In this document: one piece after another, positions 1 to 64,000 of the stretch
Position numbering within the stretch: position 1 is the first letter of the stretch
How the letters are laid out: each line of letters begins with the position of its first letter
Assembly: GCA_963930775.1 (NCBI GenBank)
Contig: OZ005697.1
Span: 7,214,292 to 7,278,291 of the forward strand
Source: Cliona cf. orientalis
Lineage: Eukaryota; Porifera; Demospongiae; Clionaida; Clionaidae
Reading direction: 5' to 3'
Length of the DNA stretch: 64,000 nucleotides
The notes under the pieces: model-generated
The model's database searches: none
What the model was told of the DNA's origin: nothing
Seen by the model: only the letters and a program-made list of their open reading frames with translations
Made by a program: the position numbers and the translations under genes

Positions 1-895
1 GCTTGACAATACAGCTTCATCCGCAAGTCTGTATGCCACTTCCCAGCCACCCTCCTCCGAAGGTGAGGTGCATGCAAAATCAGGGGAAAGTACTGTCATC
101 ACACACAATATTATTTTTATTTCCAGCATCTGGATCCTGTACATCCATTTCAGTTAGCTTTCTTTTCCCACTCAATCAACCAGTGCACAAACCACTTTGT
201 CTGGTAAGTTAAAACTGAAACATATCTACTTACTGAGATTAACCTTATGACCTGCCACCTACAGCCCCTTACCTTCCACACATTCTAGAGTACATCTCCA
301 TGGAGCTGCTAAAGACACAATATTGTGTAAGGATTTTCAGATTTTTGTCATGAAGACACACATATGCACAATGTACATGTACATGTACATGTACATGCAT
401 GTGCACTTGGATAGTGTCTATATTAACAGTCTTGTCCTAATCCATGCATCTTGTAGCGTCCACACATTCTGGTAGACCAGTCCACCACAGACCATTCTGG
501 TGAGTTAGAGTAACAAAACATCTAAGTGTTATCAGTAGCTACATGTAAATCACTCCTCCAAACATTATTTTAAGGAAGTCTTTAGAGGGTTTGGAGTACA
601 GGGCCGGTTTTTCCACTCCTGAGGTTGATTTTCCCCTCTATATGTAGAGAGTTGTAGCCTCATCACCAGGCCCATTGCCAGCTTTTCACTGAAAAGCGGG
701 AGCCAGTGCACAACATGTTGAAACGTTGGAAATGGGCCTGTTATGGGCAAGGCTAAGAGAATAGTACTAAATTACCGAACATCGTGTAAGAGTTTGTCGA
801 TTTTTGTGATGTACATGTAATATAGAGTACCAGCAATTGATAATCCTGTATGAATCCCTGCACAGCCTCCAACCCTCCCACACCATGTGTCCCAG
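1..895. other. No confirmed gene; possible upstream exons of the broken death-domain gene
   Basis: Short open stretches followed by GT donors lie at about 1-62, 126-206 and 457-501, and could be small exons of the gene whose last exons are at 896-1322. They are too short to recognise and their phases were not tied together. The stretch around 806-890 also matches the flank of the minus-strand copy near 26,690-26,740, so introns were duplicated along with the death-domain exons. Confidence 0.3.
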
Positions 896-1322
896 AGGAT
901 GTCGACTCCATGTCTACCGAAGAGATGAATGAAATGGGTAAGTATGCAGTGCTATGTAGCTCATAGTACAGGCCATGCTCACACATTCTGTTTACACACA
1001 TAGCCAAGCCCACCTCTGCTAATATGACCTTGATCATATGGAGGGATGAGAGAGGAGAGGAGAAGCAGTTCCGACTGAAGCAGTCCATCATGCACAGGTG
1101 GAGAGATGTTGGTGATTTGGTGGTTCCCAGGCAACTACTTGATGTATGGGCAAATGAAAAGGATGCCAAGGCTCGCTGCACTGCTGTTCTCTCTCACTGG
1201 CTAGACCACTCTCCCCGCCACTACCCTACCACCTCTGGGAGGGTCTCTACAAGCTCCTTGATCACAGTGAACTCGGTCAAGTGGCCACTGAACTCAAGCA
1301 AGCTGTGGACAATGCTGTCTAG
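896..1322 (+). pseudogene. Death-domain 3' module, copy 1 (frameshifted)
   Basis: Two exons, 896-937 and 1004-1322, match the last two exons of the intact Roc-COR/death-domain gene at 20984-21025 and 21084-21400. The first encodes the short acidic linker ending EEMNEM, the second the death domain. Splice signals are intact. The last exon is 319 nt against 317 nt in the intact copy. The extra 2 nt is a CT in CCACCTCTGGG near 1232, which shifts the frame ahead of the conserved YPxTW-type segment, so the final helices are read out of frame. Downstream bases still encode the familiar tail in the other frame. This is either a recent pseudogene or an assembly error in the 3' end of a gene whose body lies left of the window. 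Confidence 0.75.
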
Positions 1323-2744
1323 ATCGCATACTTCAAGGTATAGCTGTTCTCTCTATGTAGCTACCACTTTGTGTACTGATTTTTGTCAATTTATAATCGC
1401 GACATACATGCATACTGCAGATAAGACAAGAACTTTCTTTAACAATTTTCACTAGCCTTGTTCCCAGGCTACTCCCAGTTTTCAAAGTTACTCACAGAAA
1501 GCTGGGAGTGGCCTGGGGACATGGCTAATTTTCATGACCTTCTACCTTTGCATGTTACAAGTGCTTTAGTACCCTAAGCTTACTTAAGCCCCAAGTGCCT
1601 TGGGTCTTCTGTTGAGGTGGCTGGTCCACCCTACCTAGTGCTGCACTGCAGCCAGTTCAGCTGTTTGGCACTTGGCTACTTTTGAGAACGCCGCAGTGAA
1701 GGAGGAGAGAACGGGGGCTGGGATATATATATTATAGTGTGTGCAACGTGGCTAAGGGGTATGTGGATCTTTCAGCAATTATGCAGTAGCTATAATTATT
1801 ATTAAGGTGTATGTACACATGGGTATTGGACAATTTGTACTGTGAGTGTGAGTGTAGTGTAATGGGATTCCAGTACAAGCCACATGCACATGTCAGGAAA
1901 CCACAGTAGAGCTGATGCCACAACCACCACATTGCCATTATAGGGAATGTTTCCTCACCACCAGCACCATTACTATGCAGCTGTAGGGTGTATTTTCATA
2001 CCAGTGGCACTGTATGCATGACTAATGTGGAGCTTGTACAGCTGTTTTGAAGTGTGCATAATAATATAGCTCAACTATAAAAATTATGCATGTGTGTACA
2101 ACACTATACACTACTGGAGAGTGTGGTCTTAAAGTAGTCTTAAAATAGTCTGGATTGTGTCTCTGAAAAAGCATCTGACATAAAAAGTCTGAAAAGTTTC
2201 TCAATAGTATATGAAAATGGTATGAAATTGGTCTAAAAATTGGGCCCAATTTTGACTTAAAAGGGTATGAAAACAGACTGACGAAAAGTCTAAAAAGTTC
2301 ATGAGAAGGTACTGAAACTGGTCTTAAGTATTGACATGCACAAATACTAGAGGTATCTTAAAGCAATCTGATATTGGTCTAAAAAGATTATTAATTATTT
2401 GTGCCACATGAATGGAATGTGCAATTAATTACAAATTATTGTAAGAATAAAGAATAAAGAATAGCAGTTGGAATAAACAATAAGGATTAACATTAAAGTT
2501 AAGGATAAAACCACAAAATTAAACAAAGTATAAAATACTAAAGTCAGCACTATAATATAATATACATATACATGTACATTAAACTTAATCCTAAGAAAAT
2601 TCCTTACTAGAGTCTCATTATTTGTTTTCTCTCAAATTTCTTCTTTTCTTTATTTTTCAATTTTCCAATCTGTTAGCCAAAGATAGAATCCAATAAGTTC
2701 CACAGTAAATTTACAGAGGAAGTTGTATGAACATTCAATGTGTA
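1323..2744. other. Intergenic; no gene seen
   Basis: AT-rich sequence with no convincing coding exon. A stretch at about 2120-2390 is packed with GTCTTAAA / GTCTAAAA-type words and resembles, in reverse complement, the AAGAC-rich tract at 8820-9230. They may be two copies of one degenerate repeat. Confidence 0.5.
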
Positions 2745-2747
2745 GCT

Positions 2748-3001
2748 ACCTAGCCTCGTACCCAGGCCCGGAAGGAGGAGGAAAAAGGTATTGCACGCAC
2801 ATATGCTAACTACCCCAGGAAAACCTGGGATGCCACAAATGATTGTACACTTTTTGCCCTCCTCCTGCGGCCTAGAGTACGAGGCTGCACCGATATGACA
2901 TTGCCTTGTACCCTTGCCCATGGGAGAAGGGTGAAAAAGCATACAGTTGATTGCAGCAACCCAGGTTTTCTTGGGGTAGTTGGTACATATGCGTGCAATC
3001 A
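2748..3001. repeat. Two interlocked short inverted repeats (AGCCTCGTACCCAGGC family)
   Basis: A left arm at about 2752-2782 (tagcctcgtacccaggcc, then a GGAGGAGG tract) pairs with an arm at about 2860-2886 ending agtacgaggct. A second pair, about 2791-2834 and 2955-3000, shares ATTGCACGCACATATG-type ends and an ACCCCAGG/CCTGGGGT core. The first family recurs at 5210-5262, 5465-5512, 5832-5872, 21411-21476 and 26160-26205, so it is a dispersed miniature hairpin repeat. Confidence 0.6.
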
Positions 3002-3014
3002 TACATGTACATGT

Positions 3015-5207
3015 AGATATTATTGACTACGTAAACGGGATTGGAAACGCTCATGTGAGCAATAGAACGTACGTATCATAGAGTCGGTAGACTCTATAAG
3101 TAGGGATGGCCCGGATATGCCATATGTGTAATACATTACAAATACCCAAATATCTCAAAATAGGTAACTTTGTGAACTTTCAAAGTGTCATAATCAGAAT
3201 CTCCAGCAAATTGTGCATCTAGCGAGACCAAGATCATCCATCAATTCAATTGTATACGTCAGAACCAGATATTAAAAAAATAGCCATTTGTCAAGGTTTC
3301 TTTCTTCTTTCTTTCTTTCTTTTTCATTATCAGGGCTAACTCAAGACTGCCTTAACCTCTCATATTAGTTTGGGTATAAATCCACTCCATTTTGTAGCGC
3401 GCAGTGCAGTGCATGCTTTATCATGACAGTTACGTAATGGTGGGTGTGTACGGTATACACAGTAACGAGTGGGTGTGTCCGGTACGCCATTTTGTGATAA
3501 TAATGCGCATGCTCAGAATATGTTGCCATGGTGAAGTCATGTGACAGCGCCTGGCCCTAGGCGCCGGCGCTGCGCGGCCTAGGCGAGCTAGCTAGCTACG
3601 CGTACATCACTAGCGCTAGCGCGTGCAAAGGCGCACTGGATCGATCATGGATATGAAGGTTCAAGGCTCGAGGAGCGGTAAGGCGCTAGGCATAGGCGAG
3701 CTATATACTTGCTAGCGCTTGCAGCGCTAGTGCTACACAGGATCGATCATAGATATTAGTACCATCATACGAAGGTACAAGGCTCGAGCAGCGGTATTAA
3801 ACGTATAGATCATAAAAATATGCCGGGTAGCTAGCTGCTGCCAACAGTAAAACTTAGAACTTGGTTTTCTCCCTAAGCGGAAAAGTCTCATCACTACTTG
3901 GGCCGCCTAAAGCAGCCTTCTTTGTCATCCTATTCATCGTCACTGCCATTGAAATAAACGCAAGTTAATGAGGGGCGTGGCAAAGAATTTTGCGCACCTC
4001 CCATCTTCCACTTAATCAGAAGTTGTAAGCAAACCATGTAAGATGGCATTAATAAATTACACTAGTGCAATAAAAAAGAACAGAAACAAGTATAAAAACA
4101 ATTGAATAAAATTGAAGAATGAAGTAGGGATGGCAGGTGATCAAAAAGTACACAAACAAGAGATAATCGCATCTACTATACATCCCTACGCTTGCTTTTT
4201 GAGGGGTGCAAAAATATAGCCAGTAATAATGCGACTGAATCAAAACTGATAAACCCGAACCATCGTTACAACTAGGGAACAACCTGCACGAATGTCTCCC
4301 ACATACCGCACTCAACAAACATATCAACCATGATTAATAGGTGCACAATAGTCGAGAAAAGTAAGCATAGGGATGTATAGTAGATGCGATTATCTCTTGT
4401 TTGTGTACTTTTTGATCACCTGCCATCCCTACTTCATTCTTCAATTTTATTCAATTGTTTTTATACTTGTACATGTACGCACACTCCATGTTATAGTTTG
4501 CATTCTTGGATGGACCCGTTGCTATGACAATTTGAGCAAAAAATGGCCGAAAATGGCGACCGCAGTGCACTTATCGACTAATAGCAGTGAAGTAACAGTA
4601 GTTTCGAACTTGAACTAGGCTTATTCCAGTAAGGAGTCCCTACTCTAAATATAAACGTGGCTAGCAAAGTTGAATTTCCGAAGTCTCTCTGGTCTACGCT
4701 ACAGTCCCACAAAGTCCAAGAAGCAAAAAATGGCTGATCAAGAACAGTTGAAAACTGTTTATTTCAGTATATCGGTGCAGTGGCTTTGCCCTTGCCACCA
4801 TTTCGGGATGTGCTGTCTTATTTATGACAGTTTTAACACTGATTTGCTGTCTTCTGTGAGAAAGCAGGCCGTGAAAAGGGCCAAAATCGGCCATTCTTGC
4901 TTCTTGGACTTTGTGGGACTGTAGCGTAGAGCAGAGAGACTTCAGAAACTCAAACTTACTGGCCACGTTTACAGTAAGGACTCCTTCACTGAAATAAGCC
5001 TTGTTTAAGTTCAAAACTACTGTTTATTTCGCTGCTATTAGTTGATAAGTGCACTGCGGTTGCCATTTTCGGCCATTTTTTTGCTCAAATTGTCATAGCA
5101 ACAGGTCTATCCAAGAATGCAAACCATAACATGGAGTGCGTGTACACGTTCTATTGCTCACGTGAGTGGTTTCCAATCCCGTTTACGTAGTCTATAATAT
5201 CTATGGT
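3015..5207. mobile_element. Composite fold-back element (about 2.2 kb)
   Basis: The outer arms match as inverted repeats: about 3022-3080 (gactacgtaaacgggattgg) and 5140-5205 (ccaatcccgtttacgtagtc). Inside are further nested arms, 4490-4735 with 4840-5130 and 4075-4195 with 4365-4480. The arms carry no recognisable transposase, and open frames inside are arm translations read on both strands. A direct duplication of about 100 bp, each unit ending in a CAAGGCTCGAG-type segment, lies at 3590-3790. TGCAAT occurs on both outer flanks (near 2994 and 5208) and is a weak candidate target duplication. Confidence 0.65.
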
Positions 5208-6234
5208 GCAATAGGTACAAGGCCCTTTCTCCTCCCCTCAAAGGGCCTGGGTATATATGAGGTTAGTAGCTACCAGACCCTTCTCTTTCCCCATCCACTT
5301 AGATGATAATACAGTATGCAATTTACCTTCAGTTGGTATCACCTTCCTCATCAAATCATTGTCGTCACATCATAATTAGTGCCACTGCAATACATTTTCC
5401 CAGCAGACATTCCTTCATTCCCTACAAGATAAAAAAATTAATGTTATTAGTCAGAGAACCAACTTAGCCTTGTATCCAGATCCTTTGAGGAGGATAAGGA
5501 GAAAGGGCCTGGTACACACTGTACGTGCATGTGCAAAATTTACAGAGGATTTCCTAGTACAATTCGCTGTATATTATCACTACCATGCGGTCAGACACGT
5601 ACGAACAAGGTATACTAAGCATCAAAAGTCGGTGAAGTCTAGACATGTCCTTCTCGTAGCTACTTTATTGTTCATTTGTCGATATTGCTCACTTATGATA
5701 GGTAAATTGGTCATAACAGCCAAAAACACTGACAACAAATGATTTTTAGGCTTATTTCTTAGGTCAAGGACAAAACTACGAATTCCCAGCTTTGCTGGGA
5801 AAATAACGCATGCGCACACAGTACTTATGAATCAGACCCTTTCTCCTCCTCCTCCTCAAAGGGCCTGGGTGGTATTCCATCACAAGAATTAAAGCCAAGG
5901 AAAGCACACCGGGGAAAAGAGAGAGAGGGAGCAAGGGAGGGAGGGGGGCACTAATTAGAAAAACAGAGGACAAAGTATAACGAATTCGGAGCTGACTGAG
6001 GATTGTTAGCGTATTTACGTTACTTACTTACTTGTTGGCTTGTGACTGATGATGTCAACGTTGATTTCGGTCCAGAGCCTTCTTATCACCCAGCTAAATC
6101 AACCTCCTAGAAGCTGAGCAATGATCGACCGTCGACTGCGCTTTTTATCTGTATCGGCTGGACAGTTTAATGAAACTCTTGAGGCTTTCGACGCTTATTA
6201 GCGTCCATTTCTTCACAGCCTTCTTCAAACAGTC
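5208..6234. other. Intergenic with three copies of a short hairpin repeat
   Basis: No gene is seen. Copies of the CCCAGGCCCTTT...AAAGGGCCTGGGT hairpin family lie near 5218-5262, 5465-5512 and 5835-5872, each with a CTCCTCC-rich centre. The rest is unique AT-rich sequence. Confidence 0.5.
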
Positions 6235-6235
6235 C

Positions 6236-8734
6236 GTCATAATGCACCTATCAATGTCATGCCCCACCTACCCTAGTGCGGGCAAAGGGTCGGGATTTGT
6301 AGGGATTTAGGGGCAGTCTCTATTCAGTGGACTGGACCACTGGACTGGACTACTGGACTGGAATACTGGACTCGCCTTTGACCCCAAAAATAGCATACAA
6401 AAGGCTTCATTTAGCCCCCTATAGCTTGGTGGGGCGAGTGGGATTATAGAATAAGACGGCCTAATGGCCTTTGGTTGTGGCTTTATGACCAAATGGCTAA
6501 GCAAGCAATTTATCTCCATTTGAGGTGGGATAGCATGTCCCCAGGTCTCTTCCTGGGAATGATCTGACACTGAATGAATATTAAACTATCCGATCAATGA
6601 AAAGAAATTATAGCATAGACACACATGCACTCGTTGATCATGCTGGTGCAATTACAATTCTTCCGACATAAGTAGTCCCCATAACAACAGTACACGACAG
6701 TCAAGTCCAACTTAACGTCAGTAACATGTTTGTGTCTACATGATAGGGTAACTCTATTAAATTAGCTACATACTTGCGATTATCGTACAATAATAATTAA
6801 TATTACATGTAGCTATCACGACTGTACATCTTATTATCAATTTTGTGTCACTTTGAGTGTAGTGTCATAGCTACTATTAGTGTCATGTATTCAAAACGAT
6901 ACAAGTACAATGTATGTTTCTGACGTTAAGTTGGACTTGACTATCATGCACCTGAACTAGTCTGGGGTATATACCAGCCTGCGAAGGGGCTGGTACCCCA
7001 CAGTACACCTGGACAGGATACCGTTGTTATGGGGACTATTTATCTCGGAAGAATCTAGCTAATTGCACCAGCTCAGCATGATTAAATGAGCGCATGTGTA
7101 CCTATTCTTTTCATTGATCAGTTAATATTCATTCAGTGTCAGATCATTCCCAGCAAGAAACCTGTGGTCATGCTATCCCACTTCAAATGGAGATAAATTG
7201 CTTGCTTAGCCATTAATTTTGGCCATAAAGCCACAAGGCCAAAGGCCATTAGGCCGTCTTATTCTATAACCCCACTCGCCCCACCAAGCTATAGGGGGCT
7301 AATTGAAGTTTTTTTGTATGCTATTTTTGGGGTCAAAGGCGAGTCCAGTATTCCAGTCCAGTAGTCCAGTCCAGTGGTCCAGTCCACTGAATAGAGACTG
7401 CCGGATTTAGGTGGGGAATAGCTGCCCCACGGGGGTTATATACAATCGCTGGACTGGACTGGTGGACTGGACTAGTGGACTGGACTACTGGACTGATAGA
7501 TATTCATTTAAAACGCACATTTGGAGGCTCTATAATGAGGTGCAATGGAGGCAAATAGCTCCACCTGTAGAAACACTCGGACTGTCTTGGTTTATTGGCC
7601 CCGCCTATCAACCACGCCCACTATCGTGGTTCAAAGCACACTAGAGGCAAATGAGACTGAGTTCTTGTTGTATATTTATAGTGGCTTCAGCCTCAACTGA
7701 AACAGTTTATTTGCTGATACCAGTAGCTGTATGATATCTGTCTTCCAGCCTTGTCACCAGAGCTCCCTCCTCCCTCAACTTCGCGCAGTATGCCAGGCTG
7801 GGTGGCCCTGGCATAGACTTGAAACTTTGGGCAAGCCGTAGTACTTTCTTTGAGTAGCTATCCTGTCATACGTGTACGTGTAGTATGCCATAGTACATGC
7901 AACTTGCATGCATTGATAGATAATGTCAAGAGCGGTAATGTGACAGAGAATCTAGGTGTCATGATCCAAGACACTGACCCCTATCTGGTGTAGCCTAGGC
8001 TAGGCGGCTTAGATACAGATACACTGGACCCTAGTACGTAATTTCCTGAGTGATAGGTACTGGGCCAGGGGTATTTAGAAGACATTTTTATTGTGATAAT
8101 CTGAGCCTTATGCATGCATGCCATCTATGGTAGTACTGTAGTCCATACCCCTGAAAATAACATGGTAAAGGTCGTCATACTTATTGAATAGTCGGCACCC
8201 TAGCAGTATAGGCTAGAAGCTTCGAAGATCGTGTTACCCAGCATGCTAATCGACCACAGTGGTACTTTGGGTAACATTATGGAGCATCTCCGTGCACTTT
8301 AAATGAAAATCTAGCAGTCCAGTAGTCCAGTCCACTAGTCCAGTCCACCAGTCCAGTCCACCGATTGTATACAGCCCCCCAGGGGTGGGGAATTTACCTT
8401 AGTCTGGAAATCAGCACAGAACTACTAAAAATACCCTTACTAGGCTATATATAGTGTCACCATGACGTTAGTACTAGACCTCAAGTAGTAGTCTTGGTTG
8501 ACACTAATGTGGCTTAAGTGAGTGTTATGTAAACTTGTATGTCTAGCCGCATAGTGCACCTGCACAAGGACCTGCATATTCAGTAGTAGGTGGGGATTGG
8601 TGTGTCTTTTGATTACAGGAGCTTCCCCCAGGGGTGGGATAATTGATAAAAGTAGTGGTCAAATCCCCACCCTATCCCCACATATGCCCGCACTAGGGTA
8701 GGTGGGGCAACACATTGATAGGTGCATAATAGCT
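6236..8734. mobile_element. Nested fold-back region with GGACTGGAC minisatellite
   Basis: The outer arms are 6240-6285 (atgcacctatcaatg, then gccccacctaccctagtgcg) and 8685-8732 in reverse complement. A second long pair is 6300-6790 against 6890-7405, and a third is 7406-7500 against 8300-8392. Short tandem GGACTGGAC-type units (ggactggactactggactgg) occur at each inner junction: 6335-6372, 7340-7390, 7450-7497 and 8311-8362. No transposase frame is seen. It looks like one or more fold-back elements inserted into each other. Confidence 0.65.
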
Positions 8735-10235
8735 ACCCAACCGCTGTTCCATGTTCAAAACTTCCCTCCTCACGTGATACTGGCGCCGCGCCACGCACTA
8801 TAATAATAATTATTATCAAAAAGTCAGATATTTTTCAGATGCTTGCCATTCAGACTTCTTCAGATTGGCTAAGACTCTTTTAAGACTATATCTTAAATTA
8901 GCATTAATTTCTAACAATTTCAGGTCTTATTCAGATTGCTATGATTTTCTATCCTTTTTCAAATTCAAGCGTTTCAAGTTTCAGATTCTAAGACTCTTTT
9001 AAGACTACATCTTAAAATACCATTTTCAACTTCAGACTTTTTTCAGATTGCTAAGACTCTTTTAAGACTACATCTTAAAGTAACTCAAGACCATGCAGAA
9101 TTTTAAGACTCTTTCCAGAGTCCTAGTCGGAGACCTTCATACTCTTTTTAGACACTTTTCAGTGAGATCATTTTCACAGACACATTTTAAGACACACATA
9201 AGACATTATCAAGTTGCTTTTCAGATTATTCTAGTCCAGTAGTGATATCTGATATCCTGAGAGAACAAGAAGTTGAATGCATATACCAGTGTCAAGTCCT
9301 TCTATCTTTCTGTGAGGGGAACCCTACGTCAGCAAAGGTATAATACGTTATGCTAGTCATGTGAATTATGTCCTGTGTCATGCAACCAATTAGGTCACCC
9401 CAACACCATGCTTAAATACCTTAGTAATAATAATATTATTATTAACTAATGTGGTATCTCCTGAACATGATGAAAGTCATAAACTTAATTGAGTTGAGGA
9501 TTCAATCCGTAGATTTTGATCACTTTGCTTCCCAGCCCTTAATTCCTCATGCATGAGCTCGATGACTAGGGGTAGGTAAATTATGCTGGCATAATTTTGA
9601 GCATAATAGGTGTGTGTAAGCATTTGAGAATTATGCTAGCATTATAGGCATCAACTGGCATAATTTTGAGAATTTTAGGGCACACAATTGCAAGGACCTG
9701 TTAATTGACCTTTGTCACAACGTCTGGACTACTTATTATGGACTCGTAAGGGTTGATCAATCAGCTGGTACCAACTTTCGAATCCAAACACATGTAAAAT
9801 TGAAAAGGCTGCACTCTATGATAGTGTAACTGAGTCTCCTCATGTCTCATGCACATCGATTTTTGTTAACATTATAGTCAGTTCAACTTGAGCATATATG
9901 GGCAAATGTTTTGGGAATTATAGGTGCACTTCTGGAGCATTATTGGGGATTTTTTGAGTATTTGAGAATAGCATTATGAGCCAAAAAATTAGCATAATTT
10001 ACCTACCACTATCGATGACCTAGTGTAGCAATTCCTTAATATCATTTTTGTGGTCTTACATGTCAGATTCTACACTCTTTGTATCACATCACGTGATTAC
10101 TGACTGTTTATGCATGACAGATGAATAATTATTGAGATCAAGAAAGTAGAGTCTAGATTTAGTTACCCATCTAGCCTACACTAGTATAATATGATTCCAT
10201 TGGGACTTGATTATTGAGTGTCATTATCTGTCAGT
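8735..10235. other. Intergenic; AAGAC-rich degenerate repeat and AT-rich sequence
   Basis: 8820-9230 is dense in CAGATT and AAGACTCTTTTAAGACT words repeated irregularly (for example near 8870, 8990 and 9050). 9560-10000 has loosely repeated GCATAATTTT words. No coding exon is supported. Confidence 0.45.
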
Positions 10236-12796
10236 TCCAGCTGTTCCTAGCTGGGGTCCCTGGTCAGAGTGGTCTGGCTGCAGCCACACATGCGGTGGGG
10301 GAAACAGACTCAGACTCAGGAGCTGCTAATTGGATGGCGACTTCTGCGAGGGAAATAGCACAGATTATGAGGAGTGCAACACTCAGGAGAGATTGTCTCC
10401 CAGGCCTCCACTGCACTGGTCCTGTGAAGGAGGAGGAGCCATGCAACGTCAACATCACTTGTGGTACGCACAAATCTAAGACCATCACTGTGTTGAAATC
10501 ACCTACTAGCTTTTTTGGTTGTCAAAATTAATAGTACCACATTATTATTATAATAATTATTATTAATATTCACAATGTTAGATGACAGTAAATTGATCAC
10601 TGCACCACAATGTTATGCACAGGATAATGTTAAACATTATTATTCTATTGTGATCGATGATCTTTTCTTGTTGGTATAGAGGAGTGGTCTGGCTGCAGTA
10701 GGGAGTGTGGAGGTGGTGTGCAGTGGAGACTAGACTCCAGCAGAGAAATCATTAATAGAACCTGCAATGAACAGCATTGTCACAATGAAACTTGCCTTCA
10801 AGGTGGGCAAAATCACATTAACGATCAAGGCTTTCTTACACAGCAGTAGCTAATATAATAATAATATTATACATTTACTTCAAAATCATGGCTATCTGTT
10901 GATTTCAGGGTGTGAGGCACATTGGTTGCTACAGACTCTCTCACTCGAGATTAGAGAACTGAAGATGACTAGAGATCTCTCTGACAGCCCCACCAGTAGA
11001 ACAGAGCCGGTGAGAAAGTGGGGTGATGTACCATATAATCCATCACGAAATGTTCATTGTTCCATAAATATACGGTCTATAATAATAAATATTGCTCAAC
11101 AATTATTAGATTTGTTTAGTAAAAATTAATTTTGTAAAATTTGTGCTTCTCCAATAAACTTTCGAATCTTGAGTATTCCTTGTTCTCCAGTTCTCCACGT
11201 ACTCCACGTTTCTCTATGTTCCCCAGCACAATCCTTTTGCCGAATGCTCCAGACTAGTATATTCCTTGTTAGCTAGTTCTCTATGTGCTCTACGTTTTCC
11301 ACTGTTCTCCAGTACAACTTCACAAATGCAACCCAACTATTTACGTTCTCCAGTTCTCCATGTGCTTCATATTCTCCACTGTTTTCCAGCGAAAATTTCA
11401 AATGCAACCCAACTAGCTAGTATTCCATGTTCTCCTGTTCTCCATGTGCTCTATGTTCTCCAGCGTTAACCTCAAATGCAACCCAACTAGTTAGTATTTA
11501 CGTTCTCCAGTTCTCCATGTGCTTCATGTTCTCCACTTAGCTGTTCTCCAACGAAAATTTCAAATGCAACCCAATTATCTAGTATTCCATGTTCTCCTGT
11601 TCTCCATGTGCTCTATGTTCTCCACTGTTCTCCAGCGTTAACCTCAAATGCAGTCCAACTAGCTAGTATTCCATGTTCTCCAGTTCTCTATGTGCTCTAT
11701 GTTCTGCACTGTTCTCCTGGACCAGTGCTAACTAGCTATATACTTGGGTTGCATTTGAAGTTTGCACTAGAGAACACTAGAGAATTATAGAGAACTGCTA
11801 CTTGGGTTGCATTTGAGGTCAATGCTGGAGAACAGTGGAGAACATGGAATACTAGCTAGTTAGATTGCATTTGAGGTTAACGCTGGAGAATAGTGGAGAA
11901 CATAGAGCACATGGAGAACAGGAGAACATGGAATACTAGCTAGTTGGATTGCATTTGAGGTTAACACTGGAGAACAGTGGAGAACATAGAGCACATGGAG
12001 AACAGGAGAACATGGAATACTAGCTAGTTGGGTTGCATTTGAAATTTTCGCTGGAGAACAGTGGAGAACATGAAGCAAATGGAGAACTGGAGAACGTAAA
12101 ATACTAACTAGTTGGGTTGCATTTATGAAGTTGTACTGGAGAACAGTGGAAAACGTGGAGCACATAGAGAACTAGAGAACAAGGAATATACTAGTCTGGA
12201 GCATTCGGCAAAAGGATTGTGCTAGGGAACATAGAGAAACGTGGAGTACGTGGAGAACTGGAGAACAAGGAATACTCGAGATTCGAAAGTTTATTGGAGA
12301 AGCACAAATTTTACAAAACTAATTTTTACTAATAATTGTTGAGCAACATTTATTATTATAGACCGTATATTTATGGAACAATATTTCTATTTAAAAGAAC
12401 ATTTCGTGATGGATTATATGGTACATCACCCAGAAAGTGTGGCACAGCCTCGCTGGACCAAGGCAACACCTACTTCTCCCTTGGTGAGGGAATATGCTTC
12501 AGCGGCTCCAATCAAATATCAGATTACATCGGAGGAGGGGAGTCTCAGTCGTGCAGTGGTGGATGAGGCAACTATTAATTTTTGGAGGGCAGTTTGTGAT
12601 CAATGTCTATCACATAGACGATGCGATTGCTTTCCAAGACTCTTCCACTGCCTGTGTGGCTTGTGGTAAGGACTATTGCTCTGAGCCAGATCTGCAGTCA
12701 AACTGGAGACTAATGTGCTCAGTATCGAGCACTCACCACATACTACCAACTGTGTCTGTCATTTTATTTCTTGTCCTCTGTCTATTGTTATTGTGA
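10236..12796 (+). pseudogene. Thrombospondin type-1 repeat protein, broken
   Basis: Coding matches appear in three places. About 10236-10462 reads a first TSR (WGPWSEWSGCSHTCGGG) but meets an in-frame TAA right after the third cysteine at about 10328, and the later part is best read in another frame. Exon 10680-10802 reads a second TSR (EWSGCSRECGGG, with further Cys). Exon 10909-11020 continues in phase and is cut by the 1.4 kb element at 11021-12431. Reading resumes at 12440 in the same frame (CGTASLDQGNTYF), then meets a stop near 12564. A hydrophobic tail (ILPTVSVILFLVLCLLLL, stop at 12796) in another frame suggests a membrane or GPI-anchored end. TSRs are extracellular adhesion modules. 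With a stop, at least one frame change and an insertion, the gene is very probably dead in this haplotype. Unseen short introns could explain part of the frame changes. Confidence 0.65.
11021..12431. mobile_element. Near-palindromic fold-back transposon with 8-bp target duplication
   Basis: The 1411-bp unit is an inverted repeat centred near 11726, with ends GGGTGATGTACCATATAATC and its complement. Each arm starts with about 140 bp of unique sequence, followed by a minisatellite of GTTCTCCA-type words arranged in units of roughly 100 bp that also contain CAAATGCAACCCAA. It is flanked by a perfect direct repeat AGAAAGTG (11013-11020 and 12432-12439), which is the size of a hAT-type target duplication. 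Joining the two flanks restores an open frame across the insertion point. No transposase is encoded, so it would be mobilised in trans. Confidence 0.85.
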
Positions 12797-14169
12797 TTGT
12801 ATTGTTGCCATGGTATTGTCTATAGTGTCAAATGGAATTGTTTTGTGCATGTTTGTTGTAAATTGCCGTATTTGTATTAAATTGTAAGATTATCACTACA
12901 CCATATTGAAAGTTATAATCGACTGCTCACTTTCATAGCTACAACAGGGGTTCTAAGAAGATGTGGAAATGGTCATCAATATAGCTAGTGCATAGCCAAT
13001 GAACATGCGCGCGCATGTGCAGTGGAGGTACAATCATGTGATTAGGCATTTGTGGGCGAGGTCGGCTCGATCTAGGTGATGCTGCTAGTTTATTCGCCGA
13101 CTTGATAAGTAAGTCTGTGAGTGTAACTTGTGTTTCTGTTGCTTGTTTGGCCCTAATTAAGACGGTACTAATAGTTGAGCCATATTTTATCTATAGCCCG
13201 GCATCATTTCCCAACACATGAAAAAGATACATCCCCATGGAAAATTTAATTCACCCCCTGTTGATTCAACCATAAAAAATCAAGGGACTTGAACCCTCCA
13301 AGATTTGCAATAAAATATGCTGAATTTTGCACAATAATCCCCCACTAATTTTATTATCAGCCTTCATTGTACCCAGTCTAGCCTGATTTCAGATTTACCC
13401 GACCCATATTATACAAATCTGTTTTACCCCACAAGAATTCATTAAAATAGCATAAACTATTAACTGGAATACCCTAATAAAATTTAATTACTAGTTTTGA
13501 GGCAGTTTTTAATGATTTTTATGGGTAAAATCATGGAGGGAGGGGGGGGGACACTTTTATGACAAAGTGCTGCCAGTATCAACCTGACCGCTGACCACAC
13601 TGAGTTTTTGTTCTTAACCCTTTGACCGCTGATTAACTGCACATATGCAAATGTTTGGACACGCCTCTTGGCTCCGTGACTGTATCTTGACCACAGTTGC
13701 AGCTCGGGACACAGCACCGATTACAGTGTGTTACAGGAGTGTTCCCTCCCTCCTCCTCATTTTATCAACTCTGTCTTGTGGGGTTACTGCCTCCAATCTT
13801 GGTGGGGAGGGGTGATTAATCACCTCTCCCAGTAGAAGCAATCAGGTACAATGTTGTACCTGATTGCTTCTACTGGAAGTCTGCAAGAGTGCAGGGATGC
13901 CACGGTTCACACAAGAATTTAATAACGACACTCACTTCTGCTCACTAACTACATAGGGGAATACACAGCCCAGCCGGGCCAACCCCAGGTTACCCGGTAC
14001 TAACCCACACACGCTTCTGGGATATACGTAATAAAATGGGCCACTACAGCTAATGAATGTACACCTCTGTTCAGGAGCATGTTGGGAGAGGGTGTAGTCA
14101 GATTATGGGACTCAGTTATTACTAATTTCTGGAGTGTGCACAACTACAGGGACCACTGGGAAAGACAAC
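12797..14169. other. Intergenic; one perfect 23-bp hairpin
   Basis: No gene is recognised. 13829-13851 and 13854-13876 form a perfect 23-bp inverted repeat (agtagaagcaatcaggtac within it) with a 2-nt centre, too tight a loop for a normal microRNA precursor. The 100-200 bp before 14170 would hold the 5' UTR and promoter of the Roc-COR/death-domain gene. Confidence 0.5.
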
Positions 14170-17100
14170 ATGAGTTTACGTTTGGTGATATTGAGTAGAG
14201 AATACCTCTTGTCACGGCTGACAGACCATAACCTGAGGGTGAGTATCAGGTGTATGTGTTTGATATCAGCATAGTTATTGAGTAGAGGTTGAGATGTTTA
14301 TGTGTACTGGCATGTTTCTCCTTAAGACTGCATATGGATATGGGAAGAGGGTGTTTGTGAGGAGGTCCGGGGATTGTGTAGTTTATACATACCAGTTCCA
14401 TGTACCATGTGGATCATGTAAACATGTGCTGTGTTTCTTGTTTCCACTTTTGCAGGCAGCATGTGAGGGAGATCCAAAGTGGAACCAGTTTGTTGTAAGT
14501 TATCATGTACACTGTCACCTCATTACATCAAGAATGTGATAGAGCAAAATTAGTCATAGCATAGGCCACTAAGAGCATGAGTGACTGCTGCTTCATGGCA
14601 GAAAGTAGAGCAATGTTTGTGTTAGCCTCATCTCCAGGCTTCTTCTGTCTAGTTCTAAAAATAGTAGTAGGGAGTTTTATCATGTGTTTGTAAGCTGGAG
14701 ATGAGGCTACATGTACATGCATGTGTAGCTGTATGATCTGACTTCTCCTCTTTATTGCAGGATGAGGAGATTCGCCAAACAGTAAGTCAATCGATATTAT
14801 AACTCAAATCATAGACATTGAATACTGTACCCTCATGAAAGAGGGCCCACTACGGAATATTGGCCCACGGTCTAATGTTTACTTGAATATGCACCCATGT
14901 GTAGCTGCCCTTGAAAACGCACCTCAAATGGCTGGTTTATGAGGACTGAACGTTGAATAGTCTATGTAAGATCGATAAGTAACCTGCCAAACAGCCATAA
15001 AACTAAGCCCAGTTAACTTTATGCCGCGTTTCTGAAATTCAGCAAAAACGAATGATCGTACACGGCTGGCGATTGTAACCATGCCCACTTAATACAGCTG
15101 CCGTCAACTACATACAGTGAAGTATCAGCCCGATAGCCGACCGCCTTCGCTCTTGATTGGTAATCGTGGTTGAATAAGGCTAAAATCAATGGTTGCCGCT
15201 GCTACTATTCGAATTATAAAGATGTCCATGGGCCCTATTTCACGAGGGTATGGTACTTGCATAAAAATTTCCTTAACCTACATGTAATAGTATGGTCACT
15301 TCACTCTCATCCTCCTCTCTTCTTTCCTTCCTTCTATCATGTGCTGCTGATTGTGCCTGTATCATCTCATTGTTCACAGGAGGAGAACAACCGATTGGTG
15401 GAGGTATGTACTAAGTTTGTTATGAGTTAGTGCAAGTGCTGAGGCTGCATGTTGTGTACTGTATTTAATCAAGGCTGTATTGACCCACCCCAAATGCACC
15501 CTTGATTTAATGAGTGATAAGTGTGGAAATTAGTGAAGGGTCTAGCTGGCTAGACCAGTCATGAGTGAGAGTGGGTGGGTGTGGTCTCAGCAGTACTGAT
15601 GTTAATTTTCTATAGGAAATTGAGAAGCTGAAGAAAACAAATGCAGAGTCTGAACAAGTGGAAATATTGACGCTAAGACGACAAGTGGCATACTCAAAAT
15701 GGGTAAGAGAGGGAAGCATGAGTCAGTGAGAATGGGAGATAGTGTATGCCATGTAGTGGGCAGTGGTAGTAGGTGCTGGCAGTGGGGAGTGAACACGAGA
15801 GGCTGGCTTCAATAGTTCCCTGGTGATATAAAGGATGAAATGTACATCTTATCTGTATCAGTCATGATTACTTTCTGGCGGGTGGTAATTAAGGTCATCT
15901 GTATTGCCTGTGTTTACACTCTTCCAATTATGTGAATATAAATACCGTATAGCCGGAAAATTTGGCGGTTTGGCGGTCTATGTTATAACTGCCAAATTAA
16001 AGATCCGCCAAAATTTCCTACTCGTATGTATACGTACGCCGATCCTGTACTGAACCGCCAAATTTAAATCCACTTAATATTCTTGCAATAGCGATTTTGG
16101 GCTCAACCACCAAATTTAATTCCCGCCAATATTTCCGGCTATATGGTAATGTGATCATCCCCTACCTTCTACTACTAATAGGGTGTGGCATGGTACCAGC
16201 GACAGCAAAGAGAAAATGAACTGGTGATTACTGGTGTGTGTGGGAAGTGTGAATGTAGTAGTTGTGAACAAAGCTCACTAATAATTTATTGCATGTCCCC
16301 TCCATTCATCCTTCATCTGTGAGTTGTTTAGCTTATTGTTAGCGTAGACTATTGAAACCGCTGCATGTGGTACATAATGTCAAGTTGAAGGTTTGTTTGT
16401 TGAGTGATTGTGTATTGACTCCATGACTTCCTCTTGACTATGAGTGTGAGCATGATGCAACCAGTGTTATAGTAGAAAGCCAATGTACAGTTGTGTATTC
16501 CCACCTCATTTGTCTCAGCACTGACATCTCAAAGTGGATATGTGTTCATTTTATAGAGAAAATCTCAACTTGAAGATGACCTGAAAGCAGCCACCAGCCA
16601 CCAGGAGAGGGAGAGGATACAACAGAGACTGGAGGAGGTGGATGGGAAGATTCAGAGCTGTAAGAGTGTGGTTCATCACTATGAGGGGGAGGCCAATCGA
16701 CATGGAGAGGAACTCAAGCAGCTGGATCCAACAAGAAAAGAGGGTTTGTTTTGTGTTGAGTGGTGTCTTATCAAGTCAGTGAGTACTATAAGTTACGAGA
16801 TTTTCTTTACTAAATGAAAACTTGACCATGTCCTCAGTAGCTGCATAGTTGAAGTGGTGTATGTGGTAAAGGTCGTCATTATAGTAGGTACACAGTCTAC
16901 GGTCGCTCATGGTGTGTGCTATATATAGTGCAGGGCTATCTATAATATAATATATCCATGGGATTCTGTCAGCCAAGAGAACGCGTGAAGTTCGGCCATC
17001 GCTACTCGTCAGGGAAAGAAGCACACAGCTTATAATGTATTCGCTGGATACAGGCATTTGATACTTTACATACTTACGGATCAAGTCTCAGGAAGGCTCC

Positions 17101-20100
17101 ACCAAGGCCCTGAATTTTTGCATGATTACCTCATAGGGTACATCATAATTTCATCATAATTACCTAATAATCGCAAGAAAGTAAATTGCTACCAAGGATA
17201 TAATAATTTTGCAAATAATATGGCTGGTATGAAAATTAATAACGTGCATTCAATTGGTGATACAATACCATACAAAATTTTCCAATGGTTATGATTTACT
17301 CCACTACTATAATGCTCTTAGTGATAATAATTATGATAATATATTATTGTTTTGGGTGTAAAGTACATGTAGATGCTGCTTAGTGTACAGTCCAATCTCG
17401 ATTATCCGAACCCCTTTGGCCAAGGGGAAATCTCGAACCATTTGGATAAGCAAGGAGTTCGGATAACGTTGACCATGCTCAAGCCACACCCACGAAATCG
17501 ATCATGCATGTAAAAACGTATATATGACAGACTTATCGACATTTCGACTCATCCTCGATTGATAGAACACTTACCTTGTGTTTCTTTTACTTATTTGAGC
17601 ATTAGAACTACATTTGATAGCAGCACAGCAGCTGGTTCTCGTGTGGTAACTACGCGATGTAGGTTTACTGCGCATGCGCATTCTGGTCACGTAGTCACAA
17701 TATGTACTTTGACCCTGCATTTTCTTTGGATCTGGAGTTCGGATAATCGAGGTTGGACTGTATCATAGCATGCAACATAATGAGGTTAGCTTTTACTGTG
17801 GTTGCCTGTGACACAAAGTCCCATTCCAGTACTAGATTCACATACATGTGTATCTAGTGCTGGAATGTATATCCTGTCCTAGCTGCTCATGTTACAGGGG
17901 AAGGTCTGGTTGATTAAATTTTGGTGATGTAAAGATGATGTCGCATGGTCGTGATTTGAACTTCCTGGTTATATCACACTGACTGGCCATGTGCACGCTA
18001 GAGATCGATTATGTGTGTGTGTCCTAAACTTGTGTATAAAATATCTGAAGAACACATACCATACACACAAGCTCCATGTAAGTGCCATCCAACAGTCGTA
18101 ACAAGTTTTGGGGGGTTAAGTTGATTTATTATGCATGTGTAGAGATACGATTGTCTATTTCAAATCCACTAAGTAGTAAGGTGGTACCATAGCAAGGTTA
18201 TCTACAGCTAAGATAAATTTAACTTAATTTAGCATAATTATAGCTGCAGGGCTAATAGACCCCATTATCCCTTTAATAATAGTAGGGAAACCACTTAATA
18301 CATGTAGGTTTTTGATTTGAAGATTACCATTAATTTTAATGTATATATACATACCTATGATACTGAGCATTGAGTTAAATTTTATAGTTATCCAGTGAGA
18401 GTGGTTTCACTAAAGTTACTTGAGAGGCTGATAGTAGCTGACTAAAGCATGTTTTCAATTTTCAGAGGCTGAAAACAAGAGACTTCTTGAAGAAGGTTTG
18501 AAGGTGGGATCAGTGAAGATGAGGTACATCGTCTGCATCATCATTGGTCTACCTGGAGTGGGGAAGACGTGTTTGAAGTTCCTCCTGATGGGACTACCTC
18601 CACCAGAGCTACGCAGCAGCACCATCTGTGCCGAGACACCTATCAGGATCGAGGTGCAAGTGCGGGCCATTTCTGACGTCAAACTAAGAGCTAGTGGAGA
18701 ACGGTGGGTAGAAGTCGACAACGAAGGAATGCTGGAGATTGTAGCACGAATGATCATCCTTGCATCTGAGCAGCACCCCCAGAACGAAAGATTTCAATTC
18801 CAGAAAATCAGTGATGAGCTGACCAGGGAGGCAGGGCTACCTCAGCAAGGTGGAAAAGCAGAGAGCTGTGGTGAAGTGGGGGTGGAGAAGGTGACAAAAG
18901 AAAATCCACTTTCAAGATTTGTTCGCTGGGTCAAAACTCAAAGACGCAAACAAATATACCAACAGCCACAGCCTACCGTCCCCTCAGAAGCCTGCCAAAC
19001 AGCAGTGAGTAATATCATGGATAAGCTGGTGAAAATTATTGCTAGGCTAAGAAACGAAAAACCAGGAGAAGGCTCCATTGAGGCTACAAGGAGTCTTCTT
19101 GAATCCATCTGGATATACCTTTCAGATTGCGGTGGACAGCCTCAGTACCACGAGCTACTTCCACTGTTCATTCAGCATATCTCAGCCGCTCTGTGTGTCC
19201 TTCGCCTTCCCGACCAGCTTGACAAAGTCCAAGCTGTCGAGTACTACAGTGAGAATCAGCTCCTTGGTGTTGCCCAGCAGTCCCAGCTCTCTGCCAAGGA
19301 CACCATTCGATGTCTTGTCAACACCATTCAGTCATTTTCTACCAAAGGCCAGAAGCCCAGCATCATCCTAGCTGGCACTCACCGAGATCTGTTGGAGGAG
19401 AAAGCTGAGCCGGTGGCTTCTGTCACTCCTGCTGTTGGTGAACCCAGTCAACCACAGGGATCGTCAGCAGCTTCTTTGCCCTTTGAGTCACTGGATGACA
19501 AAGACCAGCAGCTGCATCAAATGCTTGAGGCAGAGTTTTCCGATCAGCTGGTGTACCATTCCAAGGATATGAAGAAGCTACTGATTCCTCTCAACACTCT
19601 CAACCCAGAAGAGACAGACAAAGCCAGGGCTACCGTGGTCCGAAAGGCTGTGGAGAACTCACCAGCACAAGAAGTAGAGGTACCAATCTGGTGGTACATT
19701 TTTGAACTGCTACTCCAAGAACTAGCAAAGAGATTAGGAAGAAAGGTTCTCAGCAAAGCAGAGTGCCTCGAGGTTGCAAATATGCTCGGCTTTGAGGAGA
19801 AAGCTTTGGAAGCTGCTTTAGTGTTTTTTGATAAGCTCAACGTCATCAAATATTCCCCAAAAGTGCTTCCCAATGTCGTTTTTGCAGATTCACAGGTTCC
19901 ACTCGATAAAGTCTCAGAGCTTGTCAGAGAAAGTTATCTTCTCAGGGGAGGTCTACCAATGGAACAGTCGAGTTCCAATTCTGCTCCTGGTGAAGGTAAA
20001 TGGAGGCACTTTCGAGACCACGGTGTGCTTAGCCCAGAGTTAATGAAGAAGTTTCCAAGTCATTATGTCCCTGGAATATTCACTATCCATGACCTCTCTG

Positions 20101-21400
20101 AACTTCTCAAGGAGTCGTTGGTCTTTGCTCCTATACCCACTCCTGATTGGGCAAAGCCTCCGCCAGATTCACCTCCCACTAGCTCCCCTACCACTTGCTC
20201 TCCTCCACCAGCCGATTCCCCTTCAGTGAGTCCCCCTCAGGACTCAGGGCCTCACTTTGTAATGCCTGCTTCTCTGGTCACCGTTTCGGATGCTGAGCTG
20301 AAAAAGCATCGCACATCTTCCAAAGCGGTAGCTACTCTACTGGTAAAATTTCCTCAAGCCTCTCGTCGCTCTGGAGTGTTTTGCTGCTTTGTGGTCCACC
20401 TAATTCGTCACTGTGGGTGGAAGCTTTTGCTGGACGCCAAAGAGCCTCTTTACCGAAACTGCATCAAGTTTCATCTCATGGTCAGCCCTCCGTGTACAGT
20501 AAAAGTTATCGATTCAAACTCCTTCATTGAAGTTCACGCTAAAGTCAGCCCACAAGCCACACTCGATGAATGCGCTCGACTGCTTCCCATTCTGAAGGGA
20601 TCCATCTTTGCTGGGATCGCTGCTGCTTGTAGAGCGCTGAAATACACGCACACCTATCCTGAGATTGGCTTTGTCTGCCCGCATTCTGAGGCTGGTTCCC
20701 CGGATGCCTCACTGCAGTCAGAACTGCACTCAGCTTCTGTCACCTCAGACGCACAGTATTGGTGCTGCGATGTTGATACTGAGATCAGCAATCGACTTGA
20801 GAATCGTCATCACATCTGGTTAGGAAGAGGTACGTTTTGCTGAATCTATGTCTGATATTGCCATCAAATCATTTTGCTTTTATACCTTTTGCTCTGTAGT
20901 GCTGTCTACCGAAGAAATGGGTAAGTATGCAATACTATCATACATGTAGCTCATGCATGTCATTCTGTTTCACTGTGTCCCAGAGGATGTCAACTCCATG
21001 TTTACTGAAGAAATGAATGAAATGGGTAAGTACATGTATGGTGTAGCTCCGATAGTACAGGCTATACTTACACATTCACATAGCCAAGCCCACCTCCACT
21101 AATTTGACGGTGATCAGGTGGAGGAATGAGAGAGGAGAGGTGAAGAAGTTCCGGCTTAAGAGCTCCATCATGCACAAGTGGAGAGACGTTGGTAATCTGG
21201 TTGTTCCCAGACAGCAGCTTGAGGTGTGGGCGAGAGAGAAGGATTCCAAGGAGTGTTGTGAGGCTGTTCTCTCTCACTGGCTAGACCACCCTCCCCGCCA
21301 CTACCCTGCCACCTGGGAGGGTCTCTATGAACTCCTTGATGACAGTGAACTAGGTCAGGTGGCCACTGAACTCAAGCAAGCTGTCAACGATGCCATCTAG
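14170..21400 (+). CDS. Coiled-coil / Roc-COR-like GTPase / death-domain protein
   Basis: Eleven exons in consistent phase: 14170-14238, 14456-14494, 14761-14781, 15380-15403, 15616-15702, 16182-16223, 16557-16743, 18466-20829, 20900-20920, 20984-21025 and 21084-21400, giving 1070 residues. Residues about 20-170 are charged heptad-rich coiled coil. A P-loop GLPGVGKT lies at 184-191, a DCGGQP switch-II-like motif at 377-382 and THRD at the G4 position 461-464, as in Roco GTPases. A COR-like region follows (starting VPIWWYIFELLLQEL), then a proline-rich spacer and a beta-rich segment. The last exon, about 105 residues, is a death domain (HKWRDVGNLVV, SHWLDH, TWEGLYELLDD). Death domains link receptors to apoptotic or immune signalling, so an intracellular NLR- or Roco-like sensor role is inferred. 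The start was chosen because all downstream phases agree and an upstream exon is not needed. Small exons in the 1.7 kb seventh intron could have been missed. Confidence 0.85.
15943..16148. mobile_element. MITE with TACCGTATAGCCGG ends, copy 1
   Basis: The 206-bp element has imperfect terminal inverted repeats (TACCGTATAGCCGGAAAATT and the complement of CCGGCTATATGGTA) and internal GGCGGTT/AACCGCC words. It lies in the intron between 15702 and 16182. A second copy in the opposite orientation lies in an intron of the P450 gene at 50844-51070. Confidence 0.75.
17388..17760. mobile_element. pogo/Tc1-type MITE with TA target duplication
   Basis: The 373-bp element has 24-bp terminal inverted repeats (CAGTCCAATCTCGATTATCC with one mismatch on the other side) and is flanked by TA on both sides (17386-17387 and 17761-17762). 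There is no transposase. It lies in the seventh intron of the Roc-COR/death-domain gene. The CTCGNTTATCCGNAC-type terminus is characteristic of pogo/Tigger relatives. Confidence 0.85.
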
Positions 21401-21410
21401 CTAGCAATAG

Positions 21411-21476
21411 AATAGCCTCGTACCCAGACCCTTTCTCCTCTTCAAAGTGCCTGGGTACTAGGCTACAGATCTAATA
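21411..21476. repeat. Short CCCAGGCCC-type hairpin repeat
   Basis: TAGCCTCGTACCCAGACCC pairs with a right arm reading TGCCTGGGTACTAGGCTA, with a CTCCTCTT centre. It belongs to the dispersed hairpin family of 2752-2886 and lies just 3' of the death-domain stop codon. Confidence 0.6.
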
Positions 21477-21909
21477 TTTCTTCTATGTCCAGTCCTTTTT
21501 GTCAGTATCTAGCCTAGCACAAAAATCTCGATATTATGTGAGTCCAATTCCCAGACAGGAAATCGTGATGGGAATGAAACAGGATCCTACAGTTCTCCAA
21601 TCTTGTGAGCTGGGAACGGGACTAGTACGGGCCCTCCAGATTCTAGAACTAGAATTAGAACGAGACGTAGACGCATGTGGGTCACATGATATACGCATGA
21701 TTAATAGCTAATTTGCAACGTCAGCAAAGAGTGGAAAACCAAGGAGCTAAGGAGTGAAAGAATACTGAATACTCTCTCACCGAAAAGGAAGTACGACACA
21801 ACCACTCGCTTTCAATACCAGGCTGGCCATCTGGATTCAATATGAAAATTTTGTTCCAATGCTATGCATGTTAAACGTTGTTAACGTTGTAGTTGTGATA
21901 TGAAACCAT

Positions 21910-22060
21910 TCTTGTTGGCACAGAGGAGTGGTCTGGCTGCAGTAGGGAGTGTGGAGGTGGTGTGCAGTGGAGACTTGACTCCAGCAGAGAGATCATCAAT
22001 AGAACCTACAATGAACAGCATTGTCATAATGAAACTTGCCTTCAAGGTGGGCAAAATCAT
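21910..22060 (+). pseudogene. Duplicated thrombospondin type-1 exon fragment
   Basis: This stretch matches 10666-10817 almost base for base, including the acceptor side and the first bases of the following intron. It reads EEWSGCSRECGGGVQW and onwards, but a conserved cysteine is tyrosine here (NRTYNEQHC against NRTCNEQHC). It is isolated from other TSR exons, so it is probably a non-functional copy carried by a rearranging repeat. Confidence 0.75.
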
Positions 22061-22129
22061 ACTAAGATTTCTAATTACGGTGCCAAAAAAATAATTATTA
22101 TTTAGGACACGGTTTTTGGCAAGCTCAAA

Positions 22130-22395
22130 ATTATATATGGTCAAACTCAAATATGTGGTCAAAATTATTGTTGCCGATATATGCTCAAAACCAAATATAT
22201 GGTCAAATTTTATACGATCAAACTCAAATGCATGGTCAAATGTAAATTATGGTCAAATAATATAAAGTTTGCATGGTAAATTATGGTCAAATATTAAATA
22301 ATAAAGTTTGCATTTCACCATGTATTTGAGCTACTGAATGCCCATATATGGTCAAGCATGCAGCAGATATATGGTAAAAATTCAAGAAGATAATG
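22130..22395. repeat. Irregular ATATGGTCAAA repeat tract
   Basis: The word ATGGTCAAA or close variants recurs many times over about 260 bp, with irregular spacing. It looks like a decayed minisatellite. No coding content is seen. Confidence 0.5.
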
Positions 22396-24037
22396 GTCAC
22401 GGATATGACGTATCGGTTAGTTAATTGGACCGACGTGACGTCAACAGAATCACAGACGGATGCCGGGCCGGGCCAGAATCCGCGATCGCGCGCGCACAAC
22501 GTACACCCACGATTCTTACCTTATGCGGTCTCGTTCATGGACCCGCCCCCTTTAGGGTGGAGTCTGGGGACTTGACCCCTGCATGTGAGGGCTGGTGCTC
22601 CAGACTAGGTGCAATCGGACATTGCAATTGTATTGTATGGAATTAAAGCAGTATGGTAAGCATGAATGAAACTGCTAGCTATTCATGTACTATAATATCT
22701 ACACCTGGTGTGTCTTACCTGGGCGATATCCCCAGGCCCTCTCTCGATCTCCCAGCATTTATTATGGAAGCATAGATAATAGAGGAGGGAGGAGGGATTG
22801 GAAACGCGCATTGAAGCCTGTAGTGACATCACGGCGGATGCTCGACACGGCACGCCCCCTTCGCGATGATAATACAGACAGTACACTACAGTATAGTAGG
22901 GCCTTATATGGCGTCTTATGGCCTTGTAGCCGTGACTAAACCTAGATCTATGGCTAAACCAAGCGTGGGGAGGAAAACCAAGAATCGAAACGCGATTTTG
23001 AACTGTCATTTTTAGGGTTCTACCTCGTATAAAACTTTGTGGGATTTTCTTTCGCTATCGGCGAGAAAACTGGAAGTGAGAGCGATTGGGCAGTATCTAT
23101 GGCTGCCTACCATGTGCTTTAGAAGCATCCGCGAGCTTTCTGGGGATAGCACTCGGGTCTGCGAGCTTTATTAATTAGCTCCTTAATCGATCTTTCTACT
23201 CTTCGCTAGCTTGCAAACCATGGAGTCACATATCATGTGACCCATAAGTGTCTACATCTCGTTCTATAAGGCCACACAAACTTGAATGTTAGTTTCTCGT
23301 CACCTCCCGCGTCTGTTTCAACCTACCGCTTCTGCCTTCATTATTGCCTTGAAACACCAGCCACACCTCTTTTTTGCTAATTATTTGGGCGGTTCCAGGA
23401 AACCATACCCTCAAAATGCCATAATATTGAATAATGAATAATGAATAATGATCGCCCGCCCGCATAGAAATATAAAAACGGGTGGACGAGAAACTAATAA
23501 TGTAGTTTGATTGGCCTAATATATAGCTCTAAAACCAGCTCGGACTAGTCCTGTTCCCAGCCTCCAAGACCAAAAAACATGAGAGAAGTGTAGGGTGCGC
23601 ACTGTCTCATTCCCACGATTTCTGGTCTGGGAATTGGACTCAGACATATCGACTTCAGCTAAGATACTGACAAAAAAGACAGAACATAGAAGTATAGGTT
23701 ACATCACGAGGTGAAGGTCTCTACGGGATTTACACACCGAGGGCCGGAGGCCCGAGGCGCGTAGAGACCGAACCGAGTGATGTAACCGACTTGTACCATG
23801 ATGGGCTACGTGGTCCTGACAACCTATCTACGGCCTAGCAACTACAGCGCCGGCCATAAAAGGCTCGAGCGCGTACCTAGCAACAGTTCAAACCATCGTT
23901 GTCGATCGAGTCGACGCTGGACATCGATGCATAGTGAGCCGACGCCGTTTTCTGTCCAACTCGAGCTTCTTCCTTGACATTCAGAACCACAATACTATCG
24001 TCTCTGCGTATAAAAGGCCGGCCATGTCATCGCTGTC
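22396..24037. other. Intergenic sequence between mobile elements
   Basis: Contains the right arm of the 21.5-23.7 kb fold-back region and G+C-richer unique sequence at 22,440-22,600 and 23,720-23,960. No exon could be tied to a protein family. Confidence 0.4.
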
Positions 24038-24041
24038 TTAA

Positions 24042-25440
24042 GGTACCATTTAATTGCGTGGGCGTGAGCGTCAGGAATGGCTAATTCAATTAGCGAATCG
24101 TGAAGGGGCGTGGCCGAAGAGGCCATACGAGTGCTTTTGGTCGAAGGTGGGCGTGTCCAGAATCGGCCAGGGATGATTATGCGCGTGTAATTAGCGACCG
24201 GAAGTGGCCCCTGAAGAAAAGGCCGGTAATTGCCCACATCAAAGCAAGATCAAAGCATTCTTGCTTAACTATTAACCGCAACGACTTAATTACACACTAA
24301 GTAGAAAAAAAAAGCAAATTTAAATAATTAAATAATCTAATTCATGGGGGGTTTGGGAGCACTTGGGGACATAATTTTTGCACCGGCACGCAGAATGGGT
24401 CGAAACTAGAGATTTGACCTGAAAGAATTTTGATTCACGCCTTAGAATTAAAGTTACGGTCCTTGAAAGTTTTCCCATATGTTTGTATAGGAAGCAATGT
24501 TTGCCCATAAAAAAATTACGGGCGCGCGGGGTACGTTGACGACCCTTTACCGAATATTGTGTATATGGCTATTAGGATGCCTGCTTGCATTGTATGGCTC
24601 TACTATGCATCCAGCTCGACTGTGTGGTGGTTTTCGGACCATTTTTTTTTCTGCTTAGTGTGTGGTCCCCTTGAAAAAAAAAAAAAAAAAAAAAAAAGCT
24701 AATTAGGCCTAATTAAGCATGTGGGCGTGTTCCTGGCACTGTGTGGAGTGTGTGCGTGTGCGTTAATGCAGGTTTTATTGCTTCCGATTGGGCGTGGCTT
24801 CACAGGCCAGTGCTTGGACATCGGGGCCGGGGACGTGGCTGCGGCGATAGGTGGGCGTGTCCCGGATGCGGTGGTGACCTTTGAACCCGTCCAGGAGGCT
24901 TTGGGGGCGTGGCAGGAGGTCAAAGGTGAGGCCATATCTGTTAATGAGGCACTGTACGGCGGTGCGATCGAGGGGCCTGTACGGCTGGACGGAAGCTGAC
25001 GATGGTTTGAAGCGGATGTGGTTGCGATGACGTGTTGTTACTCCGCCCACACAGGAAATGAGGTGAGCTCTTGCGTGGGCGGTGTGGCAGAACGGCCTCC
25101 AAGTGTTTGTGTGTGTTTTGGCCTTGAGGAAGCTGTGTGTTTTAATTGGGATTGATTGTGGGCTTCCGGTGGACATCCGGTGGTTAGTAGGCACTTGATT
25201 GAGAATGGTGGTCCTTGGGGAACAGGGTGGGGCTGTTTTGGGCGTGGCCTGGCCCCTCCCTTCCGGCTCGGCTTCCGGTCCATGGAGGATATTAAATGAA
25301 CACTTCCGGCTCTAGCAGCCACACCCCTGAGACCTGTGCAATTAAAAGGGCGTGGTTACACAACATGCACCTCACTGATGACTTTGATGTGGTTTAGGTG
25401 TCATATCCCCCACCTCACGCCCACGCAATTTAATGGTACC
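24042..25440. mobile_element. TTAA-targeting non-autonomous DNA transposon, copy 1 (with nested insertion)
   Basis: The 1399-bp element has terminal inverted repeats GGTACCATTTAATTGCGTGG(GCGTGAG) and TTAA on both flanks (24038-24041 and 25441-25444), as for piggyBac or Kolobok elements. GGGCGTGG/CCACGCCC boxes are scattered throughout. It is the same element as 29540-30533 in the opposite orientation, interrupted by a 374-bp insertion at 24291-24664. A minus-strand frame at 24775-25194 (139 codons) also exists in the other copy, but it has low-complexity composition and no transposase motif. Confidence 0.85.
24291..24664. mobile_element. MITE nested inside the TTAA element
   Basis: Inverted ends ACACACTAAGTAGAAAAAAA and, in complement, ACACACTAAGCAGAAAAAAA bound about 374 bp that is absent from the sister copy at 29540-30533. 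That absence fixes it as a later insertion. No frame is recognised. Confidence 0.75.
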
Positions 25441-25664
25441 TTAATTTCAACTCGAGGTAGTCAGAGTGCAGCTCAGTTTTTACTACTGCTGACTTGGCAA
25501 ATCATTCGCTCCACCCATTCAATTAACGCTGTAAGACCTGCCCACTAATCATCTGCATAGAGTACTCTGCATAGCACTAGAGCTCTGTACTTTATCTCTT
25601 TCACTAACAAAAGATGCTGTAACTACCCTAGCGGGCATGATCATGTAAAAATTTCATAGCCTCA

Positions 25665-25730
25665 GAGGTAGGTGTCTATCTAGATAGACACCTCCTAGGA
25701 GGTGTCTATTTTATTTAGACACCTCCTATA
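25665..25730. repeat. Clustered AGGTGTCTA palindromes
   Basis: A perfect 24-bp palindrome AGGTGTCTATCTAGATAGAC(ACCT) at about 25670-25693 is followed at once by a second hairpin, AGGAGGTGTCTA...TAGACACCTCCT. Four alternating copies of the same 9-mer would form a cruciform. Confidence 0.7.
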
Positions 25731-25788
25731 AATCAATCTGATTGGTCAGAATGTTACAACCATGGTACAAGAAATATTATTGTATGTG

Positions 25789-26123
25789 CAGGCCCGTACC
25801 CAGGGGGGGTTCGATCGAATCCCCCTTTTGGATCAGTCCATGCATACAATTAGTATAGTCTACCATAGTGGCATAGCACAGAGCACACGGGCGAGCAAAG
25901 GAAAGGCATCTGAGTCTCTTGAACTACCTTAGGCCGATCAGAATCGATGATGCCAAGTGGAGCAGCGAGGAGCAAGCAGTCTTGTCAAAGCGAGCACGCG
26001 TTTTCAGCTAGTTCGACTTGGTGGGTGTGGTCAATAAAAGTGGGCGTGGTCGCAAAAATTTTCGCGCGCGCTTCGCGCGCATATATTCAAACCACCCTCT
26101 ACAAAGTCCTGGCTACGGGCCTG
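25789..26123. mobile_element. hAT-like MITE with CAGGCCCGTACCCAGG ends
   Basis: The 335-bp element has termini CAGGCCCGTACCCAGG and CCTGGCTACGGGCCTG and a flanking direct ATGTG. Its interior contains GGGCGTGG boxes and a CGCGCGCGCTTCGCGCGC hairpin. No transposase is present. Confidence 0.75.
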
Positions 26124-26233
26124 ATGTGACACTGATAAAAAAATGTCTGTAGCCTCATAGCTACCCAGGCCCTTTGAGGAGGAGGAGGAGAAAAGGCCTG
26201 GATATATACAAGCCTATTCTATTCTAGGTATAG

Positions 26234-26666
26234 CTAGATGGCATTGTCAATGGTTTGCTTGAGTTCAGTGACCACTTGACTGAGTTGACTGTCATCAAGG
26301 AGTTCATAGAGACCCTCCCAGGGGGCAGGGTAGTGGTGGGGAGGGTGGTCTAGCCAGTGAGAGAGAACAGCTTCACAACACTCCTCATCATCCATTCTCT
26401 TAGCCCACACTGCAAGCTGCTGCCTGGGAACCACCAAGTTGCCGATCTTTCTCCACTTATGCATGACGGATTGCTTTAGCCAAAAATTCTTTACCTCTCC
26501 TCTCTCATGCATTCCTCCACCTGATCACCGTCAAATTAGCAGAGGTGGGCTTGGTTTTGTGTGTATAAACAGAATGTGTAAGTATGGCCTGTACTATGAG
26601 ATAGCATTGCATACTCACCCATTTCGTTCATCTCTTCAGTAGACATGCAGTCGACATCCTCCTCCT
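26234..26666 (-). pseudogene. Death-domain 3' module, copy 2 (dead)
   Basis: Minus-strand copy of the two-exon module of the 14,170-21,400 gene: linker exon 26619-26666 (six extra bases, two extra Glu) and death-domain exon 26234-26554. The last exon is 321 nt against 317. A 4-bp GCAT insertion near 26,509 breaks the frame just after RWRN. The acceptor AG before the exon is also lost: the intact copy reads ACATAG, while here the bases are ACAAAA. Flanking intron sequence near 26,690-26,740 matches the first copy at 806-880. Two independent lesions make this a pseudogene rather than a sequencing error. Confidence 0.85.
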
Positions 26667-26804
26667 CTGGGACAAAATTAATTGTGCGGGAGGGTTGGAG
26701 GCTGTGCAGAGATTCATACAGGATTATCAGTTACTGGTATAAGCCTGATACTATCCAAGTGCATGTGAATCAACATTCTGATAAAATCCGCAAACTCTTA
26801 TATA

Positions 26805-28437
26805 CAGTCGAGCCTCTGATAACGGATCCTCCGAGCCTGAAGCGGACAACCTCTCTACGCGGCGGACAAGTGCCGTGTTACCGATTGAATTTAGCATAGT
26901 TATAGTATATTAGCAAGTTTCTCGATTCCGGACAGCGGACAAGATCCAAGCTCCCAACCGTCAACGTGACTTTTCAATGCAAAACTGCCTCTAAAATTAA
27001 TAGTAGGCATATTACATCAAAATTTTAGATTGTTCTTTACACTTTCTTTACCACACATAATAATAAAGGAGGCTTCAAGATGCAATTTAGTCTTTGTTCC
27101 GTAAAATTTCATTGAGTGGTTGCGGAGATATGGCTGTTTTAATATTTCTAAACATCACAATTTTTCTGCCAGTAACATGTTGATTGCTTTTAAATTAGAG
27201 GCATAGCTATAACTCAAAAACTACACTACTGATTGAATCCTGTAGCATGTAAGTACCTCTCTACTTATTCTACTGATGAATTTAACATGCCTTAATGAAT
27301 AAAAAAAGTTTGGTGTGCATACATGTTTGGCTGCTACTGTAGCTAACACTTCACCGCCTCAGAATTCCAGAAGCTGACTTCATGCTGATTTTTTGAAATT
27401 TCTAGTTTAGATGTCCACTCAAACACATACATAAACTCTCACAGTGGTACACACATATGTTCACACATGTACATGCACATTATGCACATACGTATTAATA
27501 TTAAAGTGTAAGACAAGCCCCAAGTTCCTTAGAAGCAGCAAGGAGTTTAAAGTGCGTGTACTTTCTATGTAGCATATTTTTTGGCCGAAATAGTCTAACT
27601 AGAGGTAGTTTGAGCCAAAAATTTCATTTTTCATATTTTCAACACATTTTCTCGTATGCACACATGTTATTTTACACAAAATAAAATGCTTATTGAGCTC
27701 TTTTCAATCGAATACTTCAAAAATGGTTAAGTCTACTAAAATCAGCACCTTGAGTTACCCCTAGAAGCATAAAATGCTCTGGAGAAGTGAGCACCATGGA
27801 GCAAGTTGAAGTTATCCATTAGCAATATTTGTGTGCCACAGTAGTTGAGTATGTGGTATTTATGGAGTTTCCCTGAAGCCCTGCAATGCCGGAAGTGGTT
27901 ACAACCCAACACTTTGGATACTGTAGTGTAGTGCTATCTTTGCTGAAGCCTGTGGTGCAAGTTTGGTGTTCGTAGCACATTGTAGTGAGTAGTTATGATC
28001 CCTGAAACTTCGTAATATTTACATGTGTGCAGGTTTTTTACAGGCAATTTTTTGGGGTTCTGACATGCCTATTAATAGCGGACATCCGGAAACCACGCCC
28101 TTAAATTAACGATGCCCCGCCCACCTTTGCCGCAATCTAGGCGGTCGCGATATTATGCCGCATGCGCGATAATAATATTAGCCCTGAATCCAGATAAGCC
28201 AGTAGCTACTTCAGAAACAAAAAATTTTATGTTGATACTGAAAACAGAATTAACATACCAACCACTTGATTATTATCTCTACTGCTCTTATCATGCATTT
28301 CAGTGCATTTACTAACTTGTAAAGGATAATACAATCAAAATGGGTTGAAAAATCATGAACCTCCGAGATAGGGACAACCTCCGAGCAAAGGACAAGAGGC
28401 CCGTTCCCAAAGTGTCCTTTGTTTGGAGGCTCGGCTG
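26805..28437. mobile_element. pogo/Tc1-type non-autonomous element (1.6 kb)
   Basis: Ends CAGTCGAGCCTCTGATAACG and, in complement, CAGCCGAGCCTCCAAACAAA, flanked by TA at 26803-26804 and 28438-28439. Subterminal CTCCGAG and GGACAA boxes repeat at both ends. No transposase frame remains; the interior is AT-rich. Confidence 0.7.
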
Positions 28438-28736
28438 TACATGATATTTATTATTCTCTTAGCCTTGCCCATGACAGGACCATTTCCAACTTTTCAACAT
28501 TGCACCGGCTCCTGTTTTCAGTGAAAAGCTGGCAATGGACCTGGGGATGAGGCTACAACCCCCAAATTTATTCCAATTAGCAAAATAATAAGACAAAAGA
28601 GAAGAATAACCAAGCTAATGATAGCTATCTTCAGTCGTCCACAGCACGAAACCCGCTCAGAGGATAGAACATCATGACTAGAGCCTATATGGCATAATAA
28701 TTAATCATATACAGAGAAATTAGTACCATAATATTA

Positions 28737-28976
28737 TTATTTTGACTTGTATATTATTTCAAGAATTACAGCCAGACCCAAGAAGACATAGTAGATAGCT
28801 CCAACAATGGCTGTCCATAGCAGGATGAGAATGGCCGCCTTTGATGGCAGACAGAGGTGATTTAGTGGAGGACATGAGATGGCAGCCCTCTGCTGTGGTT
28901 GAAGTGGAGAGGAATCCTCACTTGCAGTGTTAACCAGCAGACAACTAGATTCAGATAGATGAGCCGTGGCCATCAC
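28737..28976 (-). CDS. Possible small single-pass membrane protein (79 aa)
   Basis: An open frame of 79 residues with a cysteine/serine/proline-rich N-terminal half and one strong membrane segment (AAILILLWTAIVGAIYYVF, residues about 46-64) ending IIYKSK at the C-terminus. It could be a genuine small gene, a last exon, or chance. No family is recognised, and no upstream exon or conserved neighbour supports it. Confidence 0.25.
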   Translation of the reverse strand: MMATAHLSESSCLLVNTASEDSSPLQPQQRAAISCPPLNHLCLPSKAAILILLWTAIVGAIYYVFLGLAVILEIIYKSK

Positions 28977-29535
28977 TATTGTGACTCTAGCTAATCGTAA
29001 AGTTGAAATCTTTTAAATTGTCAAAATCTATTTTGCTATTAATGACCACTGTTGATTCAATACAGAATCATAGTTGATAGTAATTATTGTTTATCTTAAT
29101 ATTCACACTAGTTATATCTTGTATTATCAGTTTCCCAAAGATGCACTGCCATATGGTATCATGTTTTTCAAAGAGAATTTTGCTTGTTAGTTTATCAAGT
29201 TTCTATTCCGTGTTTACACTCTTCCTTGCTCTATTTTTGCTATTACTTTCAGTTTAACGGGTCCCAGCCAATGATTCACATTATTTCTATATCCCTTGTT
29301 TATACTCGGAGCCCAGAGGGATTCAACCTTAATTGGAGAGGACGCCTATGATTTTTGGAAACTCTACATTAATAACTAGAGCTCTCTCGAGCACAAAACC
29401 CTCGGCGCGCTTCATGGCATTAGCTACATGCTTCATCAGTTGCATGCAGAAAACGGGGTAGCTAATTATAAAGGGCTGGGGCCAGGGCGAGACAGGGATG
29501 AGGCTAATGTTAGGCCACACAAACTAAATTCACTG
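28977..29535. other. Intergenic; no gene seen
   Basis: AT-rich unique sequence with no supported exon or terminal repeat. Confidence 0.4.
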
Positions 29536-29539
29536 TTAA

Positions 29540-30533
29540 GGTACCATTAAATTGCGTGGGCGTGAGGTGGGGGATATGACACCTAAACCACATCAAAGTC
29601 ATTAGTGAGGTGCATGTTGTGTAACCACGCCCTTTTAATTGCACAGGTCTCAGGGGTGTGGCTGCTAGAGCCGGAAGTGTTCATTTAATATCCTCCATGG
29701 ACCGGAAGGGAGGGGCCAGGCCACGCCCAAAACAGTCCCACCCTGTTCCCCAAGGACCACCATTCTCAATCAAGTGCCTACTAACCACCGGATGTCCACC
29801 GGAAGCCCACAATCAATCCCAATTAAAACACACAGCTTCCTCAAGGCCAAAACACACACAAACACTTGGAGGCCGTTCTGCCACACCGCCCACGCAAGAG
29901 CTCACCTCATTTCCTGTGTGGGCGGAGTAACAACACGTCATCGCAACCACATCCGCTTCAAACCATCGTCAGCTTCCGTCCAGCCGTACGGTCCCCTCCA
30001 TCGCACTGGCGTACAGTGCCTCATTAACAGACGTGGCCTCACCTTTGACCTCCTGCCACGCCCCCAAAGCCTCCTCGCGGGGTTCAAAGGTCACCACCGC
30101 TTCCGGGACACGCCCACCTATCGCCGAGGCCAAGTCCCAGGCGCCGATGTCCAAGCACTGGCCCGTGAAGCCACGCCCAATCGGAAGCAATAAAACCTGC
30201 ATTAACGCACACGCACACACTCCACACAGTGCCAGGAACACGCCCACATGCTTAATTAGGCCAAATAAGGCTTTTTTTTTTTTTTTTTTGTCGTTGCGGT
30301 TAATAGTTAAGAAAGAATGCTTTGATCTTGCTTTGATGTGGGCAATTACCGGCCTTTTCTTCAGGGGCCACTTCCGGTCGCTAATTACACGCGCATAATC
30401 ATCCCTGGCCGATTCTGGACACGCCCACCTTCGACCAAAAGCACTCGTATGGCCTCTTCGGCCACGCCCCTTCACGATTCGCTAATTGAATTAGCCATTC
30501 CTGACGCTCACGCCCACGCAATTAAATGGTACC
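29540..30533. mobile_element. TTAA-targeting non-autonomous DNA transposon, copy 2
   Basis: The 994-bp element has ends GGTACCATTAAATTGCGTGG and complement, flanked by TTAA (29536-29539 and 30534-30537). It is a full sister of 24042-25440 in inverted orientation, lacking that copy's nested insertion and keeping a T-run where it sits. The two copies are visibly near-identical, so amplification was recent. Confidence 0.85.
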
Positions 30534-30537
30534 TTAA

Positions 30538-32263
30538 GCGTCACCGCCCGCATGCTATTTTGAAGATCCAGCAAAATTTTCATTATTCATTATTGATCAC
30601 ATGAAAACTGCACAAAACCTTCAAATGTTCGACATATATGCACAGCACATCCAAAGCGTTTATTTCCCTTCTATAACGACACACTAACAAGTAGAAAACT
30701 TGCCTTAGACTCGCTGTCCTCAACGGAATGCAACGAGCATGCATGACCTTTAACCTTAGCATTGCCCGTTAACGGTAAACCACGCCCCTTTAGTGAGGGG
30801 CGTGGCTCGCAATGATAAAGAAAATGGACAATGAATAATGAATAATGACCGCTCGCCCGCATGGAAAATAGAAAAAGTGGTGACGATAAACAGCGAATTT
30901 AGTTTGTGTGGCCTTATACTTGCACGTGCACAGCAGTGTTATTCAAGACGGTTCGACAGCTCATAGCAGCAACAACCCTATAGCGTATTACGGTATCGAA
31001 CTCCACACTGTGGTGTCGACATCAACTCAATCTTCCTCACTGTAGCCTAACCTCCAATTCTTGGTGACTTAGCTAGCTACATCTTAACTTGAAGGACTAT
31101 GGTGCAAAGCCTTGGCACAAATGCAAGACTGAAGTAGCTACACTGAGCAATATTGCATGTCCAATATTTTAATAATAATTCAACTCACTTGGTTTCAAGC
31201 ACTGTAATTCCATGCATGCATACAAGCCAGAGAGTCAAAGGCTAGCTAGCTACCACAAGAATACAGGCAGCTAAACCTTAGAATTGAAAAGAAGCCACGA
31301 TGATCAAAAGCTCGCTGGTCCGCGCATGCGCTGAGGGTTTTAGACGTATATAGCGCGCAACCTATTAAAATTTGTCAGTGCTATCGCTAGCTCAAAGTCA
31401 AGAAGCTTAGAATTGAAAAATGACGCCAAAACTGGCGAACAAAGCGTTTTCGGAGAAATCCACACAAATCATGAATTGGGAACGCCATAAGGAACCTTGC
31501 AACATCGCAAATTGGACTCGCAAACGAGGTAAGTAGCAGCTATAGCGTGGTAACAGACAGACAGACAGACAAACCAACTACCGTAACCCTCGCGCATGCG
31601 CCGAGGGTTAATGATCCTCTCCCTATTCCTATTCATATTGTCCAGACACAATCATAATAATATTATTAATTTTATGGTACTGAGCTAACACCATGCGTTA
31701 CAGGCCGATCTTGATCATGACAGTGCCTCCAAGTATACGGATTTGTCAGTATTTTTACTGAATTCTGACCATAAATACTGATAAAATTTCAAAAATACTG
31801 AAAACCGGGGGAATTCAGTACATACATCATATATGGAGCTCTTTGTAAAATACTGAAAAATACTGAAAATGCATGCAAAATACTGAAAAATGGGAATATT
31901 TATACTGAAAGACAGGAGAACAGCTTGGAGGCACTGTCATGATCAATGACTATTCGCATAGCACCCGCATATTATAGATCGTAGAGAGTGAGGCTTGTGG
32001 TCGTATAGCACACACACATAATAATTATTATAACATTATGCATGTATCCACAAACTACACCCCCCCCCCCCCCCCAAACATTATCAGATTATGTAACTAG
32101 TAACTCATTGACAAGATCATTGGGTTCTTCTCATCTGTTTTCGATTCTTCTGTGGATAAAAATCTAGTTGACTGTAATAATATTACTATGCATCCTTCAT
32201 GAAGTTAAGGGGATAATTAATTATTATAAATATACTATGAAGTGTGATGCAATATGAGGGTAA
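30538..32263. other. Intergenic with MITEs; no gene seen
   Basis: Includes a fold-back MITE at 31713-31945, a palindromic AACCCTCGGCGCATGCGCGAGGGTT-type segment near 31,580-31,610 (related words near 31,325), a short AGAC tandem at 31,556-31,570 and a poly-C run at 32,060-32,076. No exon is supported. Confidence 0.45.
31713..31945. mobile_element. MITE with ATCATGACAGTGCCTCCAAG ends
   Basis: The terminal inverted repeats are GATCATGACAGTGCCTCCAA and the complementary TTGGAGGCACTGTCATGATC. The interior is a run of ATACTGAAAA-type words. There is no coding content. Confidence 0.75.
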
Positions 32264-34331
32264 TTACTCTGCTATGCTAGGTGCTGGGTTGATCTTCTTC
32301 ATGGGTGATCTCTTAGAAATTGGCACTGATGGTCTTCGTTTCTGAATCTGTTTGCCGAGTGCTGATGATCCCATTGTTGCCCTTCGAGTGCGGCTTTTAG
32401 GACGACTTGGGTTAGAATACTCGTCTAATTTTTCAGTCAGTTCTCTTGATAAGTAAGGTAAATCCAGCAGCGACTTGTACTGTGGTTTCTCCTTATCTGA
32501 TTCTACAGTGCACGGCAAACAAAATCAATTTCTTTCTCTCTTTCCCCCACTCTCTACCTCTCATATACGCACACTAACTAGCTAATCTTGTTCTCAAGCC
32601 ACTCCCAGTTTTTCGAATTCAATGTTGAAAAAGAGCAGGCAACGTGGGGACAGGCTACACACACACATCATAGGTAGCTACATGCATCAACCTCATTGAT
32701 GAGGCTAGCTATATTATGTAATCGAAGAGGCTAAATGCATTACAGTGCATGTTAAGTTCCTCATCGATGAGGCTAGCTGACACATGTAATCAATGAGGCT
32801 GATGCATGTACCCATCATGTGCATGCATGTGTGTGCATCGTATGTCCAGGCCAAGGGACACGGATAACACACATACACACCATTACACTGCCATGACAGC
32901 TGGCTCTCCTCTGGAGTAGGAAGTGCTCATAACTGAGCATGGTTTGCACTTAATGGCAGCAAAGGTGCTCACAAAGGTGAGCTATATATATGCCTGGAGG
33001 TAAGTCAAAACAAACTTGAAAGGCTAAGACTCGGATGGACACAGGCACAATGATGGGTCATAGATCACTGGGAAAGCCCATTGGGCTGAAGGTAGGCCCA
33101 CTCCAGAAAAAAAGATAGCCTGCCACGTACAACTGGGCCTAGCTACCTTCAGCCCAATGGGCATTCCCAACGGTCTATATATGACCCATCATTGTGCCTG
33201 TGCCCATCGTAGCCTTTGACTTACTTCCAGGCATATCATAGCCAGGGGCGGCTGAGGGTAGGTCAGTTTGGGGGGGCAGTCAGGCACCCAAAAGTTTTGT
33301 AACAAATGTCATAATATATTTAGTACAGTTCAGTAAACAGAGCTTGTAGCTAGCTAGTTAGGTCCGCCTTCATGGCTGTTACATAATTTTTAGAATTTTG
33401 GTTCAACGAACTTGAATTGATGATAGTAGGTGAGTTAATTGCCAGAAATATAGTGTACATGCATCATAATAATAATGTGGGCCTAACTATAGCCATCCAG
33501 TTTGGGGGGGCAAGGCCCACTGATCTTAACTTGGGGGGGGGGGGGGGGGGGGCGATTGCCCCCCCTGCCCCCCCTGTTCCGCCTCCCCTGATAGCTCACT
33601 TATGTGAGCACCTTTGCTGCCACATAGCTAATGAACTTACTATCAATTGACAGTAAGACATAGGAGCCTCTGCCGGTGAAAACTGATCGCCCATTCTCTA
33701 AAGATTGTGAAAACTGTGCTAGCTCAATAATTGAGTATCCTGCTTCATCCACTAGCGCTAGCTGATCATGACCTGCAAGTATTGAGCAATTCTATTATAA
33801 TAATTATTAGCTATGCTTGTCAGTCATAATAATAATAATAATATTATTATCATTATGGTTCAAAACCTACCTTCAACGTAATCCTCACAGTTGCACTTGC
33901 TCATGATACTATTGATGAGCAACCTCAGATAGCAGTCAGAATTAAACAGCTGCTGGTCGTTAGCTAAAATTAATGATCAAAATTAATAATTATTATAGTA
34001 TACAGTCAGATCTCTGTATAGCCAATACTAGTGCCAGTACAAGTCTAGTGGTCACTAGTACTTTACAGCCACTTAGTCAAGCTCCCAGTGGTATAATTAT
34101 TATACCATGGCAGCATTACACACCTCGAGCTCTTTAACACACCCACCTCTCTATTAGCTACACTTTTTAGAATTATATTTAGCAAGCTATCATGCCATGA
34201 TGAGCATTGACCATTATAGATAGGTTCCTCTATAATCACTTGCTGCCCATATAATATTATACACCATGGGTTGACTTACCTCCATATCTAACAGTGAAAA
34301 AAGTTGCAGGCTGCGGTGTCACAGCTGTCAT
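32264..34331 (-). CDS. CXorf65: CXorf65-like small protein
   Basis: Four exons on the minus strand in clean phase: 34331-34280, 33963-33871, 33772-33641 and 32502-32264, giving 171 residues. The N-terminal 90 residues (start MTAVTPQPATFFTVRYGAND, then CYLRLLINSIM, LALVDEAG and GRGSYVLLSI) follow the pattern of vertebrate CXorf65, in which a short KHGDNEQF-type start leads through a leucine-rich helix to a LCDETG turn and an ARSTYYVC-type strand. This suggests a ubiquitin-like fold. The C-terminal 60 residues are basic and low-complexity (KSRTRRATMG, KRRPSVPISKRSPMKK). Molecular function is unknown in any species. It lies 261 bp downstream of delta-tubulin on the same strand, which may hint at a cilium link, but that is inference. 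The identification is from memory of the family pattern. Confidence 0.7.
32950..33625. repeat. Fold-back repeat interrupted by a CAGGGGCGG-ended MITE
   Basis: Outer arms GCAGCAAAGGTGCTCAC (about 32957) and GTGAGCACCTTTGCTGC (about 33605) bracket a second inverted pair, 33030-33095 (ggcacaatgatgggtcat, cccattgggctgaaggta) against 33135-33210. At 33243-33590 a hAT-like 348-bp insertion starts CAGGGGCGGCTGAGG and ends with the complement of CAGGGGAGGCGG. It is flanked by a direct ATAGC and contains a poly-G run. All of this lies in the last intron of the CXorf65-like gene. Confidence 0.7.
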
Positions 34332-34592
34332 CCTAGAGCTTGCACAATGTGCATACACAGTAAATAAAGAGGCTATAGCTGGTTGATTTCAAATTTTGCT
34401 GAGCAGGCTACAAATTCCTATATTATATGAATACACTATCGGATATTAATATCGTGAATATTAGAACATTGACAGGAACAGTTTGGGGGTGGGGCTCTAC
34501 ATGTACACTTAGATATCTCTAAAAGATTATCTCAACTGAACTGCAAATTGCGTAATTAAATTAATTTTTAGGTGATTGTATTACACAATGAT

Positions 34593-36925
34593 TCATCTCA
34601 GAGACACATAGTTATCAATGATAGTCTGTGTTACGTCAAAAGCTTCTCTGAAAGTATCTTCTTCACAGCCATATTTCTCATACCAGTGAAGGTAGGCCCG
34701 CTCCTTGTGCATTAGTCCAGCTTGATGCACCACTGTCTCTAAATAGTCACACACAATTGAACCGTTCACGAGAGCAGTTGCAAACTTTCTATCAACGAGT
34801 TGAATTTCATGGCTGAACCAGAAATCAACTGGAAATGGGTTCCATTTGACGGTGTTGTAAACCTCTTTTAGTCTATCTTCGAGAGTGGTCAAATTTGATC
34901 CTTTGATGAGAGAATTGTTTATGCTGTTGGGGCTGCCCCTAGCAATTAGCACTAACGATAATGTAGAGCCTTTCTGATACTCTCCTGTCTCAGTGTTTTT
35001 TCTTCGCATTAGACTTGGGTTGAGGAGGTTGGTCGTGGCCTGCTCCCAGGTGTAGCGGGAGGACTCGGTGTGGATTGGGGTGATAAATTTGAGGTTTGGA
35101 TCTGGACAGAGAGAGCGCACCAGCTCCCAGGGTTCTTGGCAAGCATAGCTTGGTGAACTGCAGGTTCAAGAAGGAAGAGGAGTAAAATACGGAGACATTT
35201 TATTCAGGATCCAGTTCTTATGTTAACATGTAGTGAGCAAAGACAAACATGCTTTTATTGCACTAAAAGATGTACACTCCTTTATGGAGCTAAATGTTGT
35301 ACTCTGATGGCAACCAGGTGTACAATTGGTACATGTAGTTGCATGCTCCTTTGATAGTTCATATTATACTCCTGCTATTGTCTCTCATCTCACCTTTGCT
35401 TGACACTCCAAATGGGCATGAGAGAGTTACACAGTACTTGTGATATGCCCTTATTCATATCGTCCAGAGACACAGGTCCATCGAGGAGCTCCCTCTCTCT
35501 CCCTCCACCCCCTCCTCCTCCTCCAGCGCCACCGCCAACTGAAACCCTCTTTCCGATCCCCCGGCTAGCCCCTCCCCCTCCTCTGCTCCCCTTCCCATCC
35601 AGTAACAGCTGTTGGGCGTGCTGGAGTACGATATCATTCTGTATCAAGAGCACAGCGTCGCTGTAGCTCTGTAGCCATGACAGACAGAGCAGGCTGTTGT
35701 AGTGCTGCAGAGGGGTGTCTCCAAGGCTGAATGGGGCTATGGGGATGGACAGGATGTAACCAAGAGGGTAGTTATCTCTGATCCTCTCCAGAAGGGCAGA
35801 GCTGAGACCTACATATGTACATGACATTGTGATATAAATCATACTACAGTTCAGTTAGGATTCCAATAATGTGTAACTGTACACACATTAATTTTATTTT
35901 TTTATGTATGTATACATGGTCAAGGCTTCATCCATATATACCAGCTAAACTTCAACCATAGAACTAATATCAAGTAATAAAGTACCATTTCAGATGAATA
36001 AATATTAGAGAGAAAGAGAGAGAGAGGGGGGGGGGGGGGTGGGAGGAGCCCCTTTAATCAAGACCCACTCACCAGCTCCAGTTCCGCCTGCCAGACTGTG
36101 CATCAACACAGTTCCTCCAAAGCGGTCACACCTCTCCACTAGCTTCCTCATCCTCTCCTCCACTGACTGAAGCGTCGGATGATGACAATCTCCATCTAAG
36201 ACAGGTATATCTAATATTACCGTAAAAGCTCTAATTACAGCGCCACTCTAATGTTAGCGCCACTTGGCATTATTGTTATTCTAATTATAACACAAAGTAC
36301 AGTCAGAGATATGAAAACTGGTACCTTAAATAATTCGTAAACAATGAGAATGCCAAGTGCATTTTTTTTGGTTTTTTTTGGCGCTGTAAATAGAACTTTT
36401 TAATACGGTAATGAGTTACTCAACCATCAGCTTCATGTACCAATTGTAGGGAGAATTTTATGTAGTCAATCAAGGGCTTATAGACCCCAAGCCCTTGGTT
36501 CAATACAACTCCTCACCACTATTTGCTCCTTTCTTTCCATGGTATCCGTAAGCCCAGTTGCTTCCTCTCCCAGAGCCCTCTGGTAACACCACACAGCAGT
36601 CGCTGGGAACCCTCTCCTTCAGTGCAGAACCAGTTCTCGACTTGGAGCCAGCTCTGATGACCTTGGAGTCCGTATCTACCCACAGACACGGCAGGGTCCC
36701 ATTGATGAGAGAGTAGGGGAGGTATCTCGACTTTGTTGAGACTCCAGGCTGGTTCGTGGTGCCGGTCTGGGTTCTGAGTCTCTGAGCTGAGCTGGTGGAA
36801 GAGAGGGAAGACGGCCTGGATTGCGTACCTTTGAAGGTTCTCGCGGTCCATTCTTCGACCTCTTGCCAGAAACACTGTCCCAGTTGATTGCCACACTGAC
36901 CAATGTTCAAGAACACAGCAGACAT
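34593..36925 (-). CDS. TUBD1: Delta-tubulin
   Basis: Four minus-strand exons in consistent phase, 36925-36517, 36195-36073, 35808-35394 and 35157-34593, give 503 residues (human TUBD1 has 453). The start MSAVFLNIGQCGNQLGQCFW carries the tubulin GQCGNQ motif (9-14). Then come VDTDSKVI and GSNWAYGY, the nucleotide-binding SLAGGTGAG (GGTGAG at 173-178), and the C-terminus YEKYGCEEDTFREAF with a final NYVSLR, matching the delta-tubulin end and lacking an acidic alpha/beta tail. Extra length comes from a Gly/Ser/Arg-rich insert at about residues 250-285, encoded by a GGA/GGC-rich tract at 35,500-35,590. Delta-tubulin stabilises centriole triplets and cilium basal bodies. Its start codon faces that of AIF1 across 216 bp. 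Confidence 0.92.
36218..36410. mobile_element. MITE in delta-tubulin intron 1
   Basis: The 193-bp element has ends TACCGTAAAAGCTCTAATTA and, in complement, TACCGTATTAAAAAGTTCTA, with GGCGCTGTAA subterminal words. It shares only the TACCGTA start with the 15943-16148 family. Confidence 0.65.
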
Positions 36926-37141
36926 TTCTGATGTGTCTCTGCACCAGGCTCCTGCGCGATCTCAAATTTTCAATATTTCATGGGTGGAGCTAGCCAGTGT
37001 TTTCAATATGCCGGTACGGATATTTGGATAGTGCTCACACTGACAGGAGCTAGCTGCACTTTCGAGTTGGGTTGACAGTCCGCCCCAGTTGAGTGTGAGT
37101 GTTGTGCGATCGCAGCTGATTTATAGCAGACTCAGGCAAAG
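36926..37141. promoter_or_regulatory. Shared divergent promoter of delta-tubulin and AIF1
   Basis: Only 216 bp separate the two outward-facing start codons. The interval must hold both 5' UTRs and core promoters unless further 5' exons exist. No TATA box stands out. Confidence 0.55.
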
Positions 37142-42201
<5,060 letters not shown>

Positions 42202-43085
42202 AGCAGCCAGCCACAGCAGCTGCTGCTAGCTAGTCTATCAGAGACTCTAAAAGAAATCCATGCACTTTAGCAAATAATATAATTATTATTGTGTCTAGTC
42301 AATTTGATTATAATATAGTTGCTCCATCTTATGGTATTATGTCATTATTAATAATTATTAACATTAAGTGATATGGATGGTTATTAATTTCCATGTACGG
42401 TACAGGTGCATGTACAGAGTGAGAATGTTAACAGTTTTATAATAATATTATAGCGGATCAAATATCACCAAGCTGTTCCTATAATATTATTTTTATACAT
42501 GCCGTGACCCATTTGGCCGTGGATATCAATAATAAATATACAGCACCACATATCATAGCATGCATGGTTGGCTAATCCTGTTGTACGTATAATCATCTGT
42601 TGCAGGAATGTTTCTCTGTATAGCGTGTGAATTACATTATTATGCTCCTGCTAAGAAAGATTATGATATTCAATGCTAAGGGAACTCAAAGAAGGCACAA
42701 TAATTATTATTAATTGACTCAGCATAATGTAGTGTATAATGTACTATACAAAAAATCAATGACCTCTGTATCAAGAGTGGGGGTATATACATGACAATAA
42801 TCACATACATAACAGATAATAATATTATCTGCAATAATAAGTATTATTATTACTATAAAATGAAACTAATAGAAGTGGCCATAATACACTATCAGGGTAG
42901 GAAAGAGGCGTTATACACACAAATAAGATTAGCATACAGTGATAATAATCCCGTAGACCTGTAAGAATAAGCTATAGATTCTTAGCCACAGACAATAATA
43001 GTACAGTACAGATATTCTCTCTCTTACATGTAATGTTATCTTTCCTTATCAAAGAAGATATTCACGTCACCTTGCAAATTCTAGT
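42202..43085. other. Intergenic between convergent AIF1 and SLC35F6
   Basis: AT-rich with many TAATATTATT words. It holds the 3' ends of both convergent genes. No further gene is seen. Confidence 0.5.
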
Positions 43086-46000
43086 TTAAGTATAGGCTTC
43101 AGGTGCACCGTCATTGATGGCGCGTCCGGGAGATAACAGCTTCTGTTTCTCCGAACCCTCCTCGCCAGGTTCACCTTCTATGGTCAGCGCCTTCCTCCAG
43201 CCTGCCCGTACCATTGCCCAGCGAATGCCTGGCATGATGATTAATAGATACAAGTTCCGACGAATAGGATGAAGTAGCCAACAGGCTGGAGAGGCTCAAA
43301 CTCTTGCCAACCGACGGCGAGAGAGAAAACCCAGATGAAGATTGTACGCACGCTGTCGAGAACCATCCTTGTCGTAGCACTCATGGTCTGTGTCACGGTA
43401 AGTCCAGAGAAATTGAAGAAAGCAATGCTGATGATGACGCCGAGTGTCGCGAGAAGCAGGAGGGGGCTATTGAAGATCTGGTGTAGTCCATCAACCGAGT
43501 CTTCGAAACGTCTGGTGTCCTGCCAGAAGTCCTGTGAGGCTGGAAGATGCCACGGGATGAAGTACATCGGGAACAGGAGGATAACGAGAACGGAGAACCC
43601 GAATATACCCTCCCAACCCACTCCCTGCAGCGGAGGGACCTGGTACTTTTTGATAATCTTCTCTTCCACGGTCATCTGAATCGCCACAATGCCCTGGGCT
43701 AGGATGATGAGCAGATCGCCGGCTAGGACATACTCTTTGGTCAGCCCCTGGCCGCCTTTGAAGAAGACTACGTCGCCCACTCCGACAACGGCAAGACCGA
43801 CAATGACCGTTACCATGCCAACCCAGTGATGGATCTTGAGCTTGTTACCAAGAAATGCAACAGAGAGAATCCCTGTGAAGATTATCACGCTGCCACGTAA
43901 CATCTGGAAGCTGGCTGCGTAGGTCCATGTGAGGGCCAGGTACATCGTTGAAGTTCCACAAAGATCACACAGGGCAGGAATTGCCCAGACCAAGGGGATG
44001 AATTTCTGCGGTCCGAAGACGGAGATGTCCTGCTTTCGACAGACCTTGTAGTAGTACCAGATCTTGAATACAAAGTAACAGCTCATTTCACCGATAAACA
44101 TCATCACAGCCTGGGGAGGGGGGGGGGGTGAGAGGACATGTACATGTATGTGAGCACAAATAAAATGAATGAGAGGGTACGAGGGGAGTGTGTGTCATTG
44201 TACAGTGCATGCCATTGTTCCAGACTATAGCAGATGTTCTATAGAGGCCTCATGGAGCTCACGTACATGTATGCATGTACGCCATGGAAATACTAGTACA
44301 AGGCCCCGAAGACTTTTACTAACAAATATTTCTAGTACTACACATGTACAGTATGACACCCCTTGGCCCCACATGTAAAGTGCACCTGCATATATACGCC
44401 AGATGGTGGTCACTGCCAGTCTGGTGGTATTACTGACCTGTAAGTATGGATGAATGAATACATGCTCTGGTTTAGGATTGGTCCCTTCAGACGGAAGGCG
44501 ATCGGACCACCTGGATACGTAAGAGTGTGGATAAATGAGGGTAAGAGAGAAAATGAGAGGGAGGAATGGACGAGGGGAGAGAGTGAGGGAGAGAGAGAGG
44601 GAGGAATGGACGAGGAGAGAGAGAGGAATGAAGTGTTCTCCCCAGCGTACATAAGGTATGTCAGCCCAACAAGCCTTCTGTTTATAATTCCCTTTGATGT
44701 GGAAATAGTGCTAATCCATAAGCTTTGATGTGGCCACAGTCTCCACCTATTATCATGCCTTAAATTTTGCCTGGGGAGAACACTGGAATGGGGCAGAGAG
44801 AGAGGAAAGAGAGAAGATACACAAGTGGGTGGGATACACACATACACATGTAGAGGGTACATGATCCAACCCTAATCTGATAAGAGAGAGTGTTGTGGTC
44901 ACAAGGGCAGTGGTGGTACCTCCCACAGAATCAACTCCACGGAATGGGTGAGCATAGCAAATACACACTGTGCCAGGCACAAAGGAATTATACCACCACT
45001 TATGGCTAGACTCAGTACCCTGTCACTGTAATTATACGGTAGGCCATTGTGCACAATAAAATCGTTACACAAACTAATTAATTGCCACTACAATGTACAC
45101 ATGAACATAAATTTGATATAATATTATTATGTATGTACATGTACTACATTATTGAGTACATGTAAATGATGATTTGAAGGCTCTTGGATCATGAAAGTCT
45201 TAAGCAGAACAGAAATATACATGTACAACGATTCTTAACATGCCTACAAATGATGTTTGATTGACTGTGACCAACACTGACACTCAAATAATACATATTA
45301 TACTCTACCACAGTGGGTGTTGTTTATCCAGGAACACATTCAGTCAAGATGGCCACTGCACACTAGTAAAACCAGTAAGCCTCTGACTTCCTCGTTTACT
45401 TGCGCACCACAGTTGACACAGATAAATTACTTCCCAACATTGATACATAGCTGGTGGAGTACACACTCGTCGTATAGCTATAGTTCGGTCATACAAAACT
45501 CAATGGGAATTTCATCATCCACTTAACTGAATTAATATTATGACTAGATAGCAGTACTCTCTGGAGAATCAGTACATGGTATAGATCCATCATTCCCAAT
45601 AGCCATAGCACAGCAAAGCAAATACACACCAGTACAACCTACACGTACATGTAATGTAGGCCTAGCATTCCCAAGGACACCTGGACAGCACATAAGTTAA
45701 TCCAAACAGTGGGCACTTGAATAAACCCGGCATACAATTCCATTATTCCCAGTAGCACGGCTCAATAGCATTCCAACTATTGCTATACAGCCACCCGAGC
45801 AAAAGAGACCTCTGAAAAGATTTCCCTTAAAAAATTCCAACTTCCACAAAAGAGGAGCTACATGTATAATAGCGTGTAGACCATCATACGGTGGATAGGC
45901 TATTCCCCCCCCCCTCCCTCCCCGTAAGGAAAGTAGCAGTCATCACGATTTCTTGACTGATAATCTTTCGCAACTTCTTGTCTAAACATATGGCACAAGT

Positions 46001-46404
46001 GTATAGCTACGCCATAGCTACAGGAGGTCATACACAAGGTTGTGTACAGCTATAACGTTTCAATGTTTACCACAGTGCACAAGTACACATGCACTTTTAT
46101 GCACACAAGGCACTCTACTGGTCCTTCAGTCAGCCAGTATGGAGGGTTTTGGGTTTCAGAGGGCCCCGAGGGAGGTATCCAGGAATTACCAATACTCAAC
46201 TTAATCCCCAAGCAAAATTTGTTGTACATTGTACATGTATGTCATCGTTAATTTTGACCAGAGAACAATAAAACTGTGTAGTGAGTGATTACCAACTTAC
46301 TTTGCTGCTAGAGTGTTGATGGTTCCTGTGCTGACCATGACCACTGCTATGATGATGTGGAAGGCCAGCATGGCCATCGAATGAGTGCTCATTGGTACTG
46401 CCAT
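43086..46404 (-). CDS. SLC35F6: SLC35F6-type nucleotide-sugar-transporter-like membrane protein, frameshifted near the end
   Basis: Three minus-strand exons: 46404-46301 (signal-anchor-like start MAVPMSTHSMAMLAFHIIIA, then TGTINTLAAKW), 44510-44438 (SDRLPSEGT to HPYLQ) and 44110 downward. The third exon gives the transporter body (FIGEMSC, LCGTSTMYLALTWTYAASFQ, MLRGSVIIFTGILSVAFLG, GDLLIILAQGIVAIQM, FFNFSGLTVTQTMSATTRMV, LDSVRTIFIW), about ten membrane spans with the order and motifs of SLC35F6 (C2orf18), a lysosomal/mitochondria-associated DMT-superfamily member. The frame stops at 43241-43243 just after FVGTCIY. One missing base there would open a further tail (MPGIRWAMVRAGWRK to EGSEKQKLL and RAINDGAP, stop 43086-43088) that matches the vertebrate cytosolic end. 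So there is either a real truncating indel or a sequence error. Confidence 0.88.
44631..44783. mobile_element. MITE with AGTGTTCTCCCCAGC ends
   Basis: About 153 bp bounded by AGTGTTCTCCCCAGCGTACA and the complementary GCCTGGGGAGAACACT, with GGAATG on both flanks. It lies in intron 1 of SLC35F6. A second family member lies at 58027-58198 inside the CACTA-like transposon. Confidence 0.75.
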
Positions 46405-46480
46405 TGTTGATCCTCACCAACTCTCTCCTTGGCTTCTGCTACTGGGAATATAATCCACAGCCATGAATGTGCCAATGCAT

Positions 46481-46540
<60 letters not shown>

Positions 46541-47232
46541 TCATACAAATTTATACTACTTTCATTGGTAGTTTACTAGTGGTATTAAAGTGATATGATA
46601 GGGCATGCCAGTGAGCTCTATTTAGAAAACTAGAATAAGAAGATCTGTGGTTTAAACACCAGAGCTCTTGCAGCTAGCACCTTTAATACTACCCTACTCA
46701 CAAGGTCACTATGTCGATATGAAAAACAGCCCTTCCTAAAATCCAAATTCGAACTAATAATCTGAATACGCAAAATAAAATACACAGAACAGATCTAGAT
46801 CCCACGGTACAAAATTAACTGAGTTTATAATTGATCACAACTCACTCAACTTTCCGTGACTTTGGATGAGCCCCTTTTCAAGCTCTGACACAGAAATCGG
46901 GGCGGCTAGTTGGTTGTGACAAGGAGCACGAGGTCACGGTTCGCGGATCGATCGCGGAGCCTTCATGTCACATGATGCGAATGACATGACATGTTATTCG
47001 GTACGTGTAGCCCCGCCCATGCGTGGGAGACAGCAAGGTCAAAGGTCAATCTGATGCTATTATATTTGCCCACCTGGGCAAAATTCTCTGGTGGGCACCT
47101 GCATTGGTCCTGCAACTCAAGCTCGTTGATCGCGATCAGCTCCACAGGTGGACATCATCAGGAGCAGTAAGCTTATTTAAACGTAGCTACTAAAGAAAGA
47201 AGTCTGAGAAGCTGAACTCAAACCAAGCTACC
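46405..47232. promoter_or_regulatory. Divergent intergenic region SLC35F6 / P450
   Basis: 828 bp between outward-facing start codons. It includes a (GT)n/(GA)n microsatellite at 46478-46540 if 5' UTRs are short. No clear core promoter motif is seen. Confidence 0.4.
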
Positions 47233-50200
47233 ATGTTACGATATTATTTGGACACTGCTGCAAATTGTGCTCGGCATATCATGACTGCCATGCGCCCTCT
47301 CAGCCTCAGGGGAGTTGCTACCCGGTCAGCGAGCATGAGTCATCTTTATAACCCATACTCACGGATCCCACATCATGGCACAGTGACTCAAAGACCACTA
47401 GCACTTCATCAGTGTATGCCATACAGTGTGGCCACACCCCAGCCGCAGCCGCAGCCTAAAGGTCACCCAGCTACTGATCACACTCCAGACCAAGCTTCCG
47501 ACACACCCGCAGACTTTGCTACAGCTAAACCATTCAGTGCCATTCCTTCACCGAAAAGGATCCCCCTGATTGGTATGAGCCGTGACTTTATGAAGCAGTC
47601 ACCCACTGAGTCTGTCCGTAACGTCCGCCAAAGGGTGGAGGAGCTGGGGAAAATCTATCGAGAGAAATTGGTACCTGGCTTGCCTGAGTTTGTGTTTGTG
47701 CTTGATCCAGAGGATGTGGCCAAAGTGTTTCGTGCTGATGGGAGGCATCCTCAGAGGTTTCCGATTTCAGAATGGACAACCGTCAGGAAGGAGCTCAATA
47801 TTCCCATTGGTCTCTTCCTATCGTAAGTGATTGTATTGCCCCTCTCGTCTCCTCTAAACGAACTTCTTTCCGAACATTTTCACGTATATTTTTAATGGGC
47901 TGTCTCACTTTCAGGAGGATTTTACCCCTATAGCTAGTCTGTGAAATAATGTTATTAACCCTTTAGGTACAGAATAATTTTTTCCCCTCGCTCTACAGGA
48001 ATGGAGAGAGTTGGGAAAGTCAACGGAAGCCAATATCAAAATTTATGTTGGTTCCTAGAAAGTTGGCAGAGTACCACGAATCCTTCAATGAGGTGGCTCT
48101 AGACCTGATTGATGTACTCAGAAAGGAGAGGGGAAGGGATGACGTGTTTCTGGACGTACCAGGCACGATGAATCGATGGTCCTTTGAATGTGAGTTTTCA
48201 AACTATCGTTGAGTTGTGATACATTATGATCATCTATGTACACTACCCAGCAATATTGTTTGATGGTCCGCACTAGATAATTGTGAAAGACATTGCTATA
48301 TACCTCTGGCCATGCACCTTAACATGATGTTTGATTTTTAGACTGTATACCATAGCCATTTTGAAGGGGAGGGTTTGAATTTGTACATATATAGCATTAT
48401 TATAATACTCTCAATTGTCAGCTTTAGTTGTTTTTATCTCTAGCTATTGGTGTTTTTGTTCTTGGAAAGCGACTCGGTTGTCTAGAAGAAGAGGTACCTG
48501 CCGACTGTCAAGTGTTTATCGAGGAGCTACATAATTTCATTGTAGTCACCCAGGATCTTCTCTTCAATTTCCCCTTTCATAAGTTCGTTACTACCAAAAA
48601 CTGGAAGGCTCTTGCTCATAGCATAAAATGTGTCTATGATGTTGCCATGAGCCATATTCAAGAGAAGGTAATTTGAAACCAATGTTATGTTAATAATTGC
48701 CATAATGAGCTCTGCAAGATTAATCTATAATCACTGGACCGGAATGGAGGAATGGAATGGTAGAATCGCAAATTCTGAAATTCTGATATGGTGAATACTG
48801 CTGCTGTAGGTATAGTTGCTGTCTTTATGCAGGTGGCACAGGTGACAGAGGAAGACAAGAGACTGCTAGAGGAAGGAGGGGAAGATGATGAGCCGCCAGT
48901 TGGTGTGGACTTTGTCACCTTTATGATGCACGCCGGGAAGATGGACTTGGAAACCATAGCTACCAATGCTGTTGACCTCATGGCTGGAGGAGTGGATACG
49001 GTGAAGCCTACTTAGATTGCTGGTTGTATCTTATTGGGGCAGTCAGGGGTAGGGGTTGGGAAGGAATGCTGACAATATTGCTGATATCTACATGTATTAT
49101 TTACATGCACAATTTCTTGTTTGGCGTTGAAAGAATGCATATACATGTACACAATCTTAGGCTGTCAATAAAGAAGTATTTGCTTACACCAGTTGTATAT
49201 AGCTAAGCTATTGATAAACATCTAGCTACTAGTATGAAACACCACCTATGTGACAATTATGAAGGCTAAACTATTTTAAATGGTAGTGGGATAGACATCA
49301 TAATATTGTACAGTATTCACCCTGATGCCGTGTACACGAATGTGCATTTTGGTGTAAACTTGATACTATTACTTTTTAAGCCATCATCACTAATAAGAAT
49401 TATTTCATAGATGTATACATGTATGTGATGTAATGTTTCCACAGACCTCCAACACTCTCTCTTGGACCCTGTACTGTCTTGCCACTAATCCTGGTGCTCA
49501 GGAGAAGCTGAGGCGTGAGGTTGAGGAGGTGGTCGGATCAGACAAGCTGGTCACTCCTCAGCACATTGCGAGGATGCCCTACCTCCACGACTGCATCAGG
49601 GAGACTCAGAGGTATATACTAGAATATTCTATGTTTCATAAATGGTACAAGTCAACAGGGCTGTATTTAGGGGAATGCCCCCCCCTCCCCCCCCCCCCCC
49701 AAAAAGATTTATGTATGGCTTTGTATAATAAATGTATGTGTTTGCCTCCCCATAGTAAGGTGGAAAAGCCCCCCTCCATTATTTGAATGAAATTCTAAGT
49801 ATAGCCCTGATCATGATTCTAGTTCTGTAGTCCTATATTATTATGCATGCACCTAATTTGAGTGCACGGCTTTTTTCCACTACATGTACAGATGAAGTTG
49901 GCTTTATTCTTAGCTACCTCTTTCCTCAGGAGATTTCTATAGGAGAAATCATTGAATAGGGTCCAAAATCTAATGTGTATGCTCCTTGAAGTATAGATCT
50001 TACATAATATTATGACATCTGCATGGTCAGTATCAATATTTTGTACATTTACACACAACAAACAGATTTTACCCCATAGCTCCGAATAACTCAAGAATAC
50101 TAAACGAGGATGTTGTTCTATCAGGATACAAGGTCCCTGCTGGGGTAAGTCTTACCACCTGCCATTGGAAGCAGCAAATTTAGGCACTGTTTCAATAGCC

Positions 50201-51333
50201 AGGCTGCCTTGAAAGCCATGCTTGAGCTGCTACCTATAATGAATTAATTAATGGTTTTGTTCTAGCTATTTTTCTGTTGCAAAGGTGCTTGAATCTGCTG
50301 TACATGTTAATTATCAATAATCTTGCATGCATTAGCTAACTTGAACGCTCCACCACCTACATGTACATGTATACTATTAGACACATATAGTTATGCCAAT
50401 CAGAGTTGCTGGTACACTACCGGATAATTTTCCCGATCCTGATGAGTTCAAGCCAGAGAGATGGAGTCGAAAAAACAAGGACGCCGTCAATGTCTTTGGG
50501 TCACTTCCTTTTGGCTTTGGAGTTAGGATGTGTGTAGGTAAGCAGCAGCTAAGAGTAGAGAGTGTACAGCATTGGTGGCATGGTATAGAATACATAGTTG
50601 TTATGCATTGTGTATTGTACATTTCATATTGCACTTAAGCTTCTTCTTAATGGTCTCTAATTATCATTACTATATCAGATTCTATTTGAAATTCCTGGTT
50701 GAATGGTATATAATTCATGAAAATTTTTGGGTCTGATTCAATATGTTTTACAGATAATTATCTAACAACCCACAAAGTAGTTATAATTAATGATAATGAT
50801 AACCTAACACTCTAAATTCCAACCATCGATGGTACCTTATGGATACCGTATAGCCGGAAATATTGGTGGGAATTAAATTTGGCGGTTGAACCCAAAATCG
50901 CTATTGCAAGAATATTGGCGGATTTAAATTTGGCGGTTCGGTACGGGATCACCATACGTATATATGTGAGTAGGAAATTTTGGTGGATTTTAATTTGGCG
51001 GTTGTAGTATATATACAGTGCGCTAAACCGCTAAATTTAATTCCCCGCCAAATTTTCCAGCTATATGGTATTTTTAAACATTATAGCCCACTACAATAAG
51101 TAGCTAGTGTCAACTTAGCTAGTGTACCTACAATCAATGAATGTGGCACTATGACTGCAACTTGTTGGCCTGTAGGTCGGCGTATTGCAGAGCTAGAGAT
51201 GCATATTGCACTTGCTCAGCTGATAAGGAATTTCAATATTGAGTACAGAGATGAACAGCCTCTGAATTTCATTCAGAAGTTATTCGTGTATCCGGAAAGA
51301 CAAATGGATTTGGCATTTGTCGATCGAAAGTGA
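47233..51333 (+). CDS. Mitochondrial-clan cytochrome P450
   Basis: Eight exons in phase: 47233-47822, 47999-48189, 48444-48667, 48833-49000, 49445-49611, 50066-50144, 50381-50537 and 51176-51333, giving 577 residues. Residues 1 to about 100 are basic, Ser/Thr/Pro/Gln-rich and lack acidic residues at the start (MLRYYLDTAANCARHIM), as in a mitochondrial presequence, with no ER anchor. The proline hinge is PSPKRIPLIG. The I-helix oxygen-activation motif is AGGVDTT (386-392), the K-helix ExxR is ETQR (444-447), the meander has FKPERW (496-501), and the heme loop FGFGVRMCVG (517-526) has Cys524 as thiolate ligand. RRIAELEMHI follows as in CYP11/24/27-type enzymes. It probably hydroxylates a sterol-like substrate using adrenodoxin electrons. 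The substrate cannot be told from sequence and no CYP number is assigned. Confidence 0.92.
50844..51070. mobile_element. MITE with TACCGTATAGCCGG ends, copy 2
   Basis: The 227-bp element in the last P450 intron is the same family as 15943-16148 but inverted. The shared core CAAAATCGCTATTGCAAGAA is readable in both. Ends are TACCGTATAGCCGGAAATAT and complement. Confidence 0.8.
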
Positions 51334-51584
51334 ACTACTGTAACAATGTCATGTGTATGATATTATTAACATATAATCATTGATTTTACTACTGCATGTT
51401 GTCGATACCATGTACATGTAAGTACAAAGAATACATAACATGTTAAACTATGATAGTGCTAATTAATTTTTATCCTATTATAAACTAGCTATGTGTACCT
51501 CAATTTATTGTTGTATCATGTCGTATTAACCTACTAAATGTGCGTGAGCTCTGCTGTTAATAATGGAGCAATATGCTATACTAA

Positions 51585-53470
51585 TCAATATGCTGTCTTG
51601 TCTGTGTGTTCAACTGTTCCATACTGTGATAAATTAACATTTGTATTATTTGTAAGGAGTGGTTCATCGTGCTCCATCCGATGTGGCAGCGATTCACTAA
51701 AATCAGAATCTTGAGGTTGATCATGATCCTTACTGTGCCACAATTGGCAATGATCAAAGCACTTCTTGAAACACTTTTGAAATAGGCTTTGTGAATGCAT
51801 CCATTTGATCACTAAACCTGTGATGTAGAACAGTGGTAGGATACAAGCTACTGTAGATAGAATTATGGAAAATGTCACAGATGATGCCTGCACGAAGGCA
51901 GTATTGAGACACGTAACAGTTGAAAGCAACATGGTGAGGTCAAGAATGAGTAAAACATGGATTGAGTTGTATATTCCAAACTGTTTCTTAAATGGCCTAA
52001 TCATAACAATCAGCATGACAAGACACAGCAGAAATATCGGTGCAATGCTATAAAATTCCTCTCTGAACAAAGCATAGATGACAAAGAGAGTGATGCGAAT
52101 AAGCAAATACAGACCAGAAAAGAACCGACAGTCACGAGTGCCTTCAGTGCCATCTTTGTAGTAACCTTGGTAAGAGTCCAAGCAGATTCGAAGGGCCGGC
52201 CACTTGGCTGTACACCCTCGGAAGCACCTGAGGGGATGTAGTAAAGCAAAGAGAAGTGGCAAGATGTTGAACAGGAGGGTTATTACGATTGCTAGTATGG
52301 CATACGGAAGATGATCTCTGCCAAAATACTCTATTGTAGCATCATAGAATAGGACGTAACTTCCAACTTTGCCATTTGGAGTATACGCTCTTGTGTAAAC
52401 CAATAAATCAAAAGAAACGGTTAGAAATTTACCGTAAGAGAGAAGAAGGAATGTACCGAAAGCATTTAAAATGGAAGATTTGATGTTCACGGTATCAGTA
52501 ATTGACTTGAGACATTTTTTGAATGGTTTCCATATCCAAACCAGTGCCATGGCCACAAGCGTCTGTCGTAAAGATCAACCAAAATGTATGTGAACACAAT
52601 AAGAAACAAGGGATAGAGGGCTATGATGTAGTCCAAGGCAAGAACTTGAAGTGTGTTAATCTTTAGGCAGTTATCTGGCAATAGTGTACGAAAGAAATCC
52701 AGATTCCATATGCCATATATTGTAAAAAGCACAAAGATTGAGTAGTTATAGAATGGATGCATGTAGACTTTTGAGTTAAGCCATTCCATGACTATTCGAA
52801 TATTTGCTGGAGTTGAAATCATTTGAGCAACTATGATGAACGTATCGAGTTGAGGAGAGTAGGCCTTAACTCCAAAAACGAGAATAAGAAAGAAGAAAAA
52901 TGTAAGAGGAACAAAAGCAGAAATAACAAACTTAAACCAGTTATATTTTGCATTGGCACACTTTATACATTTCATGTTGTATGAGTATACCAAGGGGTAG
53001 TAACCATCTTTACACTTGCCACAAAATTTTCCATCTCGATTCCAGCGTTCTCCACACATAACCTCATTTAAGTCACTGTGATTCATTGGAACTCTGAAAT
53101 ACAACTTGAATGACATGCTTGACTTATTCAAAAAACAGTTAGTGAAACAGCTTCCAACTGTCACCCCAGTCTGGTTATCGTAGGTCATGCAATAACATCT
53201 CATGACGTATGCCCTTTGTTCTTCATTGTCGCAGCCTATAACTCCACCAAGATCATCTCCGCAGATACATTGCTGGCTTGCATTATTGTATGTGAACCAG
53301 ACTGGGCACAAAAGTCCATGATTCTGGCTCAGTGACGATGATAGATGGTCATTGTTAGACAAAGGATACTCCTTCGAACTATTGAACTGAACTGCAGTCA
53401 CCGATAAAACAAGAAATGAAAAATTCAGTATTACTAATTTTCTCATTTTGATAAAACTGATCATTGACAA
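51585..53470 (-). CDS. Cysteine-rich ectodomain, multi-span membrane protein (sponge family), one frameshift
   Basis: Single-exon gene read on the minus strand in two frames that join near 52,555. 53470 down to about 52,555 encodes an N-terminal hydrophobic signal (LVILNFSFLVLSVTAVQF) and a Cys-rich domain with repeated CxC/CxxC pairs. The motif CGKCKDGYYPLVYSYNMKC leads into membrane spans. About 52,550-51,585 encodes further spans, a second conserved motif (SYQGYYKDGTEGTRDCRFF) and a hydrophilic Cys/His tail. Alignment with the paralogue at 62,982 shows the frames should be continuous (LYDRRLWP to WIWKPF), so one base is missing or two are extra. Roughly eight to ten spans are predicted. 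The function is unknown; the layout resembles a receptor or channel-like surface protein. With one lesion only, it may be functional if the shift is a sequence error. Confidence 0.75.
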
Positions 53471-53643
53471 TGGTATCGATGTTGGTATAATATTGATATT
53501 ATAATAATAATATTATTATTAATTTAGTAGCAATCATTCACTTTTATTAAGCCTGCTATATTTTTTAGTCATCTATGGGTAATAACCACTACTGAGTCAC
53601 GTTTCTGCATTATCCTCGTACCGTTCCATAGATTCCATGGGTA

Positions 53644-53830
53644 CACTGTTAAAAAATGGGTACTCTGGTAATACCTTTAGGGGACTTCAAGGTTATGTTT
53701 ATCGTTAATACCCTAGGGGTATTACATTCAATACCCTTTGGGGTATGGCTCTAGTACCCTTGGGGTATTGGCTCAAGTACGGTGGAGTACTACTCCAAGT
53801 ACTCTAGAGGTACTGTCACAGACATGTATG
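53644..53830. repeat. Left subterminal ACCCnnnGGGGTAT boxes
   Basis: Four or more palindromic boxes lie within 190 bp of the left end: AATACCCTAGGGGTATT, AATACCCTTTGGGGTAT, GTACCCTTGGGGTATT and GTACTCTAGAGGTAC. Similar half-boxes lie at 62,190-62,374 at the right end. In plant En/Spm, subterminal repeats are binding sites for the accessory protein TNPA; that role here is inference. Confidence 0.75.
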
Positions 53831-54088
53831 CACCATGGTGGTACTACAGCAGGTATCACAGTTGACGAAGGCATAGGGTTGCTAGCATTGATCCAGTGCA
53901 TGCATGTGCAAATTGTTGTAATTACAGTTTCCACCATGTCATAAAATACGACCTCATAACTCACACAAATCATAATCATTAACAAAAAGAAAACTTCATA
54001 AACAATTAACTAAAAAAAAAAACAACAACTAAAAACCGGAAAAATGAGATATGAAGTGTTTTACAATGTGAGATGCTCTGAAAAGTGT

Positions 54089-56577
54089 TCACAGTTTATC
54101 AAGACAACTAATAAACCGAACTAAAGCTTGTGGAATAACATCTTCCTTGATGGAGTACACAAAATGCTGAATAAAAGTCAGTGGTATGTTCAGTGGCTGG
54201 GGATACTGTATATCAAATACATAATAGCATGCCATCATCCCTCCCATAGCTTTGAAAAAGCTACTTGTCGTAAGTACCACTAGCCGCTCTGTTACAACAA
54301 AGAAAGAGAGTGAATCATCGTTTGCTACTACTCCTACATAGGGATGATTGAGCTTGACTTTCTCAGCCTCTTTTTCGACATCAGAAGGATTCTACATGCA
54401 TGATAAAGAAAATTAGTGGTTAATCACATGTATACCTTCAAAACACATGCACGCACGCACACGTACACAAAGAGAGTGGAGGAAGAGAGGATACACACGT
54501 ACACACAAAGATACCAATGCTACAGAGACATAGAGAAGACAGAACAATATACAGTGGAACCCCTCTACAAGGAATTAGGACACCACCCATGGTCTCAGCG
54601 ACATAGAGACACGTACAACAGTACCCCTGAAATGAGGACATAATCAGAACACACACATAATATACAGACTTACACTCGCACAGAAAGACAACACACATTC
54701 ACACAGAGGGGAAGCAGGAAAGTCACTAAAGCAAAATCAAAGAGCGGTGCTGTGATTAAACATCAATGGGTGTTTGTGGTTAAAAACTACATTTAATGCA
54801 AAATGACATTTTGAGAGTGGCGTTGCGCCGCTCTACCGCTCTTTAATGACTTCCCTGGGGTAATAGAGAGGATACACACACATACAGAGAGAGAGGGAGA
54901 GGAGAGTGAGAGACACACATAGTGAAATAGACGGATAGTGGCACACCAACTCACATCAAAATAGTGTATCAGGGTACACTTTGCCTTGGGTGCAAGTAGA
55001 CTACAAAGGTACTTCAGTCCATACACTTGTTCCAGCTGACGCACTGCATATTATGTAAAATTAATCCTTGCAGAATACAGGTATATACACCAATGAACAC
55101 TTACATGCATTTTCATCAGGATAAAGTAGCTTCTCTTCCTCGTGTTGGTCTCTCAGTTTTTGCAAATTTGACTTGCTTGCCTCAATCTCCACCTTTCGGT
55201 TAATTTTCTCGAGGAATTTTCTCCATGTACTCTTGATTTCGTCATCCTCTGGCAAGTCACTTTTCACAACTGCTGCAAGCTCCTTTTGAAGCTAAATAGG
55301 AAAGAAATTAAATAATTATGTGTGTACAAGTGTAGTCATGTCTAATTCCACAACGTACGTAAGATGATGACATCTTCAATGGTGGGAAATTCTCTAAAAT
55401 CTCGTCAACAGTAGGTCCCTCTTTATCGATCCAATTACGCCGAATTGCCAATGTGTCCTTCATGAGAGCCTTGACACGAGTCTTGCTTGGTTTGTCTTTT
55501 GCACACTCTTCTTGAAGAGATTTGACATCGTGTTTGTACTTCTCCTCTTCTTCTTCAGTGACTTCAATATCGCTATTCTTAAACAATTTCCTCTTCTTTG
55601 ATGGCTGGTTAGGTGGAGGCTCTACATTGTTCTCCTTGTCCTCATCCCTTGTCCTTTTTTGTTTGACTGATGGAGGGGCTCTAAGATTTTTGAATTTCCT
55701 CCTGATTTGTTGCTTCCAGGAACCCTGTATGAACGTAATAGATACAGAGTTGGAGCAAGAGAGAAAGATATTTAGTTAAAATTTATGTATTATAGCAAGT
55801 ATCAAACCATAACGAAGTGTAGTTGCTCCAGTTCTCTCACTCACTTTCCCTTTCCCATACACACACAGACACCAGCGAGACACGCAACACGTGCACCCAA
55901 TTTCATACACAAGCACACTCATGCATACACACATAAATCAGAAGCTAAGCGAGTGTAACTTACATAGCCATTTCCAGTTGAGTCTTTCAGAACAGGATAT
56001 TTCTGGACCAGTTGTTGACAGACTGCTGTGTACTCCTCCCTACTGGGGTATTCGCACATCTGGTACCACGGGACACAAATTGCACTAACAATTTCACACC
56101 TCAGACCGTCGGTGATCTCCCCTTTGTCCAAGCGCTCCATAGTAGCTCTAGAAAACCGATCTGGAATCTTGAAATGGCTCAATGAGTTCTCACAACCACC
56201 AACTGGTTGTAGTGCACTGAGAACAGCCTATAAAAATTATAAAATTTTAGATATACGCAAATGCATGAAATATTGTTTTGAGTCAACACTAAACATACAT
56301 TCAACATTATTGGTCTAGCATATTAGGTATGGCTTACGTGGTGAGGTTGAGGTTGTGGTTTCAGGCTTGCAACAATTCTTTGTACAGCTTTTCTATCGCC
56401 GAACAATGAAAACAACTCTTTAAGATCGTCGTCAGAGAGGTCAACAAAAGTCTTCCCATTCACACGATTGGTTTCTATTGCAGTTATGATGTCCTCAGTA
56501 ATGTCCTCTTTGCCTTCCAACCAACTGCAGAGTTCCGTCACTGTGAACTTCTGGACCTCGTCGTAACTTTCCACCAT
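54089..56577 (-). CDS. SAM-domain protein (SAMD3-like), accessory gene of the CACTA-like element
   Basis: Six minus-strand exons in phase: 56577-56338, 56227-55964, 55724-55359, 55291-55105, 55043-54955 and 54391-54089, giving 482 residues. Residues about 8-70 form a SAM domain (FTVTELCSWLEGKEDITE through DDDLKELFSLFGDRKAVQRI). Next is a conserved block, FKIPDRFSRATMERLDKGE, then YPVLKDSTGNGY and SWKQQIRRKFKNLR, the hallmark of SAMD3-like proteins that are multicopy in fish, cnidarians and other invertebrates. A basic nuclear-type segment (NQPSKKRKLFK) precedes an acidic heptad-rich coiled coil. The C-terminal domain ends ALVRFISCLDKL. It starts 643 bp from the divergent transposase start, within the same terminal repeats. 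SAM polymerisation plus a basic region suits a DNA-binding accessory factor for transposition, but DNA binding is inferred. Confidence 0.85.
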
Positions 56578-57220
56578 GACTCCAAATTAAACTGGGCCAA
56601 CAAATACAAGTGCATGTAAAGAATAGAGTTTTCCTAGAAGCACAACTAATGCTATCTATCAGAAAGAGTAAGAAAGTTATAGTAAGTTTGTTGCCTGTGG
56701 ATTGACACCTTCGTTTAGTATTAAAATTATGTTATTATTATTGTGGTCAACTTACATCCACTCCTTCTTGGTTGTTCAGTGAGGGACGCGAGTACGCACA
56801 AGACTTCAGCCAACGCCAGAAAGAGAGAGAGCAGGGATAGTACAGCGTCTTCACATAGACAGAGATCGAGGATCAGCTTTCTCACGTACACTTCAATGTG
56901 TCAGAAAATCACGTGCACAGCTACTACGCGTACGCGTGCATGCGCGTGTACGTACGTACGTGCAACGTATATCGCTTACGCGCGCGCATGCTCGAATGCT
57001 GAGCAACTAGACACAAGGGGTTAAATTTGAAATTGTTATTTGAGTGGACTCTGCTGCTCTGACTGGACTCGACTGCTTCCCCACGCCGCCACACTACCAG
57101 TAAGCAAGCTTTTAGCAAAATTATAGCGTCTATTAAATATTATTATGCTATAATAAATTATACATCATTGTGATATTAAACACATGGAAACTCATAGGTT
57201 TGTACATATCTATAGGTGTG
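56578..57220. promoter_or_regulatory. Divergent promoter region of the transposon's two genes
   Basis: 643 bp between the outward-facing start codons, including a CpG- and ACGT-rich stretch (CGTACGTACGTACG-like words near 56,930-56,990). An AG just before 57214 suggests the transposase start codon may lie in a second exon, with a non-coding first exon in this interval. Confidence 0.5.
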
Positions 57221-60200
57221 ATGTCTTTGATTTGTCCTTTGTGTGGTGATGTTACTGTGTCTAAGCATTCACAGTTGATGACACACATCAGGCTCTTACA
57301 CGCTGATGATCCAAATTTCATGATTCAGTGCAATCGTCAAGGATGCAAGAGAACGTTTCGGAAATTTACCGTTTACAGAAACCACGTTTATGCTTTTCAT
57401 GGCACAGCACTTGATGAAACCACCGTAACACCACATTCATGTGGAGAAACAAGTGGAAATCCTCCAGTATCAGGTATTATAACAACCATTGATTGTTTCT
57501 CACCTGGTAAGGCCAAAATAAGGACAATAATGTTCAAAACAGGCATATCTGGCATAAATAATATGATACAACCCCTATACTCGTGTACATTCCGATGCAC
57601 GATGCAAGTTGTGTCTAATGAGTGCTATAGTTGTTCTCAATCTGTTATTCAGGTGATTCTTTTGACCAAGATGTGAGTGAGATGCGTGTGTCTATCACAG
57701 AAGAGGATCTAAAGGTGGCAGCAGCTAAATGGATTTTGAAAAACCGAGAAGGCCATCGGATTCCTAATTCTGTTATGGAATCCATTGTATCTGGAGCTAA
57801 GTTTCTGTATGAAACAGCCTTGTCAGAAATTCAGCGACAAATAGTGGACGAGATGAAGGAAGCTAATATTACTCCCGACACCATTACTTCTGTATCACGT
57901 GTGTTTGATGGTGAAACGCAATACACGAATGTATTCAGGGGATTAGAAACAACTTACCGCCAAAATTCATTCATCAAAGACCACTTCAGATTTGTTGTAT
58001 GTCTCTAATTCAATGAAGTGATACGTATAGTGTTCTCCCTAGCATACATGTTCCTAAGACATGTTGGCCCAACAAACCTTCAGTACAGAGTTTCCTTTGA
58101 TGTGGGAATAGGGATAGTCCATGTGCTTTGTTGTGGTCAGAGGCTCCACCCAAACTATTCCCTCCCGTCATGTCTCGAGTTTAGCTTGGGGAGAACAATG
58201 CATAATATACAATGTACCACTCAATAATAATAATTATCATTGTCTATCCGTCTTCCTTCCATGTAGGAACCTGTTCAAATACTCCTTGGTACCCGTTCCC
58301 AACCCGGCAAATTTCTCAAGGATGGTAGTGTTAAACAAACCAGGGACACCATGATCTATATTCCCATTCTTAAAACCATCCAAAACCTTCTCCAGAATGA
58401 AACAGTGCTGTCAGAGGTATACTATGCAGTTTGTCATTTGTGTCTATGGGCTTCTTGTATGCATAAGTGCAATGTACATGTACATGCATGTACTTTACAT
58501 ATATGTGTGTACACACATGTACACGTGCGATAACAACCATGTGTCCACACATTCGTTATATAGATTGAGAGGGGGCATCGTACGAGAGATCCTGACGTGT
58601 TGAAGGATTTCTGTGATGGCCATGTTTTGAACAACCACAGACTTTTCTCAGTACACAGGAATGGATTGCAGATTCTATTCTACTTCGATGACATAGAGGT
58701 GGTTAATAATCTGGGCTCACACAAAAAAGTCCATAAATTGGGTAAGTTGTAGTATAGAGCACTGACAACATTAAACTAAGTATTCATATGCACAGGTGTG
58801 TTTTACTTCACACTGGGAAATCTCAGACCCAAATACCGTTCACGATATTCAAGCATCTATCTGTTGGCAATTTGCAAGAGAAAGCTAATTACTTTGTATT
58901 CAATGTCTACTGTTCTTCAACCAATCGTTGAAGATATCAAGATTCTTGTAAGTTACACATGTACATGTATGTATTATTTAATTTGTGTACTTTCGTGTGT
59001 ATTAGGAAAAAGGCCATGTCTTTGAGGTTAGAGGTGAAACGAAGACCTACTATGGCACAATAGCTGTTGTTTCAGCTGACAACCCAGCTAGTAATGGTCT
59101 TGGTGGGTTCAAAGAAAGCGTTTCTGCCACCAGATATTGTCGACAGTGTATGGTAGACAGTCAGACTGCCCAGCAGGAGGTATGATCACTTGATACACAG
59201 TAGTGCTTTGATTTTCATTGATCCATTTTTTGTGTGTACATGTAGTTTGATGAAGATTCTCTTATTTTGCGTACCCGAGAGCAGCACCTTCGTAACTGTG
59301 ACACCCTTGAAGCTGACACCATTTCACGTGCAGCAACCTCAACACAGCTGGGAATCAACTACCGCTCAATCTTGTTTGAGCTGCAACACTTCGAAGTGGA
59401 CGTGTTGGTTCCGGACGTGATGCACGATATACTGGAAGGGACGCTTCAGTTTGAAGCCAAGCTTGTACTTCAGCATATTGTGAGGGAGAGGTATGTTTCC
59501 TATTCCATATTTGCAGGTGCTCTTGCTCGACTAGAGCTAGGGTACATGGAGGCTGACAATAAACCTTCTGAGATCTCTTCAGCTACTCTCTCATCATCGG
59601 ATAAGACTCTGGGACAAAAAGGTTGGGAATTCATTTCATTGTGTGCATGTATGTGCCATGTTTAATCATACGTACACCCTTATCTTTTTAATATAGCTGC
59701 TCAAATGTGGTTGTTGGGAAGAGTGATCCCATACCTGATTGGAGAAAATATTCCAGAAGGAGATATCAACTGGAAGAATTACTTACAACTTTTGGAGATT
59801 GTAGATCTGCTGATGGCCCCAGAGATATCTGAGGACGAAGTTGGTGAACTAACTCTACTTATCTCTCAACATCACACCCTGTTCTCTCACCTATACACGA
59901 GTTCTAATGTGCTACCTAAGCACCATTTTATGGTGCATATGCCCCGTCTTATCCTCAAGTAAGCGTGTGTGTGTGTGTATTCGTGTTGTGTAAGTGTATA
60001 ATACGTTTGTGTGTGTACGTGTATATATACTGTAGAACCCCAGTTATCCGACCTGCTTGGGACCAAACCTAAATGCCAGATATGTGAATCGACCATTACA
60101 TACATGTACTTCTAGTATATGTGATGCAATCGGAAAGTGTGCGTTAATTAGAAATTTAGAGGTACATGTATAGAGGCACAGATAAGAGGTTCCACTGTAC

Positions 60201-61315
60201 ATGTATGTGTGTACATGTACATGTACAATAATAATAATAATATATTATGTCATGTGTGTTTGTGTACATGTGTATGTGTATTGTTGGTAGTTGCTTAGCA
60301 ACCAAAGTTTTTATAGGCAATTTGCCGGCTATGGGAAGGGGTTGGGTCATCATAAAGTAGGCCAATGATGTCAACTACCAACAAAATAGTTATCTGCCAG
60401 TAATTGGGGTGCATTCGACCATGCATCTCATGCACCCCAATTACTGGCAGATAACTATTATGTGTTTGTGTGGTGTATGTGTGTACATGTGTGCATGTGC
60501 TTGTGTTTATGTGTGGTATGTGTGTAAGTACTAGTGCTTTTGGACTATTACACGTATGTACATGTAAATGCACAGGTATGGTCCACTTGTCCGTCAATGG
60601 ACGATGCGATATGAAGCCAAGCACAACCATCTGAAGAAGCTTGCTCAAAATATTGGCAACTTTATCAATATCGCATTGACCTTGGCAACAAGACACCAGT
60701 ACTGGCAGTGCTACAAGTGGCAAGAAGGAGATTTGATGGACGATGAGCCAGAAGTTGGGCCAGGTATTATATTAAACATTTTTTATACCGTGTACAAGAT
60801 TCATCTTCATGCATCTGCATCACTGTTTAAGGCACTGTGTTTTATCCTTTCAAATATGCAGGTGATTTGGTTGCCACTAGGGATAGGCCACTGGAGCTAG
60901 CCACTATTGATACCTGCTACAAGTCAGTTTTTCTTTGCACTATGTGAACCTGGTAATAATGATTGTTTTGTTCGGTTATAGGACCAAATGGGCTATAAAA
61001 GATGGTATTCTGTACAAGGTTCCCTGTGTGCTTACTGTTGAGATAGACGATGACTACCCACAGTTTGGAAGAGTAGAGAGTATATACATTGCAGATAGTA
61101 ACTCTGTGTATTTTCACCTGAGAATGATGAACACAGTGGACTTCAACATTCACCGGCACTTCTACATAGTTGAACTTTCATCTAACTATAAAACAGTGCG
61201 TTTTACTGATTTGTACTATGTCTTCCCCCTACACCTGAGAAGATCTGTAGTCAACAATTCCAGTTGTTTATGTATCATTCCGAAACATCACATTCTGCAC
61301 TCATTACAACAATAA
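57221..61315 (+). CDS. C2H2 zinc-finger TNP2-like (CACTA/EnSpm) transposase
   Basis: Eleven exons in phase: 57221-57473, 57653-57996, 58267-58416, 58564-58741, 58796-58947, 59006-59179, 59246-59621, 59697-59958, 60576-60763, 60862-60922 and 60982-61315, giving 823 residues without a stop. Two N-terminal C2H2 fingers: C5, C8, H22, H27 and C37, C42, H55, H60. The core follows TNP2 order: LQILFYFDDIEVVNNLGS with Asp291, a HKLGVFYFTLGNLRPKYRS strand region, VVSADNPA with Asp384, a CRQC knuckle at 404-407, LVPDVMHDILEGTL, and WTMRYEAKHNHLKK with Glu643. That gives a plausible D-D-E triad equivalent to DG, DxPA and PFERYMGxLK in plant TNP2. A C-terminal domain (DDYPQFGRVESIYI) is shared by related animal proteins. 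It would cut and join the CACTG ends. A domesticated host gene is the alternative, but the matching terminal repeats argue against it. Confidence 0.78.
58027..58198. mobile_element. MITE with AGTGTTCTCCCTAGC ends inside a transposase intron
   Basis: Bounded by AGTGTTCTCCCTAGCATACA and the complementary GCTTGGGGAGAACA. Same family as 44631-44783. It sits wholly within the intron between 57996 and 58267, so it need not disable the gene. Confidence 0.7.
60033..60198. mobile_element. Short pogo-like element in a transposase intron
   Basis: Left CTGTAGAACCCCAGTTATCC and right, in complement, CAGTGGAACCTCTTATCTGT bound about 166 bp. The CAGTNGAACCCC-ATTATC ends are of Tc1/pogo type. A related left end (CAGTGGAACCCCTCTAC) occurs at 54553. 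Confidence 0.5.
60385..60459. repeat. Perfect 29-bp hairpin with 17-nt loop
   Basis: 60385-60413 and 60431-60459 are exact reverse complements (core tatctgccagtaattggggt) with a 17-nt loop. It lies in the intron between 59958 and 60576 of the transposase gene. The size would fit a small-RNA hairpin, but perfect pairing more often marks a recent inverted duplication. Confidence 0.85.
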
Positions 61316-61398
61316 TAATTATTTTTAATAACATACAATGTAAGCTGAATTTATAATAATAAATTATTGGAGTAATGATTGTGAATTAGCCTTATTGT

Positions 61399-62150
61399 AA
61401 CCAGACCTGGTGATCATGTACTGTTTCAGGTGTAGAATCAGGAGAACAAGTCCATTTTCATGGGCGATCAAGTGTTCTTGTCGATGAGGGGTGACGTACA
61501 TGGGTCATGACACTTACTGAATTCGGTACAATTTCAAAACGTGTTGTGGTCTCACCAGCTCATACTTTTGTTTCTGTCAACCAGACCTGGTTATCATGTA
61601 CTGTTTCAGGTGTAGAATCAGGAGAACAAGTCCATTTTCATGGGCGATCAAGTGTTCTTGTCGATGAGGGGTGACGTACATGGGTCACGACACTTACTGA
61701 ATTCGGTACAATTTCAAAATGTGTTGTGGTCTCACCAGCTCATACTTTTGTTTCTGTCAACCAGACCTGGTGATCATGTACTGTTTCAGGTGTAGAATCA
61801 GGATAACAAGTCCATTTTCATGGGTGATCAAGTGTTCTTGTCGATGAGGGGTGACGTACATGGGTCACGACACTTACTGAATTCGGTACAATTTCAAAAC
61901 GTGTTGTGGTCTCACCAGCTCATACTTTTGTTTCTGTCAACCAGACCTGGTTATCATGTACTGTTTCAGGTGTAGAATCAGGAGAACAAGTCCATTTTCA
62001 TGGGCGATCAAGTGTTCTTGTCGATGAGGGGTGACGTACATGGGTCACGACACTTACTGAATTCGGTACAATTTCAAAACGTGTTGTGGTCTCACCAGCT
62101 CATACTTTTGTTTCTGTCAACCAGACCTGGTTATCATGTACTGTTTCAGG
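61399..62150 (+). repeat. 180-bp tandem satellite, four copies plus a partial
   Basis: Units begin AACCAGACCTGGTGATCATG at 61399, 61579, 61759 and 61939, with a partial at 62119. Copies differ by only a few bases. It lies between the transposase stop codon and the right terminal repeat. Confidence 0.95.
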
Positions 62151-62374
62151 TATATAGAATCAGCTAGGATATTTAGTGCTTGTATGAGCCATATTATGGG
62201 TATTGCTAGAGTACTCTAGGGGTTTTAAAAGTGCTAATTGGAGATCATTAGAACATTCAGGGTATTGCAGCATGCTTAGGGTACCATGGTAATACCCCCA
62301 CGATACTGTCACAATACCCCTACTGTTTTGTCCATAGGTTGGGGTATTGACACAGTACCCCAATTTTAACAGTG

Positions 62375-62981
62375 TAGCTACAAGACTATAATCATGAATA
62401 GAAACAGAAGCACTATTATTACTACAAATATTCAATTCTTACTGCTTGGCTACTACTGAATAATAACAAGAATGATTTTCAATATGGAAGTTGAAAAGTG
62501 CATGACACTGTTACAGTACTGCATGAGCTGGCATGCAGAAAAATTAATAATACACGGATAGGATCATTGCTACTGCCGTACAGTGTGTATATAAGTAATC
62601 ACTCTATAATTAGGGGGCATACAATAAGTTCCCCAGGAAGATATTTACCCTAATTATTATTATTGTGCTTGTTTGTATAATACACGAGGCTATAAAATAA
62701 TGTAAACATTGAAACTGGCTACCTATAATAGAGGTTTATGCAACATACTTCTTCCCAAAAATTATACCATGCATGTTCGCTCAATCTGATAGCTACTACA
62801 GCTACTCAATTATATTTATTTCATTGCCCGAGTTTGTTCGAGAGCAGCAACTTTTTCGTTCAGTAGTTCTGGAGGTGTGGCGACCAGCGACTGCATGATC
62901 GAGCAAATACGATAGTCTGGAGTTGCTTGCTATAATTATTATATGCTTTAGTTTCTAGAGTTACAATTGTAACCATTAGCT
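62375..62981. other. Flank of transposon and 5' region of decayed multi-span gene
   Basis: AT-rich, no gene seen. Together with 53471-53643 this is the original space between two head-to-head multi-span paralogues before the transposon inserted. Confidence 0.5.
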
Positions 62982-64000
62982 ATGTGGATTCTGATACAAA
63001 AGTTCTTTTATCTACAGTACCTATTTGGAATCATACTAGTGTCTTCTAATGTTTATGTTCTTCATGGTATTGATGATTCTAACATTAATCATGGTTCTGG
63101 CGAGAATTACTCACTTAGCACTGTTTCCTTAGAATGCATCACAGATAGCTCCTGTCCAACGTGGAACTACTGTAGCTCAGGGCGTTGCCATAGATCGAGT
63201 CTACCACATTTTTCCGAGAACCATTCTGTGTGTAATTGGTTCAACAGGAAGGGGCTGCTCTGTGGTGAGTGTGAGGATGGCTTTAGTCCTTTCGTTCTCT
63301 CCTATCATTTCAGCTTTGTTAACTGTACAGATGGTTACAAAAACTGGTGGAAGTTTTCCGTGATTGCGTTTGCTCCCGTGACTTGCTTTGTAGTAATCTT
63401 CCAAATCAATGTGACATCTTCTCATCTTCACGGAGTGGTCTGGTTTAGCCAGACTATCTCCATGCCACCTCTAATGCGGTGGTTTGTGATGGTTGAGCTC
63501 GCAAAAGATTATCCACAAGTGTTAACAGTAGTTCGAGCTTTTGTATACCACTGTATAGCATGTGGAACTTAGATTTATTTCGTTCTGTTATTCCAGACAC
63601 TTGTCTTAATGTGAGTCCTTTACAAGCCTTAGCGTTAGAATATGTGGTGGCATTTTATCCATTGCTTCTTTCTTACTGTATGATAGTGCTCTATGAGGCT
63701 AAGGTCACACCAATACGTATCATTTGGACTCCGTTTCATAAATTTTGTACTCTTTTTCGTAAGACATGGGATGTCCGCACATCGCTTATTGATTCATTTG
63801 CTTCTATTTTTTGACATTCTTTTCAATCAATTGGTATTCTCTTCGCATTTATGTCGACTCCTTTCAAGGTTGCTACAAAGATGGAACTGAACCTGGTACA
63901 TTTGACTGTCGATGGTTTTCGGCACTAATGCTGCTTACCAGGTCTTTCTATTTCGTTATCTATGGCTTAACTCTGTCAATGATGAGTTTTGCTTATGTAC
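62982..64000 (+). pseudogene. Cysteine-rich multi-span membrane protein, decayed paralogue (runs off window)
   Basis: Related to 51585-53470. It starts MWILIQKFFYLQYLFGIILV and carries the Cys motif CGECEDGFSPFVLSYHFSF, but has a much shorter ectodomain. One frameshift occurs near 63,545: the frame ends CIACGT, and the family sequence continues in another frame as MWNLDLFRSVIPDTCLN. A second break at about 63,810 coincides with loss of about 85 codons present in the paralogue, after which the family motif resumes (DSFQGCYKDGTEPGTFDCRW). The 3' end lies beyond the window. The gene is very probably non-functional. Confidence 0.75.

Follow-up and report, generated by a model that had tools for sequence, protein, structure and literature searches.

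Results

The window, a stretch of 64,000 nucleotides of contig OZ005697.1 of the sponge Cliona cf. orientalis, contains a two-gene transposon at positions 53644-62374, and our analysis confirmed that this element is real. It had been read from the sequence alone as an apparently complete CACTA/EnSpm-type transposon of an animal genome, with matched inverted ends and a flanking TA. The host is indeed an animal, as shown by three Wnt (PF00110) loci in its genome and none in 14 control genomes. The terminal inverted repeat CACTGTTAAAA lies at 53644-53654 on the plus strand, an end common to copy L009 (see below), and is paired with the right end at 62364-62374 on the minus strand; the window has no further exact match, and with one mismatch allowed the count is five. 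Including the flanking TA, the inverted arms are 34 nt long with a complementarity of 82%. The TA dinucleotides at 53642-53643 and 62375-62376 represent a target-site duplication, since exactly one TA is present at two element-free paralogous sites. A search with the two flanks of the element joined by one TA revealed three paralogous loci that lack the element, all on the contig of the window and with 97, 96 and 88% identity to the joined flanks; two of them read GGG-TA-GCTAC, while the third has 4 extra bases directly downstream. A second full copy of the same family (family A), L009 on contig C15, is 97% identical to the window element over ungapped columns and keeps all splice sites and both reading frames, so that both genes are intact. 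The completeness of the transposon is thus borne out by shared ends, further copies and empty sites.

Two divergent genes lie between these ends. Gene 1, on the minus strand (54089-56577), encodes a SAM-like protein of 482 aa in 6 exons (56577-56338, 56227-55964, 55724-55359, 55291-55105, 55043-54955 and 54391-54089). Gene 2, on the plus strand (57221-61315), encodes a transposase of 823 aa in 11 exons (57221-57473, 57653-57996, 58267-58416, 58564-58741, 58796-58947, 59006-59179, 59246-59621, 59697-59958, 60576-60763, 60862-60922 and 60982-61315). The models, which are the best-scoring among several in-phase alternatives and were built from sequence without transcripts, agree with the 17 in-phase exons announced earlier, and all introns are GT-AG. 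The interval between the genes (56578-57220) is presumably a shared promoter region.

The SAM-like gene itself stands, but the call of its domain is weaker: Pfam SAM matches of the window protein (E 0.015 and 0.11) fall short of the curated thresholds, the family C protein is also below cut-off, and that of family B has no Pfam SAM match. Homologous segments of the protein are present in families B-E, with identities to the window protein down to 23-33%. The likeness to SAMD3 proposed in the sequence-only reading is putative.

In the transposase, residues D291, D384, C404/C407, H619/H623 and E643 are conserved, with D384, C404/C407, H619/H623 and E643 as invariant columns in an alignment of four relatives, in which the C(2)C and H(3)H motifs fall between the second D and the E; the acidic residues taken as catalytic are predicted from this conservation. 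Together with an N-terminus that looks C2H2-like by eye, this agrees with the proposed zinc-finger D/D/E protein. The suggested kinship with TNP2 comes by way of a relative: the window protein gave no match to Transposase_21 (PF02992) at E<=1, nor did that of family B at E<=5, whereas the family E transposase, 35-38% identical to that of the window, passes the profile (29.7 bits, cut-off 28.6). Locus L044 reaches 22.7 bits, below the same cut-off. Solved structures gave no useful match. No relatives were found among viral contigs with the transposase and with an alignment of the SAM-like protein as queries, or among genome contigs with a transposase alignment, both collections being without animal genomes.

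The first 250 bp of the element (53644-53893) contain 5 occurrences of GGGTAT/ATACCC, the final 250 bp (62125-62374) another 5, and the remainder a single one. When both ends were shuffled by simple base permutation, the mean was 0.25 and the maximum 4 in 2000 shuffles, so these are repeated subterminal boxes rather than a single palindrome at each end. The 7-mer is AATACCC in families A and B and AACACCC in families C and D, with counts in the terminal 220 bp at each end versus the interior of 9/1 (A), 9/1 (B), 8/1 (C) and 5/1 (D). No subterminal box is evident at the ends of family E, although a SAM gene is present. The window element also carries a 180-bp hairpin-ended insertion in intron 8 of gene 2 (60279-60458), which is absent from L009; the latter has a similar insertion of 188 bp in intron 5 of gene 1. 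A tandem array of 4.2 copies of a 180-bp unit occupies 61399-62151, and this region is 186 bp longer in L009.

Comparison of the two family A copies revealed 10 nonsynonymous changes in the SAM gene against 41.8 predicted from the noncoding rate, and 15 plus one multiply changed codon in the transposase against 70.3. The dN/dS values depend on the method, NG86 being lower than YN00 (0.26 and 0.49 for the SAM gene, 0.21 and 0.34 for the transposase). These data show purifying selection on both genes between the copies.

The layout is common to five families (A-E), all with CACTG..CAGTG ends. The 2-bp duplications are perfect in 11/11 insertions readable at both ends (8 TA, 2 TG, 1 AA), a count that leaves out one-end reads (L049, L008/L012, L010/L003, L011/L004 and the left end of L040) and one family D copy on C1 (25456053). 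In family B, the end segments of three copies with unrelated flanks, the only parts compared, are 99.2-100% identical over 0.86-2.3 kb. Family E also carries a PARP-domain ORF, a likely cargo gene.

Since the genome searches score the best candidates, all locus counts are lower bounds. Among the SAM-family loci listed (at least 45), 28/45 have a listed transposase relative no more than 14 kb away, and all 28 pairs are head-to-head; SAM-like and transposase genes travel together in this genome. Random placement of the loci gave a mean of 0.36 pairs and a maximum of 4 in 2000, compared with the 28 observed, in a control that ignores the clustering of transposons. Transposase_21 matches provide a better control: among the 77 listed in the genome, only 4 are close to a SAM locus, and these belong to family E or its kin, so the pairing is lineage-specific. 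Inspection of eight of the 17 unpaired SAM loci added four pairs (32/45), with the transposase on the expected side: on C6 by L052, on C11 by a match to L052, at C1:29723135 by L066 and at C1:20282859 by L065 (N-terminal fragment only). No transposase was seen on the expected side of the other four (L064 and L067, 6 kb each, L010 and L011). Conversely, for 30 of the 58 loci found with the transposase queries there is no SAM locus in the list close by, and 6 of these 30 are also Transposase_21 matches. Relatedness of the two proteins across the five families gave a Spearman coefficient of 0.55, equalled or exceeded in 26/120 label permutations, with fragmentary transposase pieces for family D; as this is not significant, co-evolution of the two proteins was dropped and is not claimed.

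Discussion

Our results favor, with a probability of about 0.7, a two-protein cut-and-paste transposon in which a D-D-E transposase works with a SAM-like co-factor at the ends of the element. The plus-strand transposase, whose catalysis is deduced from sequence, would act on the CACTG ends and insert the element into a 2-bp target, usually TA, which fits the ends, duplications and empty sites observed. The minus-strand protein is probably a dedicated co-factor: selection maintains it, and its gene stands head-to-head with that of the transposase in the families read. Most likely, this protein binds the subterminal boxes of families A and B (AATACCC) and of C and D (AACACCC) through its basic middle part and multimerises through its SAM-like domain, so that both ends would be brought together for the transposase. 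Such a role would parallel that of TNPA, which is held to bring the ends of maize En/Spm together. Points against this reading are the missing Transposase_21 match of the window and family B transposases, the weak or absent SAM profile matches, the method dependence of dN/dS, the lack of evident boxes in family E, the non-significant correlation of the two proteins across families, the unpaired 30/58 transposase loci and the four inspected SAM loci with no transposase on the expected side.

The SAM-like protein might instead serve the element by anti-silencing, regulation of the shared promoter or choice of target, which we consider a minor possibility. Fungal elements of this wide group are described as carrying TET/JBP helper genes (PMC12730594), TNPA is described as acting also on a methylated promoter (PMC1636069), and family E has its SAM gene without evident boxes; the boxes of families A-D, which as 7-mers sit at both ends with only one in each interior, speak against it, although they are suggestive only. 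The PARP-domain ORF of family E indicates that gene capture occurs, and the SAM gene could likewise be a passenger that was captured and plays no part in transposition. This is unlikely, and we rate its chances as very small, given that the gene adjoins the transposase across families with such divergent proteins, that 28/28 pairs are head-to-head and that it is under purifying selection between copies. As for two ordinary host genes lying by chance between similar sequences, their many introns give them a host-like structure, but the second full copy and the empty sites rule out such an arrangement, as do the 11/11 duplications and the five families, and its probability is practically nil.

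Plant CACTA elements and transposons of the RAG1/RAG2 type are known to use two-protein transposition. The present families, at least five in number, represent an animal lineage of this wide group in which the transposase has a SAM-like partner; they show exact ends, empty sites and near-identical copies. If transposition requires this partner, these elements would make it possible to test cleanly, in an animal system, how the ends of a transposon are assembled by accessory proteins. Since most listed SAM partner genes lie head-to-head with a transposase, our data suggest that a group of animal genes that look ordinary belongs to the machinery of transposons, and annotators should look for an adjoining divergent transposase and for CACTG ends before accepting a member of this SAM-like family as a host gene. 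Vertebrate SAMD3, a gene of immune cells, has an N-terminal SAM domain, and the fish genes are multicopy and annotated 'SAMD3-like'. We offer only tentatively, and with more doubt than confidence, the idea that a metazoan lineage of transposases has since ancient times had the SAM-like protein as its obligatory second subunit, that the multicopy 'SAMD3-like' genes of fishes, corals and sponges are transposon-borne and that vertebrate SAMD3 is a domesticated descendant, comparable to RAG2 as the partner of RAG1. A relationship of vertebrate SAMD3 to this family would give an immune-cell gene a transposon origin. In one open-access library, with Repbase Reports outside its scope, we found no paper on a SAM domain or sterile alpha motif in EnSpm/CACTA or other DNA transposons, and none of its SAMD3 papers touching on transposable elements or domestication concerned a transposon origin, judging by title or start of abstract. 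A fish 'Samd3', perhaps of the present family, has been discussed as a candidate trait gene (PMC8945855).

We place the element in the CACTA-Mirage-Chapaev-Transib group and not in canonical CACTA, because its target duplications are 2 bp (11/11) and not 3 bp as in plant CACTA elements and the EnSpm/CACTA superfamily. The repeated subterminal motif, also carried by Spm ends, is present in families A-D and not evident in E. The earlier assignment to CACTA/EnSpm thus holds for the related group and fails for the strict class, given the CACTG ends and the 2-bp duplication; through family E, the window element probably lies on the TNP2 side of the group. The signature of the group is a C(2)C and an H(3)H motif located between the second D and the E, and its termini are broadly CAC..GTG (PMC12730594), in agreement with CACTG..CAGTG, whereas the strict plant termini are CACTA..TAGTG (PMC4158355).

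The element resembles maize En/Spm in its CAC..GTG ends, its subterminal repeats, the TNP2/Transposase_21 match of the related family E and a catalytic plus a second element-encoded protein, TNPD and TNPA in maize (PMC1636069, PMC4158355). It differs from it by CACTG instead of CACTA, by the 2-bp duplication, by two separate divergent genes in place of one alternatively spliced unit and by a second protein that is SAM-like. SmTRC1, of the animal TRC elements, has in common with it an animal host, a CACTA-related transposase, with Transposase_21 as in the related family E, and a 2-bp duplication backed by empty sites; in contrast, the available description mentions one transposase ORF with splice variants and no SAM-type second gene (PMC1636069). 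Fungal EnSpm-like ESTA elements share TA duplications and the motif set of the group, and differ in host and in carrying TET/JBP genes (PMC12730594). TransibSU, likewise an animal element with two genes and within this wide group, joins a transposase to a dedicated partner, but it belongs to the Transib/RAG1 lineage, with RAG1-like and RAG2-like genes (PMC4411706), and its partner is RAG2-like where that of the Cliona element is SAM-like.

Results

The element (window 53644-62374, 8731 bp) lies in a 216.8-Mb, 149-contig genome whose three Wnt loci mark it as that of an animal (window, G000:C9:7214292-7278291). Exact CACTGTTAAAA is found in the window only at the two ends of the element, with TA outside each. 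The element carries two divergent genes, encoding a 482-aa SAM-like protein (6 exons, minus strand) and an 823-aa transposase-like protein (11 exons, plus strand). The sequence-only reading of a complete two-gene element is thus borne out; its GGGTAT/ATACCC boxes are present at both ends, in the form of repeats, with five in the first 250 bp, five in the last 250 bp and one in the interior. Near the right end, inside the element, a 180-bp unit is repeated 4.2 times (61399-62151, 98% alike).

As genome queries, the first 237 bp matched five places, window included, and the last 225 bp three, and these coincide in one further full copy, L009 (C15:2319191-2328117, 8927 bp), which has its own TA duplication, is 97% identical to the window copy over ungapped columns and has no break in either reading frame and every splice site preserved. 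Moreover, when the flanks of the window copy were joined (with one TA) and used as query, they hit three paralogous sites on its own contig that lack the element; two of these have exactly one TA at the junction, and the third has four extra bases just downstream. Further copies and empty sites, which the earlier reading had named as checks, exist: this is a mobile element with CACTG-type ends, a 2-bp target and two intact, conserved genes. Between the two copies, 137 of 3745 noncoding positions are substituted; at that rate 41.8 nonsynonymous changes are expected in the SAM gene, where 10 are seen, and 70.3 in the transposase gene, where 15 are seen and one further codon has changed more than once. 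Both genes are thus under purifying selection. dN/dS is 0.26 (NG86) or 0.49 (YN00) for the SAM gene, and 0.21 or 0.34 for the transposase.

Several other features accompany these copies. The 180-bp unit differs in copy number in L009, and locus L012 has about one unit joined to the same right end. An insertion of about 180 bp with hairpin ends, probably an active miniature element, occupies differing intronic sites in the two copies (window 60279-60458; L009 1358-1545), and similar pieces are present in loci L025 and L010. Loci L010 and L011 hold degraded left ends of a family like that of the window copy (A-like), with broken C-terminal SAM-gene pieces; as they share sequence outside CACTG (CCACCTTGTTAA), they are either duplicates of one older insertion or both inside the same repeat. 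The element sits within a local array of duplicated loci (G000:C9:7281130, 7286647, 7317931), and its flanking open frames, 52487-53512 (-) and 62973-63572 (+), resemble each other, neither giving a Pfam match that passes the cut-off.

Genome searches with the two proteins yielded related elements. Eleven insertions were read at both ends and fall into five families: A (window copy, L009), B (contigs C1, C2, C3), C (C4, C5), D (C6, C11) and E (C1, C7). Families A-D have CACTGTTAAAA-like ends, family E has CACTGCAAAAA, and the target duplication is TA in eight insertions, TG in two and AA in one. Each family has homologous segments of both proteins, divergently arranged. The end segments compared in family B are 99.2-100% identical across three unrelated flanks, and this family has therefore moved recently. 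Within the family-E element of L053 (192-8622), an open frame of 244 aa (L053:7325-8056, +), downstream of the transposase, encodes a PARP catalytic domain (PF00644, 36.9 bits, cut-off 26.7); the C7 copy has the segment around it at 99.9% identity, and the frame is possibly cargo.

Among the best-scoring candidates, 45 SAM-family and 58 transposase loci were collected. For 28 of the SAM loci a listed transposase locus is no more than 14 kb away, head-to-head in 28/28 cases; uniform random placement gave a mean of 0.36 pairs (maximum 4 in 2000 trials). The proposal that the two genes travel together thus holds in this genome. Inspection of the DNA at eight of the 17 unpaired SAM loci added four pairs, one via a short N-terminal fragment alone; the other four had no transposase on the expected side. 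Clustering of transposons does not explain the pairing, which is specific to the window-type transposase lineage, since of 77 Pfam Transposase_21 matches in the same genome only 4, all of family E or close kin, are that near to a SAM-family locus (14 kb or less). Full coupling is spoken against by 30 of the 58 transposase loci, which have no listed SAM locus nearby among the best-scoring candidates; six of the 30 are also Transposase_21 matches. Many further Transposase_21 loci are present, their open frames reaching 984 aa, and have no listed SAM gene nearby. SAM-family loci L064 (C4:4385379-4386824) and L067 (C1:13736649-13739518) showed no transposase in the 6 kb inspected on the expected side and are candidate remnants or candidate domesticated genes.

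Discussion

The second protein, provisionally named SAMD3-like, has N-terminal SAM profile matches below cut-off in families A and C and none in family B. It is conserved in its N- and C-terminal regions and in a middle part around YPSREEYTAVCQQLVQKYPVLKD...SWKQQIRRKFKN, which a basic stretch follows. This putative accessory protein probably binds the subterminal boxes and helps to pair the two element ends. Binding is favored by the concentration of boxes at both ends in families A-D (ends versus interior: AATACCC, 9 versus 1 in both A and B; AACACCC, 8 versus 1 in C and 5 versus 1 in D). Against it count family E, at whose ends no subterminal box is evident, and the comparison of the five families, in which the relatedness of the transposases and that of the SAM-like proteins are not significantly matched.

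No paper on a SAM-like partner of a CACTA/EnSpm-type transposon was found in the one open-access library searched (Repbase Reports excluded). Such a partner in the window-type transposase lineage looks new; the two-gene animal layout is already known in the wider group from RAG1-like/RAG2-like elements (PMC4411706).

The expected TNP2 likeness was only found in a relative. The window protein and the family B transposase match no Pfam transposase family; the family-E protein, 35-38% identical to the window's, reaches 29.7 bits for Transposase_21, and locus L044 22.7 (cut-off 28.6). Four relatives have D291, D384, C404xxC407, H619xxxH623 and E643 in common, and the C and H pairs fit the rule for the CACTA-Mirage-Chapaev-Transib (CMCT) group, C(2)C and H(3-4)H (PMC12730594). 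Target duplications in this group are 2-5 bp long, in agreement with the 2 bp seen here. From the family-E match, these motifs and the 2-bp duplication, we assign the element to the CMCT group, with the TNP2 side as its nearest part, and not to canonical EnSpm/CACTA, so that the earlier CACTA/EnSpm-type label survives in its wider sense alone. The animal SmTRC1 has a 2-bp target duplication, as the window element does (PMC1636069), whereas plant CACTA elements have one of 3 bp (PMC4158355).
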